64,000 bases of DNA from Stigmatella aurantiaca DW4/3-1 (GTDB taxonomy: Bacteria; Myxococcota; Myxococcia; Myxococcales; Myxococcaceae), in NCBI RefSeq assembly GCF_000165485.1, contig NC_014623.1, positions 3,553,501 to 3,617,500 on the forward strand. The letters are read 5' to 3'. Position 1 is the stretch's first letter. Every line of letters starts with the position of its first letter. The position numbers were made by a program, and so were the translations under genes. Shown here piece by piece: positions 1 to 64,000 of the stretch. Under the pieces are notes generated by a model that searched no databases, had not been told where the DNA came from, and was given only the letters and a program-made list of their open reading frames with translations.

Positions 1-1
1 G

Positions 2-955
2 AACCAGGGCCTGGAGCGCTACCGCGAGCGGTTGCTGGACGCGATGGCCAGCCTCCTCGTGCGTCTGCACCTGGGAGGGTTCTACTGGGGAGATTGCTCG
101 CTCTCCAACACGCTCTTCCGCCGGGACGCCGGAGAGCTTCAGGCCTATGCCGTGGACGCCGAGACGTCCGAGATCCACGAGAAGCTCTCGGATGGGCAGC
201 GCCAGCAGGACCTGCTGATCATGGAGGAGAACGTCGCGGGAGGGCTGGCGGATCTGGCGGCGGTGGTGCAACTCCCCCGCGCCCTGGACGTGTACGATAC
301 GGGTCCTCACATCCGCAAGCGCTACGAGCAGCTCTGGGAGGAGATCAACAAGGAGATCCCCGTCGCGAAGAACGAGAGCTACCGCATCCACGAGCGGATC
401 CGGGCCCTCAATGATCTGGGCTTCTCCGTGGGCGAGGTGGACCTGGTGGCCCACCCGGGGGTGAGCGATCACCTGCGCATGCGGACCATCATCACGGACC
501 GCAACTACCACCGTCACCAGCTCCACAACCTCACCGGCATCGTGGCCGAGGAGCGGCAAGCCACCTTGCTGCTCAATGAACTCCAGGAACTGCGGGCCAC
601 ACTCACGCGCGAACTCAACCGGAGCATCCCCTTGAGCACCGCGGCGTTCCGCTGGCTCGAGGAGCGCTTCCACCCCACCATTCAGCAGCTCCAGCCCGTG
701 GTCGGTACCACCGAGGTCTCCGAGGTGTACTGCCAGGTGTTGGAGCACAAATGGTTTTTGTCGGAGCGGGAGAAGAAGGACGTGGGGCTCCAGCGGGCCA
801 TTGTTGACTACATGGAGCTGCGCAAGCGCCAGAAGGACCTCCCGCTCAGCGCGTTGCTGCTCGGAGGGCCTGCCTCTCCCTTGCCTGCCCGCCCGGAGCC
901 CGCGCCGATTAGGGCGGGCGATGGCCGTCAGGAGCCCACGGGGGGTGGGGCTTAG
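2..955 (+). CDS. DUF4032-like protein, 5' end outside the window
   Basis: The reading frame is open from base 2, so the N-terminus lies upstream of the window; the TTG at 32 is only the first start-like codon inside it. The visible part begins with a kinase-like segment (HLGGFYWGDCSLSNTL), which looks like the catalytic-loop region of lipopolysaccharide-kinase-type folds, followed by a DAETSE motif. A long helical region follows (RKRYEQLWEEI, then repeated Leu/Glu-rich helices to about residue 270) and a Pro-rich tail. This order, kinase-like part then helical C-terminus, fits the DUF4032 family. The substrate is unknown. Family assignment is from recognition of the pattern, not from a search. 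Confidence 0.7.
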   Translation, partial: NQGLERYRERLLDAMASLLVRLHLGGFYWGDCSLSNTLFRRDAGELQAYAVDAETSEIHEKLSDGQRQQDLLIMEENVAGGLADLAAVVQLPRALDVYDTGPHIRKRYEQLWEEINKEIPVAKNESYRIHERIRALNDLGFSVGEVDLVAHPGVSDHLRMRTIITDRNYHRHQLHNLTGIVAEERQATLLLNELQELRATLTRELNRSIPLSTAAFRWLEERFHPTIQQLQPVVGTTEVSEVYCQVLEHKWFLSEREKKDVGLQRAIVDYMELRKRQKDLPLSALLLGGPASPLPARPEPAPIRAGDGRQEPTGGGA

Positions 956-999
956 GGAAGGCGTCGACAGGTGCAGAAGCGCCCATTAGTTTGCTCTGC

Positions 1000-1311
1000 A
1001 TGTCGTCCATACGGTCATCGATCTTCGAGCCGCTGGCGGTCGAAGTTCACATCCGGCAGGAGAAGGCCTCGTCGCTGCGGCGGACGGGGGAGAACCTGGA
1101 GAAGCTGATCACCGAGCTGGGGCAGATCGAGATCGAGCTGCGCACCCTCAGTGGTCCCCCCCGGGCGGGCCGGGTGAAGTTCTACCAGCAGATGAGGGCC
1201 GATGCGGAGTACCAGCGCTGGTGCCTCGTGGTGCAGCGCGAGGCGATGGGCTTGTGGAACCACTCCGAGGTGGACCTGATGTACCGCATCCCCCCGGCGG
1301 TGAAGCAGTAG
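1000..1311 (+). CDS. small hypothetical protein
   Basis: This encodes about 103 residues, soluble, mostly helical in the first half (SSLRRTGENLEKLITELGQIEIELRTL looks like an amphipathic helix) and with no signal peptide or membrane segment. I chose the ATG at 1000; an in-frame TTG at 991 is the alternative, and neither has a strong Shine-Dalgarno sequence. It sits 44 bases after the DUF4032-like gene on the same strand and may be co-transcribed with it. I do not recognise the family. GC-rich third positions and the lack of a better competing frame support it being real. Confidence 0.6.
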   Translation: MSSIRSSIFEPLAVEVHIRQEKASSLRRTGENLEKLITELGQIEIELRTLSGPPRAGRVKFYQQMRADAEYQRWCLVVQREAMGLWNHSEVDLMYRIPPAVKQ

Positions 1312-1314
1312 GCC

Positions 1315-1689
1315 TCACCCCGTCTGGCGCCAGGCTCCCAGGGCCAGCAGTGCCCAGCCGGCCAGGAAGCTCACGCCCCCCAGGGGTGTGATGGCCCCGA
1401 GCCCCCGGATGCCGGAGAGCGCCAGCGCGTACAGGCTCCCCGAGAAAAGGACGATGCCGGCGAGCATGGCCCAACCCGCGCCCGTGAAGAGGGGAGAGGG
1501 TCTGGCCTGGGCCACGAGCCCGACGGCGAGGAGCCCGAGCGCATGGTACATGTGGTAACGCGCCCCGGTTTCGAAGACCGCCAGGAGATCCTGGGAGAGC
1601 CGGGCCTTCAGTGCATGGGCGCCGAAGGCTCCCGCCGCCACCGACAGGAACGCGTTGGCCGCCCCCAGGACAATCCACATCCGCATCAT
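1315..1689 (-). CDS. DUF423 family small membrane protein
   Basis: 124 residues with four predicted transmembrane helices. It starts MMRMWIVLGAANAFLSVAAGAFGAHAL, and the GAFGAHALK segment with the later YHMYHALGLL motif is characteristic of DUF423 (YwdK/YgdD-type) proteins. The length matches the family. The family is widespread and its role is unknown. The gene is convergent with the preceding small gene, three bases away. Its start at 1689 lies about 100 bases from the divergent SET-domain gene, so both promoters must sit in that short interval. Confidence 0.85.
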   Translation of the reverse strand: MMRMWIVLGAANAFLSVAAGAFGAHALKARLSQDLLAVFETGARYHMYHALGLLAVGLVAQARPSPLFTGAGWAMLAGIVLFSGSLYALALSGIRGLGAITPLGGVSFLAGWALLALGAWRQTG

Positions 1690-1786
1690 CGAGCGCCTTT
1701 CATCGAAGGTCGAAGTTGCGGCACGCTACACCGCCTGCCATCAGGCGTCTCTTCCAGACGTGCCACCCTCGGATCCTCCACGTTCG

Positions 1787-2428
1787 ATGACCGACCTCAC
1801 ACCGAAGAAGCGAAGCTCCTCGAAGACTGCCGACCCTGGACGTCCTCCACCCTTCGAACTGCGCGAGTCTCCCATCCAGGGGCGTGGCGCGTTCGCCACC
1901 CGGCGCATCCGGAAGGGCGCGCGCATCACCGAGTACATCGGTGAGCGCATCTCCCAGGCAGAGGCGGACGCGCGCTACGACGACGAGGCCATGGAGCGCC
2001 ACCACACCTTCCTCTTCAACCTGGATGAGAAAACCGTGGTGGATGGGGCGGTGAACGGCAACGACGCGCGGTTCATCAACCACAGCTGTGATCCCAACTG
2101 CCAGGCGTTCATCGAGGAAGACCGCATCTTCATCTACGCGCTGCGAGACATCGCCCAGGACGAGGAGCTCTGTTACGACTACGCCTACGAGCGGGCGGAG
2201 GGGATGGACGAGGACTCGGAGGCGCTCTACGTCTGCCGCTGTGGCGCGAAGAACTGCCGGGGCACCATCCTGGCGCCGCCCAAACCGCCCGAGCGCGCCC
2301 GGCCGGTGAAGAAGGCGGCCAAGCGCACCCACCCGCGCAAGGCGAAGGAGCACAACCCCCGGGGCCCGAAGGGGCCCCGGAGCCAGCGCACCTCGCGCAA
2401 GGGCTCGGGGGGCCGCAAGCGGGCGTAA
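1787..2428 (+). CDS. SET-domain protein-lysine methyltransferase
   Basis: About 213 residues. The SET fold is clear: ESPIQGRGAFATRRI at the start, YIGERIS, the substrate/AdoMet motif FINHSCDPNCQAF, then ELCYDYAYE with the catalytic-region Tyr. A post-SET-like Cys cluster follows (VCRCGAKNCRG). The last roughly 50 residues are very basic (KK, HPRK, RKGSGGRKR), unlike the core SET fold and like a DNA- or RNA-binding tail. The start at 1787 gives MTDLTPKKRSS; an upstream in-frame start at 1655 would overlap the divergent gene. The family transfers methyl groups from S-adenosylmethionine to protein lysines; the bacterial target is unknown. Confidence 0.88.
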   Translation: MTDLTPKKRSSSKTADPGRPPPFELRESPIQGRGAFATRRIRKGARITEYIGERISQAEADARYDDEAMERHHTFLFNLDEKTVVDGAVNGNDARFINHSCDPNCQAFIEEDRIFIYALRDIAQDEELCYDYAYERAEGMDEDSEALYVCRCGAKNCRGTILAPPKPPERARPVKKAAKRTHPRKAKEHNPRGPKGPRSQRTSRKGSGGRKRA

Positions 2429-2435
2429 GGCCGGG

Positions 2436-3647
2436 CTATTCGTACCGGAGCGACTCGATCGGCGTGAGGTTCGCCGCACGCCGGGCGGGCCAGATGCCGA
2501 AGAACACGCCGACGCCCCCCGAGAAGACGAAGGCCAGCACCACGGACGCGGGGGCCACGGCCGTGTCCCACCCCGCGATCTGCTTGAGCGCGTAGGAGCC
2601 GCCCACCCCCAGCAGCAGCCCCATCGCGCCCCCGGCGAGGCACAGCACGAGCGATTCGATCAGGAACTGGAACAGGATGTCGTTCGGCCGGGCCCCCAGC
2701 GCCTTGCGAAGGCCGATCTCCCGCGTCCGCTCCGTCACCGAGACGAGCATGATGTTCATGATGCCGATGCCGCCCACCAGCAGGGAGATGGCCGCGATGC
2801 CGGCCAGCAGCAGGGTGAAGGTCTTCGTCGTCTCCTGGATGGTGCTGAGCAGCGAGGCCTGATCGCGGATGTTGAAGTCGGCGTCCTGTCCGGGGCGGAT
2901 CCGGTGTTCCCGGCGGAGGATCTGGTCGATCTCGGCCATCGCCTCGCTCATCTGCCCCTCGCTGGCGGCCTGCACGGCGATGGAGCGGACGCGATCGGTG
3001 CCCAGCACGCGCAGCTGTGCGGTGGACAGGGGGATGTAGAGGCTCTCGTCCGGATTGGAGAAGCCCTGGGAGCCCTTCTCCTTCAGCACCCCGATGACCT
3101 CGAAGGGCACGCCGCCAATCCGGATCGTCTCCCCGACGAGCGAGGCGGAGGACACACCGCCCAACTGCGCGCCGACCAGCGCGCCCAGCACCGCCACCCG
3201 GCGCCGGCCCTTGTCCTCTTGATCCGTGAAGAGCCGGCCCGTCTCCAACTGGTTGTTGTTGACCGCGAAGTACGTGGGCCAGGACCCCAGGATGGACAGG
3301 TTGGCGTTGCTCGCGCCGTACTGAACCTGGATGCGCCCTTCCAGCTCCGGCGAGACGGCCTGGATGGCCCGGGGGTTGGCCCGCAGCGCCTCCGCGTCTT
3401 CGACGGAGAGCATGGCCTGGCCTCGCCCCAGGCCGCCCGCGAACGACTGCCCGGGCCGCACGGTGAGCACGTTGGCTCCCAGCGTGCCCAGCCGGGCCTG
3501 GACCGAGCGTTGGGCTCCCTCTCCCAGCGCCACCATGGTGATGACCGCCGCGATGCCGATGACCACGCCCAGCATGGTGAGCAGGGAGCGCAGCTTGTTG
3601 GCGATGACCGCGTCGATGGCGACGAGGAGAATTTCCAGAATCAGCAT
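2436..3647 (-). CDS. MacB-type ABC transporter permease (efflux)
   Basis: 403 residues. It has an N-terminal transmembrane helix (IANKLRSLLTMLGVVIGIAAVITMVAL), a long periplasmic MacB_PCD-like domain and three C-terminal helices ending in PARRAANLTPIESLRYE, the conserved FtsX/MacB terminus. There is no ATPase domain, so MacB is split here: the ATPase is encoded separately at 5037-5783. The gene is last in a four-gene minus-strand operon with the MacA-like adaptor 7 bases upstream. MacAB-TolC type pumps export macrolides, lipopeptides, siderophores or proteins; the cargo cannot be read from sequence. Confidence 0.92.
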   Translation of the reverse strand: MLILEILLVAIDAVIANKLRSLLTMLGVVIGIAAVITMVALGEGAQRSVQARLGTLGANVLTVRPGQSFAGGLGRGQAMLSVEDAEALRANPRAIQAVSPELEGRIQVQYGASNANLSILGSWPTYFAVNNNQLETGRLFTDQEDKGRRRVAVLGALVGAQLGGVSSASLVGETIRIGGVPFEVIGVLKEKGSQGFSNPDESLYIPLSTAQLRVLGTDRVRSIAVQAASEGQMSEAMAEIDQILRREHRIRPGQDADFNIRDQASLLSTIQETTKTFTLLLAGIAAISLLVGGIGIMNIMLVSVTERTREIGLRKALGARPNDILFQFLIESLVLCLAGGAMGLLLGVGGSYALKQIAGWDTAVAPASVVLAFVFSGGVGVFFGIWPARRAANLTPIESLRYE

Positions 3648-3654
3648 GGCATTT

Positions 3655-5040
3655 TCACCTCGGCCCGCCGCCGCGAGGGCCTCCGCCGCCCGAGCCAGGA
3701 ATCACTCCGCCTGCCCGCTGCTTGAACCGGTCCAGGTCCTTCTGCTGCTGCTGCTGCATCTGGGCCGTGGAGACCTGGAGCACCTGCTCGCCAGCCTCCA
3801 GGCCGCTGACCACTTCCGTGTACTCCCAGTCGCTCAGGCCCAGCGTCACGCGCCGGGCGCGCAGGCCCGCGGCATCCTGGATGAAGACGACCCCGAAGCG
3901 GGTGTCCGCGTTTCCTCGCTGCCGCGTGTTCCTCGGGGACTCTGGGGCCACCCCGCCGTCTGCCGTGCCCCCGTCCGCGGTCTCTCCGTCCGCCGCTCCT
4001 CCATCTGCGGACGCGGCCGGGGCCTCGCCTCGGGGGCGGCCCCCCGGCGGTTGCAGCTCCGCGCGCACCGCGACGGGATCCAGTCCCAACAGGGTGGCGG
4101 TGGCCGCCACCTGCCGTCCTTCCACCACCGAGGTGGTGGGGATGGTCACGACATCCCGGCGGCTGGCGATCTCGATGGCGACCTCGGCGTTCATTCCGGG
4201 CTTGAGCAGCCCCTCGGGATTCTTCAGGCGGATGAGCACCGGGAACAGGGTCACGTTCTGCTCCACGACCGCCTGCGGCTCCACCTTCACCACGTTGCCC
4301 GTGAACGTCCGGCCCGGGTAGGCCTCCAGCGTCACCCGGGCGGGCTGGCCAGCGTAGATCTTCCCGATGTCGGTCTCGTCGATCTTCGCGCGGACCTGCA
4401 TCTCCGACAGGTCCGCCATCGTGAACAGCGTGGTGCCGCCGGACACGTTGGAGGTCGCGGACGCGATAATCTGCCCGGGCTCGACGCTGCGCGACAGGAT
4501 GGTGCCGCCGATGGGGGCGCGGATGGTCACGTCCAGCCTGCGCTCGCGGGCGAGCTGGAGGTTGGTCTGGGTGCGGACCTGGGTGGCGCGCGCGGTCGCC
4601 GCCGAGTTGATCGCGGTCTCGTACTCCTGCTGGGTGACGACGCCCGAGGCACGCAGGGCCTCCATGCGCTCGCGCTGGGCGGTCACCGTGGACAGCGTCA
4701 CCCGGGCGGATTCGAGGTCCGCTTCGGCCTGCGTCAGGGCATTCTGCACGTCGCGGGGGTCGATCTCGGCCAGCAGCGCGCCTTGCTCGGCCCGCTGGCC
4801 GGTCTCGAAGAGGACGCGGAGCACCTCGCCGGAGGCCTTCGATTTCACCTCCACGATCCGGATGGGCTCCAGCAGCCCGGAGGCCTCGGCGACCACCTCC
4901 AGGTTCCTGCGCTCGGCCGTCGTCGTGGGCAGGTTGCTCCCAGGCGCGGGCTTCTCCGCACGGCTTCGCACGAAGTACACTCCCGCCCCCAGCAGGGCGA
5001 GCACTCCAATGATGAGGATGACCTTCTTCAGCGCGCTCAC
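3655..5040 (-). CDS. MacA-like periplasmic adaptor (membrane fusion protein)
   Basis: 461 residues. An N-terminal signal anchor ([18 protein letters not shown]) is followed by a barrel-sandwich half with [27 protein letters not shown], a long coiled-coil hairpin ([21 protein letters not shown]), the second lipoyl half ([18 protein letters not shown]) and a beta-barrel domain. Near residue 340 there is a low-complexity Ala/Asp/Gly-rich insert (repeats of DGG and ADGGTA). The C-terminus is rich in Gln and Gly. It bridges the inner-membrane ABC pump and TolC. Its start overlaps the stop of the upstream ATPase gene by four bases (ATGA). Confidence 0.92.
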
Positions 5041-5783
5041 GGCGTCCTCCGGTTGTCCCGTTCGATCACGCCATCCTTGAGGTAGAGGATCCGCTTCGCG
5101 TGCTCCGCGATGTCGGGCTCGTGGGTGACCAGCATGAGGGTCTGCCCTTGCGTGTGCAGCTCTCCAAAGAGCGCCATGATCTCTTCTCCCGTCCGGCTGT
5201 CGAGCGCGCCCGTGGGCTCGTCCGCCAGCAGCAGGGCTGGCTGGGTGACGAGGGCGCGGGCGATGGCCACGCGCTGCCGCTGACCACCGGACAGCTCGTT
5301 GGGGCGGTGGTCCTTGCGGGCGCCCAGGCCGACCCGCTCCAGCATCAGCGCGGCGCGCTCGCGCCGGAGCCGCTTCTTCACGCCCGAGTACACGAGCGGC
5401 AGGGCCACGTTGTCCAGCGCGCTGGCGCGGGGCAGCAGGTTGAAGCTCTGGAAGACGAAGCCGATCTCCCGGTTGCGGATTCGCGCCAGCGCCGACTCGT
5501 CCATGCCCGCCACCGGCTGGCCGTTGAGCCAGTATTGTCCTCCGCTGGGGATGTCGAGGCAGCCGATGAGGTTCATGAAGGTGGACTTGCCCGAGCCAGA
5601 CGGGCCCATGACGGCCACATATTCATTGCGCCGGATCTCCAGGTTGACCCCTCGCAGGGCGTGCACGGTCTCCGAGCCCACCCGGTAGTTCTTGCTCAGG
5701 GCTTCGACCCGGATGACCACGTCCTCCAGGGGGCGTCCACCTGGGGGAGGAGGCGAGGCGCCCGCTGCTTCCGGGGCGCTCAC
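5037..5783 (-). CDS. ABC transporter ATPase (MacB/LolD type)
   Basis: 248 residues. Walker A is [11 protein letters not shown], the Q-loop lies in FVFQSFNLL, the signature is [15 protein letters not shown], Walker B is [12 protein letters not shown] and the H-loop is TLMLVTHE. The N-terminal region ([24 protein letters not shown]) is typical of the LolD/MacB exporter class. It overlaps the adaptor gene by four bases downstream and the TolC gene by four bases upstream, so all these subunits are probably translationally coupled. It powers the split MacB-type pump. Confidence 0.95.
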
Positions 5784-7108
5784 AGCTTCCTCCCGGCGAT
5801 GGTCTCGAGTTCCGCGCGGGACAGCAGGTAGTCGAAGCGCAGCCCCACGAGGTTGTTCTGGGCGGCGACCAGGGCCGTCTGGGAGGTGAGCAGCTCCAGG
5901 ATGGTGGTGGCCCCCAGCCGGTAGCGCTCCTGCTGGACGCGCAAGTCCTCCTGGGCCACCTCCACCGCTTGCCGTGACAGCACGACCCGCTCCTCGGCGA
6001 GCTTGAGAAGGTTCAGCACGCGCTCGGTCTCGGTCCGGACGGCATGCTGGGCATCCGCGAGCTGCGCCTGGGCCACCTCTGCCTGGGTCCGGGCCCGCAC
6101 CACCCCCTCCTCGCGCAGGAAGCCATCGAAGATGGGGTAGGACAGGCCCAGCCGCACGGACCAGCTCGTCCGGCCTCCCGTGATCGCCAGATCTTCATTG
6201 AACCAGTTGTAGCCCGCCGACAGCCCCACCGAAGGCAGGTACTGGGCTTTCGCGGAGTTGACGCCCGCCTCCGCGGCGGTGAGGGCTGCCTCCGCGGAGC
6301 GCACCGAGGGGGCTTTCGCGAGCAGGGTGTTCACCAGCTCCTCCCGGGACACGGTGAGCGGTGTGGGCTCGATGGGGGCCGCCGTCGAGGGGGCCACGGG
6401 CTGCTCCAGCCCGGTGAGTCGGCCCAAGGAGAGGGCGGCCGTGTAACGCTGGCTCTCCTGCTGAAGCAGGGACTCGCGGGCCGTGTTGAGCTCGAGCTGT
6501 GCGCGGAGGACATCCGAGCGGGTCGCCGAGCCGACCGCCAGCCGGCGCTCGGCGGCCGTGATGCCTTGCTGGGCCAGCGCGATGCGGGACTGGGTCACCG
6601 CCATCAACTCCGCGGCGCGCAGGGCCTCGAAGAAGGCACTCTGGACGGACTGGGCCACGCTGAACCGCTGGGCGGTGAGCTGGGCCTCCGCGGACTGGAG
6701 CTCCGCCTGGGCCTGCTTCCGCGCGGACCGCCGTCGGCCGCCGGTGAACACGTCCCAGGAGGCCGAGAGCCCGGCGCTGTAGGAGTCATTGGAGCCCGAG
6801 ATGATCGTTCCCGTGTCGGGGTTGAGGCGATCACTGCTGGAGAGCGTGCTGTTCGCGCTCGCGGACAGGCTGGGCAGGTAGGCGCCGAACGCGCTCCGCT
6901 CCGAGGCCTTGGCCGTGCGGATGGACCCCGCGGCTTGGATGACCTGGGGGTTCTGCTTGAGAGCCCGCTCGATCGCCTCCTCGAGCGTCATGCTCACCCA
7001 GGCCGGTTCCTGCTGGGCCTGGCTGGTCCCAGGGGCCGCCAGGACCAGAAATCCCAGGGCCAGAAGCATCATCCAGCCGCGATGTCGTCGGTTGCGAGAG
7101 GGAGCCAT
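5780..7108 (-). CDS. TolC family outer-membrane efflux protein
   Basis: About 442 residues. I place the start at the ATG at 7108 ([32 protein letters not shown]), which gives a proper signal peptide; the open frame extends to 7174 but that extension has no signal character. The mature part has two outer-membrane-factor repeats with long helices ([66 protein letters not shown]), the usual TolC pattern. It is first in the efflux operon and forms the exit duct across the outer membrane. Confidence 0.92.
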
Positions 7109-7215
7109 GTCCGATCCGGAAGTGCTGGTACCACAGGAGCAGAACCCCGCTGATGTCGAAAGATTAAGGGTCACCCCTCAAAATCCTCTGGAACTTCGTG
7201 ATTTAAGAGGGAGAC

Positions 7216-8160
7216 GTGGACGACCTCCTGCGCTTCTTGCTCACTGCCCCGCTGCCTCGGAGCCCCCTGCGCTCCGTCGAGGAGTGGTGGCCCCAGCATC
7301 GCGACATCGCCTCACGTTTCCCTTCCGCGGTGGATGTGGCGCTCGCGGGGGGCTTCCTGTCGGACAGGCTCGCGTTCGCCTTTGCCTCGGGCTACCAGGC
7401 CGCGCTCCGGGCCTTGTGGCCGGAGCTCCCGGCGGATCGCCGCGCGGCGCTCTGCGCCACGGAGGCGGGGGGCGGCCACCCGAACGCGATCCAGACGCGC
7501 CTCTCCCGGGACACCGGGGGCGGGCCTTGGCGTGTGACGGGTGAGAAGACGTTCGTCACCCTGGGCACGGCCGCCGAGGTGCTCCTCGTGGTGGCCAGCG
7601 AAGGGCGCGATGCGCAGGGGCGGAACCGGCTCCGGGTGGTGAAGGTGGACGCGCACCGCGAGGGCGTTCAGCTCAGCGGCATGCCACCGCTTCCGTTCGC
7701 GCCAGAGCTTCCGCACGCGGGGGTCCGGCTGGAGGCCGTGGCGCTGGCCGCCGGCGAGGTGCTGCCCGGAGATGGCTATGCGCACTACCTCAAGCCCTTC
7801 CGGACGGTGGAGGACTGCCACGTCCAGGCGGCGCTGCTGGGGTGGCTGCTCCAGGTGGCGCGCCGCTCGAATTGGCCGGGGCGCGTGCGGGACGAGGTCC
7901 TCGCGGTCGCGGTGGCGATCCGGGCGCTGGCCCTGGCGGATCCTTCCTCCGACGCCGTGCACGTGGCGCTCGGTGGGGTGCTCGACCTGAGCCAGCGGCT
8001 CCTGGAGGGATTGGAGCCCTGGTGGCCGGCCGTGGAGGCCGGCACGCGCGAGCGCTGGGAACGGGACAAAGGGCTGCTGGGGGTGGCGGGCAAGGCTCGC
8101 GCGAAGCGGCGCGAGGTGGCCCAGCAACGGCTGGCGGATGGCGCCGATACGGAGCCGTGA
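7216..8160 (+). CDS. acyl-CoA dehydrogenase-like protein, short
   Basis: 314 residues starting at GTG 7216, preceded by AAGAGGGAGA as ribosome-binding site. The middle resembles the acyl-CoA dehydrogenase core: CATEAGGGHPNAIQT matches the FAD-contacting segment, followed by WRVTGEKTFVTLGTAAEVLLVVA, the standard G-x-K-x-F strand. The C-terminal helical half is shortened and I do not see the usual catalytic Glu motif, so catalytic competence is doubtful. It is divergent from the efflux operon, sharing a roughly 107-base promoter interval. Confidence 0.65.
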   Translation: MDDLLRFLLTAPLPRSPLRSVEEWWPQHRDIASRFPSAVDVALAGGFLSDRLAFAFASGYQAALRALWPELPADRRAALCATEAGGGHPNAIQTRLSRDTGGGPWRVTGEKTFVTLGTAAEVLLVVASEGRDAQGRNRLRVVKVDAHREGVQLSGMPPLPFAPELPHAGVRLEAVALAAGEVLPGDGYAHYLKPFRTVEDCHVQAALLGWLLQVARRSNWPGRVRDEVLAVAVAIRALALADPSSDAVHVALGGVLDLSQRLLEGLEPWWPAVEAGTRERWERDKGLLGVAGKARAKRREVAQQRLADGADTEP

Positions 8161-8163
8161 GGC

Positions 8164-8877
8164 TCAGTAGCGCCCGCCGCCCACCGCGCTCACGACAGCC
8201 GACAGGATGCGGTTCTCCACGCCCCACACGGCCTTGTTCATGCCCTTGACGCCCGCGCCCCGCAGGTAGTCCGTGAAGTCGTGCAGCGCCGTGGAGCGCT
8301 GCATGCCGGCGCCCTCGGCCGCGTACAGCAGCGGGGTGCCCGGCGCGCCCGTCAGCCCCAGGTCTGGACACGCCTCGGAGAGCTTCTTCGGATCAATGCC
8401 CGTGGCCGACGCGAGCATCCCCACCGTGAACTTGTGCACGTCCAGCTCCCGGGCGTTGGGCACCTTCTTGAGCACCTTGGCGCGATCCTCGGGGCTGGTG
8501 GCCAGCTGCTCCAGCTTCACCTGGGAGATGGCGAGCAGTTGCTCGTTGGACACGTGCTTGTTGTCCAGGATCGCCCGGGTGAACAGGCTCTCGGTGGTGT
8601 CGCCCTTGATCTGGATGCCCGCGGCCTCCGAGTTGCGCATGCGGGTGATCATCCCCGCGATGGCCTTGCCCACCGGCGTGTCCGGTCCGCCGCGCCAGGC
8701 GCCGGGCATCGGCTGAGCCGCCGCGGTCTGGGCTACCGGGGCCTCGAAGCTGCTGCGCTGCACCTGGCCCACCGTGTTCGCCGGCTTCACGGCGGTGGCG
8801 GTGGCGGGGCGGGCCTCGGCGCGCGGGGCGCTCGTGGGGGACGGAAACGTCGACGGGCGGCGGCCGATGGGCTCCAT
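8164..8877 (-). CDS. hypothetical protein, lineage-specific
   Basis: About 237 residues from the ATG at 8877 (MEPIGRRPSTFPSP), which has AGGAG well placed upstream; a longer frame to 8937 would overlap the divergent gene. The first 80 residues are Pro/Ala-rich and probably disordered. The rest is helical with repeated Lys/Leu motifs (EQLATSPEDRAKVLKKVPNAREL). There is no signal peptide or membrane helix. I do not recognise it. It ends three bases after the convergent acyl-CoA-dehydrogenase-like gene. Confidence 0.7.
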   Translation of the reverse strand: MEPIGRRPSTFPSPTSAPRAEARPATATAVKPANTVGQVQRSSFEAPVAQTAAAQPMPGAWRGGPDTPVGKAIAGMITRMRNSEAAGIQIKGDTTESLFTRAILDNKHVSNEQLLAISQVKLEQLATSPEDRAKVLKKVPNARELDVHKFTVGMLASATGIDPKKLSEACPDLGLTGAPGTPLLYAAEGAGMQRSTALHDFTDYLRGAGVKGMNKAVWGVENRILSAVVSAVGGGRY

Positions 8878-8930
8878 GAACAACTCCTGGGGGAAGGGGA
8901 GTCCTCCCCCGGAAATCAGGGGAGACACTC

Positions 8931-9737
8931 GTGGCATTATCTGACAGTCTACCTGGAAGTTGCATGCCTGCCTTCCCCTCCGAATTCGCTGATCTGCTGA
9001 CCCCTCGGGGGCTCCGGATTCTCAAAGGACGAGACGCCGAAGCCTGTGGGGCGCTGCTTCAAGTGCCGCCCCGGCGCTTCATCGCGCTCGAGGGCGTTCT
9101 CCAGGTGAAGAAGGCGGTCGCGTGCCGCGCCGCGTTGGAGGCGGCGCTCCAGGACACGCTCGTGGAGATGGAGGATCCCATCCCCCCGGAGAGCATCCTG
9201 GGGATGACCGAGAACTACGCGGAGCTGTTGCCCAAGACGGTCCGGGTGCGCACGGCGATGTTGGAGAGCCGCCGCTCGCGTTCGTGGCGCGCCGCCGAGC
9301 AGGTGGGGCTCACCGCCATGCTCCGCTCGGAGAGCTTCGCCGCCTTCGCCGCCGCGGTGAGTGGGCGTGCGCTGCGGCGCAAGTGGGGCATCCAGGTGCT
9401 GTGCTACGGGCCGGGGGACTACGCGGGCCCCCACAATGATCACCACCCGGAGGACCTCGAGGCCCGGGATGGCTATGTGGACATGCACATCAGCCTGGCC
9501 ACCCCGGGCGTTGCGCACCAGTGGCTCGTCTATGCCCAGGGCGGGCACTTCTCCCAGATGGTCCCCGTGAACACCGTGGGCGGGGTGACCGTGTACCGGC
9601 TGCCCTTCTGGCACTACACCACGCCGCTGAAGGCCCGCCCTGGCCAGGAGCACGCCGCGAGGCGCTGGGTGCTGCTCGGCACGTTCCTCGATGCGCCCCG
9701 GGAGCCCCGCCGCGGGAACGTGGTGGGGCCGCCCTGA
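8931..9737 (+). CDS. 2OG-Fe(II) oxygenase-like protein
   Basis: Up to 268 residues. The second half shows a plausible 2-oxoglutarate/iron pattern: YGPGDYAGPHNDHHPED supplies H-x-D, FWHYTTPL the distal His and ARRWVLLGTF the 2OG-binding Arg. No signal peptide is seen. The GTG at 8931 has an excellent AGGGGAG site; an ATG at 8964 with GGAAG is a shorter alternative (MPAFPSEFADLL). It is divergent from the hypothetical gene at 8877. The family assignment rests on motif spacing only. Confidence 0.6.
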   Translation: MALSDSLPGSCMPAFPSEFADLLTPRGLRILKGRDAEACGALLQVPPRRFIALEGVLQVKKAVACRAALEAALQDTLVEMEDPIPPESILGMTENYAELLPKTVRVRTAMLESRRSRSWRAAEQVGLTAMLRSESFAAFAAAVSGRALRRKWGIQVLCYGPGDYAGPHNDHHPEDLEARDGYVDMHISLATPGVAHQWLVYAQGGHFSQMVPVNTVGGVTVYRLPFWHYTTPLKARPGQEHAARRWVLLGTFLDAPREPRRGNVVGPP

Positions 9738-9759
9738 AGCGGTGCTAGCCTGGGGCCCG

Positions 9760-11070
9760 ATGAGCTCGATCGACAGCGACGCCACCGCCCAGGATCTTCT
9801 CTCTTATATTGATGCCTCTCCCACGCCGTACCATGCGGTGCGTGAGACGGCCCGCCGCCTCTCCCAGCAGGGCTACCGCGCGCTCGATGAGCGCGAGCCC
9901 TGGACGCTCCAGGCCGGAGACCGGGTCTTTGTCACCCGGGGAGACACGAGCATCGCCGCCTTCCACCTGGGCACCACGCCCGTGGATCGCGCGGGCTTCC
10001 GGCTGGTGGGCTCCCACACGGACTCTCCCAACCTGCGCCTCAAGCCCAACGCCGCCGTGGCGCGCAATGGCTATCACCAGCTCGGCGTGGAGGTGTATGG
10101 CGGCGTGTTGCTGAGCACCTGGATGGACCGGGACCTGTCCCTGGCCGGCCGGGTCATTCTGCACTCCGGAGGGCGTCCCCAGCCGCACCTGGTGGACTTC
10201 CGCCGTCCGCTGCTGCGCGTGCCCAACCTGGCCATTCACCTCAACCGCACCGTCAACAGCGAGGGGCTCAAGCTCAACGCGCAGGACCACATGGTGCCGG
10301 TGCTCGGCCTCGAGCGTCAGGGGCCCGCGGAGCTGCGCGCCCTGCTCGTGGCGGAGCTGGCCCGGGCGGACGTGCGCGCGGAGGCGGGAGACATTCTCGG
10401 CTATGACTTGTGCCTCTATGACACGCAGCCCTCCGCGCGCTCGGGGGTAAACGGCGAGTTCCTGCACGCTCCGCGCCTGGACAATCTGGCCAGCTGTTAC
10501 TCGGGGCTGTCCGGGTTGCTGTCCATGGACAAGCCCGCCGAGGCCACCTGCGGCATTGTCCTGTATGACCACGAGGAAGTGGGCAGCCGCAGCGCCCAGG
10601 GGGCGGATGGATCCTTCCTCCGGGACTGCCTGGAGCGGCTCGTGCTGGGCCACTCGGATGGCCGCGCGGATGCGATTCACCGCGCCATCCGTCATTCTTA
10701 CCTGGTGTCCGCGGACATGGCCCACGCGGTCCACCCCAACTACGCCTCGGTGCACGAGCCCAAGCACCAGCCCTTGATGGGCGGTGGGCCCGTCATCAAG
10801 TCCAACGTGAACCAGTCGTATGCCACGGATGGTGAATCGTGGGCGTACTTCGCGGCGCTGTGCCGGGACGCCGGGGTGAACGCGCAGCACTTCGTCACGC
10901 GCACGGACCTGGGGTGCGGCAGCACCATTGGACCCATCACCGCCTCCGTGCTGGGCATTCGCACGGTGGACGTGGGCAGCCCCATGCTGTCCATGCACTC
11001 CATCCGCGAGATGGCCGCGGCCTCGGATGTGGCGGAGATGATCCGCGTGCTCGCGCGCTTCTTTTCCTGA
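9760..11070 (+). CDS. apeB: M18 family metalloaminopeptidase
   Basis: 436 residues, the usual M18 length. Zinc-site motifs are visible: GSHTDSPNLRLKP (His86, Asp88), RLDNLAS, the catalytic/metal DHEEVGS, SADMAHAVHP and the C-terminal GSTIGPITAS...SMHSIREM. It is a cytosolic, dodecamer-forming aminopeptidase family that prefers acidic N-terminal residues. I use the ATG at 9760, 22 bases after the preceding stop; the longer frame to 9691 overlaps that gene. It probably shares a transcript with the oxygenase-like gene. Confidence 0.93.
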   Translation: MSSIDSDATAQDLLSYIDASPTPYHAVRETARRLSQQGYRALDEREPWTLQAGDRVFVTRGDTSIAAFHLGTTPVDRAGFRLVGSHTDSPNLRLKPNAAVARNGYHQLGVEVYGGVLLSTWMDRDLSLAGRVILHSGGRPQPHLVDFRRPLLRVPNLAIHLNRTVNSEGLKLNAQDHMVPVLGLERQGPAELRALLVAELARADVRAEAGDILGYDLCLYDTQPSARSGVNGEFLHAPRLDNLASCYSGLSGLLSMDKPAEATCGIVLYDHEEVGSRSAQGADGSFLRDCLERLVLGHSDGRADAIHRAIRHSYLVSADMAHAVHPNYASVHEPKHQPLMGGGPVIKSNVNQSYATDGESWAYFAALCRDAGVNAQHFVTRTDLGCGSTIGPITASVLGIRTVDVGSPMLSMHSIREMAAASDVAEMIRVLARFFS

Positions 11071-11139
11071 TCGAGTCCCGACAATCGAGACAGACCTCGC
11101 AGGTCGGATCCCGAAGGGTGCGGAAATGCACGCTGCTGG

Positions 11140-11169
11140 TTGACGTGGCGATCTTGTCACGTCCACAAT
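11140..11169 (+). promoter_or_regulatory. candidate sigma-70-type promoter
   Basis: TTGACG at 11140-11145 and CACAAT at 11164-11169 are separated by 18 bases, about 36 bases before the lipoprotein start at 11206. Five of six bases match the consensus in each element. This is a sequence match only. Confidence 0.35.
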
Positions 11170-11205
11170 GTGTGCGGTTCCAGACAATCCATCCAGGAGT
11201 TCGGC

Positions 11206-11598
11206 GTGAGAGCAGGAGTACTGACTGCAAGTCTGCTGGCGGTGTTGTGCCTTGCTGGTGGTTGCTCTTCCAGCAAGTGCGAGTCTGTTTGTGAAGACGC
11301 CAATGAATGCGAAGTGAGTGAGCGGGCCGCGGACGTCGAGTGCACCCCTTACTGCGAAGACGTCGAGGCCTTTCAGCAGCGGGCGGTCGCGGCGGGACAA
11401 GCCGACTGCAACGCGCTGTTCGAGGCCCACCTGGACTGCTGGGAGCAGAACACCGCTCAGATTTGCAGCAAGGAGTTCACGGGGTGCAGTGACGCGGCGA
11501 AGGCTTGGAGAGACTGCGTGGGGGTTTACTGCAAGACCGACGCGGCCAAGACCGACCCGAACTGCTCCGGGGGCAATACCCGGTTGCTGCCGTTCTAG
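11206..11598 (+). CDS. cysteine-rich lipoprotein
   Basis: 130 residues from a GTG start at 11206 with CCAGGAG upstream. The signal peptide VRAGVLTASLLAVLCLAGGC ends in a lipobox (LAGGC), so the mature protein should be lipidated at Cys20. The mature part contains twelve more Cys, mostly in spaced pairs (CESVCEDANEC, TPYCEDV, DCWEQ, ICSKEFTGC, DCVGVYC), an even number compatible with six disulfides. No known domain is recognised. The TonB-dependent receptor starts 56 bases downstream on the same strand, so it may be a surface partner of that receptor. Confidence 0.8.
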   Translation: MRAGVLTASLLAVLCLAGGCSSSKCESVCEDANECEVSERAADVECTPYCEDVEAFQQRAVAAGQADCNALFEAHLDCWEQNTAQICSKEFTGCSDAAKAWRDCVGVYCKTDAAKTDPNCSGGNTRLLPF

Positions 11599-11654
11599 AC
11601 CCGAGCGCCTTCTCATCCACGTTTCCGTCTTCACCCCGTAGGGAAAAAGTTCAG

Positions 11655-14600
11655 ATGCCATCCAACCCCAGAAAGACTGCTCTGGCCCTGGCCGTGCTCG
11701 TGTCCGGCTCCGCAGGAATCGCTTCTGCCCAGGAGGCCGCGCCCCCCGCGCCCCCCGCGCCTCCCGCGGTGGCCGCCCCTCCAGCGCCTCCGCCGGCCCC
11801 TGCTGAAGTGCCCATCGAGCCGCCGCCTCCCCCCGATGCCTCGTCGTCCGCGCCGGGCCCGGCGCCGGTGGCCATTCCGCCTCCGCCCACGCCCGCGGCC
11901 CCTCCAGCCCGGCCCGCGAGGCCTCAGGCCCAGAGGCCCGCCGAGGAGCCGCCTCCCGAGGAGTACGTGGAGGAGATCGTCGTCACCGGCTCGCGCATTC
12001 CGCGCAAGGAGCTGACCACGGCGGCCCCCGTCACGGTGCTCGACAAGGCGCAGATCGAAGCCACGGGCCGCACCTCCATCGCGGAGATCCTCCAGAACCT
12101 CCCGGAGCAGTCGAACGCCATCAACACGCAGTACAACAACGGCGGTGACGGCTCCTCGCGCGTCAACCTCCGCGGCATCGGCGCCTCCCGCACCCTGGTG
12201 CTCCTCAACGGGCGCCGTCACGTGGCGGGCGGCACTGGCGCGAACTCCTCGGTGGACCTGAACGCCATCCCCACGGTGGCCATCCAGCGCATCGAGGTCC
12301 TCAAGGACGGCGGCTCGGCCGTGTATGGCTCGGACGCCATCGGCGGCGTGGTGAACATCATCACCCGTCAGGACTACTCCGGTACCGAGCTGCGGGCCTT
12401 CACCGGCATCTCGACGAAGGGCGACGGCCTGCTCTATGACCTGAGCCTGACCACCGGTCAGAGCACCGAGCGCGGCAACATCCTCTTCTCCGCGGGCTAC
12501 TACACGCAGAAGGATGTGTTCGCCGGGGACCGCAGCTACAGCCTGTATGACCGGGCCTACAACTTCAACAGCCGGCGCATCACCACCTCGGGCAGCACGA
12601 CGACGCCCCCGGGCGCCATCATCGAGGACTCCCGTGACACGGGCGCGGGCAACGCGGCTTGGGAGGGGCTGTCTGGGAGCGGCTCGGGGGCGTATTACCG
12701 GGGCGCGGACGGGTGGCGTAACTTCGATACGTCGGGGGTCACGGACGCAGGCGGAGACCTGTTCAACTACCAGCCGGACAACTACCTGGTGACGCCGCAG
12801 GAGCGCGCCCACGTGTACGCCAACGGCGGTCTGCGGTTGGGAGCACAGACGCGCGCCTTCTTCGAGGCCACGTACGTCAACCGCCAGTCGAGCCAGCAGC
12901 TCGCCTCGGAGCCGCTCAACACGGTGGGTGAGGGCGTCGTCGTCTCCGCGGACAACGTCTACAACCCGTTCAACCGCAACTTCAATGACGTGCGCCGGCG
13001 CCTCAACGAGTTCGGCACCCGCGACTACGAGCAGGACATCAACACCTTCCGCGTCGTCACCGGCTTGCAGGGCAAACTGCCCGAAGGGCTGGGCTTCCTC
13101 GAAGGCTGGGGCTGGGAGGCGTCCTTCAACCACGGCCGCACCACGGGCGTGGAGCTCAAGGAGGGCAACCTGCGGCTGAGCCGGCTTCAGTCCGCGGTGG
13201 GCCCCAGCTTCATCGATCCTGCCTCGGGGGCCGCGGTGTGCGGCACCCCGGACGCGCCCATCGATGGGTGTGTGCCGCTGAACCTGTTTGGCGGCGAGGG
13301 CACCATCACCCCGGAGATGCGCGACTACCTGAGCTACCGGGGCACCCGGCGTGGCAACACCCAGCAGACGGTGCTCTCGGCGAACCTGGGAGGCGAGCTG
13401 TTCCGCCTGTTCCCCTCGGCGCGCGCCCTGGGGCTCGCCCTGGGTTACGAGCACCGGCGTGAGGCGGGCTCCAACATCCCGGATCCGCTGACCAACTCGG
13501 GTGACACCACGGGCAACAAGATCGCTGCCACCGAGGGCAGCTACTACGTGAACGAGGGCTACCTGGAGTTGTCCATCCCCGTGCTCGGCGGGACGAACTC
13601 CCAGACGGGCGACGCCTACGACATCTGGGAAGTGTCCGGCGCGGCGCGGGCCTTCAACTACAACACGTTCGGTTCGGGGGCGACCTACAAAATTGGCACC
13701 CGCGTGAGCCCCATCCCGGACATCACGCTGCGCTCCACGTACTCCACGGCCTTCCGCGCGCCGGCGGTGAACGAGCTCTACCTGGGCAGCACCGACAGCT
13801 TCGATGACGTGACGGATCCCTGCTCTGGCCGGACGCCGGGCACGGAGATCGACCGGCGCTGCACCGAAGCGGGCGTGCCGGCGGACTTCGAGGATGCTCG
13901 CTCGCAGCAGCGCGCCGTCGTGGGCGGTAACCGGGACCTGGAGCCCGAGAAGGCGAAGATCCTCACGGTGGGCGCGGTGTTCCAGCCCCGCTGGGTGAAG
14001 GATCTGTCGGCCACGGTGGACTACTACCTGGTCGATGTGGACGAGGCGATCCAGTCGGTGGGCACCAGCGTCATCCTGAACAACTGCTACAACAACGGCA
14101 CGTACTGCGACCGCATCGTGCGTCTGCCGGGCGGCCTCATCGACACCATCTCGAACCCGCTGTCCAACGTGGGCGGCAACACCACCTCGGGCATCGACAT
14201 CTCGCTGCGCTACCAGCCGCAGACGCCGTACGGCCGCTTCGGGTTCGGCATCGATGCGACCTGGCTGGCGAAGTTCGAGCAGGAGTTCTCGGATGGCCAG
14301 ATCATCGATGGAAAGAACAACTACGACCTGGAACTGGTGCTGCCGGATTGGAAGGCCAACTTCGGGGTGAACTGGGCCCTGGATCCGATCTCCGCGGGCA
14401 TCAACGTCCGTTGGCTGAACGGCTACAAGGAGTGCCAGGCCAACTCCTGCAGCGTGGATGAGGGCGAGCCCGCGCCGCTGTCCCGCGACGTGTCCTCCTA
14501 CTACACGGTGGATCTCAACGCCGCGTACACGTGGATGACGAAGGTGGGCAACACCACGGCGCAGGTGGGCGTGAACAACGTCCTCAACCGCGCGCCGGTC

Positions 14601-14696
14601 CGCCTGTACGCCGGTTTCCTCGCGGACTCCGACGCGTCGACGTACGACTACATGGGCCGGTACTTCTACGCCCGTCTGTCGCACGAGTTCTACTGA
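11655..14696 (+). CDS. TonB-dependent outer-membrane receptor
   Basis: 1013 residues. The signal peptide is MPSNPRKTALALAVLVSGSAGIASA, then about 75 residues of Pro/Ala-rich linker, then EEIVVTGSRIPRK, the plug domain (APVTVLDKAQIEATGRTSIAEIL, RGIGASRTLVLLNGRR, GGSAVYGSDAIGGVVNIITR) and a long barrel ending in YFYARLSHEFY with the C-terminal aromatic. The plug and barrel are typical of receptors for peptide, carbohydrate or siderophore-like ligands (the VTGSRI class common in Xanthomonas/Caulobacter-type receptors). The ligand is unknown. The start at 11655 follows an A-rich stretch (GGGAAAAAGTTC). Confidence 0.93.
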   Translation: MPSNPRKTALALAVLVSGSAGIASAQEAAPPAPPAPPAVAAPPAPPPAPAEVPIEPPPPPDASSSAPGPAPVAIPPPPTPAAPPARPARPQAQRPAEEPPPEEYVEEIVVTGSRIPRKELTTAAPVTVLDKAQIEATGRTSIAEILQNLPEQSNAINTQYNNGGDGSSRVNLRGIGASRTLVLLNGRRHVAGGTGANSSVDLNAIPTVAIQRIEVLKDGGSAVYGSDAIGGVVNIITRQDYSGTELRAFTGISTKGDGLLYDLSLTTGQSTERGNILFSAGYYTQKDVFAGDRSYSLYDRAYNFNSRRITTSGSTTTPPGAIIEDSRDTGAGNAAWEGLSGSGSGAYYRGADGWRNFDTSGVTDAGGDLFNYQPDNYLVTPQERAHVYANGGLRLGAQTRAFFEATYVNRQSSQQLASEPLNTVGEGVVVSADNVYNPFNRNFNDVRRRLNEFGTRDYEQDINTFRVVTGLQGKLPEGLGFLEGWGWEASFNHGRTTGVELKEGNLRLSRLQSAVGPSFIDPASGAAVCGTPDAPIDGCVPLNLFGGEGTITPEMRDYLSYRGTRRGNTQQTVLSANLGGELFRLFPSARALGLALGYEHRREAGSNIPDPLTNSGDTTGNKIAATEGSYYVNEGYLELSIPVLGGTNSQTGDAYDIWEVSGAARAFNYNTFGSGATYKIGTRVSPIPDITLRSTYSTAFRAPAVNELYLGSTDSFDDVTDPCSGRTPGTEIDRRCTEAGVPADFEDARSQQRAVVGGNRDLEPEKAKILTVGAVFQPRWVKDLSATVDYYLVDVDEAIQSVGTSVILNNCYNNGTYCDRIVRLPGGLIDTISNPLSNVGGNTTSGIDISLRYQPQTPYGRFGFGIDATWLAKFEQEFSDGQIIDGKNNYDLELVLPDWKANFGVNWALDPISAGINVRWLNGYKECQANSCSVDEGEPAPLSRDVSSYYTVDLNAAYTWMTKVGNTTAQVGVNNVLNRAPVRLYAGFLADSDASTYDYMGRYFYARLSHEFY

Positions 14697-14720
14697 GCCT
14701 GAAGCCGCTTGAAGGACCCT

Positions 14721-14759
14721 CGGGGCCGTCACGCAAGGCGTGGCGGCCCCGGTTGTTTT
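14721..14759 (+). terminator. Rho-independent terminator
   Basis: A 14-pair stem (left arm 14721-14734, right arm 14738-14751, loop AAG, one G-T pair) is followed by GTTGTTTT. It lies 25 bases after the TonB-dependent receptor stop and should separate it from the uvrA-like gene. Confidence 0.85.
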
Positions 14760-14873
14760 GGGGGCAGGCGGGGGGCAGAGCGGCCGGCCTGGCAGGGCCC
14801 TGAGCCCTGCCGGATCCAACCTGCCAGATATGCTTGGCGAGAGCCAATCCAGCCGTTAAATGAAGCGGCCCCC

Positions 14874-20174
<5,301 letters not shown>

Positions 20175-20203
20175 GCCTGGCGGCGCCATGTTCACCCCCT
20201 TCT

Positions 20204-22018
20204 TCAGAATCCCGCTGGGCGCTCTTCTGACACGCCCGAGGCACGCTCCAGCGCCATCCCGACCCGGCCGAGGGTGCCTTCCTCGAAGAGTCTGCCAATG
20301 AGCGTCACGCCGTGGGGCATGCGCCTCTTGGGCGAGAACGGCACCACGGGCTTCTTGGGATCCGGCGCCCAGTCACTCCGCGCCCGGTCGATCTCGATGA
20401 AGCCCGTGCGCAGCGTGAGCGAGGGGTGGCCCGTGTGGTTGGTGATGGTGAGGATGTCCTCGCGCAGGGAGGGGACCAGGAGCACGTCCACGTCCGCCAT
20501 CACCCGCGCCATCTCTCCGGCCACCTTCCGCCGCAGCCGGTCCGCCTGCACCATGTCCACGGCCGACAGGAAGCGGCCCTGCCGGAAGAGGTTGGGCCAG
20601 GCGTCCGGCACCTGCATGGCCATCGTGTCGACGCCATGGCTGAGCGTGAGTTCCTCGAACGCCGCCGCCGCCTCGGCGAAGAGGATGACGTGGAGGGAGG
20701 AGTAAGGCCAATCGGGCAGCTGAACCGCCACCGGCTTCAGCCCCAGTTGCTTCAGCGTTTCGAGTGCGGCCCGGTCCACCTCCGTGGCCGGGCTCTGCTC
20801 CATCCAGGCTGGCACGTAGCCCACGCGCAGCCCCTTCACGCCCGCGGTGGCATCGAAGTCGAGCTTGCTCGGGACACTCGCCACGTCGCCCGCGTCGGGC
20901 CCGGAGAGCGCCGAGAGGACCAGCAGCGAATCTTCCACGGTCCGGGTCATGGGCCCCAGCTTGTCGAGTGACCAGCACAGCGTCATGGCCCCCGTGCGGG
21001 GCACGCGCCCAAAGGTGGGCCGCAGCCCGGTGATTCCACAGCGCATGGAGGGAGAGATGATGCTGCCCCCCGTCTCGCTGCCCAGGGAGAACCCCACACA
21101 GCCCGCCGCCGTGGCCGCCCCCGGCCCGGCGCTGCTGCCTGAAGCGCCCTCGTCCAGGAACCAGGGGTTCTTCGTCTGACCGCCGAACCAGATGTCATTC
21201 AAGGCCAACGCCCCGAGGCTCAGCTTGGCGACGAGCACCGCGCCCGCCTGGTGCAGCCTCGCGACGGCCGTGGCGTCTTCAGAAGGGATCCGGTTGCGGA
21301 AGGGCTCGGCGCCGTAGGTCGTGGCGATGCCCGCCGTGTCGACGAGATCCTTGGCGCCCCAGGGGATGCCATGCAGGGGGCCCCGGTACCGGCCCGCGGC
21401 GATCTCCGCATCCGCGCGGCGCGCTTGCTGGAGCGCCAGCTCGGGCGTCAGCGTGATGACGCACTTGAGCTGGGGATCCAAGCGCCGCAGCCGCTCCAGG
21501 TAGAGGGAGGTGAGCCGCTCGGAACTCAACGCGCGGGACTCAATCCAGCGGGAGAGGGCGGTCACCGGGGCGAAGGCGATGTCCTCGTCCTTGGAGGGAA
21601 GCGGACCGGCCGTGTTCTTGCTCCGCACGAAGCGGTTGCGCGCGGGGCCCGTCTTGAGGCCGGGGAGCGCCGGATTCCACTGGGAGGCGGGGGCCACGGT
21701 GGGCTCCAGCGCCACCTGGCGAGGGCCCGTGCGCCGCTCCAGGAGCGGGGCCATCATGGCGCTCCAATTCTCCACGGCCTGGGCGCGTTCCTGGGGGGTG
21801 TACCGCACCTGGGCGAGCTTCTCCGCCTCGGCGAAGGTGGCCACGCTCACCTCCGGACCCGCGGAGGGCGAGGTGCCGAAGGTGGGCGGAGAGCCGGGGG
21901 GCGAGGCGGAGGGAGAACCCGCATCGGCGGCGGCGGCCTCCGCGGGCCGGCTCGCGGAGACGGCTCCGGCAAGCCCCAGCGCGGTGTGGGTCAGAAACTG
22001 TCTGCGCGAGCGGGACAT
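20204..22018 (-). CDS. Tat-exported amidase-signature hydrolase
   Basis: 604 residues. A twin-arginine signal (SRSRRQFLTHTALGLAGAV) is followed by an Ala/Ser/Pro-rich linker and an amidase-signature domain. The catalytic Lys is in HGIPWGAKDLVDTAG; the cis-Ser and nucleophile region is GASGSSAGPGAATAAG with GSETGGSII after it. The domain resembles GatA/peptide-amidase-type enzymes, but export rules out the tRNA-linked GatCAB role. It hydrolyses amide bonds of an unknown substrate outside the cytoplasm. It is convergent with the uvrA-like gene. Confidence 0.9.
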   Translation of the reverse strand: MSRSRRQFLTHTALGLAGAVSASRPAEAAAADAGSPSASPPGSPPTFGTSPSAGPEVSVATFAEAEKLAQVRYTPQERAQAVENWSAMMAPLLERRTGPRQVALEPTVAPASQWNPALPGLKTGPARNRFVRSKNTAGPLPSKDEDIAFAPVTALSRWIESRALSSERLTSLYLERLRRLDPQLKCVITLTPELALQQARRADAEIAAGRYRGPLHGIPWGAKDLVDTAGIATTYGAEPFRNRIPSEDATAVARLHQAGAVLVAKLSLGALALNDIWFGGQTKNPWFLDEGASGSSAGPGAATAAGCVGFSLGSETGGSIISPSMRCGITGLRPTFGRVPRTGAMTLCWSLDKLGPMTRTVEDSLLVLSALSGPDAGDVASVPSKLDFDATAGVKGLRVGYVPAWMEQSPATEVDRAALETLKQLGLKPVAVQLPDWPYSSLHVILFAEAAAAFEELTLSHGVDTMAMQVPDAWPNLFRQGRFLSAVDMVQADRLRRKVAGEMARVMADVDVLLVPSLREDILTITNHTGHPSLTLRTGFIEIDRARSDWAPDPKKPVVPFSPKRRMPHGVTLIGRLFEEGTLGRVGMALERASGVSEERPAGF

Positions 22019-22099
22019 GGACTTTCCTCCAGGACAAGGGGCCGCGAGTCTGCCATTTCCAGGGCAGGGCGTACCCGGAGGGAATGTCCCCGTCTTCGC

Positions 22100-22612
22100 T
22101 CAGCCTGGGTTGCCAGGGTCCAGCGAGTCCGGGGCCTTGTCGTCCCTCTGCCTGCGCTCGTGGAACTTGTGCTTGAATTTCATGGCCTTCCGGTCAAAGC
22201 GGGCCAGGAAGAGCGCCAGCTGGGCCTTCTTCTGGGGAGGAAGGTCCTGCGAGAGCGCCTGGTACAGCTCGCGGTCCAGCGTGGCCAGCTGGGCCCGTGC
22301 CTCGAAGGCGCGCTGTGCCGCCTGATCCACCTGGGACTGCGCCGAGCTGTCGCCCTTCGCCGCGCGTTGCAGGAGCTTCGCGGACTCGCGCACCTGTTCG
22401 TACAAGGGGCGGCGGCGCTCATCGAACTGGCGGAGGATGCCGTCCATCTTCAACGCCTGGGCGGAGTCCAGCTCCAGCTCCGAGGAGAGCTCCACCAGGC
22501 GCGCCACGCGCAGCTGCCGCTCCACTTCCTCCCGCCGCTCGGGGGGCGCCGCGAAGGTCCCCAAGGGGAGCAGGGCCACTGCCAGCAAGGCCACTCGAAT
22601 CTGTTTCATCAT
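22100..22612 (-). CDS. Spy/CpxP-like periplasmic stress protein
   Basis: 170 residues with signal peptide MKQIRVALLAVALLPLGTFA. The mature part is all helical with Glu/Arg/Gln heptads (LELDSAQALKMDGILRQFDERRR; LPPQKKAQLALFLARFDRK), resembling the Spy/CpxP/ZraP heavy-metal-sensor fold, although I do not see two clean LTxxQ motifs. The C-terminus is highly basic then acidic. It lies directly downstream of the sigma and anti-sigma genes on the same strand and is probably their output. Confidence 0.65.
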   Translation of the reverse strand: MMKQIRVALLAVALLPLGTFAAPPERREEVERQLRVARLVELSSELELDSAQALKMDGILRQFDERRRPLYEQVRESAKLLQRAAKGDSSAQSQVDQAAQRAFEARAQLATLDRELYQALSQDLPPQKKAQLALFLARFDRKAMKFKHKFHERRQRDDKAPDSLDPGNPG

Positions 22613-22626
22613 GGCGTTTCTCCAGA

Positions 22627-23145
22627 TCAGGGGAGGAAGAGCAGCTCGTCCGAGGCCAGGTCCGCTTCGCCATCCATCCAGGCTGCCTCGTCGTCGCCCA
22701 GGGTCATGTCCAGCTCATCTTGCAAGGGGTCCGCGGAGGCCCACTGCTCGAAGAGGGTCTCGGTCTCCGAAAGCGGCATGGCCTCGGTGGACAGCGCGCC
22801 GGAGCGGAAGGAGGTCCGTCCCGGCAGCGTCATCGTGAGCACCAGCATCACCGCGGCCGCCGAGGCCATCAGGGCGCCCACGTTGCGCAGCCGCACCGCC
22901 CGCTGGACCTGCTCCCGCCGCCAGCGGCTCACCACCTGCCGGGGCAGGGCCTGCTGTCGGGCTTCCTCCAAGGCGGAGACCGGCGGCAACGCCACCTGGG
23001 AGAGCACCCCCGCGGTGCGCCGTGCTTCGCCCTGGCACGCCGCGCACGTGTCCAGGTGGGCTCGCACCTGGGCCTGCTCGGCGGGCGCCAGCGCCCCCGC
23101 GGCGTGCAACGTCAGCAGCACTTCGTAGTCCTGGCAGGCTTTCAT
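22627..23145 (-). CDS. anti-sigma factor with zinc-finger domain
   Basis: 172 residues. The N-terminus has an anti-sigma zinc motif (CQDYEVLLTLHAAGAL, then HLDTCAACQGEA giving H-x3-C-x2-C). One transmembrane helix follows (VGALMASAAAVMLVLTMTL near residue 100), and an acidic C-terminus ends in SDELLFLP. The start overlaps the sigma-factor stop by four bases. This is the usual ECF partner: the cytosolic zinc domain holds the sigma factor and the rest crosses the inner membrane. Confidence 0.88.
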   Translation of the reverse strand: MKACQDYEVLLTLHAAGALAPAEQAQVRAHLDTCAACQGEARRTAGVLSQVALPPVSALEEARQQALPRQVVSRWRREQVQRAVRLRNVGALMASAAAVMLVLTMTLPGRTSFRSGALSTEAMPLSETETLFEQWASADPLQDELDMTLGDDEAAWMDGEADLASDELLFLP

Positions 23146-23780
23146 TCGCGGTTCTCCTCAAGCGTCCCTGCCACCTCGGCCTTCAGGCGTTTGACGGCGT
23201 TATGGAACTGCACCTTGGCATTGTTTTCGGAGATGCCGAGCGTCTCGGCGATGTCCTTGAAAGGCAGGCTGGCATCCACCCGCAAGGTGAGGACTTCCCG
23301 CTGGCGGCGGGGCAAGGCCAGCACCGCCGCCTGAAGCTGGCGGGCCTGCTCGGCCCGCTCCAGGGCATCCTGCGCGGATTCATGTGGGTCCACGGCAGCC
23401 TCCTCGACTTCCGCCAGCACGGCGGGCCGCCACCGGTTCCCCTGGCGGACGTGGTTCTTGGCGAGGTTGAGGGCGATGCGCACCAGCCAGGAGCGGAAGG
23501 GCGTGGGGCTGCCCCAGCTCCAGCGGCTGAACACCCGCCCCGAGGACTCCAGGGCCCGCAGGAAGGCTTGCTGCACCAGGTCAGCGGCGTCCTCGGGCCG
23601 GTGCGCGAAGCGCCGCACGAGGGAGAAGACGAGCCCGCGGTGGCGCTCCACCAAGGTGGCGAAGGCCGCCTCGTCACCGTCCAGGAAGGCCTGGCACAGC
23701 ACTTCGTCCGACGGGGGCTGGGCCGACGCCAAGGTCAGCCGCGCCCGTCCGGCGGTTTCTTCTGTGTCCGAGACCGTCAC
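23142..23780 (-). CDS. ECF RNA polymerase sigma factor
   Basis: 212 residues from a GTG start at 23780, with GGGGAG upstream. Region 2 contains RHRGLVFSLVRRFAHRPEDA and ADLVQQAFLRAL; region 4 is LPRRQREVLTLRVDA...DIAETLGISENNAKVQFHNAVKRLK. Only regions 2 and 4 are present, as in the extracytoplasmic-function class. It heads a sigma / anti-sigma / Spy-like unit, which suggests response to envelope damage or misfolding. Such operons are usually autoregulated; I could not identify the promoter with confidence. Confidence 0.93.
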   Translation of the reverse strand: MTVSDTEETAGRARLTLASAQPPSDEVLCQAFLDGDEAAFATLVERHRGLVFSLVRRFAHRPEDAADLVQQAFLRALESSGRVFSRWSWGSPTPFRSWLVRIALNLAKNHVRQGNRWRPAVLAEVEEAAVDPHESAQDALERAEQARQLQAAVLALPRRQREVLTLRVDASLPFKDIAETLGISENNAKVQFHNAVKRLKAEVAGTLEENRE

Positions 23781-23952
23781 GACAGGCTGAACTCCCCAGG
23801 CGGTGAAAGGTTAAAGTCCCCCTCGCGGATCCTCGGTCCCCTGGCAGGCAAGTTGCACGGGAGGAGGGGATGTGGGTACATGGAGTTGCCGGGCATTCTT
23901 GGCGCCTGACAGAATTGAATGTCGCTTCTTGTCCGTCCGAGGATTGCGAGAC

Positions 23953-24537
23953 ATGCCGACGGCAGACCCCACTCACAGCGCCCGGATCAAAGGGACGGTG
24001 CTCATCTCCCGGCTCAATATGGTGCGTCAGCACGGGGGACCGGCGCGTTTGGAGGAAGTCCTGCGGCGGTTGCCGCCCGCGGATCAAGCGATCCTGCGGA
24101 AGATGATCCTCCCCATCAACTGGTACCCGCTGGAGCTCAACCTGCGCCTGGACGAGGCCATCGCCGACGTGCTGTCGCCCGATGACCGCACGCGGGCCTT
24201 CGTGGACATGGGCCGCGCCTCCGCGGATGAGAACCTCCGGGGGGCCCAGCACGTCTTCGTCCGCCAGGGAGAGCCTCACTTCCTGTTGAGCCAGGCGCCG
24301 CAGATCTACCGCTTCTATTACGCCGTGGGCTCGCGCACCTACGAGAAGTCGGGCCCCAAGTCCGCCATTCTGCGCACCTTCGGCGCGGAGCGCGTCAACG
24401 ACGCGGACTGCCTCACCATCGTGGGTTGGCACCAGCGGGCGATCGAGCTGTCGGGGGGCCGCTCCGTGAGGGTGCTCCATCCGAAGTGCGTGGCCTGGGG
24501 GGCGTCTCACTGCGAGTACCATTGTCAGTGGGAGTAG
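23953..24537 (+). CDS. unnamed protein upstream of ycaO-tfuA (V4R-like end)
   Basis: 194 residues from ATG 23953 (MPTADPTHSARIKGTVLISRL). It is soluble and alpha/beta, with no signal peptide. The C-terminus (RVLHPKCVAWGASHCEYHCQW) recalls the last strands of V4R/haem-NO-binding-like domains, which often have two Cys there and bind small molecules; this is a weak resemblance. Only 29 bases separate its stop from the TTG of the ycaO gene, so the three genes may form one operon. A longer frame from GTG 23872 has a stronger ribosome site (GGAGGAGGGG) and could be the true start. Confidence 0.6.
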   Translation: MPTADPTHSARIKGTVLISRLNMVRQHGGPARLEEVLRRLPPADQAILRKMILPINWYPLELNLRLDEAIADVLSPDDRTRAFVDMGRASADENLRGAQHVFVRQGEPHFLLSQAPQIYRFYYAVGSRTYEKSGPKSAILRTFGAERVNDADCLTIVGWHQRAIELSGGRSVRVLHPKCVAWGASHCEYHCQWE

Positions 24538-24566
24538 CGGCTTGAGGGGTTTGCGCGGCTAAGGCC

Positions 24567-25769
24567 TTGGCGGCAGCGGATTTCAGGTTAAGGTTGGATG
24601 CCGTGCTGCCTACCAAGCAAGTCGTCGTCTCCCCGGTGTTTCAGGCACGCCTGGCCCAGGCCATGGGCGTTACCCGGGTGGCTCGCATCACAGGGCTGGA
24701 TCGCACCGGCGTGGAGGTGGCTTGCGCCGTGCGGCCGGGCGGGCATGTGCTCCAGGTGTGCAATGGCAAGGGGCTGACCGCCGAGGAAGCCTCGCTGGGG
24801 GCCCTGTTCGAGACCGCCGAGCTGTGGGCCGCCGAGCGTGTGCCCCCAGGCCGGTTGGTCTGGGGCGCCCGGGGGGAGCTGGATGGCCGGATCGGCGCCG
24901 TCTGGGGCGCCGCGGCGCTGGGCTCGGCTGGAGCCTTGGCCGTTCCCCGGCTGTGGTCGGATTCCGTGCGGTGCGCGTGGCAGCAGGCCCAGGAGCTGCA
25001 CTCGGGGCGGACGGTCTGGGTGCCCGCCCAGGGGATCTACTGTCCCCCCTCGGGCGCGGCGGAGCTGGGGCCCGTGAGCGTGACGTGGACGAGCAATGGC
25101 TCCGGGGCCCACCCGGAGGAGCGCAAGGCCCAGCTTCACGCGCTGCTGGAGGCCACCGAGCGGGATCAGCTCGCGCGCGCGATGCCGGGCGGGTGGACGG
25201 AAGAGAGCGTGCGGCGGCGGATGCTGAGGACCCCGGGGCTCGAGCAGAAGGCGCCGCGCACGGCGGCCCTGGCTCAAGTGCTGCGGGAGCGGGGGTTTGG
25301 CGTGTACCTCTTCGATGCCACCCCTTATCTGCGGACACCCGGGACGGTGGGGCTGCCCGTGGCCGCCGCGGTGCTGGTGGACCTGGAGGAGGGGCCGGTG
25401 CCGCTCACGGCGGGGTATGCGTGCGCGCTCGGAAGGGACACCGCCCTGCTGCGCGCGCTGCTGGAAGCCGCCCAGTCCCGCCTCACGGACATTCACGGTG
25501 CGCGGGAGGATGTCTCCGCCTCGGACCGCACGGCCGCGCGCGCCTTCGCGGAAGCGTGCGCCTCGGTGCGTGCCAAGCGTCAGGTGGGGGACATGCCGGA
25601 CTTCTCCCAGGACGCCGGCTCCGCGGCGCGGGGGGTGCGGCGCGTGTTGGAGCAGTTGCGGCGCGCGGGCTTCACCCAGGTGGCCGCCGTCTCGCTCGAT
25701 GCGCCCGTGTCAGGGCTGCACGTCCAGCGGGTGGTGGTCCCGGGCATGCGCATCTCGGAGCTTCTATGA
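24567..25769 (+). CDS. YcaO-domain cyclodehydratase/thioamidase-like enzyme
   Basis: Up to 400 residues. The YcaO ATP-binding segments are present: CNGKGLTAEEASLGALFETAELWAAER, then HALLEATERDQLARA and LLRALLEAAQSRLTDIHGAREDVSASDR, giving the Glu/Arg ladder of this fold. There is no Pro-rich C-terminus of the azoline type; it ends GMRISELL. YcaO enzymes use ATP to activate peptide-backbone amides; those paired with TfuA install thioamides. Start codons are TTG 24567, TTG 24594 or GTG 24603; the choice is uncertain. The stop overlaps the tfuA start (ATGA), so the two are translationally coupled. Confidence 0.88.
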   Translation: MAAADFRLRLDAVLPTKQVVVSPVFQARLAQAMGVTRVARITGLDRTGVEVACAVRPGGHVLQVCNGKGLTAEEASLGALFETAELWAAERVPPGRLVWGARGELDGRIGAVWGAAALGSAGALAVPRLWSDSVRCAWQQAQELHSGRTVWVPAQGIYCPPSGAAELGPVSVTWTSNGSGAHPEERKAQLHALLEATERDQLARAMPGGWTEESVRRRMLRTPGLEQKAPRTAALAQVLRERGFGVYLFDATPYLRTPGTVGLPVAAAVLVDLEEGPVPLTAGYACALGRDTALLRALLEAAQSRLTDIHGAREDVSASDRTAARAFAEACASVRAKRQVGDMPDFSQDAGSAARGVRRVLEQLRRAGFTQVAAVSLDAPVSGLHVQRVVVPGMRISELL

Positions 25770-26938
25770 AACGCCGTCCAGAGGATCTCGTCGTCTTCCT
25801 CGGTCCCTCCCTGTCCGCGAGCGAGGCGCGCCGGTTGGTGCCCTGCCATGTGCTGCCCCCGGCCCGCCAGGGGGATGTGTGGCGGGCGCTCTCGTTGCGC
25901 CCCCGGGTGATCGCCCTGGTGGATGGGGTGTTCGAGGCCCAGCCTTCCGTGTGGCACCACGAGCTGCTGGCCGCGCTGGAGGCCGGGGTGGCCGTCTTCG
26001 GCGGCGCGAGCATGGGGGCGCTCCGGGCGGCGGAGCTGGCCTCGCACGGCATGGTCGGGGTGGGGCGCATCTTCGAGTGGTACCGGGATGGGGTGGTGGC
26101 GGATGACGCCGAGGTGGCGCTGCTGCACGCCACCGCGGAGCACGGCTACCGGCCGCTGACGGTGCCGCTCGTCAACGTGCGGCACGTGGCCGCCAAGGCC
26201 CGCGAGGCGAAGGTGCTCAGCATGTCGCAGGCGCGGGCGCTCGTGAAGGCCGCCGCGGGCATCTTCTACCAGGAGCGCACCTGGAAGCGGGTGCTCGCGT
26301 CCGTGCGGCCCGCCTGGCCTGCGGCCACGCGGGGCGACTGGGAGGGGTGGTGGTCCCGGGGGGTGGAAGATCTCAAGCAGCTGGATGCCCTGGCCTGCCT
26401 CCGGGCCGCGGCGGCCTTCAGTGGCATGCCGGTGCGGTCCGTCGGGCCGCGGCACCCGGTGCGGCTTTCGCCCTCCTCGCTGGTGCGGCGCCGGAGGCTG
26501 GTGGACGGCGTGTCGCTCGTGAAGGGGCAAGCCATCCCCGCCGCCCAGGTGCTGGCGGTGCTCCAGCGCGCGCCGGACAGCACGGAGCTGGCGGAGGCGG
26601 GGCTGCGCCGGGCCCTGCTGGCCGGTTGGGCCCGTTCGCTGGGGCTGAGCCCGCACGAGGACGAGGTCCGGGCCGCGGAGGCGGAGTGGTGGCGCCGCCA
26701 CCCGGTGAAGCCCGCGGCCCGGGCCGCGCTCCTGGCGGAGTGCGGCCTGGAGGGCCAGGGGCTGCGGCGGCTGTGCGAGGAGCGGGCGCTGGAGCGGCTG
26801 GTGCTCACCTATGCCATGCGCCTGCTGCCGGATGGCCCCTCATGGCAGGAGGCGCTGGCCTCCGAGGCGCGGCTTCAAGGGCGCTGGAGCCAGGCTGCCC
26901 GCGAGGTGGGACGGACGGGCCGTCGCCGCAGCCGGTGA
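25766..26938 (+). CDS. TfuA-like protein, YcaO partner
   Basis: 390 residues. The N-terminal 200 residues are a clear TfuA core: VVFLGPSLSASEARRL, PPARQGDVWRAL, IALVDGVFEAQPSVWHHE, VFGGASMGALRAAEL, GVGRIFEWYRDG. The C-terminal half is Arg/Ala-rich and helical (ARAALLAECGLEGQGLRRLCEERALERL), longer than the minimal family. TfuA proteins partner with YcaO in thioamide formation, in thioviridamide-type peptides and on methyl-CoM reductase, and are thought to deliver sulfur. It is coupled to the ycaO gene and is convergent with the outer-membrane protein gene 21 bases away. Confidence 0.9.
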   Translation: MKRRPEDLVVFLGPSLSASEARRLVPCHVLPPARQGDVWRALSLRPRVIALVDGVFEAQPSVWHHELLAALEAGVAVFGGASMGALRAAELASHGMVGVGRIFEWYRDGVVADDAEVALLHATAEHGYRPLTVPLVNVRHVAAKAREAKVLSMSQARALVKAAAGIFYQERTWKRVLASVRPAWPAATRGDWEGWWSRGVEDLKQLDALACLRAAAAFSGMPVRSVGPRHPVRLSPSSLVRRRRLVDGVSLVKGQAIPAAQVLAVLQRAPDSTELAEAGLRRALLAGWARSLGLSPHEDEVRAAEAEWWRRHPVKPAARAALLAECGLEGQGLRRLCEERALERLVLTYAMRLLPDGPSWQEALASEARLQGRWSQAAREVGRTGRRRSR

Positions 26939-26959
26939 GGGCTGGGGGCCTGGGGCAGC

Positions 26960-28387
26960 TCAGAAGAGCTGGCCGAAGTCGAGGTAGAAGCCGCTGGTGG
27001 ACTCGCTCAGGCCCACGCCGTAGTCGACGCGGATGACGAACTCACGGTTCCAGGCGATGCGCAGGCCTCCTCCCGCGGAGGCCTTCAGGCCGCCGCCCTC
27101 CTGGAAGTGCAAGTCGTTCCACACGCGCCCGGAGTCCACGAAGCCCACGAAGGTGAAGCCGAACTGCTGGCCCAGGAGTTCGCGGGTGAGGGCCGTCCAC
27201 CGCAGCTCCCCGTTGAGCAGCAGCTTCGCCGGGCCCTGGAAGCGGCGCAGCAGCAGGCCTCGCGCGGAGTAGACGCCACCGAGGCCGTCCTTTCCCTCCA
27301 GCCCGCCGAAGAAGGGCAGCAGGGTGAAGGGAACCTCTCCCCCCATGACATCGAAGAGCACCCGCCCGCCGGCCACCAGCCGCCGGGAGCCTGGAATCAC
27401 GGGCAGGTAGAACCGGGCATGGAGCGTGGCGCCCCAGTAGTCGAACTCACTGCCCAGAGGGCCGGCCCCTCCGCGCAGTGACAGCTCGTGGAACATGCCC
27501 GAAGAGGGGGAGGCCTCGATGTCCCGGGTGTCGTACTGCATGCCGGCGAGGAGCTCGGAGGTGCGTGCCGGGATGCGCGCGGGAACCCCTTCCTCGAAGC
27601 CTTCGAGCAGCCCCGCCTTCGCGTCCTCGATGAGCTTCGAGTCTCCGCTCTGGCCGAGGTCGTCCGAGGTGTAGCGCGGCACGACGCGGTCCGGGCGGAA
27701 CCGGTACCCCAGGAAGAGGTTCCAGGAGCGCGCCACGGCCCGGCGCAGGTTGAGGCGCAGGCGCGGCAGGCTCTTGAGATCATAGGTGTAGTAGCGCAGG
27801 CCCCGGAAGTCCGGGTTGCCCGGGCAGAGGTCCGGGTTGTCCTTCAGCGCGTCCCGATCCTCGCAGGTGGCGTACTCGGCCACGCGCTCGGAGGTGTTCC
27901 CCAGGCCGTAGTAGGGGGCGAACCGGGTCCGGTTGTAGGCGGCCTCCACACCCACCCGCCAGGGGCTCCCCAGGAACTGGGGGGCATCGAAGATCAACAT
28001 GTGGGAGGCGACCTGCCGCGTCGTCTGGAAGAACTGCGCGAGCAGGGAGTAGCGGAAGGGCTCGTAGGTGCCGTCCGCCCGGTCCACCAGCATCACCAGC
28101 GCCCCGTACCCGAAGCCCTCGTCGGTGTTGAAGTTGATGATGGGCAGGCCCTGCAAGTCCCACCCCGTGCGGGGCGCGGGCGCGGGCGTGTGGGGGGGCT
28201 CGCTGGCGGGTTCCTGGGAGGGCTCCACGAGAGGGCTCTCCGGCGCCGGAGGGGTCTCCAGGCGCGCATCCGGGGGCGGCTCGTTGGCCTGGACGGCGGT
28301 AGACCCGAGCACCAGACAGGTGGTCAGCGCGAAGAGGGGGCGGCTCCAGGGGCCGTGGAGCGAGACTCGAAGAGGGTTCCAGCGCAT
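26960..28387 (-). CDS. BamA/TamA-superfamily outer-membrane barrel
   Basis: 475 residues. A signal peptide (SRPLFALTTCLVLGSTAVQA) is followed by a Pro/Glu-rich linker and then a barrel beginning GLPIINFNTDEGFGYGALVML. The C-terminal region has the surface-antigen pattern (GLGGVYSARGLLLRRFQGPAKLLLNGELRW, then FVGFVDSGRVW and LKASAGGGLRIAWN) and ends DFGQLF with the terminal Phe of outer-membrane proteins. No POTRA domains are seen, so it is a barrel-only member rather than true BamA. Role unknown. Confidence 0.85.
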   Translation of the reverse strand: MRWNPLRVSLHGPWSRPLFALTTCLVLGSTAVQANEPPPDARLETPPAPESPLVEPSQEPASEPPHTPAPAPRTGWDLQGLPIINFNTDEGFGYGALVMLVDRADGTYEPFRYSLLAQFFQTTRQVASHMLIFDAPQFLGSPWRVGVEAAYNRTRFAPYYGLGNTSERVAEYATCEDRDALKDNPDLCPGNPDFRGLRYYTYDLKSLPRLRLNLRRAVARSWNLFLGYRFRPDRVVPRYTSDDLGQSGDSKLIEDAKAGLLEGFEEGVPARIPARTSELLAGMQYDTRDIEASPSSGMFHELSLRGGAGPLGSEFDYWGATLHARFYLPVIPGSRRLVAGGRVLFDVMGGEVPFTLLPFFGGLEGKDGLGGVYSARGLLLRRFQGPAKLLLNGELRWTALTRELLGQQFGFTFVGFVDSGRVWNDLHFQEGGGLKASAGGGLRIAWNREFVIRVDYGVGLSESTSGFYLDFGQLF

Positions 28388-28561
28388 GGGTGCTCGGTTG
28401 CTCGGGGAGGGACACGCTACGACGGGGCTGCTGGAGGGCGCCAGGGGGCTGCTCGGGGCCGTGCCGGTTCCGCCCCCGAGGGAAGTGGGGCGCCGCGCGG
28501 TTCGTGCCTAACCTGTCAGGTGGAGTGAGACCTTCACAACCCATGAGGGCAGGAGGCAGTC

Positions 28562-29275
28562 ATGGACGAGGCATCGGTAGTGCTCTCCCCGCGAGAGAAG
28601 GCACTGCGCGTGCACGAGCGCCTCTGTGCCGTGTACGGGTGCCCCATCGCGTTTTTCCATGAGCTGGACCCGCTGAGCGAGCTGGTCTCCGCGCTGCTGT
28701 CGCACCGCACGCGCAATGCGGATTCGGGGCGGGCTTTCCGGCAGCTCCGGGCGCGCTTCGTCACCTGGGAAGCCGTCCGGGATGCGCCCTGTGCCGAGGT
28801 GCAGGAGGCCATCGCCCCCGTCACCTGGCCCGAGCAGAAGGCCCCGCGCCTTCAGCACATCCTGCGGGAAATCACCGCCCGGCGGGGAGGGGACATGGCG
28901 CTGGATTTCCTGGGAGCGCTGCCCGTGCCCCAGGCCCGCGCGTGGCTGGAATCCCTCCCGGGGGTGGGCCCCAAGACGAGCGCGGCGGTGCTCCTGTTCA
29001 GCCGCCTGCGCCGGCCCGCCCTGCCCGTGGACAGCCACCACTACCGCGTGGCGGTCCGCCTGGGGCTGCTCTCCGCCCGCATTCCCGTGGGGCCCTCACA
29101 CGCCCTGCTGGCCGCGCTCCTCCCCCAGGAGTGGGGGGCCCAGCAGGTGTATGACCATCACGAGGTGTTGATGCTGCACGGCCAGCGGTGTTGCTACCAC
29201 CAGTCGCCCGCATGTGGGCGGTGCCCTGTCCTGGAGCTGTGCCCCCATGGACAGGAGCGGCTCCGGCGGCGGTGA
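28562..29275 (+). CDS. endonuclease III-like DNA glycosylase
   Basis: 237 residues. The helix-hairpin-helix is LPGVGPKTSAAVLLF, including the catalytic-type Lys, and the catalytic Asp lies in LPVDSHHYRVAVRLGL. A C-terminal [4Fe-4S] loop is intact (C-x6-C-x2-C-x5-C: CYHQSPACGRCPVLELC). Both catalytic residues of bifunctional Nth are present. It removes oxidised pyrimidines in base-excision repair. It diverges enough from canonical Nth (for example SALLSHRTRNADSG in the helical region) that it may be a paralogue. Confidence 0.88.
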   Translation: MDEASVVLSPREKALRVHERLCAVYGCPIAFFHELDPLSELVSALLSHRTRNADSGRAFRQLRARFVTWEAVRDAPCAEVQEAIAPVTWPEQKAPRLQHILREITARRGGDMALDFLGALPVPQARAWLESLPGVGPKTSAAVLLFSRLRRPALPVDSHHYRVAVRLGLLSARIPVGPSHALLAALLPQEWGAQQVYDHHEVLMLHGQRCCYHQSPACGRCPVLELCPHGQERLRRR

Positions 29276-29359
29276 GGACAGGACAGAGCGCTGCCTCCCG
29301 GGACGAGCCTGGCTTGCGCGGACGCTTGCCCGTGATTAACCGCTGGAGGCGAACCAATC

Positions 29360-29599
29360 ATGAGCCGGATCTCTCAGGACGATGTGGGGCGGTGTGACTT
29401 CCTCGACGTGCTCGAGGAGGCCGTCACGCGCGGCAGGCCCGTGGCCGTTCAACTCCGGGCCGGGGAGACGTTCATCGATCAGCTCCTGGATGTGCTGACC
29501 GAGAACGGGGACGAGTTTGCCGTCTTCCGGCAGCATGACCGGGTGTCGATCGGGGAGATCTCCGCCGTTTCCCGCCCGGAGCCCAGCCGCGCGCCTTGA
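29360..29599 (+). CDS. small hypothetical protein, Sm/SH3-like
   Basis: 79 residues with GGAGG placed upstream of the ATG. It begins with a short helix (FLDVLEEAVTRG), followed by alternating beta-type segments (PVAVQLRAGETFIDQLLDVLTENGDEFAVFRQHDRVSIGEISAV). This pattern recalls small five-stranded Sm/SH3-like barrels such as Rho-binding antiterminator-type proteins, but there is no decisive motif. It lies between the nth-like gene and the methyltransferase gene on the same strand. Confidence 0.6.
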   Translation: MSRISQDDVGRCDFLDVLEEAVTRGRPVAVQLRAGETFIDQLLDVLTENGDEFAVFRQHDRVSIGEISAVSRPEPSRAP

Positions 29600-29632
29600 G
29601 CCCGGCGCGGCCGGGTGTAGGGTGCGAGGCGG

Positions 29633-30397
29633 ATGAGCATTGAACTTTCTTCCGAGGCCCCGCGCTGCCACCGGGCAGATGCGCGAGAGCCGGGTGGTTA
29701 CCTGTCCGCGCTCGGAGATTCGCGCGCCCACCTGTTGCTGACGGACCCTCCGTATTGCCTGCTCACCCGCAGGCGCAAGGGCGGGGATGAGCGGGACCCC
29801 CGCGCCCACAAGAAGATCGATCGCAACCCCATCGTCCGCTTCGAGACCGTGAAGGATTACCGTGTCTTCACCGAAGCTTGGATGACCCGGGCCGTCTCGT
29901 GGCTCACCCCGGAGGCGCGGCTGGTCATCTGGACGAACCTCCTGGGCAAGGAGCCCATCACCACCGTGGCCCGGCAGCTCGGCTACACGCACCTGCTGGG
30001 CGAGTACGTGTGGGGCAAGCGCACCACGGACAAGAACGCCAACGAGCAGCTCCTGCGCGTCTACGAGGTGGCGCTCGTCTTCTCCCGCACGCCGCTGCCC
30101 CCGCTGGGCCCGGGGGAGGCGCCCACCGTCTGGGCGGTGGTGGGAGGCTACGACGATGATGCCGAGGCCCAGCAGTGGGGCAACCATCCCCACCACAAGC
30201 CCTTCTCGGTGCTCGAGCCGCTGGTGAGGACCTACAGCCGCCCCGGGGAGACGATCCTCGACCCATTCGCGGGAAGCGGCTCCACCCCCGCGGCGGCGCT
30301 GCGGCTGGAGCGCCGGCCCGCGTGCATGGAGATCGAACCCGAGTGGGCCGAGCGCGTCACGCACCGCCTGCGCGGCGTGGCGGGCCACTCCCGGTAG
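29633..30397 (+). CDS. solitary DNA N4/N6 methyltransferase
   Basis: 254 residues. Motif IV is TDPPY near the N-terminus and motif I is LDPFAGSGSTPAAALRL near the C-terminus, so the order is that of beta-class amino-methyltransferases. After motif I, CMEIEPEWAERV supplies the Glu that contacts AdoMet. No restriction endonuclease or specificity gene is next to it, so it looks like an orphan (regulatory or protective) enzyme. The ATG at 29633 follows GCGAGGCGG. Its 3' end overlaps the convergent thiE by 41 bases. Confidence 0.88.
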   Translation: MSIELSSEAPRCHRADAREPGGYLSALGDSRAHLLLTDPPYCLLTRRRKGGDERDPRAHKKIDRNPIVRFETVKDYRVFTEAWMTRAVSWLTPEARLVIWTNLLGKEPITTVARQLGYTHLLGEYVWGKRTTDKNANEQLLRVYEVALVFSRTPLPPLGPGEAPTVWAVVGGYDDDAEAQQWGNHPHHKPFSVLEPLVRTYSRPGETILDPFAGSGSTPAAALRLERRPACMEIEPEWAERVTHRLRGVAGHSR

Positions 30398-31022
30398 GTC
30401 CCCGTTCCGCCAGGGCCTGGCGCACCTCGCGCAGCAATTCCCGGGCGGCGAAGGCGGGGTCGGGCGCATCGAGGATGGCCGAGATGACCGAGACGCCACA
30501 CGCCCCCGCGCGGATGAGGGGCGCCGCGAGGCCCGGCCCGATGCCGCCAATGCCCACCACGGGGCCCGGGAAGGCACGGCAGATCTGCTCGACCGCCGCC
30601 GTGCCGACGGGGGTTCCCGCGTCCACCTTGCTGGCGGTGGCGTAGATGGGCCCCACCCCCACGTAGTCCGCGCCGTCGGCGATCGAGAGTTCCTCCAGGG
30701 TCGCGCAGCTGGCGCCGATGAGGGCCTGGGGGCCCCACAGGCGGCGCGCCTCGGCGGGGGGCAGATCGCTCTGGCCCAGGTGCACGCCATCCGCCCCGGC
30801 GGCCATGGCCAGATCGAGCCGGTCATTGACGAAGAAGAGCGCCCCCGCCCGCCGGCACTGCGCGCGGAGCCGTCTTGCCTGGACCAGCTGCTCGGCCATG
30901 GGCAGGGCTTTCTCCCGGAACTGGAGGGCGCCCACCCCCGCCCCGAGCAGGGCCTCCACCACCGTCTCGGGGGTGCTGCCGCTGACGATGACGTAGACGG
31001 AAAGCCGTTCCCTCACATCCAT
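30357..31022 (-). CDS. thiE: thiamine phosphate synthase
   Basis: 221 residues. ThiE signatures are present: LQFREKAL, FVNDRLDLAMAAGADGVHLGQSDLP, IGASCATLEEL, DYVGVGPIYATASK and VVGIGGIGPGLAAPLIRAGACGVSVISAI. It joins hydroxymethylpyrimidine diphosphate and thiazole phosphate to give thiamine phosphate. Two starts are plausible: ATG 31022 with AGGAG nine bases upstream (used here), or ATG 31043, which overlaps the thiM stop as ATGA. Either way it is coupled to thiM. Confidence 0.93.
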   Translation of the reverse strand: MDVRERLSVYVIVSGSTPETVVEALLGAGVGALQFREKALPMAEQLVQARRLRAQCRRAGALFFVNDRLDLAMAAGADGVHLGQSDLPPAEARRLWGPQALIGASCATLEELSIADGADYVGVGPIYATASKVDAGTPVGTAAVEQICRAFPGPVVGIGGIGPGLAAPLIRAGACGVSVISAILDAPDPAFAARELLREVRQALAERGPTGSGPPRRAGGA

Positions 31023-31039
31023 GGCCCCACGCTCCTGGC

Positions 31040-31843
31040 TCATCCGCCCACGCGCAACTTGTCTCGAAGGTGGGTGATGTCCACCTGGTGGAGCGCATCC
31101 AGGAAGTGCATGGGCAGGGTTCCAGGACCTTGGGCCTGCTGGGCCCCCATCTCGCCCGCGATGCCCATGAGCGCCATGGCGTGGGCGGCGGCGTCCAGGG
31201 ACGAGGGATTGCAGGCGGCGAAGGCTCCGGTGAGCGCCGAGGCCGCGCACCCCATGGCGGTCACCCGCGTCATCAGCGGCGTGCCATTGCTCACGCGCAG
31301 CTCCCGGTCTCCCTGGAGGATCAAATCGGTGGCCCCGCTGACGGAGATGACGCACCCGTACCGCTTGGACAGGGACCGGGCGGTCTCGTAAGCCTGCGCG
31401 GAGGTGGCCAGGCTGTCGACGCCCCGGGTCTTCTGCTCGTCGGAGCCCAGGGCGATGATCTCCGAGGCATTCCCGCGGATGATGCGGGGCGGGAAGGCCG
31501 CGATGAGCTCGCGCGCTGTCTGGGTTCGCAGCCGCGAGGCGCCCGCGCCCACCGGGTCGAGGACAATGGGCACATGGCGCCGGGACGCCTCTTCCATCGC
31601 CTCGCGCATGCTCTGGATCCAGACCGGGCTGAGCGTCCCCAGGTTGATGACCAACGCCTGGGAGATCGCGACAATCTCCCGGACCTCCTCGGCGGTATGC
31701 GCCATGACGGGGGAGGCGCCGAGCGCCAGCAGCGCATTGGCCGTGAACTCCATCGCCACGTAGTTGGTGATGTTGTGCACCAGGGGGCCCTGCTGGCGGA
31801 TGGCTTGGACATCCTTCCAGATGGCATCGGCGGTCAGGCTCAT
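31040..31843 (-). CDS. thiM: hydroxyethylthiazole kinase
   Basis: 267 residues from ATG 31843 with GGAGG upstream; a longer open frame to 31951 overlaps the preceding gene and is not needed. Typical ThiM motifs: PLVHNITNYVAMEFTANALLALGASPVMAH, VLDPVGAGASRLRT, IIRGNASEIIAL and the C-terminal TAMGCAASALTGAF, including the catalytic Cys region. It phosphorylates the salvaged thiazole alcohol. Directly upstream of thiE. No TPP riboswitch is visible in the 38 bases before it. Confidence 0.93.
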   Translation of the reverse strand: MSLTADAIWKDVQAIRQQGPLVHNITNYVAMEFTANALLALGASPVMAHTAEEVREIVAISQALVINLGTLSPVWIQSMREAMEEASRRHVPIVLDPVGAGASRLRTQTARELIAAFPPRIIRGNASEIIALGSDEQKTRGVDSLATSAQAYETARSLSKRYGCVISVSGATDLILQGDRELRVSNGTPLMTRVTAMGCAASALTGAFAACNPSSLDAAAHAMALMGIAGEMGAQQAQGPGTLPMHFLDALHQVDITHLRDKLRVGG

Positions 31844-31881
31844 GTGTGTCGTCCTCCAGTGTCCGGCAGATGTAACGTAGG

Positions 31882-32520
31882 TCACCAGCCCAGCGCGCGG
31901 TAGAAGCCTGTCTCCGCCCAGGTGGGCACGCCCGTGGGCCGGTGGCTCCACCAGTTCAAGGGAATGGTGCGCCGCTGCCGGGTTTGCCCAGGCAGCCGTC
32001 CCTCGGGAATCTGGTTGTTCGCGTCGAGCACCCCGTGGGTGAGTTTCCCGTCAAACACGACAAAGCGGTTGGGGCGCGGGGCCACCAACGTCAGGTCGTC
32101 CAGCTTTCGGGGGGCGAGCGAGGGGTTGTTTGGCTCCGGGGGCTGGCGGGTGACGGCCAGCGCGCCCCCCCGGGCGCGGTTGAGGAAGAAAACCGAGGAC
32201 AGGCGCGGGTGCACCAGGCGCCCGGTGCTCAGGGCCAGCCGCTCGTCCCGGTCCTTGTGGAAGTCCACCCGCACATCCGTGGTGAACATGCGCGACAGCC
32301 ACCACTCCACGCCCGCGATGCGCCGCCGGCCCACCACGCGGGGGTGAAGCGCGAGGATGACCTCCTCGACGACGTTGGTGGGGTCTCCGAAGCCGTACCA
32401 GAAGGTGGTCTGGTAGGTGGTGCGCAGGCGCTCGGAGCCCAGGGCGCCCACGCGCCGCACCAGGCGGCGGAAGAGGGGCTCGGGCAAGGCGCCATCGGTG
32501 AGCTGAACGAGGGAATTCAC
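31882..32520 (-). CDS. putative 2OG-Fe(II) dioxygenase-like protein
   Basis: 212 residues from GTG 32520; a longer frame reaches 32646 but would overlap the start of the divergent symporter gene. It has VRVDFHKDRDE (H-x-D), LTHGVLDANN (distal His) and RRTIPLNWWSHR (Arg), the spacing expected of a 2-oxoglutarate/iron oxygenase, with FVVFDGKLTHGV resembling the family strand before the distal His. No signal peptide. Substrate unknown. It ends 38 bases before thiM on the same strand, so co-transcription is possible. Confidence 0.6.
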   Translation of the reverse strand: MNSLVQLTDGALPEPLFRRLVRRVGALGSERLRTTYQTTFWYGFGDPTNVVEEVILALHPRVVGRRRIAGVEWWLSRMFTTDVRVDFHKDRDERLALSTGRLVHPRLSSVFFLNRARGGALAVTRQPPEPNNPSLAPRKLDDLTLVAPRPNRFVVFDGKLTHGVLDANNQIPEGRLPGQTRQRRTIPLNWWSHRPTGVPTWAETGFYRALGW

Positions 32521-32636
32521 GGTGGGGGCCCAGCTTCGGCTGAACGGGAAGGTAGGCGCTACCCCCTTTCGCCGGTAGGCTGACGCGCTCGTGGTCCCCT
32601 GGGCCACCCTTTTGAGCGAGGCGTGAGAAACCCCGG

Positions 32637-33914
32637 ATGAAACCACATCAGAAGATGCTCGTGGGCATTGCGGCCGGCACCGTGGCGGGCCTTCTGGCCA
32701 ATCAGCTGGCGGGGGGAAGCGAGGGGCTTCAGTGGGGGGTGACGAACCTCACCCTGCCCGTGGGGCGCATCTTCATCCGGCTGCTGCTGATGCTGGTGGT
32801 GCCGCTGCTGTTCGCCGCGCTGGTGATGGGCGTGTGCGAGCTGGACATGAAGCAGCTCGGCCGGTTGGGGGTCCGCACCATCGGCTACACCGTGGTGTTC
32901 TCCGCCATCGCGGTCGCGCTGGGCCTTGTCCTGGTCAACCTCATTCGTCCGGGGGATGGTTTCAACCCGGAGGCCCTTCAGGCCGCGCAGAAGAACCCCT
33001 TGGCCCTCAAGGCCGCGCCCCCGCCCTCCAGCGCCTCGCCGGTGGGGTTCCTCGTGGCCATGGTGCCGGACAACCCCCTGCGCGCCGCCGCGGACGGGGA
33101 CATGATCGGCCTCATCGTCTTCTCGCTCCTCTTCGGCGCGGGGCTCGCGGTGACGCAGACCCCCGCGACGCTGCGGCTGCGCGAGACGATCCAGGGGCTC
33201 TACGATGTGATGATGCGGCTCATCGATGGGGTGCTGCGGCTGGCGCCCATCGGCGTGGCCGCGCTGCTCTTCTCGGTGACGGCGGACCTGGGGGCGGGCA
33301 TCCTCAAGAACATCGCCGCGTATGTGTTCGTGGTGGTGTTGGGGTTGGGGCTGCACATGTTTGGCGTGTACTCGCTGGCGGTGCGCTTCCTGGGCGGACG
33401 CAATCCCCTGGGGTTCTTCCGCGACGTGCGCCTGGCCATGGTGACGGCCTTCTCCACCGCCTCGTCCAATGCCACGCTGCCCACGGCGCTGAAGGTGGCC
33501 GAGGAGAACCTCCAGCTGCCCAACCACGTGTCGCGCTTCGTCCTCACGGCCGGCTCGGCCATGAATCAGAATGGCACCGCCCTCTTCGAGGGCGTCACCG
33601 TGCTCTTCATTGCCCAGGTGTACGGTGTCCAGCTGAGCATGGGGGACCAGATGGTCGTCATGTTCATCTGCGTGCTGGCGGGGATTGGCACCGCGGGCGT
33701 CCCGGCGGGCTCGCTGCCGGTCATCATGATGATCCTCGGCCTGTTCAAGATTCCGGTGGAGGGCATTGGCCTCATCCTCGGCGTGGACCGCTTCCTGGAC
33801 ATGTGCCGGACCACCCTCAATGTCACCGGCGACCTGGCCGCGGCCGTGTACGTCGCCCGGGGGGAGTCCCCCTCCAGCGCCTCGCCGGAATCCCCGGCGG
33901 AGCCGTCCGTGTGA
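32637..33914 (+). CDS. dicarboxylate/amino acid:cation symporter (DAACS)
   Basis: 425 residues with about eight transmembrane helices. DAACS hallmarks: FIRLLLMLVVPLLFAALVMGV, the serine-rich hairpin STASSNATLPTALKVAEE, the core AGSAMNQNGTALFEG (NMDGT equivalent here NQNGT) and GIGTAGVPAGSLPVI, then GVDRFLDMCRTTLNVTGD. These proteins take up glutamate, aspartate or C4-dicarboxylates with Na+ or H+. The final 20 residues are a Ser/Pro-rich cytosolic tail. The NMDGT Met-Asp pair is replaced by Gln-Asn, which may change cation coupling. Confidence 0.92.
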   Translation: MKPHQKMLVGIAAGTVAGLLANQLAGGSEGLQWGVTNLTLPVGRIFIRLLLMLVVPLLFAALVMGVCELDMKQLGRLGVRTIGYTVVFSAIAVALGLVLVNLIRPGDGFNPEALQAAQKNPLALKAAPPPSSASPVGFLVAMVPDNPLRAAADGDMIGLIVFSLLFGAGLAVTQTPATLRLRETIQGLYDVMMRLIDGVLRLAPIGVAALLFSVTADLGAGILKNIAAYVFVVVLGLGLHMFGVYSLAVRFLGGRNPLGFFRDVRLAMVTAFSTASSNATLPTALKVAEENLQLPNHVSRFVLTAGSAMNQNGTALFEGVTVLFIAQVYGVQLSMGDQMVVMFICVLAGIGTAGVPAGSLPVIMMILGLFKIPVEGIGLILGVDRFLDMCRTTLNVTGDLAAAVYVARGESPSSASPESPAEPSV

Positions 33915-34030
33915 CGCGTCGAGTGTCCGCTGTTCGCCCCTTCTGAAGGGGAGGTTCGTGCGAGGGGAAGGGGCCGCTGATAAGAGCGCTTCCGCAGACG
34001 CCCACTCGCAGGGAAAGACCGGGGAGCACC

Positions 34031-34516
34031 ATGAAAGTTGGCAAGGATCGAATCGTTGCCTTGGAATACAAGCTGCACCTCGGAGACGGGGATGTCATCG
34101 ACGAGAGCGAGCCAGGCCAGCCGCTCTCCTATCTGCACGGCGGTGGACAGATCGTCCCCGGCCTGGAGGGTGCCCTGGAGGGCATGGGGGTGGGAGAGGC
34201 CAAGAAGGTCGTGGTGAATCCCGCCCAGGGGTATGGCGAGCATGAGAGCGCGGGGCTCCAGGAAGTGCCCCGCTCCATGTTTCCTCCGGATTCCGAGCTT
34301 CGCCCGGGCATGCGCCTGGCGGCCCAGACGGACGGGGGCGAGGTCATCCCCATCGGCATCCGCGAGGTGAAGGGGGACACGGTGCTCGTGGACCTCAACC
34401 ACCCGCTGGCCGGCAAGACGCTGCACTTCGATGTCACCGTGCGTGACATCCGGGAGGCCACCGAGGAGGAGCTCTCCCACGGGCACGCGCACGGCCCGGA
34501 CGGGCACGAGCACTAA
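34031..34516 (+). CDS. slyD: SlyD-like FKBP-type peptidyl-prolyl isomerase
   Basis: 161 residues. The N-terminal FKBP half-domain is split by the IF insertion as in SlyD: VALEYKLHLGDGDVIDES, YLHGGGQIVPGLEGALEGMGVGEAKKVVV, AQGYGEHESAGLQEVPRSMF, then VDLNHPLAGKTLHFDVTV. The C-terminus is His-rich (SHGHAHGPDGHEH), matching the metal-binding tail of SlyD, a nickel/zinc chaperone and folding factor. It precedes the OPT transporter on the same strand. Confidence 0.93.
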   Translation: MKVGKDRIVALEYKLHLGDGDVIDESEPGQPLSYLHGGGQIVPGLEGALEGMGVGEAKKVVVNPAQGYGEHESAGLQEVPRSMFPPDSELRPGMRLAAQTDGGEVIPIGIREVKGDTVLVDLNHPLAGKTLHFDVTVRDIREATEEELSHGHAHGPDGHEH

Positions 34517-34535
34517 GCGTCCGGGGACGGGTGCG

Positions 34536-34560
34536 CGCCCCTCGTCCCACGAGGGGCGTT
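34536..34560 (+). terminator. possible hairpin terminator after slyD
   Basis: A perfect 10-pair stem (34536-34545 with 34549-34558) around a CCC loop lies 20 bases after the slyD stop. Only two T residues follow, so it is a weak intrinsic terminator or an attenuating hairpin upstream of the OPT gene at 34581. Confidence 0.4.
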
Positions 34561-34580
34561 GCACTATCGTGGCGGCCCCC

Positions 34581-36494
34581 ATGAGCCATCCCGCCTCGAC
34601 TCCGCCCCTTCCGCAGGAGCCCTCCCTTCCCGTTTCGCCGGTGTTACCGGGGGCGGGGGAGGATCCCGAGCGGTACTGGCTGGAGCATGTCTACAAGGGC
34701 GGCTCGCGCCAGCTCACCGTGCGCGCCGTCATCGCGGGCATGCTCATCGGCATGGTGATGTGCCTGTCCAACCTGTACGTCATCCTCAAGACGGGTTGGA
34801 GCATGGGCGTCACCATCACCGCCTGCATCCTGGCGTTTGCCGTCTTCAGCGGGCTCAAGGGCATCGGCCTGTTCAAGAAGGACTTCTCCCCGCTGGAGAA
34901 CAACGCCATGGGCTCGGTGGCCTCCGCGGCCGGGTACATGACGGGCGGAGGGAACATGGCCGCCGTGCCCGCGCTGCTGATGCTCACCGGCACGCTGCCC
35001 AGCGCCGGGTGGCTGGTGGCGTGGTTCGCCGTCATCTCCGCGCTGGGTGTCTTCGCCGCCATTCCCATCAAGCGCCAGCTCGTCAACATCGAGGCCCTGC
35101 CGTTCCCCACCGGCACGGCCACCGCGGAGACGATCAACGCGCTCCATGGGCACGGCGAGGTGGCGCGGCACAAGGCGTGGCTCCTGGGCGGGGCAGGGCT
35201 CCTGGGCGGCTTCGTGGCGATGCTGCGCGAGCTGAGGAGCACGTGGCTGAGCACCCACGCGCCCACGTGGCTCCAGCCGCCCCTCATGCCGGCCAAGGTG
35301 AGCGTGCCCTTTCTGTCCATCCGCGGGCGGCCCGTTGGAGACTGGGGCTTGTCCCTCGACTTGAGCCTGCTGCTGGTGGGCGCGGGGGCGCTGATGAACT
35401 GGAAGACGGGCTGGTCCCTGCTGCTGGGGGCCGTGCTCACCTATGGCTTCCTCGCGCCCGCCATGGTGGATCAGGGCTACATCGCCGAGGTGACCTTCAA
35501 GTCCATCAACACGTGGACGCTCTGGACGGGCGCGGCGGTGCTCGTGTCCTCGGGGGTGCTGTCCTTCGCGTTCCAGTGGCGCAGCGTGGCGCGCTCGTTC
35601 AAGGCCCTGAAAGGGTTGTTCGGAAAGAAGGACGAGGGCGAGGCCGTGGATCCCTTGGCGGGCGTCGAGTGTCCGCCCGCGTGGTTCCCCCTGGGCTTCG
35701 TCCTGCTGGGGCCCATCGCCGTGGGGCTGATGGCGTACCTGTTCCAGATTCCCGTGTGGGCCGGCGTGGTGGCGCTCCCGCTGGCGGTGGTGATGGGGGT
35801 GATCGCCGCGCGCGTCACCGGCGAGACGGACACCACGCCCACCAAGGCCCTGGGGCCAGTGACGCAGCTCATCTACGGCGGGCTGGCCCCCGGCAACGTC
35901 GCGGCCAACGTGATGAGCGCCAACGCCACGGGAGGCGTGGGGCTGCATGCGGCGGACCTGCTGACGGACCTCAAGTCCGGGTGGTTGCTGGGGGCCAACC
36001 CTCGGCAGCAGTTCATCGGTCAGTTGTTCGGGGTGGTGGCCGGGGCCGCCATCGTGGTGCCGGTGTTCAGACTCTTGGTGCCCGAGGCGTCGGTGCTGGG
36101 TTCGGAGGACTTTCCCGCCCCCGGCGTGCTCATCTGGGCGGGCGTGTCGAAGATGCTGTCGGTGGGCATCCAGGCGCTGCACCCGAGCGCCCGCGTGGGC
36201 GCGTTGTGCGGCGCCTTGCTGGGCGTGACGCTGGTGCTGCTGGACCGGTGGGCCCCCAAGGCGGCCAAGCCATACATTCCTTCCCCCTCGGGTTTTGGGC
36301 TGGCCATTGTCCTGCCGGGCTCCAGCTCCATCAGCTTCTTCATCGGATCAGCGATTGCCGAGGTGCTGCGCCGGCGCAAGCCGAAGCTGGCCGAAACCGC
36401 GGTGATGCCCGTGGGCTCGGGTTTCATCGCCGGCGAGAGCTTGATGGGCATCGCCCTCGTCATGCTCAAGGCCTTCAAGTACATGCCCAAATAG
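34581..36494 (+). CDS. OPT-family oligopeptide/metal-chelate transporter
   Basis: 637 residues with about 14 hydrophobic helices. OPT/YSL-type landmarks: LTVRAVIAGMLIGMVMCLSNLYVILKTGWSMG, NNAMGSVASAAGYMTGGGNMAAVPAL, the conserved LPFPTGTATAETI and GFGLAIVLPGSSSISFFIGS. The N-terminal 30 residues are Pro/Ser-rich and cytosolic. The family imports oligopeptides or metal-peptide complexes. The start at 34581 follows a short region with GGCGGCCCCC; the in-frame extension to 34431 overlaps slyD and is rejected. Convergent with the kinase gene, two bases apart. Confidence 0.92.
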   Translation: MSHPASTPPLPQEPSLPVSPVLPGAGEDPERYWLEHVYKGGSRQLTVRAVIAGMLIGMVMCLSNLYVILKTGWSMGVTITACILAFAVFSGLKGIGLFKKDFSPLENNAMGSVASAAGYMTGGGNMAAVPALLMLTGTLPSAGWLVAWFAVISALGVFAAIPIKRQLVNIEALPFPTGTATAETINALHGHGEVARHKAWLLGGAGLLGGFVAMLRELRSTWLSTHAPTWLQPPLMPAKVSVPFLSIRGRPVGDWGLSLDLSLLLVGAGALMNWKTGWSLLLGAVLTYGFLAPAMVDQGYIAEVTFKSINTWTLWTGAAVLVSSGVLSFAFQWRSVARSFKALKGLFGKKDEGEAVDPLAGVECPPAWFPLGFVLLGPIAVGLMAYLFQIPVWAGVVALPLAVVMGVIAARVTGETDTTPTKALGPVTQLIYGGLAPGNVAANVMSANATGGVGLHAADLLTDLKSGWLLGANPRQQFIGQLFGVVAGAAIVVPVFRLLVPEASVLGSEDFPAPGVLIWAGVSKMLSVGIQALHPSARVGALCGALLGVTLVLLDRWAPKAAKPYIPSPSGFGLAIVLPGSSSISFFIGSAIAEVLRRRKPKLAETAVMPVGSGFIAGESLMGIALVMLKAFKYMPK

Positions 36495-36496
36495 AG

Positions 36497-37837
36497 TCAA
36501 CGCGGGGCGGACGTCGCGGGCCGGGGAGGCTCCAGGATCGGCCAATAACAGCCGTCCTTCCAGGCGTAGGAGCGGTTATTACACGGTGGGGCCACATCGC
36601 TCAGGCGGCCCCAGCACCCTCCATGGATCTCGACCTCGGGCTTCTCACAGGGAGGACGGCTCTGTCCCGCGAAGGGCTTCCGGGGCATTTCGAGCGCAAT
36701 CCCTTCTGGCTTCGGGGCGGGTATCCCTCCGTCCTCGGTGGGAGGGAGCGCTTCATCCGCGAGCCCTGATGCCGCCCCCTCTTGGGCATCCTGGGCCGCC
36801 ACGGATGGTTGTCTTTGGCTCGTCCACCACACGCCCGTGACCAGAAGGGCTCCCAGGGCCGCTGCGAACCCTGCTGCCCTCCACCTGGTTAGACTGAAGG
36901 CTCCCGCGCGAGTTCTTTGGGAGTTCTGCTCCTGAGAAGGACGTGGGGTGATGGGCGCATCCGCGCGGCGGCCTGCCTTCCTCGCGGCCCGTTCCATCAC
37001 CCGGGCCACTTCGCCCGCGCTCCCGCGCACAGAGGGATCGAGGGACACCATCTGTTGGATGATCGCCTCCAGCTCCGGGCATGAAATCGCCCACTCTCCG
37101 GGCGGGATGAGTTCGGTCTGGAGGAGCCGGGGGCCTTTTGGGCCCTCTTCGATTCTCGAAGCGCTCGGTGGATATCTGCCAGTGACCAGCCGGTAGGCCG
37201 TCATTCCCAGCGCGTACACATCGTCCGCCGCCTGGGCCGAGTAGTGCGCCGTGGAATCATGACGCCACTCCCACTGGAAGCGCAGCGACTCCGGACTTCG
37301 GTATTGGGCCGTGCCAGGCAGGGGCGGGGGGTGCGTCAGAGGGGGCGCTCCTCGGTAATGGCCGGAGCCGAAGTCCATCAGCACCACGCTGGCGTCTGAA
37401 CGCACCAGGATGTTGCCCCCCTTCACGTCCCGGTGCACTCCCTCCACCGCGTGGGTGGCCTCCAGGGCCCTTGCCACCTGTGCCAACAGACGCAGCACCT
37501 GACGGGACGTGAGCGAATGGGCAGCGGCCCACTCGTACAGTGTCACGCCTTCCACCCATTCCATCACGAGGTACGGGTACGCTTTCCCACCGGGCGGCTT
37601 CCACAAGCCCTGGTCCCGGAGTCTGGGCACATGCGGATGACTCAGCCGGGAGAGCAACACCTGTTCCCTCTCAAAGCGCGGATCCTGAGCATGGACCGCC
37701 AGCTTCAAGGCGAAGGGGCCTGTGAGCCCTGCCTGTTCCACTTGGTAGACGACGCCATAGGAGCCCCAGCCGCGCAGGCTCAGCACGCGCCAGGGGCCCA
37801 CTTCGAAATCAGGAGGAATGGAGACCGGATTCACCAC
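36497..37837 (-). CDS. membrane-anchored Ser/Thr protein kinase
   Basis: 446 residues. The kinase domain covers about 1-290: glycine loop LRGWGSYGVVYQV, Lys in FALKLAV, catalytic loop HRDVKGGNILV, DFGSGHY and SPES in place of APE. One transmembrane helix (FAAALGALLVTGVWW, near residue 330) leads to a Pro/Gln-rich periplasmic region ending in a short Cys-containing segment (PPCEKPEVEIHGGCWG, APPCNNRSYAWKDGCYW). Starts are GTG 37837 or GTG 37834. This Cys-patterned tail is common in myxobacterial kinases and may sense something outside the membrane. Neighbour of the cassette array but on the other strand. Confidence 0.92.
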   Translation of the reverse strand: MVNPVSIPPDFEVGPWRVLSLRGWGSYGVVYQVEQAGLTGPFALKLAVHAQDPRFEREQVLLSRLSHPHVPRLRDQGLWKPPGGKAYPYLVMEWVEGVTLYEWAAAHSLTSRQVLRLLAQVARALEATHAVEGVHRDVKGGNILVRSDASVVLMDFGSGHYRGAPPLTHPPPLPGTAQYRSPESLRFQWEWRHDSTAHYSAQAADDVYALGMTAYRLVTGRYPPSASRIEEGPKGPRLLQTELIPPGEWAISCPELEAIIQQMVSLDPSVRGSAGEVARVMERAARKAGRRADAPITPRPSQEQNSQRTRAGAFSLTRWRAAGFAAALGALLVTGVWWTSQRQPSVAAQDAQEGAASGLADEALPPTEDGGIPAPKPEGIALEMPRKPFAGQSRPPCEKPEVEIHGGCWGRLSDVAPPCNNRSYAWKDGCYWPILEPPRPATSAPR

Positions 37838-38034
37838 CTGGGAGCGTAGCGCCCTGCCAGACGATTCGAGGGGGCTTTTCTCTGCATGGATAGGAAGTCA
37901 CCACCTTCACGGGATCGACGCCGGATCTCTATGAACTGGTTCTGGATCGACACGAAGTGGCCTGACACAACTCAAGAGCCCAGTGTTTCGGTGGTTCGTC
38001 CTTGAAGCGTGGGTGCTCCCAAGTCTTAAGTCTC

Positions 38035-38226
38035 CATGCCGCTTTCGACGCGAGCAAACAGATGCCAGGCACGTGCCAGGGTGTGGCGCAGATCAGCCAC
38101 ATGGTCCGTATGAATGGCCATGCCTACGACGCGTATACTGGCGCCGCAGGGCTCCCTTGGGCCGACTATAGGGGCCGACTTGCCGCGTTAGCGCCCATCG
38201 TTGAGAAGGTCGTGGAGTCACCATGA
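38035..38226 (+). pseudogene. decayed A-type gene (cassette 1)
   Basis: The reading frame 38002-38226 matches the A proteins from AAFDASKQMPGTCQGVA onward, then jumps to MVRMNGHAYDAYTGAAGLPWADY and ends IVEKVVESP. Compared with the intact A gene at 40493 it lacks the signal peptide, the N-terminal half and roughly 45 residues between the Cys and His segments. It is therefore inactive as an enzyme. The frame itself is kept and still overlaps B1 by ATGA, so the deletion is recent or the stub helps translate B1. Confidence 0.8.
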
Positions 38227-38963
38227 GCCAGGGACAGCTTCCTCCTGCGGCAAAGATCCCGCCTACCCGGGTTGACATGCTCCTCCAGATCCGGAGCGAC
38301 ATGCGGACACGCCAGTCACCGCCCTATCTGTACCTTGGTATCCCGAATACGGGCCGGGTCAGGTGCTTTACGGTGGGTTACTGGCATTGTACCTATCACC
38401 TCGGCATGGATGAAGGTCAGGACCACCTGTTCGACCTGTGGTTGGATAAGATGAAAAAGGCGTGGCCCCCTGAAGGTTGGGAGGAGGCCTACCTGCGGGA
38501 GTGCGATGGTGACCACACCCGCGCGGTTCGCAAGTACCTCGATTACGTGGCCGAGTTCCGCAATGTGTCACCCGGGGAACTCGCGGTCATGCCTATGAGT
38601 AACGAGGAGAGAAGTTGCCTGGGCCAACCGCCGTCACTCCAGTCCACTCACCCCTCCGTGCCCATTCTGGACGAGCTGATGGAAATCCGCCGCGTGGGCC
38701 GCATTCTCATGTACATCGGTGAGGCGCGCATGGAGCGCATGGCTGGGTACATCGATGGCTACCGGTTGTGCCTTTCCCTCGCGGGCCTGAAAGACCAGGA
38801 GTACTCGCTCTTCGAGCGCTGGCTCCAGGACACGGGCAGCGTTCCCCCGGGGCACACCTGGGAGGATGCGTTTCTCCAGGCAGCCGGGGGCGATCATGAA
38901 GCTGCCATTCACCGGCTCCTCGACTGCGCCGCCGAGTTCCGTGCCCTCTCCGCAGCTACTTGA
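38223..38963 (+). CDS. B-type partner protein, cassette 1
   Basis: 246 residues, no signal peptide or membrane helix. Two homologous halves: about residues 15-120 (LLQIRSDM...LFDLWLDKMKKAWPPEGWEEAYLRECDGDHTRAVRKYLDYVAEFR) and about 150-246 (ELMEIRRVGRILMYIGEARMERM...RWLQD...GDHEAAIHRLLDCAAEFRAL). The N-terminal half closely resembles that of B3. Its A partner upstream is decayed, so if B is an immunity protein this one may be an orphan retained for protection. Not matched to any named family. Confidence 0.8.
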   Translation: MSQGQLPPAAKIPPTRVDMLLQIRSDMRTRQSPPYLYLGIPNTGRVRCFTVGYWHCTYHLGMDEGQDHLFDLWLDKMKKAWPPEGWEEAYLRECDGDHTRAVRKYLDYVAEFRNVSPGELAVMPMSNEERSCLGQPPSLQSTHPSVPILDELMEIRRVGRILMYIGEARMERMAGYIDGYRLCLSLAGLKDQEYSLFERWLQDTGSVPPGHTWEDAFLQAAGGDHEAAIHRLLDCAAEFRALSAAT

Positions 38964-39050
38964 CTCAGGCGCTTTCACGCCTCGCAGAACCGGATCCACG
39001 CACTGCCTCCAGGTGGTTCCCCTGTGCGCTGCGTGCTAAAATCCTCAGGG

Positions 39051-39614
39051 ATGCTCCGGACACACCTCTTCGGGTGGTTCCTGGTGCTGTGCGTGGTGGT
39101 CCCGCAGTGGGCCCGCGGGTCAGTGCCAGCCATCACTGCGTCACAGGTGCAAGGCATTACGGACTCAGCACGGGCGAAGGTGCTTGCTCATTTGGCACGT
39201 GGGGAATTGGCGCAAGCCGTTCAAGCTTATGAGGTGGCCACGGGGCTCAAGGCACCCTTGTGGCTCGCTGGGTTCAAAGCCACCTTTGACGCGAGCAACC
39301 AGGTGCCAGGCACTTGCCAAAGTGTGGCGCGAAGCATCCACGCCGCTTTCACGCAGCTCGGCGGTAAGCCAGAGTATGTCAGGCTGACGACCCTGATGGA
39401 TGGGACGGGAAGGAGGAGGGCCGCGTTCATGGTCTTCAAGATGGCGGACGGACGGGACTTGCGGATGTCGGAGCGAGGATTCCACGCTGTGATCCGGATG
39501 AAAGACCGCATTTATGATGCGTTCACAGGTGCTGGAGGGCTCCCTTACCAAGAGTACATGAGTCGCCTCGGCGCAATGACCCCCATCATGGATGAAGTCG
39601 TGAGCGCACCATGA
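39051..39614 (+). CDS. exported papain-fold-like protein A, cassette 2
   Basis: 187 residues. Signal peptide MLRTHLFGWFLVLCVVVPQWARG; LVLC does not fit a lipobox well, so ordinary Sec export is more likely. A helical stretch (SARAKVLAHLARGELAQAVQAYEVATGLKAP) precedes a C-terminal domain with PGTCQSVARSIHAAF (Cys), ERGFHAVIRM (His) and RIYDAFTGAGG (Asp), the order and spacing of papain-like cysteine-enzyme toxins. Start ATG 39051; the frame opens at 39024. Stop overlaps B2. Function as toxin is inferred. Confidence 0.75.
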   Translation: MLRTHLFGWFLVLCVVVPQWARGSVPAITASQVQGITDSARAKVLAHLARGELAQAVQAYEVATGLKAPLWLAGFKATFDASNQVPGTCQSVARSIHAAFTQLGGKPEYVRLTTLMDGTGRRRAAFMVFKMADGRDLRMSERGFHAVIRMKDRIYDAFTGAGGLPYQEYMSRLGAMTPIMDEVVSAP

Positions 39615-40351
39615 GCCGAGCGTCGCCTCCAGGAAGAGCAACGAAGGTGCCTCCTCCACTGCTGGACCTAGTGCTCCAAGCCCGTTCTGGCACGGGGAGG
39701 CGCGAGTTGGACTTCGAACTCTTCGAGGGGCAACCCGGCGTCTCACGCACGGTGGGATTCACAGCGGGGTACCTGGATTGTTCGGGTGACCTAGGTGTGG
39801 GGGACAGGGAGCACAGTGCCTTCGATGGCTGGATCCAAGAGGCTGGGAAGACGCTTCCAGGGCAAGGGTGGTGGAGCGCCTTCCTCCAGAAGTTCGACTC
39901 GGATGAGCGACAGGCCTTGCGCGCCTATGTCGATGCCGCTTCCGAGTTTCGCGCGCTCTCTCCGGCTGCACTCGCCTCGCTGACCTGGCGGTACGGCGGA
40001 TCACCTCCAGAGCCGGCAATTCCGAGAACTCTTGCCGCGACTTCCCGCGCGCTCCTGGATGTCCTGCTGGAGATGCGTCGTGTGGGCCGTATCCTCATGT
40101 ATATTGGCGATGCGCGTGTGGAGCGCATGGCCGGGTACATCGACGGGTACCGGCTGTGTCTCTCTCTGGCGGGACTGAAGGACGAGGAGTACCTGCGCTT
40201 CGAGCGCTGGCTCCAAGACACAAGCCGCGTTCCCCTGGGACACACTTGGGAGGACGCCTTCCTCCAGGCCGCCCACGGCGATCATGAGGCTGCCATCCAC
40301 CGGCTCCTGGACTGCGGCGCTGAGTTCCGCGCCCTCTCCTCAGCCTGTTGA
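39611..40351 (+). CDS. B-type partner protein, cassette 2 (divergent N-half)
   Basis: 246 residues. The N-terminal half (LVLQARSGTGRRELDFELFEG, then HSAFDGWIQEAGKTLPGQGWWSAFLQ) differs strongly from B1 and B3, whereas the C-terminal half from VERMAGYIDGYRL on is identical to B3 in protein and, over 280 bases, in DNA. Overlaps the A2 stop by ATGA. The matching divergence of A2 from the other A proteins suggests the N-terminal half of B fits its own A. Role as immunity protein is inferred. Confidence 0.8.
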   Translation: MSRASPPGRATKVPPPLLDLVLQARSGTGRRELDFELFEGQPGVSRTVGFTAGYLDCSGDLGVGDREHSAFDGWIQEAGKTLPGQGWWSAFLQKFDSDERQALRAYVDAASEFRALSPAALASLTWRYGGSPPEPAIPRTLAATSRALLDVLLEMRRVGRILMYIGDARVERMAGYIDGYRLCLSLAGLKDEEYLRFERWLQDTSRVPLGHTWEDAFLQAAHGDHEAAIHRLLDCGAEFRALSSAC

Positions 40352-40397
40352 CCAGGTGATTTCACGCCCCTCAGAACCGGAGTCACTCACCGCCGTA
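40118..40397 (+). repeat. 280-bp identical repeat, copy 1
   Basis: This tract, from inside B2 into the sequence after its stop, is identical base for base by eye to 41554-41833 (offset 1436). Outside it the two copies diverge, on both sides. Confidence 0.9.
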
Positions 40398-40492
40398 AGA
40401 GTGGGGCTCGCCCGGGCATGCAATCTCCCGGTTTTGACGCGACTCGGCACGTCCTTGGAGCTCTGCGCGCTTCGGTACTAGCGTCCGCAGGC

Positions 40493-41050
40493 ATGCTCCG
40501 GCCGTACATTTTGGGATGGTTCCTGGTGCTATGCATGGTGGTCCCGCAGTCGGCCCATGGATCGCCGCCAAGCATCATTGCGTCGCAGGTACAAGGCATC
40601 ACGGACTCGGCGCGAGCGCAGGTGCTCGCGCACTTGGCGCGGGGAGAACTGGCGAAGGCTGTCCAGGCCTACGAGGTCGCCACAGGGCTCAAAGCGCCGC
40701 TGTGGCTCACTGGCTTCAAGGCCGCGTTCGACGCGAGTAAACAGGTGCCAGGCGCGTGCCAGGGTGTAGCGAGGAGCATCCACGCCGTGTTCAACCGGTT
40801 GGGTGGCAAGCCAGAGTACATCGAACTCACGACTCGGGTCGCAAACGAACGGGTGGATTTACACATCGTTTTTCAACTGGCGAATGGGAAAGACGCGCGA
40901 GTCGCGGATACAGGGCTCCACGTCCTGGTCCGAATGAACGGCCGTGCGTACGACGCCTATACTGGCGCTTCGGGGCTTCCCTGGGCCGAATACATGAGCC
41001 GGCTCGGAGCGCAGGTGCCCATCATCGAGAAGGTCGTGGAGTCACCATGA
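40493..41050 (+). CDS. exported papain-fold-like protein A, cassette 3
   Basis: 185 residues from ATG 40493. Signal peptide MLRPYILGWFLVLCMVVPQSAHG. The catalytic-type pattern is intact: PGACQGVARSIHAVF (Cys), TGLHVLVRMNGRAYDAYTG (His and Asp), then LPWAEYMSRLG. N-terminal half nearly identical to A2 (ITDSARAQVLAHLARGELAKAVQAYEVATGLKAPLWL), while the domain around the active site diverges. Stop overlaps B3. Papain-fold assignment is by motif order; the target is unknown. Confidence 0.75.
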   Translation: MLRPYILGWFLVLCMVVPQSAHGSPPSIIASQVQGITDSARAQVLAHLARGELAKAVQAYEVATGLKAPLWLTGFKAAFDASKQVPGACQGVARSIHAVFNRLGGKPEYIELTTRVANERVDLHIVFQLANGKDARVADTGLHVLVRMNGRAYDAYTGASGLPWAEYMSRLGAQVPIIEKVVESP

Positions 41051-41787
41051 GCCAGGAGCCGCTGCGTCCAGGTGGAAAAGCTCCCCCGACACTGGTTGAA
41101 GTCCTCCTCCAGATCCGGAGCGACATGCGGATACGCCAGTCACCGCCCTATCTGTACCTGGGAATCCCCCATGCGGGCCGGGTCAGGTGTTTTACGCAGG
41201 GTTACAGCTGGTGTGCTCGTCACCTCGGCATGGATGAAGGCCAGGATCAGCTCTTTTTCTTGTGGCTGCGTGACGTGAAGAAGGCATTGCCCGCTGAAGG
41301 TTGGGCGGAGGCCTACCTGCGAGAATTGGATGGAGACCACACCCGTGCGGTCCGCAAGTACCTCGACTTCGTGGCCGAGTTCCGCGGCCTGTCCCCAGAG
41401 GAACTCGCGGCCATGCCCTTGAATACCGAGGAGAAAAGCCGTTTGGGCAGAGCGCCGTCCATGAGGTCCACCCCAGCTCTCTTGCTCACCCTGGACGAGA
41501 TGTTGGAGATCCGCCGCGTGGGCCGCATCCTCATGTACATCGGCGAGGCGCGCGTGGAGCGCATGGCCGGGTACATCGACGGGTACCGGCTGTGTCTCTC
41601 TCTGGCGGGACTGAAGGACGAGGAGTACCTGCGCTTCGAGCGCTGGCTCCAAGACACAAGCCGCGTTCCCCTGGGACACACTTGGGAGGACGCCTTCCTC
41701 CAGGCCGCCCACGGCGATCATGAGGCTGCCATCCACCGGCTCCTGGACTGCGGCGCTGAGTTCCGCGCCCTCTCCTCAGCCTGTTGA
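41047..41787 (+). CDS. B-type partner protein, cassette 3
   Basis: 246 residues. N-terminal half similar to B1 (LLQIRSDMRIRQSPPYLYLGIP, GMDEGQDQLFFLWL, GWAEAYLRELDGDHTRAVRKYLDFVAEFRGLS); C-terminal half identical to B2. As in the other copies, both halves share the pattern LF..WL..P..GW.EAYLR..GDH..A...LD..AEFR. Start ATG 41047 overlaps the A3 stop. No signal peptide. Likely neutralises or handles the A protein in the cytosol, by inference. Confidence 0.8.
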   Translation: MSQEPLRPGGKAPPTLVEVLLQIRSDMRIRQSPPYLYLGIPHAGRVRCFTQGYSWCARHLGMDEGQDQLFFLWLRDVKKALPAEGWAEAYLRELDGDHTRAVRKYLDFVAEFRGLSPEELAAMPLNTEEKSRLGRAPSMRSTPALLLTLDEMLEIRRVGRILMYIGEARVERMAGYIDGYRLCLSLAGLKDEEYLRFERWLQDTSRVPLGHTWEDAFLQAAHGDHEAAIHRLLDCGAEFRALSSAC

Positions 41788-41833
41788 CCAGGTGATTTCA
41801 CGCCCCTCAGAACCGGAGTCACTCACCGCCGTA
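41554..41833 (+). repeat. 280-bp identical repeat, copy 2
   Basis: Identical by eye to 40118-40397. It covers the end of B3, its stop and about 46 bases beyond. This looks like a recent gene-conversion or duplication tract. Confidence 0.9.
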
Positions 41834-41922
41834 CAAGGTGAAGACAACCGGCTGCAACCGCAGGTGCAGTTGACGGTTGCTCAGTCTCCCACCGCGCGCC
41901 CGTTGCACTAGAGTGCGCGCCG

Positions 41923-42465
41923 ATGACGACCCCCGAGGCGCGTCCCGCACACGCCGTGAGGATCCGCCCCGCGACGCTGGCGGACGCAGTGACTCTGACG
42001 GAACTCGGTGCGCGCACGTTCCGAGATTCCTTCGCTGCCGACAACACCCCCGAGGACATGGAGGCGTTCCTCGCTTCGCACTACCGGCCGGAGCTCCAGG
42101 AAGCGGAGCTGAAGGATCCGCGCAACCTATCCCTGCTGGCGGAGGTCTCCGGAGTGCCCGCTGGCTTTGCCCTGCTGTGCGACGGAGCCCGCGAGCAGAG
42201 CGTGCGGGCCGAGCGCCCGCTCAACCTGTTCCGTCTGTACGTGGACCGGCCCTTTCTGGGAGCCAGGGTGGGGGCCGCGCTGATGCTCCGTTGCCTGGAG
42301 GAGGGGCGCACCCGGAGGCATGACGTGCTGTGGCTGGGGGTGTGGGAACACAATGCCCGCGCACGGGCCTTCTACTCGCGTTGGGGTTTCACCGAGGTGG
42401 GCGAGATGCGCTTCCTGCTGGGAAACGACTTGCAGCGCGATCTCGTGCTCGCCCTCGCGCTCTGA
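41923..42465 (+). CDS. GNAT family N-acetyltransferase
   Basis: 180 residues. GNAT motifs: VRIRPATLADAVTLTELGARTFRDSF at the N-terminus, LFRLYVDRPFLGARVGAALMLRCLEEG (acetyl-CoA pyrophosphate loop R-x2-G/A region) and WLGVWEHNARARAFYSRWGFTEVGE. RimI/YhbS-like. It lies between cassette 3 and the B remnant; it could be an incidental passenger or could modify one of the array proteins. No operon link is obvious: it starts 135 bases after B3. Confidence 0.85.
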   Translation: MTTPEARPAHAVRIRPATLADAVTLTELGARTFRDSFAADNTPEDMEAFLASHYRPELQEAELKDPRNLSLLAEVSGVPAGFALLCDGAREQSVRAERPLNLFRLYVDRPFLGARVGAALMLRCLEEGRTRRHDVLWLGVWEHNARARAFYSRWGFTEVGEMRFLLGNDLQRDLVLALAL

Positions 42466-42639
42466 TTTAGGCAGGAGGCTGCGAGGGGGGGCCCACTCCC
42501 ACAAGGGCCTCGTGCCAGTCGCAGCCTCGCGGAACCTGCCTGCTTGTCGGACAGGTTCGTGCCTTCCCCGATCGGTAGGGGTGCAGCGCAGGCTTCTGGC
42601 GGGCCGCCACACAACGTGTGGGAAGCCGAGGGTTGGGTG

Positions 42640-42830
42640 GGTGGAGTGCCTTCCTCAGCACCGCGCACTCTCGCTGCGACTTCCAGGGCGAGCTTGGACG
42701 TCCTGCTCGAGCTCCGCCGCGTGGGCCACATTCTCATGTACATCGGCAAGGCACTCGTGGAGCGCATGGCCGGGTACATCGACGGCTATCGGCTCGAGTG
42801 CTGGCGCCAGGACACCGGCCATGTCTCTCA
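42640..42830 (+). pseudogene. remnant of a B-type gene
   Basis: The frame reads PRTLAATSRASLDVLLELRRVGHILMYIGKALVERMAGYIDGYRL, matching the middle of B2, then skips about 15 codons (CLSLAGLKDEEYLRF in B2) and resumes ECWRQDTGHV before losing similarity. No start, no N-terminal half, and no A gene. It shows that the array once extended beyond the GNAT gene. Confidence 0.75.
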
Positions 42831-42888
42831 AACCCATCGCGTTCGCCGTTGCCAGAGAGCGCAGAGGCGGATGGCGCGGAGGCCCGGC

Positions 42889-43245
42889 TCAGCGCGGCGG
42901 GCTGCGAGCCTCGGCCCAGAGAGAGACTTCGCCGCTGGGTTTCATGCGCAGCTCCCAGTGGCCCACGGCACGCAGGTCGTCAGCGAAGTATTGCCGCTTG
43001 CGCTCGACGAGGGCGTCTACCCAGGCGCGCATCTGCGCATGGCCGGGCGGAGGCATGGTCTCCAGCTGACGGTAGAGGTCTGGCAGCACGTCCCGTTGAG
43101 TCCACTGCGCCACGACCATCGCGTTCCAGACGGACATGACAATTTGGAGCAACGCCTGCCGTTGTTGAAGCGGGGTCTCCGGTGGCAGCTGCGCGAGCAG
43201 GGGAGCGGCATATTCCAAGAGTGTCTGGGAAATCTTCTCTGCCAT
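42889..43245 (-). CDS. hypothetical all-alpha protein
   Basis: 118 residues from ATG 43245 with AAAGGA upstream. Predicted helices throughout (ISQTLLEYAAPLLAQL, LQQRQALLQIVMSVWNAMV, MRAWVDALVERKRQYF), and a short C-terminal beta-like end. No signal peptide. I do not recognise it. It sits next to the B remnant on the other strand; a relation to the array is possible but unproven. Confidence 0.6.
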   Translation of the reverse strand: MAEKISQTLLEYAAPLLAQLPPETPLQQRQALLQIVMSVWNAMVVAQWTQRDVLPDLYRQLETMPPPGHAQMRAWVDALVERKRQYFADDLRAVGHWELRMKPSGEVSLWAEARSPPR

Positions 43246-43682
43246 GGGGTCCTTTCAAGGCTGCACTTCGTATTGGGTAGTGCACCTGCCACACTACCCT
43301 CCAGGTTGCAAGTTCCTCCACCTGCCTGAGCCCGCGCCAGCGCGAAACCGGCACTGCTTCAGCCATCTCAGAGGATAGGAAGAAGGCGCCTTTCGCTGTG
43401 GAATCAGCTCTGGGAACTGGAACACCGGGTTCAGCAGGGACGCATGCGGGCGCGCATCCTCGACGGCTCTCACCGTCTGAGCGATGTCCTGCGCCCGATG
43501 TATTGCCTGCGAGACTCAGGGGAGCTTGATGCGGCACGCCATCAGAGGCGAGACCTGCTCGCCGTCGAGGCCGTGCCGCTTTACCGGGATACTGCTGAGG
43601 GGCAACGGGACCCGCTCAACGCTTTGTCATAGGCGGTGTTGAGCGGATTTCGCGGGAGCCCCTGTCTTGGCTCTTTGTGGCC
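43246..43682. other. gap with a degraded open frame
   Basis: There is no convincing gene in these 437 bases. On the plus strand the frame 43330-43632 is open and reads LWNQLWELEHRVQQGRMRARILDGSHRLSDVLRPMYCL onward, with helix-like composition but only a late ATG (43444) and no ribosome site. It may be the tail of a decayed gene. I see no repeats or clear promoter elements. Confidence 0.4.
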
Positions 43683-44294
43683 TCAAGCCACGGGATACGT
43701 CTGCCGGATGCTGGGCCGCTCCGAGAGGATTTTCTGGAACTCCACCAGCTTCGGGTGCTGGGCCACGGGGTAGCGGTTGCGGAACACCATGAAGTCGAGC
43801 GTGGTGAGCAACGCCAGCTCCGCCATGCCGAGCCGTGGCTTCTCGAAGAACGAGGCCCCGTGGAGCTGAGACTCCGCCCAGGTGAGCACCGAGCCGACGC
43901 GCTGGCTTTGCTTCACCAGGTAGGCCGAGGACTGGAGGTTCATGCCCTCCCGATCGAAGTACAGCAGGTGGATGGCGGCCTCCAGCGCCCCATCGAGCGC
44001 TTGAATCACATTGCGCTCGTGCCACGACTCCTCTTGAGAGGGGAGCTGGAAGGGGCCCGTCCCGTGCAGGGAGAAGAGGTAGTCGACGATGGTGCGCGAA
44101 TCCCAGATCACCCGCTCGGGGCCGTTCCCCGTGAAGTGGGCGGTGGGGAACTTCCACAGGGGCGAGAGGCTGCGCAGTTCGGCCTCGCCCTCCGGCGTCG
44201 CGGTGGAGACAAACTCGAAGGGCTGGCCCAGCTCGAGGGCGACGATGCGCACCCGGCGGACGAAGGGGGAGGTGATGGTTCCGTAGAGTTTCAT
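43683..44294 (-). CDS. glutathione S-transferase
   Basis: 203 residues. Thioredoxin-like N-domain: MKLYGTITSPFVRRVRIVALELG, with Ser/Pro of the SPF motif in the Ser/Cys position, followed by SLSPLWKFPTAHF and IWDSRTIVDYLFS (the E/S-S glutathione motif). The C-terminal helical domain has ESQLHGASFFEKPRLGMAELALLTTLDFM. Conjugates or reduces substrates with glutathione; substrate unknown. Confidence 0.9.
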   Translation of the reverse strand: MKLYGTITSPFVRRVRIVALELGQPFEFVSTATPEGEAELRSLSPLWKFPTAHFTGNGPERVIWDSRTIVDYLFSLHGTGPFQLPSQEESWHERNVIQALDGALEAAIHLLYFDREGMNLQSSAYLVKQSQRVGSVLTWAESQLHGASFFEKPRLGMAELALLTTLDFMVFRNRYPVAQHPKLVEFQKILSERPSIRQTYPVA

Positions 44295-44310
44295 GGCGCC
44301 ACTCTATCGC

Positions 44311-45684
44311 TCAAGGCAGCAGCCGGCGCCACTGGCTGTAAGGCGTCGCGGCCGGCCGGGCCAGGATCCTCCCGCGGTGGAGCGTGGCGGGACCCTGGGT
44401 CTCTCCTGCCTCTTGCCATGTCCCCGTGGAGGGCTCGAACGTGCCGCTGTACCCCTTCGTGACGGAGCGCACCAGGGGAAGCCCGTACTCCCGCGCCCGG
44501 GCCACGGCCATGGCCAGCGTCATCCGGTGGAGCAGGGCGCTGCGGAACCAGCCCTCGTTGCCTGCATTGAGCAGCACCTGGGAACGTTCGCCAGGGGAGA
44601 TCAGCCCGGTGAAGGCCACCTCGTAGCAGAGCAAGGGGCTCACGGCCACGCCGTCCACCTCCAGCCGGGGCTGCGGTTCTTGCCAGGACCGCACGTCCGT
44701 TTTCAGCGTGTCGACGCCAAGCTGCCGGAACAGCCCCCGCAGCAGTTCACTCGGGACGTACTCCGAGAAGGGGACGAGCTTCTGTTTGTAGTAGACGGGC
44801 TGGCCGCCGCGAAGCTCGACCAGCGCGTTGTACCGGCCCGCAGGTGCCGCCAGCAGCGCGCCCGCGAAGATCGGGCCTCCTTGCGGTCCCAGCACCTCCC
44901 GGAGGGGTTCCAGACTCGTGCCTCCGTTTCGGATGACGGACTCGGGCCAGATGGTCCAGCCCGTTCCGGTCCGAGGGGTCGCCGCCACGTACTGAGACAG
45001 CAGCGTGAGGTCATCCCGCGCGCTGTCGCTCACCTCTGGCGGTATGAGAACCACCGTGGTGATGGGGATGAGGCGCTCCTCCCCCGGGGCGGAAAAGTGG
45101 GCCGGGAAGAAGGGGCCCAGGCTGAGCGCCGCCGCCGCCGCCAACGCGAGCGGACGCGCCTGGGCGTGTTGATTCCACAGTCCCACCCCCGCCGCGAGGA
45201 ACAGCAAGAGCAGCCCCGCTCCCTGCGCGCCGAGCACGCCCAACCAGGGGCCCAGTGGGCTGAAGGCGAGCCAGTAGCCCTGGTGCAGCCAGGGGAAGCC
45301 GAGCCATGCATCGTGGATGAGCGCCTGGGCTCCCCACACCCCAGGGGCGTGCAGCAGCCACAGCCAGGGGGCCCCCGCGCTCCGGGCCAGTCCACTGGCC
45401 ACGCTTCCCCACAACCCGTAGGGCAGGGCGATCAGCAGAAGGAAGCCACCCACCACGGCGGCCCCGGCGACACGCTCTTCCCACCGCACCACCACCAGGA
45501 CGTCCGTGAGCCAGTACAGGCTGCTCACCGCCAGCGTGAGGCCGAACATGCCCCCCCGCTGGAGTCCCTCCCTCGGCCGTGGGCTCCGGGCCAGCGCATG
45601 GAAGTAGCACGCGAACCCCGCCACGAGCCCGAGCACGTTGATGGGAAAGACGAGTACCCCGTGCGCCGAGGCCCCCACCAGCAC
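44311..45684 (-). CDS. lnt: apolipoprotein N-acyltransferase-like (Lnt)
   Basis: 457 residues from GTG 45684. N-terminal membrane helices (LVFPINVLGLVAGFACYF, GLWGSVASGL, GAGLLLLFLAAGVGL) precede a carbon-nitrogen-hydrolase domain with the catalytic Glu (TIWPESV), Lys (YYKQKLVPFSEYVP) and Cys (SPLLCYEVAF). Lnt transfers the third acyl chain to lipoprotein N-terminal Cys. Somewhat shorter and diverged from E. coli Lnt (512), so it could be a second paralogue. Gap of 46 bases from the upstream EEP gene. Confidence 0.85.
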   Translation of the reverse strand: MLVGASAHGVLVFPINVLGLVAGFACYFHALARSPRPREGLQRGGMFGLTLAVSSLYWLTDVLVVVRWEERVAGAAVVGGFLLLIALPYGLWGSVASGLARSAGAPWLWLLHAPGVWGAQALIHDAWLGFPWLHQGYWLAFSPLGPWLGVLGAQGAGLLLLFLAAGVGLWNQHAQARPLALAAAAALSLGPFFPAHFSAPGEERLIPITTVVLIPPEVSDSARDDLTLLSQYVAATPRTGTGWTIWPESVIRNGGTSLEPLREVLGPQGGPIFAGALLAAPAGRYNALVELRGGQPVYYKQKLVPFSEYVPSELLRGLFRQLGVDTLKTDVRSWQEPQPRLEVDGVAVSPLLCYEVAFTGLISPGERSQVLLNAGNEGWFRSALLHRMTLAMAVARAREYGLPLVRSVTKGYSGTFEPSTGTWQEAGETQGPATLHRGRILARPAATPYSQWRRLLP

Positions 45685-45730
45685 GCCCCCGAGGCTGGCT
45701 GTCGCGTCCGGTGTCCACGCCCCCTGGCGG

Positions 45731-46903
45731 CTAGCACCCAGGCTTCACCTGAATCCAACGCCCGTAATGGTCCGAGTGCGTATAGGTGGGCCAGATCCGC
45801 TGCGAGCCATTCAGCGTCTTCCACGCGGGCGCCCAGCCGCTGTACGAGATGCGCGACGCCGCGCAGGTGCCGAGCGTGGTGGGCTTGCCCAGCAACACCG
45901 TGTCGAAGTCTCCCTTGGGGCCCGTCGCCATGCCGTTAGGCCCTGCGTCCACGGCGGTCCCGGTCCAGTTCGACTGGAACCCTGGGATTTCGTAGGCGCC
46001 CAGCGCCGCGCCCATCTGCCGGTAATCATGGGGCTCGAAGAGGAAGCCGTCCGCCGCGGCCTGGACCAGGAGCTGGCGGCCCTTGGAACTCGGCACCTCG
46101 CTGGTGAAGTCCGCGTTGAAGTCGCCTCCGAAGAGCACGAACGTGGGTGGATAGCTCGCCCGGTTCGCCGTCACCGCCGCGCGGATGTAGGCCAGCGACT
46201 GCTTCATGTTGGAGATGCGCGAGGCGTCTGAAGCCCCGTCCCCATCCAGGTGGCTGTTGCTCCCATAGGTGAAGTGCGTGGTGAACACGTAGTAGTACCG
46301 TCCGGCCTTGGCGAAGATCGCCCCCCACACGCCCTTCTCCTTGTGGACGTCCACGCCGTTCACGTCCGTGAAGGCTTGAAAGCCCAGCTCCTTCACCAGC
46401 ACCGTTCCGCTCTTGTGGAAGAGCACGAGCCCGCTGCAATCGTTCTCGATGGCGCCTTCCAACGAGTCATCGCAGTAGTAGCCGGAGGGCGTCAGCATGC
46501 TGTAGCCGCGCGCGGCCAGGTCCGCCTTGGGACCATCCTGGATGATGTCGTCGTAGTCCCACGCTTCCTGGAAGAGGAGGACGTCGGCGCACTTCGACAC
46601 CTTGCCGAGGCTCTGCTCCATCTCGTCTCCGAAGTCCGTCACGAACGGGACGTTGTGGAAGATGTTGTAGGAGGCCACCGAGAACGCGCCGGTGTCATCA
46701 CAGGTTTCGTTGAGCTGCCAGGAGCGGGTGAGCGAGGGGTTGAAGTAGTCGCTCTCGCTCACGGCATCGAACCAGCTCTTGGGATGGCTGGCGTAGGAGG
46801 CGTCGAACGCGGGGGTGGACTCCGCCCAGGCCGCGCTGGTGAGGACCAGCACGGCGGTGAAGAGGGGGAGGCGGGACGGTTCGCACAGACGGCGGAACAG
46901 CAT
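45731..46903 (-). CDS. secreted EEP-family phosphodiesterase (sphingomyelinase-like)
   Basis: 390 residues. Signal peptide CEPSRLPLFTAVLVLTSAAWA. The endonuclease/exonuclease/phosphatase fold is seen in SVASYNIFHNVP (Asn), VLLFQEAWDYDD (Glu), FTTHFTYG (His), FGGDFNADF (Asp-x-Asn) and the C-terminal SDHYG (Asp-His), all metal or catalytic positions. Closest in feel to bacterial neutral sphingomyelinases/phospholipases C, but could be a secreted nuclease. Exported, possibly for predation. Confidence 0.85.
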   Translation of the reverse strand: MLFRRLCEPSRLPLFTAVLVLTSAAWAESTPAFDASYASHPKSWFDAVSESDYFNPSLTRSWQLNETCDDTGAFSVASYNIFHNVPFVTDFGDEMEQSLGKVSKCADVLLFQEAWDYDDIIQDGPKADLAARGYSMLTPSGYYCDDSLEGAIENDCSGLVLFHKSGTVLVKELGFQAFTDVNGVDVHKEKGVWGAIFAKAGRYYYVFTTHFTYGSNSHLDGDGASDASRISNMKQSLAYIRAAVTANRASYPPTFVLFGGDFNADFTSEVPSSKGRQLLVQAAADGFLFEPHDYRQMGAALGAYEIPGFQSNWTGTAVDAGPNGMATGPKGDFDTVLLGKPTTLGTCAASRISYSGWAPAWKTLNGSQRIWPTYTHSDHYGRWIQVKPGC

Positions 46904-46934
46904 GGGGGACTCCTGTCGGGGGAAGGCAGAGGGG

Positions 46935-48005
46935 CTATCGCAGTTGGTACTGCTCGATGAGCCGTTGATCGATCTCGGGCATGCGCTGGCGGAGCTGTTC
47001 TGGGGTCAACCCCGTGCGGGACAGCTCCGCGAGAATCCGCTCTCGCTCCGTGTTGAACGCGCGCAAGCGCTCTCCGCGCGCCTCTTGCTCGCGGCGGTGT
47101 TCCTGGTCACGTTGGGCCACCTCGGTGCCCGCATGGTGCTCCAGCACGGCGTGGCGCGTGGCCTCGTCCAGCGGCCCGGCGGACTCGCGCAGGCGGAGCT
47201 CCTGACGGGCCAGTTCCACCGGCTCCATCACGTCCACGAGCCGAACCCCGTGCGCTTGTTCGACGCGCTGGAGCAAGCCCTGCCAGGCGGCCACCTTCTC
47301 GTCCCCGGAGGTCTCAGGGTTTTTCAGAAGCGCGGAGACTTCGGCGGGGAGCCGGAGCATTTCGTCGGGGAGGCCGAAGAGCCGCGCGTCGAGTTCCTGC
47401 CCGAGGCGGCGGCGGCGCTCCTGCCGGAAGCGCTCGATGGCGGAGAAGTACCCCTCGTCCTGGGCGGAAGAAGGGTCATTCACGACGAGCTGCTCATAGG
47501 TGGCGTCCACCTGTTCGAGGGACCTCCAGAAGGAGGCCTGGGAGAGGTCCTCTGGCAAGGAGAGCCGCTTCTGGAGTGAACGGAACAAGAGGCCGCTGCA
47601 CAGCTCGGCACCGTTCTCCCCCTCGAGGCCCAATGCCTCTCGCCGCGCCAGGAGCGCCTCGGCGTGCCGCTCCACGAGTCCACAGCGCCGGGCGAGGAGG
47701 CTCCGCAGGACTCGGTTTGGGGCCAGGGCAAAGTCGCCCTGGGCGGTGGCGCGGCGGGAAACCTGCTCCAAGGACTGCCGGACCTGGGCCACGAGCAGTT
47801 GTGCCTGGAGGTGCTCGGCCTCGGGCAAAGGCGCGCTGGGGGATGCGGTCCGCTCTGGATGCAGTGCCGTGGGCGGGGGGGAAGGCAGGGGGCTCGGAAG
47901 CGGCGTTTTTTCCGGGGCTGGGGGGCGGAAGCTCCCGGCCACGCCGCCCCACAGGGTCACGCACACCAGAAATCCCAAGGCCGCCAGGAAGTTGAACCGC
48001 TTCAT
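46935..48005 (-). CDS. lipase-chaperone-like membrane-anchored protein
   Basis: 356 residues. One N-terminal anchor helix (FLAALGFLVCVTLWGGVAG), a Pro-rich linker, then an all-helical domain rich in Arg/Glu/Leu (EGYFSAIERFRQERRRRLGQELDARLFG; NTERERILAELSRTGLTPEQLRQRM). This layout recalls the steric lipase foldase LifO, but the RxxFDY motif is not seen, so the assignment is tentative. Situated 31 bases upstream of the EEP gene on the same strand, it could assist folding or secretion of that enzyme. Confidence 0.5.
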   Translation of the reverse strand: MKRFNFLAALGFLVCVTLWGGVAGSFRPPAPEKTPLPSPLPSPPPTALHPERTASPSAPLPEAEHLQAQLLVAQVRQSLEQVSRRATAQGDFALAPNRVLRSLLARRCGLVERHAEALLARREALGLEGENGAELCSGLLFRSLQKRLSLPEDLSQASFWRSLEQVDATYEQLVVNDPSSAQDEGYFSAIERFRQERRRRLGQELDARLFGLPDEMLRLPAEVSALLKNPETSGDEKVAAWQGLLQRVEQAHGVRLVDVMEPVELARQELRLRESAGPLDEATRHAVLEHHAGTEVAQRDQEHRREQEARGERLRAFNTERERILAELSRTGLTPEQLRQRMPEIDQRLIEQYQLR

Positions 48006-48026
48006 CCTCGAAACCCTATCAGGCCG

Positions 48027-48926
48027 CTATCGACGTTTCGAAGAGGCTCCGTTGCGGAACGCAATGCCGGCGGCCGGATAGAAGGTCGCGCCCCCCAGGT
48101 CGCGTTTCTCTCCGAAGACCCAGGGCTTGCAGAAGGTGTAGCCGCCCGTCAATTCCGCGTAGAGGTGGACGTACTTGTAGCCCAGGGAGAGGCCGAAGGT
48201 GGAGCCAGCGAAGTGGCTGTTCACCTGGGCTGGCAGCGAGGCGTCAAAGCCCGTCACCGGCTTGCCCTGCTCGGCGTAGTTGATGAGCTGCTCGTCCAGC
48301 GTCGTGCGGCCGTAGATGTACTTGGGCGCCGCGTACACCTTGAAGATGTCCCCCACGTCCCAGCTGATGAAGAGCGGCACCTCCACGTCGTACCGCGAGA
48401 AGTCGTTGATCTCGACGACCTTCAGCACGTCCAGCGCGGGGCTCTTGAAGAAGTGGCGCGCCGCGCCGATGCCAATCGCCATGTCGAAGGAGCTGCCCCG
48501 GTCCTCGGAGACGGGGTCCGGGTTGCCGGTGTGCAGGAAGCGGTACTTGGCATCCAGCCGCAGTGAGATGCCGCTGTAGCGCAGGCCCATGTCGAAGTTC
48601 TCCGCCAGGCCGGCGCGGATCATCAGCTCGTTGACGACCCCCGGAGAGCCCACCGCGAGGGCGACGCCCGAGGTGAGCAGCCGCTGCTGGTCCGCCTCGG
48701 TGAGGTGGACGGACTCGCCGTTCTCGATGTCCCGTTTGAGCTGTTTGCCCTGGTCGATGCCAATGTCCACCACGTCGAGCAACTGCCCGACCGGCACGTA
48801 GGCACCGGCCCCCAGGGAGACCTGGATCTGTCCTGGCGCCAGGGTCCGGGCCGTTTGCAGGGTGGAGAGGTTGGAGGCGCAGCCTGATCCGAGGATCAGC
48901 AGGGCCAGCAGGGGAAGGTGTCTCAT
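48027..48926 (-). CDS. outer-membrane lipoprotein, barrel-like
   Basis: 299 residues. Signal with lipobox MRHLPLLALLILGSGC (C16). Mature part has alternating beta segments (VSLGAGAYVPVG, FDMGLRYSGISLRLDAKYRFL, GLSLGYKYVHLYAELTGGYTF), like a surface barrel. Family not recognised; common in myxobacteria. Upstream neighbour of the lipase-chaperone-like gene by 21 bases, so co-transcription is likely. Confidence 0.75.
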   Translation of the reverse strand: MRHLPLLALLILGSGCASNLSTLQTARTLAPGQIQVSLGAGAYVPVGQLLDVVDIGIDQGKQLKRDIENGESVHLTEADQQRLLTSGVALAVGSPGVVNELMIRAGLAENFDMGLRYSGISLRLDAKYRFLHTGNPDPVSEDRGSSFDMAIGIGAARHFFKSPALDVLKVVEINDFSRYDVEVPLFISWDVGDIFKVYAAPKYIYGRTTLDEQLINYAEQGKPVTGFDASLPAQVNSHFAGSTFGLSLGYKYVHLYAELTGGYTFCKPWVFGEKRDLGGATFYPAAGIAFRNGASSKRR

Positions 48927-48938
48927 GGGGCCGGGAGA

Positions 48939-49937
48939 TTACGCGGCCCGGTGCCATCCCCCCAAGGGGCGCAGGGGGGGCCGCGAGTCGAAGTCGATGA
49001 GGGGCCCCAGAGGGACGATTCCGGACGGGTTGAGCTGGGGATGGCTCTCGTAATAGTGCCGCTTGATGTGTCCGAAGTGGACCGTCTCCCGGATTCTCGG
49101 CAGTTGGTAGAGCTCTCGCGTATAGGCCCACAGGTTGGGGTAGTCGATCAGCCGGCGCAGGTTGCACTTGAAGTGGCCCACGTAGACGCTGTCGAACCGG
49201 ATGAGCGTCGTGAACAGGCGCCAGTCCGCCTCGGTGAGCTGCTTGCCGCAGAGGTAACTCCCTTGGCGGAGCCGGGCCTCCAGCCAGTCGAGGGTCTCGA
49301 AAAGGGGAACGACCGCGTCTTCATACGCCTGTTGCGAGGACGCGAAGCCGGCCTTGTACACCCCGTTGTTGACCGTGCTGTAGACGCGCGCGTTGACGGC
49401 ATCGATGTCGCCGCGCAGCGGCTCCGGATAGTAGTCCCCGGGCCGCGCCCCCACCGCGTTGAAGGCGCTGTTGAACATGCGGATGATGTCGGCCGACTCA
49501 TTGCTGACGATCCGGTCCTGCTTCTTGTCCCAGAGCACCGGGACCGTCACCCGGCCGGTGTAGTGGGCGTCCGAGCGCACGTAGAGCTCATAGAGGTAGC
49601 GCGCCCCATGGAGCGGATCCGCCACGACGCCCTCTCCTGGCTCGAAGGTCCAGCCGTGCTCCCCCATCTTCCAGTGCGTCACGGAGACGCTCACGGCTTC
49701 TTCGAGCCCCTTGAGGCTGCGGAAGATCATCGTGCGATGAGCCCAGGGACAGGCCCGGGAGATATAGAGGTGATAGCGGCCCGGCTCGGCCTGAAAGCCC
49801 CCCTCTCCGTCGGGGCCGGGGCCGCCATCGGCGGTGATCCAATTCCGGAGCCGGCTGGGCTCTCGCTCGAACCGCCCACCCGTCTTCGCCGTGTCGTACC
49901 ACTGATCCTTCCACTGCCCATCGACCAGAAGTCCCAC
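48939..49937 (-). CDS. glutathionyl-hydroquinone reductase (ECM4/YqjG type)
   Basis: 332 residues, family length. The active-site Cys is in RACPWAHRTMI, preceded by RYHLYISRACP. The C-terminal domain has SADIIRMFNSAFN and LTEADWRLFTTLIRFDSVYVGHFKCN, conserved in this family. Reduces glutathionyl-hydroquinones with glutathione. The start at 49937 gives MGLLVDGQWKDQWYDT, typical of the family start. Confidence 0.93.
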   Translation of the reverse strand: MGLLVDGQWKDQWYDTAKTGGRFEREPSRLRNWITADGGPGPDGEGGFQAEPGRYHLYISRACPWAHRTMIFRSLKGLEEAVSVSVTHWKMGEHGWTFEPGEGVVADPLHGARYLYELYVRSDAHYTGRVTVPVLWDKKQDRIVSNESADIIRMFNSAFNAVGARPGDYYPEPLRGDIDAVNARVYSTVNNGVYKAGFASSQQAYEDAVVPLFETLDWLEARLRQGSYLCGKQLTEADWRLFTTLIRFDSVYVGHFKCNLRRLIDYPNLWAYTRELYQLPRIRETVHFGHIKRHYYESHPQLNPSGIVPLGPLIDFDSRPPLRPLGGWHRAA

Positions 49938-50059
49938 TGGATCGCCTCTCGCATGCAGGCCGCGGTGCCCGTGGAGATGAGACTTCGTGGATCACCGCGC
50001 CTACAATGCGCGGCAGGGCCTCCCGCCCGAAAGATGACAGATCGTCCTTGAGGATGCTC

Positions 50060-51370
50060 ATGACCGTGGTCCGCTGCCTCCGCTGGATGTTCCCTCACGC
50101 TGTCCAGTCCGCGCTGCTCCTGGGGTGGGTGGGACTGGCTTGTGGCGGAAGCAGTGAAGAGAAGGACACCCTGGCCCCCGTGAACGTCCGGGTGACGGGA
50201 GGCGTGGCCGCGGGGGAGAGCGTCACGGGACGCCGGACGTTGTTGGCCACCGCCGAGGACGACTCGGGGAAAGTGGCCAAGGTGGAGTTCTATGTCTCCG
50301 GCGCGCTCGTGTGCACGGATGGGACGGACCGGAACTCCGGGGAGGCGTTCTCGTGCGCTTGGGATTCGGCCTCCACGGCCCAGGGAAGCCATTCCCTCAC
50401 CGCCCGGGCTTACGACGCCGCGGGGAATGCCTCTTCGTCCGAGCCCATCGCGTTCAGCGTTCCGGCACCCAACCGTGCTCCCACCGTCACGGGCGTGACC
50501 GCCTCACCGCCCTCGCTCGACGAGGGCTCGGCCACCACCCTCTCGGTGGCCGCCAGCGATCCAGACGGAGAGCCGCTGACCTATACCTGGACGCAGAGTC
50601 CCCTTGTGCCCGCGGGAACCTTCAGCGAGGCCGGGGGCGTCCGGACGTGGACCGCGCCCCTGCTCTCGAGTGACACGGTCTTCACCTTGAGGGTGTCGGT
50701 CTCGGACGGCCGGGGGGGCACCGCTCAGGCCTCGGTGCCGATGAAGGTGGTGAATGTTCCCGCGCTCAACCGTCCCCCGTTCGTGGATGAGGCCATCGGT
50801 GCGCCCACCGCGCCGGTGGTGGCGGGCGAGGCGGTGATGCTCTCCATCGGCGCGAGCGATCTGGACAAGGATCCGCTGAGCTACTCCTGGAAGACGGTTC
50901 CCGCCGGGCTGGGGACCTTCTCGGACCCGGCGTCCTCCTACGTGCAGTGGCGCTCCCCCGACATCACCCGCAACACGCGCTACACCTTCCAGGTCACCGT
51001 GTCCGATGGGACGGCCTCCGAGACGCGCACCGTGGACGTGCAGGTCCGCATCCCCTCCTACGCTCAGGACATCCAGCCCCTCTGGGTCCCGACATGCACC
51101 ACCTGCCACAGTGACGACGCCGCGGGAGGGCTGAACCTGCAAGAGGGCAGGTCCTACGCCTCGCTCGTGAACATGTTGGGAAGGGGCAGTTGCAGCTCCC
51201 TCAAGCGCGTCGATCCTGGGAATCCCGATGACTCCCTGCTGGTGCAGAAGATCAGCGGTGACAACTGTGGGGGCAGGATGCCGCAGCTCGACACCGAGTA
51301 CTTCGACAAGAACCCAGGAGAGCTGACGCGGATCCGCTCCTGGATTCTTCTGGGCGCGCCCAACAACTGA
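50060..51370 (+). CDS. lipoprotein with Ig-like domains and c-type haem site
   Basis: 436 residues from ATG 50060, six bases after TTGAGG; an upstream ATG at 50054 has no spacing. Lipobox LLGWVGLACGG. Three Ig/PKD-like repeats: AEDDSGKVAKVEFYV, PTVTGVTASPPSLDEGSATTL, VVAGEAVMLSIGASDLDKDPLSY, then VDVQVRIPSYAQDIQPLW and CTTCHSDDAAGG, a single C-x2-C-H haem site, with DSLLVQKISGDNCGGRMP resembling the distal Met region. A surface electron carrier or haem-containing adhesin; function unknown. Confidence 0.82.
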   Translation: MTVVRCLRWMFPHAVQSALLLGWVGLACGGSSEEKDTLAPVNVRVTGGVAAGESVTGRRTLLATAEDDSGKVAKVEFYVSGALVCTDGTDRNSGEAFSCAWDSASTAQGSHSLTARAYDAAGNASSSEPIAFSVPAPNRAPTVTGVTASPPSLDEGSATTLSVAASDPDGEPLTYTWTQSPLVPAGTFSEAGGVRTWTAPLLSSDTVFTLRVSVSDGRGGTAQASVPMKVVNVPALNRPPFVDEAIGAPTAPVVAGEAVMLSIGASDLDKDPLSYSWKTVPAGLGTFSDPASSYVQWRSPDITRNTRYTFQVTVSDGTASETRTVDVQVRIPSYAQDIQPLWVPTCTTCHSDDAAGGLNLQEGRSYASLVNMLGRGSCSSLKRVDPGNPDDSLLVQKISGDNCGGRMPQLDTEYFDKNPGELTRIRSWILLGAPNN

Positions 51371-51387
51371 CGCGCCCTTTCCGCCCG

Positions 51388-53418
<2,031 letters not shown>

Positions 53419-53508
53419 CGGACTCCTCGGATCCACGATCTGCTTCCGCGGGCCTGATTTTCGCCGCCTCGCGGGAGAAAGTCACTTTTGGCTCCGGGCG
53501 CGGGGGGC

Positions 53509-54474
53509 TCAGGGCCGCAGGCGCACCCTACCGGGCAGGTGGCGGAGGAAGTTGAGGAGCCGAAGCGAGGAGGGCACGCTTCCTTGGACTTCCCACGGGT
53601 CAATCCGGTCGCCGCCGTTGGTGAACTGGGGCGAGAGCACGAAGACCCGGACCCGGGCCTGGGCCATCAGGGTCTGGAACCGCGCATGGCGCAGAAGGCC
53701 ATGGCTGACCCGGAGCTGCGGGGCGGGCTGGAAAAAGTCCAGGTCCAGCGAGACCCAGTCGGCCGCCATGGCCTGGGGCTGCTCGACGAGGTGGTTCCAG
53801 TGGAGCTGTGCGGGCTCCAGGAACCAGGGGACGCGGACGGAGGCGCCCACATCCCGGCCGCTCATGCCTTCCTTGCGGGCGGCCGCTGCGGTGGTGAAGA
53901 AGACGTCCTGCTCGGTGAGCACGGGGGCTCCGGTGTCCGGACGCTTCAGTCCCTCGAGGAGCCTCCACCAGGTGGCGGCCTGCTGGGGCGTGCGCGCCTC
54001 CAGGTAGCTGTCCTTGCACCAGTCCGAGTGGCGGTCGGCGTGGAAGAGGGCCGTGGGCAGCTCCTGGGCCGTCCGGTAGTGGTAGAGCACCGCATCGAGC
54101 ATGTGGTGGTCTCGCATCACGTAGTCGGTTTGGCCGCTGGGGCTCCGCATCACCTGGACGGTGCCCCGGAGCACCTTGTCCAGGTCCGCCAGAGAGAGCC
54201 GCTCACGCCAGGCACACTCCTGGAAGGTGAGCTGCCGGCCTGCGTAGGGCTTCTCGCCTGCCTCGCCCACCACGTCTTCCGGGCCGGTCCAGCGGTGGAT
54301 GCGCTGCTCGAACCGGGCGGCGGCCTCCTCACCGAGCACTTCCCGGGCGATGTCCCGGATGTCGCTCGGGGTCCCCAATGGAGGAATCGCGGCGGGAAGG
54401 GCGGCGCGGAGTGCGAAGGCGTAGGCCGCGTCCGTGGGCTTCTTCCAGTCGGCGTATCGGATGAGTTCGGGCAG
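53509..54474 (-). CDS. UPF0489-like protein, apparent CTG start
   Basis: About 321 residues. Motifs FHADRHSDWC and WVSLDLDFFQP, with VMRDHHMLDAV upstream, are those of UPF0489 (C5orf22-like), thought to have an arginase/deacetylase-like metal fold. The frame is open upstream to 54777, but that part is a shadow of the neighbouring gene. The first credible codon is CTG 54474, two bases after the preceding stop, with AAGGGGA seven bases before it; no ATG/GTG/TTG is near. Translation probably couples to the upstream gene. Confidence 0.75.
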   Translation of the reverse strand: MPELIRYADWKKPTDAAYAFALRAALPAAIPPLGTPSDIRDIAREVLGEEAAARFEQRIHRWTGPEDVVGEAGEKPYAGRQLTFQECAWRERLSLADLDKVLRGTVQVMRSPSGQTDYVMRDHHMLDAVLYHYRTAQELPTALFHADRHSDWCKDSYLEARTPQQAATWWRLLEGLKRPDTGAPVLTEQDVFFTTAAAARKEGMSGRDVGASVRVPWFLEPAQLHWNHLVEQPQAMAADWVSLDLDFFQPAPQLRVSHGLLRHARFQTLMAQARVRVFVLSPQFTNGGDRIDPWEVQGSVPSSLRLLNFLRHLPGRVRLRP

Positions 54475-54476
54475 GC

Positions 54477-54917
54477 TTATTTCCCCTTCGTCAGTTCCGT
54501 GGCCAGGAACTTCCCGGCCTCCTCCAGCCCGGCGCCGAGCATTTTCCGGCCCTGCTCGGTCTCCATGACACGCCGGGCCGCGTCGCCCGCGGTGCCGATC
54601 TCCAGGTCCAGCATCATCATGAAGGCGCTCCAGGCGGGGTTGGTCTCCACCGCCTTGCCGTAGCGCAGGGGCCGCTCCTGGAGCGTGGTGGCCACCTTCT
54701 CCAGGAGCTTCTCCTCGTCCGGCCGCTTCGCCTTGGCTTGAATCGCCGTCCAGGTGGCCGCCAGCAAGTCCTCCCACACGTGTCCGGAGATGGCACGCGA
54801 CAGCCGTTGGGCCGCCTCCTGCTCATCGATTTGATGGGCCTGGGCGTAGGTGGGCACCAGCCGATTCACCACCACGGGGCGGGTAGCGAGGTGGCCCAGC
54901 CGGGGTGGGTATCTCAT
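54477..54917 (-). CDS. hypothetical protein, myxobacterial type
   Basis: 146 residues, soluble and helical (AAQRLSRAISGHVWEDLLAATWTAIQAKAKRPDEEKLLEKVATTL). Starts MRYPPRLGHLATRPVVV. No known domain. Its stop (TAA at 54477-54479) sits two bases before the CTG-start of the UPF0489-like gene, so the two form a unit. Confidence 0.7.
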   Translation of the reverse strand: MRYPPRLGHLATRPVVVNRLVPTYAQAHQIDEQEAAQRLSRAISGHVWEDLLAATWTAIQAKAKRPDEEKLLEKVATTLQERPLRYGKAVETNPAWSAFMMMLDLEIGTAGDAARRVMETEQGRKMLGAGLEEAGKFLATELTKGK

Positions 54918-54941
54918 GGCATGTTCTCCTGGAGGGCCGGG

Positions 54942-56564
54942 TCAGCTCCGGAGGCCCGGGGCTTCCTGGCCAGTGCTCGACACGTACTCGTTGTAGCCGC
55001 CGCCGTACTGGCGGACGCCCTCGGGCGTCAGCTCCAGCACGCGGTTGGACAGGGCGGCCAGGAAGTGCCGGTCGTGGCTGACGAAGAGCATGGTGCCCTC
55101 GTAGCGGGCCAGCGCGGTGATGAGCATCTGCTTGGTGGCCATGTCCAGGTGGTTGGTGGGCTCGTCCAGCACCAGGAAGTTGGGCGGATCATAGAGCATC
55201 TGCGCCAGCACCAGCCGCGCCTTCTCGCCTCCGGAGAGCACCCGGCACTTCTTCTCGATTTCATCCCCCGAGAAGCCGAAGCACCCGGCCAGCGCCCGGA
55301 TGGAGCCCTGGGTGGCGCGCGGGAAGCGGTTCACCAGCGAGTCGTACACGGTGACTTCCGGCTCGAGCAGCTCCATGGCGTGCTGGGCGAAGTAGCCCAT
55401 CTTCACGCTGGAGCCCACCGTCACCTCGCCATCGTCCGGCCGGGACTCGCCGGAGATGAGCTTGAGCAGGGTGGACTTGCCCGCGCCGTTGACGCCCATG
55501 ACGCACCAGCGCTCGCCGCGGCGGATGAGGAAGTCCAGCCCCTCGTAGATGCGGCGCTTGCCGTAGCCCTTCACCACGTTCTCCAGCTTCGCCACGTCGT
55601 CGCCGGAGCGAGGGGCGGGCTGGAAATCGAAGACGAGCGTCTGGCGGCGCTTGGGCGGCTCCACCTTTTCGATTTTCTCCAACTTCTTCACGCGGCTCTG
55701 CACCTGGGCCGCGTGGGAGGCGCGCGCCTTGAAGCGCTCGATGAACTTGAGCTCCTTGGCGAGCATGGCCTGCTGGCGCTCGTACTGCGCCTGGTGGTGG
55801 CGCTCGGCGATGGCGCGCTGTTGCTCGTAGAAGTCGTAGTTGCCGGAGTAGGTGGTGAGCGTGCCCCCGTCGATCTCGATGATCTTCGACACGACGCGGT
55901 TCATGAACGCGCGGTCGTGGCTCGTCATCAGCAGGGCGCCCTCGTAGCCCTTGAGGAACGTCTCCAGCCAGATGATGGACTCGATGTCCAAGTGGTTGCT
56001 CGGCTCGTCCAGCAGCATGACGTCCGGGCGCATCAGGAGGATCCGCGCCAGGGCAACGCGCATCTTCCACCCGCCGCTGAGCGCGCCCACGTCCCCGTCC
56101 ATCATGTCCTGGGTGAAGCCGAGGCCCGCCAGGATCTCCCGGGCGCGGCCCTCCAGCGCATAGCCCCCCAGCTCCTCGTAGCGGCCCTGGACGATGCCGA
56201 AGCGCTCGACGAGCTTGTCCAGCTCATCCATGCGCTCGGGGTCGGCCATGGCGGCCTCCAGCTCCTTGAGCTCGGCGGCCACCTGGGACACCGGGCCCGC
56301 GCCATCCATGGTGGCGGACACGGCGCTCATTCCGGCCATCTCGCCCACGTCCTGGTCGAAGTAGCCGATGGTCACCCCTTTATCGACGGAGACCTGGCCC
56401 TCGTCTGGGTGCTCGGTCTGGACGACCATTCGGAAGAGGGTGGATTTGCCAGCGCCGTTGGGGCCCACGAGCCCCACCTTCTCGCCCCGGTTGAGCTGGG
56501 CGGAGGCCTCCACGAAGAGGATTTGCTGGCCGTGCTGCTTGCCGATGTTGTCGAGCCGAATCAT
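54942..56564 (-). CDS. ABC-F family ATPase (translation-associated)
   Basis: 540 residues, two ABC domains and no membrane part. First Walker A GLVGPNGAGKSTLF, signature LSGGWKMRVALARIL, linker with long helices (RHHQAQYERQQAMLAKELKFIERFKARASHAAQVQSRVKKLEKIE), second Walker A GVNGAGKSTLLK and LSGGEKARLVLAQML, Walker B LVLDEPTNHLD. Order and linker resemble YbiT/Ettα-like ABC-F ribosome-associated factors. Not a transporter. Confidence 0.92.
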   Translation of the reverse strand: MIRLDNIGKQHGQQILFVEASAQLNRGEKVGLVGPNGAGKSTLFRMVVQTEHPDEGQVSVDKGVTIGYFDQDVGEMAGMSAVSATMDGAGPVSQVAAELKELEAAMADPERMDELDKLVERFGIVQGRYEELGGYALEGRAREILAGLGFTQDMMDGDVGALSGGWKMRVALARILLMRPDVMLLDEPSNHLDIESIIWLETFLKGYEGALLMTSHDRAFMNRVVSKIIEIDGGTLTTYSGNYDFYEQQRAIAERHHQAQYERQQAMLAKELKFIERFKARASHAAQVQSRVKKLEKIEKVEPPKRRQTLVFDFQPAPRSGDDVAKLENVVKGYGKRRIYEGLDFLIRRGERWCVMGVNGAGKSTLLKLISGESRPDDGEVTVGSSVKMGYFAQHAMELLEPEVTVYDSLVNRFPRATQGSIRALAGCFGFSGDEIEKKCRVLSGGEKARLVLAQMLYDPPNFLVLDEPTNHLDMATKQMLITALARYEGTMLFVSHDRHFLAALSNRVLELTPEGVRQYGGGYNEYVSSTGQEAPGLRS

Positions 56565-56663
56565 GGGTGTTTACGGGTGAGAGAAGTGTTGCCTACCTAG
56601 CACAGGCCACGGGGGCCGGGGAGGCGGGCCTATAACGCGGGGCGGGGCGGGAGACTTCCCCCC

Positions 56664-57563
56664 TCACCCCGGCCAGAAGCGCGGCACCCGTGGGTCGGTC
56701 CGCTCGGACTCGGCGAAGCGGGCCATGAGCGGCGCCTCCAGGGCGTCCGGAATCCGCAGCAGGGCGAGGATGCGCCGCACCTCGAACTTGCGGGTCAGCG
56801 CCAGCAGCGCCTCGCGCTCGGGCACCGTCAGCCCGGGGTGCCAGCAGTCGGCGATCAGCACCACGCGGCGCGCATCGCCCGTATTCCACGTCTCGTGCTC
56901 GAAGGAGTCGTGGAAGACCAGGACGCGGCCAGGCTCCCACCCCCGGGACTCGGTGCCCACCCGGATGCCACACCCCGGGGGAATCTTCAGCCCGAGGTGG
57001 AGCCGCATCCGGAACCCATCCCAGCTGCAATGGGGCGTCAGCCGGGTGCCGGGCGTGTGGGCGGAGAAGAGCACGTCGCTCAAGGGAAACGCCGCACACT
57101 GGCCCGCCAGGGACTCCACCGCCTCGGCCGTCGCGTCCATCGCCAGCTCGGGCCGGAAGAGGCGGTCCACGCGCTCGCCCGCCAGATAGATGGGCAGCAC
57201 CGACCACTGGCCTCCCTGGACGATGTCCGTGCTGTAGCTCACCAGCTCCGCGTGCTCGAGCCGGGCCAGGTCTCTGAGCACCGCGGGGAAGTGCCGCTCC
57301 AGTGCCGCCGCCTCGGGAACTTGGGAGGCCTCGCGCCAGGGCCGTTCCTCCAGCCCGGGGAAGGGGGGGAAGAGCACCGGGGCTTGGCCGGGCCGGGGAG
57401 GAAGGGGAGGGCGCCGGCCCTCCCACATTTCGAGGTACATCTTGAGCCGGTCGAGTTCGCTGCCCGCGCGCATGACCGTGTCGATGTAGCCCCCCTGTCG
57501 CGCCAGCTGGAGGATGGCATGGCGCACCTGAATGAGGACCTGCTGGGTGGCGGCGTCTGGCAT
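56664..57563 (-). CDS. aspartyl/asparaginyl beta-hydroxylase-like oxygenase
   Basis: 299 residues. The C-terminal domain has TPHCSWDGFRMRLHLGLKIP, GCGIRVGTESRGWEPGRVLVFHDSFEHETWN and ADCWHPGL: the His pair and the Arg/Lys-type 2-oxoglutarate contact of the AspH/LpxO family. N-terminal helical region about 60 residues. Members hydroxylate Asp/Asn in proteins or fatty acyl chains in lipid A. Encoded between two ABC-F genes. Confidence 0.85.
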   Translation of the reverse strand: MPDAATQQVLIQVRHAILQLARQGGYIDTVMRAGSELDRLKMYLEMWEGRRPPLPPRPGQAPVLFPPFPGLEERPWREASQVPEAAALERHFPAVLRDLARLEHAELVSYSTDIVQGGQWSVLPIYLAGERVDRLFRPELAMDATAEAVESLAGQCAAFPLSDVLFSAHTPGTRLTPHCSWDGFRMRLHLGLKIPPGCGIRVGTESRGWEPGRVLVFHDSFEHETWNTGDARRVVLIADCWHPGLTVPEREALLALTRKFEVRRILALLRIPDALEAPLMARFAESERTDPRVPRFWPG

Positions 57564-57581
57564 GACGGCTCCCGGGTGGGC

Positions 57582-59507
57582 TCACCCGCTGACGGTGTTC
57601 TGAAGCTCTTGCCAGCGGGCATAGAGCCGGTCCACCTCGGTCGAGGCCATGTCCAACTCGCGCTGGAGTTCCGGCACCTTCGTCGGGCTGCTGTAGATGG
57701 CGGGATCGGCCAGCTGGGACTCGAGGGCGGCCTTGCGCGTCTCGGCGGCTTCGATGGCCGCCTCCATCCCCTCCAGCTCCCGCTGCTCCTTGTAGGAGAG
57801 CTTCCCGGGCTTGCGGGAGGGCTTTGCCGTCTCGGGAGCAGGCGCCGCCGGAGCGGGGGCTTCCTTCTTCGGCGCGGCAGCGGCGGCCCGTGCGGCCTCG
57901 GCCTGCTCCTTGAGGCGCCGGTACATCGCGTAGTTGCCCTCGTACCGGATGACTTTGCCCTCTCCCTCGAACGCCAGGATGGAGGTGGCCACCTTGTCCA
58001 GGAAGTACCGGTCGTGCGTCACCAGCAGCACGCTGCCGGTGAAGCCCAGCAAGAGCCCCTCCAGGATGTTCAGCGTGACGATGTCCAGGTCGTTGGTGGG
58101 CTCGTCCAGCACCAGCACGTTGGCGCCTTCCAGGAACAGCCGTGCCAGGAGCAGCCGGTTGCGCTCGCCGCCCGACAGGGCCCGGACCTTCTGGCGCTGC
58201 ATGGGCACCGGGAAGAGCAGGTCATCCAGGTAGTCGCGCAGGGCGATCTTCTGGCCGCCGATCTCCACCCAGTCCTCGCCCGAGGAGGCCGCCTCATACA
58301 CGGTCTGCTCGGGATCCAACGCGGCCCGGGTCTGGTCGTAGTAGGCGACCTTCGTGTTCTTTCCGATGACGAGCTTGCCGTCGTCCGGGGGCAGCTCGCC
58401 CAGGAGCACGCGCAGGAAGGTCGTCTTGCCCACGCCGTTGGGCCCCACCAGCCCCACGCGCTCGCCGCGCTGGAGCCGCAGGTCCACCTTGTCCAGCACC
58501 CGCCGCTCGCCGAAGGACTTCTTCACGCCCTCGGCCTCGATGACGGTGTGCCCCAGCCGGGGCGCCGCCACCACCTGGAGGCCCGCGGCCTTGGGGCGCT
58601 CGAACCCCTTCTCCGCCATCAGCTTGCGCGCCCGATCGATGCGCGCCTTGCTCTTGGTGCGCCGGGCCTCGGGGCCCCTGCGCAGCCACGCGACTTCTTG
58701 GGCGATCCACCGCTCTCGCTTGTGCTGGGCCAGGGAGGCCTGCTCCTGGGCCGCCACCTTCTGCTCGATGTAGGCCTCATAGTTGCCCGGAAACGAGATG
58801 ACGCCCTCTCCGGGTTGGATCTCGACGATCCGGTCCACCAGCCCATCGAGGAAGTACCGGTCGTGCGTCACCAGCAGCAGCGAGCCGGGCAGCTTGTCCA
58901 GCTCCCCCTCCAGCCAGTCCACGGTGTCCGCGTCCAGGTGGTTGGTGGGCTCGTCCAGCATCAGCAGCTCTGGCTGCGTGAGCAGGGCCCGGGCGATGGC
59001 CACGCGCTTGCGCAGGCCGCCGGACAGCTGGGCCACGGGCTTGTCCCAGTCCTTCACGCCCAGCCGGTCCAGCAACGTCCGGGCGTGGTGCTCCGTGTCC
59101 CAGCCTCCCAGGTGCTCGATGCGGTCCGACAGCGTGGCCATCTGCTCCAGCAGCTTGGCCTGGCCTTCCGGAGGCGTGGCCTCCATCCGGCGGCTCAGCT
59201 CCGAGTGCGCCGAGAGGGCCTCCCGCAGCGGCCCCTGGGCCACGGACAGCTCCGAGGCCACCGTGGCGCCCTCGGGAAACTCCGGCTCCTGGGGCAGGTA
59301 GGTGACGCGGGCCCCTCGCCGGAGCTGAAGCTCCCCCGTGTCCGCGCGCGCCACCCCCGCCAGGATCTTCATCAGCGAGGACTTGCCAGAGCCATTCACC
59401 CCCACCAGGCCCACGCGCTCACCCTCTTCGATGGTGAGGGTGAGGCCTTGGAAGATGGTACGGCTGCCGAAGCTGAGCTGGACGTTGGCGGCGCGGAGCA
59501 GGGTCAC
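57582..59507 (-). CDS. Uup-like ABC-F ATPase
   Basis: 641 residues. Two ABC domains ([82 protein letters not shown]). C-terminal Ala/Pro-rich linker then a coiled-coil (PGKLSYKEQRELEGMEAAIEAAETRKAALE), diagnostic of Uup, which binds branched DNA and ribosomes. Sits after the hydroxylase gene with an 18-base gap. Confidence 0.93.
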   Translation of the reverse strand: MTLLRAANVQLSFGSRTIFQGLTLTIEEGERVGLVGVNGSGKSSLMKILAGVARADTGELQLRRGARVTYLPQEPEFPEGATVASELSVAQGPLREALSAHSELSRRMEATPPEGQAKLLEQMATLSDRIEHLGGWDTEHHARTLLDRLGVKDWDKPVAQLSGGLRKRVAIARALLTQPELLMLDEPTNHLDADTVDWLEGELDKLPGSLLLVTHDRYFLDGLVDRIVEIQPGEGVISFPGNYEAYIEQKVAAQEQASLAQHKRERWIAQEVAWLRRGPEARRTKSKARIDRARKLMAEKGFERPKAAGLQVVAAPRLGHTVIEAEGVKKSFGERRVLDKVDLRLQRGERVGLVGPNGVGKTTFLRVLLGELPPDDGKLVIGKNTKVAYYDQTRAALDPEQTVYEAASSGEDWVEIGGQKIALRDYLDDLLFPVPMQRQKVRALSGGERNRLLLARLFLEGANVLVLDEPTNDLDIVTLNILEGLLLGFTGSVLLVTHDRYFLDKVATSILAFEGEGKVIRYEGNYAMYRRLKEQAEAARAAAAAPKKEAPAPAAPAPETAKPSRKPGKLSYKEQRELEGMEAAIEAAETRKAALESQLADPAIYSSPTKVPELQRELDMASTEVDRLYARWQELQNTVSG

Positions 59508-59522
59508 GGGGCTCTCTTTACC

Positions 59523-61013
59523 TCAGAGCCACTTCGGAGCGGTGCGAACCGGTGGCGGCGTTGGCCGGGAAGCCGCCGGAGCGGTGGCGGGTGCCGCGGC
59601 GGCGCGTCCGCCCGAGCCCCGGTGCCCCTCGGAGGACCGGCCCCCTGGACCGCGGGAGGAGCCCTCGGACGAGCGTCCGCCAGAGCCCCGGTGGCCCTCG
59701 GACGAGCGGGCGCTGGCGCCCTGGCCTCCTGGACGGCCTCCCCGGCGGCGCCGGTGGCGACCCTCACCCTGCGATTCGCCCTGGGAACGCTGGCCGCCGG
59801 AGTTGTGCCGCCGTCCCTCGTTCGAGGGCCGGGGACGCGCTTCTCCCGGCTCGGAGGGCACGGGGGCGGACTGGCCGGAGCGGAACGGATGGTCGGCCAT
59901 CACCGGCACCTGGCGCCGGATGGTGCGCTCGATGTCCCGCAGGTAGGCGCGCTCCTCCCCGTCGCAGAAGGACAGGGCGGTGCCCACCGCGCCCGCGCGG
60001 CCGGTGCGGCCAATGCGGTGCACGTAGGACTCGGGGATGTTGGGCAAGTCGAAGTTGATGACGTGGGTGATGCCCTCGATGTCGATGCCCCGCGCGGCGA
60101 TGTCCGTGGCGACCAGGACCCGGCAGCTCCCATCCTTGAAGGCACCCAGGGCCCGCTCGCGGGCGTTCTGGCTCTTGTTGCCGTGGATGGCCTCGGCGCT
60201 GATGCGCGAGGACGCCAGGTGCTTGGCCACCCGGTTGGCGCCGTGCTTGGTGCGGGTGAAGACCAGGGCGCGCCGGATGGACGCGTCGCCCAGCAGGTGC
60301 ACCAAGAGGTGCCGCTTCTGCTCGCGCTCCACGAAGAACATCTTCTGCTCCACCGTCTCCGCGGTGGTGGACTCCGGGGTGACTTCCACGCGCACGGGGC
60401 TCTTCAGGATGCCCTGCGCCAGGGACTGAATCTCCGGCGGCATCGTCGCCGAGAAGAAGAGCGTCTGCCGCTTGGGGGGCAGCGCCGAGATGATGCGCTT
60501 CACGTCGTGGATGAAGCCCATGTCCAGCATGCGGTCCGCCTCATCGAGCACGAACACTTCCAGCGCCTTGTACGAGACGAGCCCCTGGCCCATCAGGTCC
60601 AGCAACCGGCCCGGGGTGGCGATGAGCACATCCACGCCCCGGCGCAGCGTCTGCTCCTGGGCATGCTGGCCCACGCCGCCGAAGATGACCGCCCAGGACA
60701 GGCCGGTGAAGCGGCCATACGCCTGGAAGCTGTCGGCGATCTGGCTGGCCAGCTCGCGCGTGGGGGTGAGGACGAGCACGCGGATGGGGCGGCCCTGCGC
60801 GGGGGGAGGGGAGCGGCCTGCCGACAGCCGGTGGAGGATGGGCAGCGCGAACGCCGCGGTCTTGCCCGTGCCCGTCTGGGCGCAGCCCAGCACGTCCTGT
60901 CCGGTGAGCGCGGGAGGGATGGCCCGCTGCTGGATAGGGGTGGGCGTGGTGTAGCCCTCGGCCTTCACGGCGCGAAGCAGCGGCTCGGAGAGCTTCAGTT
61001 CATCGAAAGTCAT
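59523..61013 (-). CDS. rhlE: DEAD-box RNA helicase, RhlE type
   Basis: 496 residues. Q-motif [14 protein letters not shown], Walker [53 protein letters not shown] and [10 protein letters not shown] are all intact. C-terminal about 100 residues are a Gly/Arg/Ser-rich tail with repeats ([15 protein letters not shown]). DNA under the tail contains a direct repeat (59605-59706). Unwinds structured RNA in ribosome assembly or cold response. No strong link to the 15-base-upstream Uup gene besides orientation. Confidence 0.92.
59605..59706. repeat. direct repeat in rhlE tail
   Basis: Two copies of about 33 bases (59605-59637 and 59674-59706), differing at a few positions, encode the repeated [11 protein letters not shown]-type peptide. 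Slippage or recombination could change tail length between strains. Confidence 0.65.
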
Positions 61014-61061
61014 GGTTCTCGTCAGGTCCGGGTGGAGGAAGGGCCGCGCACAGGCGGGACC

Positions 61062-61102
61062 CGGAAAAAGGAAGAGGGCGCCTCCACCCGTGAGGCGCCC
61101 TC
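61062..61102 (-). terminator. Rho-independent terminator of fusA
   Basis: A perfect 11-pair stem (61074-61084 with 61092-61102, loop CACCCGT) is followed on the minus strand by TTCCTTTTTCC (61063-61073). It lies 36 bases past the fusA stop and should separate fusA from the helicase gene. Confidence 0.85.
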
Positions 61103-61137
61103 CCTTTACTGCACTTCGTTTCTCGCGGACGCCCGGG

Positions 61138-63252
<2,115 letters not shown>

Positions 63253-63396
63253 GATCTGGTCCTTCTTCTTTTGAAATGCCTGAGGGAACAGGGCAGGCGG
63301 GGCCTCTACTTCCCACAAGTTCAAGTTTCCAGCCAAATCCGCATGTCGGTGGGGCACTGACTGCTCCCACCTCCGCCTACCAGCCTGGCTTGCATC

Positions 63397-63402
63397 ATTA
63401 TA
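63397..63402 (-). promoter_or_regulatory. candidate -10 element upstream of fusA
   Basis: TATAAT on the minus strand at 63402-63397, in an AT-rich patch unusual for this window, 145 bases upstream of the fusA GTG. No clear -35 is seen 17 bases further out. The plus strand of the same patch could serve the divergent SnoaL-like gene. Confidence 0.35.
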
Positions 63403-63465
63403 TAGGAGAGGCGCTGGAACCCTGCGAAGGGGCCTGCGGGACGCCTTTCCGAGGGTTCCTAACAC

Positions 63466-63828
63466 ATGAGTGCCACTGAAAACTTCTCCCTCGCGCGTGC
63501 GTGGTTGCGCGCCTTCAACGCCCACGATGTGGACGCCTTGGTGTCCCTGTACGCCGAGGACGCGACGCACACCTCTCCGAAAATCCGGGTTTTGCACCCG
63601 GAGACGGGAGGGAAGCTCGTGGGCAAGCCCGCCTTGGCCCGGTGGTGGAAGGACGCCAACGCCCGGTTGCCCGGGCTGCGCTACGAGGAGACGGCGCTCA
63701 CGGCCAGCGAGGAGCGGGTCTTCATGGAGTACCTGCGCCACGCGCCGGGGGAGCCGCCCCTGCCGGTGGCCGAGGTGCTAGAGGTGCGGGGCGGGAAGAT
63801 CGTCGCCTCGCGCGTCTACCACGGCTGA
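63466..63828 (+). CDS. SnoaL/NTF2-like protein
   Basis: 120 residues. Pattern [32 protein letters not shown], then [26 protein letters not shown] and [20 protein letters not shown] is the SnoaL-like fold (ketosteroid-isomerase superfamily). Usually binds small hydrophobic ligands; function unknown. Divergent from fusA. Its 3' end overlaps the ATP-grasp frame by 51 bases on the other strand. Confidence 0.85.
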
Positions 63829-64000
63829 GCGGGGGCTCGGACGCCTGGGCAGGGCGCCGTGCGAGCAGTGGGCGCGGCCCTGCGCGAGCAGGGCGCACAT
63901 CGCCTTCAACAGGGGCAGGGTGTCCACCCACTCTTCGAGGAAGAGGAACTGGCGGCCTTGATTGACCTCCAGGAAGTGGACGCCTCCCGCGCTGTCCACC
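63778..64000 (-). CDS. C-terminus of an MvdC/MvdD-like ATP-grasp enzyme (partial)
   Basis: The frame runs off the right edge, so only the last roughly 73 residues are visible. They read VDSAGGVHFLEVNQGRQFLFLEEW then DTLPLLKAMCALL. FLEVNQGRQFLFLE matches the ATP-grasp metal-site strand (E-x-N and Q-F) of MvdC/MvdD-type RiPP-modifying ligases. The last 30 residues after LLAQG look like a read-through extension. A peptide-ligase role is plausible but needs the upstream sequence. Confidence 0.65.
   Translation of the reverse strand, partial: VDSAGGVHFLEVNQGRQFLFLEEWVDTLPLLKAMCALLAQGRAHCSHGALPRRPSPRSAVVDARGDDLPAPHL

Follow-up and report, generated by a model that had tools for sequence, protein, structure and literature searches.

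A ycaO-tfuA pair in Stigmatella aurantiaca as a predicted two-gene thioamidation unit beside a putative ligand-sensor gene

Results

The YcaO-TfuA pair and its conserved residues

The window (the whole 64,000-nucleotide stretch of Stigmatella aurantiaca DW4/3-1 DNA analysed here) carries adjoining genes for a YcaO-domain protein (PF02624, E 6.9e-53) and a TfuA-domain protein (PF07812, E 3.5e-44), which overlap as ATGA at 25766-25769, as the original prediction had it (Table 1). Downstream, 21 bases separate tfuA from a convergent Omp85-family outer-membrane gene, and an amidase gene lies ~2 kb from the gene upstream of the pair. YcaO residues E70, E73, E183, E186, R187, E288, Q291 and R293 show no variation across 22 aligned sequences, and we take them to be ATP/Mg ligands; S82, K204 and D207 of TfuA are likewise invariant across 23 aligned sequences. 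Comparison of YcaO with PDB sequences returned MJ1094 (6pe3, E 2.3e-14) as the sole match at E <= 0.001, while the best sequence relative of TfuA was the Methanosarcina TfuA 6xp8 (E 3.2e-38), with which the predicted TfuA fold aligns at Z 29.2 and 1.8 Å over 215 residues. PMC13185837 describes TfuA in general terms as a Ser-Lys hydrolase, and from that general statement Ser82 and Lys204 would be the catalytic pair. The genome holds 3 ThiS-family places, as well as further ycaO genes and a second YcaO-TfuA pair. The presence of both domains and the retention of the putative ATP-use and Ser-Lys residues support the earlier proposal that this is a thioamidation pair, and very probably it replaces O with S in a protein or peptide whose gene lies elsewhere, a chemistry that we infer from sequence comparison.

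Table 1. Positions in the window of the genes and elements at the ycaO-tfuA locus
Feature	Position	Strand	Description
Upstream gene	23953..24537	+	TIGR02265/DUF2378-family protein of 194 aa with a predicted fold of H-NOX/V4R type; adjacent gene, probably outside the pair's system
Possible -35 hexamer TTGGCG	24567..24572	+	16 nt before TAAGGT; tentative
TAAGGT element	24589..24594	+	Conserved, 8 nt before GTG; -10-like (near-leaderless promoter) and/or Shine-Dalgarno (TAAGG)
ycaO	24603..25769	+	GTG start, 388 aa; predicted ATP-dependent backbone amide activation
tfuA	25766..26938	+	390 aa; predicted hydrolase-like sulfide-delivery partner
TfuA C-terminal helical extension, residues 230-390	26453..26938	+	Weakly SurA/PrsA-like; candidate substrate-binding domain

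The C-terminal extension of TfuA gave a weak lead towards a SurA-like domain. Profile alignment against SurA/PrsA with hhalign reached a probability of 13.5% (E 0.0021, 3 SurA/PrsA rows only), a SurA-like Foldseek match had a probability of 0.85 at E 0.23, and VIA-align superposed 85 residues of the predicted region on PrsA1 (Z 6.8, 6.0 Å), a level that is common by the tool's own note. SurA was not among the Pfam families matched by the 23 TfuAs at E <= 1.

The start of ycaO and a promoter-like element

The start of ycaO is probably the conserved GTG at 24603, because a conserved TAAGGT element stands 8 nt before it, and the TTG at 24567 is probably wrong. A hexamer of the form TA[AG]GGT is found 8 nt ahead of the GTG in 17 of 22 related loci and 10 nt ahead in one more (absent in 4), giving 18/22 loci with the element at the start against 0.17 expected in shuffles. 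The spacing of 29 bases originally given between the upstream gene and ycaO rested on the TTG codon, which falls inside the possible -35 hexamer, and becomes 65 bases with the GTG start. The TAAGGT element suggests that ycaO may have its own promoter. A strict consensus promoter scan found no site, the TTGGCG hexamer included. At 13 loci, among them 3 that lack the ycaO-tfuA pair, a like hexamer, TA[AG][AG]GT, precedes the downstream kinase gene, 16 nt after GTGACA, and there it belongs to a conserved block that continues into a CAACC/GGTTG inverted repeat; no start codon lies directly behind this hexamer, which supports the use of TAAGGT-type -10 elements in these genomes. Rfam gave no match at the three loci searched. 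TAAGG can also be read as a Shine-Dalgarno sequence.

The upstream protein has a predicted sensor-like fold

The upstream gene, unnamed in the original prediction, can be named in part: its product scores 36.5 bits for NCBIfam TIGR02265, against a cut-off of 25, a family type with 13 places over cut-off in this genome, whereas it scores below the cut-off of Pfam DUF2378 (PF09536; 16.5 of 22.2 bits). DUF2378 is matched by all 15 orthologues at E <= 1 (best 1.6e-8), and by these sequence matches the protein is a divergent DUF2378 member. TIGR02265 was not named in any paper found in the open-licence literature.

The Cys-containing end noted earlier is real, as C179 and C187 are invariant in the 15 aligned orthologues, the window protein included, and its described V4R-like character holds for the family, V4R (PF02830) being matched by 10/15 orthologues at E <= 1 (best 2.4e-4), with no match for the window protein itself. 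The structure prediction (pLDDT 93.7) aligns with 3tfd_B at Z 18.4 and 2.3 Å over 173 residues, so that across residues 12-194 the protein has the predicted fold of H-NOX haem-NO/O2 sensors and V4R/TRAPP-C3 proteins. Alignment by hhalign to 9 myxobacterial HNOB-type proteins gave a probability of 87% (E 3.7e-6), and a V4R-type Cys tail is common to the upstream protein and 7 of the 9. Unlike H-NOX proteins, the 15 orthologues share no invariant histidine that could be the proximal haem ligand, and they lack the YxSxR motif of H-NOX proteins, which is present in the 9 HNOB-type proteins. By eye, in an ungapped reading, the invariant Tyr119 of the upstream protein falls at the place of the proximal histidine. 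A canonical haem sensor was rejected for want of the invariant histidine, and a sulfur carrier was rejected on the predicted H-NOX fold and on a Cys tail that is of V4R type and shared with HNOB-type proteins. The upstream protein is probably an independent small-molecule or ligand sensor.

Distribution and linkage across Myxococcales

We surveyed 145 genomes of the order for orthologues of tfuA and of the upstream gene, finding the former in 102, the latter in 62 and both in 55. The upstream gene thus occurs without the pair in 7/62 genomes (4 of them of the Myxococcus group) and tfuA without the upstream gene in 47/102, among which 16 Corallococcus-group genomes carry the pair. A tfuA orthologue was not counted in 43/145 genomes, many of them incomplete; four that are rated 100% complete nevertheless lack it (G101, G110, G112, G113), and the pair is therefore dispensable. 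On the TfuA tree, sequences cluster by family with 6 changes against a minimum of 5, a value as low as which was reached in 0/200 shuffles, and this is compatible with mostly vertical descent of TfuA.

The original prediction would have been refuted if the upstream gene were never linked to the pair in relatives. Such linkage does occur, the genes lying near one another (same strand, <=13 kb) in 43/55 genomes with both, but it is confined to one family and the region keeps the order of other genes as well: at 25 family loci an ECF sigma gene was found in 24, an anti-sigma gene in 24, a Spy-like gene in 25, the upstream gene in 22 and ycaO in 22. Outside this family, 10 genomes carry both genes, which are 1.7-2.3 Mb apart in 3 and on different contigs in 7; for 5 of the latter (all but G016 and G021) the sequence surrounding one or both genes was inspected and did not contain the other gene. 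Even within the family, a divergent peroxiredoxin gene (Pfam AhpC-TSA, opposite strand) stands between the upstream gene and ycaO at 14 of 19 annotated loci, with nothing between them at 5, and in two genomes (G096, G105) the two genes are 12 kb apart while ycaO still adjoins tfuA. A co-directional, adjoining upstream gene, as a three-gene operon would have, was found in 5/19 family loci and 0/10 in other families. Among 80 named loci, tfuA was called in 47; the 5 with an upstream-like gene belong to Hyalangium, Pyxidicoccus, Citreicoccus or Archangium. The 43 linked cases include 13 in which the upstream gene is close to ycaO (10 at <1350 bases from tfuA and 3 at 1366-1374); read-through and a lineage-specific partnership of the upstream gene with the pair are possible. 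By comparison of gene order, the upstream gene probably adjoins ycaO through shared neighbourhood ancestry.

Search for a precursor peptide

The original prediction had no precursor, protease or exporter next to the pair. Precursor and exporter are indeed lacking directly beside it in the window; a protease is not lacking everywhere, since an M20 peptidase gene, divergent, adjoins ycaO in Anaeromyxobacter-type loci. A search of ORFs of 18-130 aa within 1.5 kb on each side of the pair found no precursor-peptide gene near it, with no room for one on the pair's strand in the window, and no precursor-like gene that tracks the pair across families. Relatives share many small-ORF families, and by our reading most of these run antisense to other genes or overlap them. 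The shared ORFs that adjoin the pair overlap other genes or face them, fall within the kinase-gene leader, or encode SUI1. Between tfuA and the kinase gene there is one same-strand family (6 genomes, TTG start); it was rejected as a precursor, belonging to the kinase-upstream block and following the kinase rather than the pair. The downstream partners of the pair vary (kinase, exo/endonuclease, TrkA, SUI1). Changing neighbours and the lack of a precursor within 1.5 kb support the earlier suggestion of a substrate away from the pair's neighbourhood, and an unlinked, perhaps house-keeping, substrate is therefore the best reading.

Discussion

The explanation that we favour, at somewhat better than even confidence, is a two-gene unit with an unlinked substrate and a separate sensor neighbour. 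In the proposed mechanism, ycaO and tfuA would form one transcription unit; TfuA would free sulfide from a thiocarboxylated ThiS-like carrier by Ser-Lys chemistry, and YcaO would spend ATP to activate a backbone amide in which the sulfide takes the place of oxygen. The substrate would be encoded elsewhere, a conserved Myxococcales protein being likelier than a clustered RiPP precursor, and TfuA might bind it with the aid of its C-terminal helical domain. The gene upstream would be a separate one for a ligand sensor with an H-NOX/V4R fold, a member of the DUF2378 paralogue family of myxobacteria, and would be next to ycaO through conserved gene order and the lack of a peroxiredoxin gene in the Stigmatella lineage.

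Several other explanations have to be weighed against this one. The pair might make a secreted thioamidated RiPP from a remotely encoded precursor, which we think unlikely. It would accord with the RiPP products of the characterized bacterial YcaO-TfuA pairs (PMC8120280, PMC6511847), and the genome's further ycaO genes and second pair, as well as a patchy absence fitting a secondary product, point the same way; against it, a single orthologous pair recurs in 102/145 genomes while its neighbours change and no precursor-like gene tracks it. The main text of PMC8120280 does not contain the words myxo, Stigmatella or Myxococcus. A substrate in the translation machinery is improbable, although there is the analogy of E. 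coli YcaO, which thioamidates ribosomal protein uL16 (PMC13063428). In 3 loci (G013, G015, G022) a SUI1 gene starts 4 bases inside the tfuA end, and a SUI1 ORF follows tfuA in a fourth (G014); one of these proteins matches Pfam SUI1, a translation initiation factor, at E 3.5e-12. This arrangement is restricted to the Anaeromyxobacter-group family, however, and in its members G017, G018, G030 and G035 SUI1 is not directly after tfuA.

Least probable of all, and very improbable in our estimate, is the three-gene modification system of the original prediction, in which the upstream H-NOX/V4R-fold protein would serve YcaO-TfuA as carrier, sensor or sulfur supplier. Same-strand proximity in 43/55 genomes, the 5/19 loci with nothing between the genes and the invariant Cys pair at the end of the protein would all suit it. 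The survey nevertheless argues against a conserved trio, both genes being present in 55/145 genomes and linked only within one family. The 7 upstream-only and 47 tfuA-only genomes, the separation of the genes in those genomes of other families whose loci were inspected, the peroxiredoxin gene intervening at 14/19 loci, the general conservation of gene order in the region (24, 24 and 25 of 25 loci for the ECF sigma, anti-sigma and Spy-like genes), the scarcity of the upstream-like gene (5 of 80 named loci, against 47 for tfuA) and the predicted ligand-sensor fold all speak against the upstream gene as third partner.

Among known systems, the nearest is the methanogen YcaO-TfuA pair that is responsible for McrA-glycine thioamidation (PMC5589413). 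Its families (TIGR03266, NF033432) are the best NCBIfam matches of both window proteins, and the two systems have in common the stop/start overlap, the conserved residues and, as predicted here, a protein substrate; the myxobacterial proteins differ in scoring far short of both equivalog cut-offs (120.9 bits where 365 are needed and 193.3 where 235.2 are needed), by which a McrA-type equivalog was rejected, and in the additional C-terminal helical region of TfuA (~160 residues). A McrA substrate would not be expected in a myxobacterium. With the clusters of thioamitides and other thioamidated RiPPs (thioviridamide, thiovarsolin) the pair would share the YcaO and TfuA chemistry, but it has no adjoining precursor or tailoring genes in the window. 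A more specific version of the favoured explanation, which we put forward tentatively and hold to be doubtful, is that of a vertically inherited Myxococcales YcaO-TfuA lineage with a SurA-like TfuA domain, which would thioamidate a conserved protein encoded at another locus, perhaps one of the translation machinery, and would be a TfuA-using bacterial counterpart of McrA thioamidation.

TfuA-dependent protein thioamidation is known from archaea, in McrA, whereas bacterial YcaO-TfuA pairs are usually taken as RiPP enzymes. An orthologous pair with no adjacent precursor in 102/145 genomes is a good place to seek a bacterial thioamidated protein, and both Stigmatella and Myxococcus are growable and genetically tractable. 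The predicted H-NOX fold of a DUF2378-type protein that has no conserved haem histidine suggests, in turn, a testable sensor role for a large myxobacterial family of no known function.

Predicted chemistry and gene layout of the YcaO-TfuA pair

Among PDB sequences, MJ1094 was the sole match to YcaO at E up to 0.001, and TfuA residues 6-222 superposed on Methanosarcina TfuA 6xp8 with a Z score of 29.2. Ser82 and Lys204 of TfuA were invariant in 23/23 aligned proteins, the paralogue of a second pair included; TfuA reportedly acts on ThiS-COSH via a Ser-Lys pair (PMC13185837), and three ThiS-family places were found in the genome. These structural likenesses, the invariant Ser-Lys residues and the ThiS genes make it very likely that the pair forms thioamides, in keeping with the original prediction. 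The TfuA model is helical over residues 230-390 (pLDDT mostly > 80), with weak matches to SurA/PrsA chaperone domains; as the region was modelled within the whole protein, this putative likeness is no more than a lead. The genome (10,260,756 bases; the window is G000:C1:3553501-3617500) holds five YcaO and three TfuA places, among them the second ycaO-tfuA pair (L089:8256-10726), a tfuA that has no ycaO called next to it (L093:8592-9287) and three further ycaO genes. Genes for ThiE and ThiM (thiamine salvage) lie at 30357-31843, ~3.4 kb downstream of tfuA.

Coordinates of the pair, the upstream gene and associated elements (L057 and L086 are two of the 13 loci with the kinase-leader block; other positions are those of the window)
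Feature	Position	Strand	Remark
upstream gene	23953-24537	+	194 aa
TAAGGT element	24589-24594	+	window copy of TA[AG]GGT; GTG at 24603
ycaO	24603-25769	+	YcaO protein
tfuA	25766-26938	+	TfuA protein
kinase-leader block	L057:10229-10306	+	13-locus conserved block
kinase-leader block	L086:9947-10024	+	same conserved block; 11 further loci

The ycaO stop overlaps the tfuA start as ATGA, as first read, and the 29-base gap proposed between the upstream gene and ycaO depends on TTG 24567 as the start, where the evidence supports GTG 24603, which puts the two genes 65 bases apart. The element TA[AG]GGT stands exactly 8 nt 5' of a GTG in 17 of 22 related loci and 10 nt in one more (G042), against 0.17 expected from shuffled sequences; it is absent before ycaO in four of the 22 (G044, G045, G075, G076) and occurs with or without the upstream gene adjoining ycaO. 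One possible reading of TAAGGT is the -10 of a promoter that is nearly leaderless, TTGGCG lying 16 nt 5' of it; the other is a Shine-Dalgarno sequence (TAAGG). The promoter reading is favoured by the kept T at the sixth position, by TATAAA/TATAAG near the same place in Anaeromyxobacter-type loci as judged by eye, some of which have no Shine-Dalgarno-like core, and by a similar hexamer that follows GTGACA at 16 nt in front of the downstream kinase gene in 13 loci, with no start codon directly behind; a strict scan for promoters gave no site. Both readings support a ycaO start at 24603, 65 bases from the upstream gene. The block before this Ser/Thr kinase gene comprises GTGACA, 16 nt, TA[AG][AG]GT, a CAACC..GGAGGTTG inverted repeat and then CCCTGGGTGGT; it had no Rfam match in the three loci searched, and is possibly a structured leader RNA.

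Linkage of the upstream gene

Across the 145 genomes of the order, orthologues of TfuA occurred in 102 and of the upstream gene (E up to 1e-30) in 62, with both in 55 and neither in 36. Where both were present they lay within 13 kb on the same strand of one contig in 43 genomes, on different contigs in nine and 1.7-2.3 Mb apart in three. Near linkage was found in none of the ten such genomes outside the window's own family, seven of which had the genes on different contigs and three at 1.7-2.3 Mb; in five of these seven (G003, G010, G017, G035, G138; G016 and G021 left out) the other gene was absent from the stretches read. Different-contig cases inside the family (G092, G102) may be assembly breaks.

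An opposite-strand AhpC-TSA peroxiredoxin gene separates the upstream gene from ycaO in 14 of the 19 annotated family loci with both genes, accompanied by further genes in three of those 14, and in G096 and G105 the upstream gene is > 12 kb from the pair, with ycaO still adjoining tfuA. All 16 genomes of the Corallococcus group carry the pair and lack the upstream orthologue; four genomes (G101, G110, G112, G113) keep the upstream gene and lack an orthologue of the pair, and in the three with the locus read the flanking genes are in place and ycaO-tfuA is missing. Gene order is generally kept: 25 family loci hold an ECF sigma factor (24), an anti-sigma factor (24), a Spy-like gene (25), the upstream gene (22) and ycaO (22). 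A partnership specific to the Stigmatella lineage is possible, and no gene intervenes in five of the 19 loci (G000, the window's genome, and G075, G076, G077, G079). Given the separate occurrence, the intervening peroxiredoxin gene and the kept order of the whole region, the association appears to be synteny in which the genes were gained and lost separately, with no conserved unit, leaving the proposal of the upstream gene as a third partner of YcaO-TfuA unsupported.

The upstream protein

The upstream protein matched NCBIfam TIGR02265 at 36.5 bits (cut-off 25), a family with 13 places above cut-off in its own genome. Among solved structures, its AlphaFold2 model (pLDDT 93.7) matched H-NOX domains best, with a Foldseek E of 1.1e-8 and a superposition at Z 18.4 (2.3 A across 173 residues); TRAPP-C3 proteins came next, and a profile of 15 upstream orthologues matched one of nine myxobacterial HNOB-type proteins (probability 87%, E 3.7e-6). 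The 15 aligned orthologues have no invariant histidine and lack the YxSxR motif seen in the HNOB-type proteins, so the protein shares the predicted H-NOX fold whereas the usual haem-binding residues are missing. A two-cysteine V4R-type tail ends 7/9 of the aligned HNOB-type proteins (L192, L193, L194, L198, L199, L201, L202), a sequence bridge from H-NOX to the V4R/DUF2378 families. The quinolone HHQ is described as inducing a DUF2378 protein in two myxobacteria (PMC9257966), a relative by family of the upstream protein and possibly the same orthologue. From the modelled fold we infer that the upstream protein is probably a small-molecule sensor.

Elsewhere in the window, a lower-GC stretch (36500-43300) contains tandem units of ~1.4 kb in which secreted ORFs (39024-39614, 40418-41050) alternate with 246-aa ORFs; the array looks polymorphic toxin/immunity-like, and two ORFs tested from it had no Pfam match. 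A 1766-aa protein (14874-20174) has two UvrA-type halves in tandem, with two UvrA interaction stretches.

Substrate of the pair

The pair has 65 free bases before it and 21 after it in the window. In annotated loci, we compared 965 small ORFs from the 1.5 kb on either side of the pair; among the shared families listed, at most the 25 largest, the majority by our reading oppose or overlap other genes. There are two exceptions: in four genomes of the Anaeromyxobacter group tfuA is followed by a SUI1-family gene, and in six of the Myxococcus group by an ORF with a TTG start. This TTG-start ORF lies inside the conserved leader of the kinase gene, which is also found without the pair. As first noted, no precursor gene was found in the window flanks or among the listed shared small ORFs. 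In Anaeromyxobacter-group genomes the SUI1 translation factor gene overlaps the tfuA 3' end (L075:8847-9233).

The gene downstream of the pair differs between families (kinase, exo/endonuclease, TrkA, SUI1), and in Anaeromyxobacter-type loci ycaO has a divergently oriented neighbour encoding an M20 peptidase. A TfuA tree of 46 rows, many of its deep branches without resolution, clustered by family with six changes against the least possible five, a count as low as six being reached in 0/200 shuffles. Outside the order, 2 of 50 further genomes of the phylum gave a match at E up to 1e-40 (38 and 42% identity). The changing neighbours, the family-clustered TfuA tree and this rarity fit an enzyme pair that tracks the lineage and acts on a substrate whose gene lies elsewhere, as had been proposed; that this substrate is a RiPP precursor at a distance seems rather unlikely to us. 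The unlinked substrate of the pair is the point of most interest.
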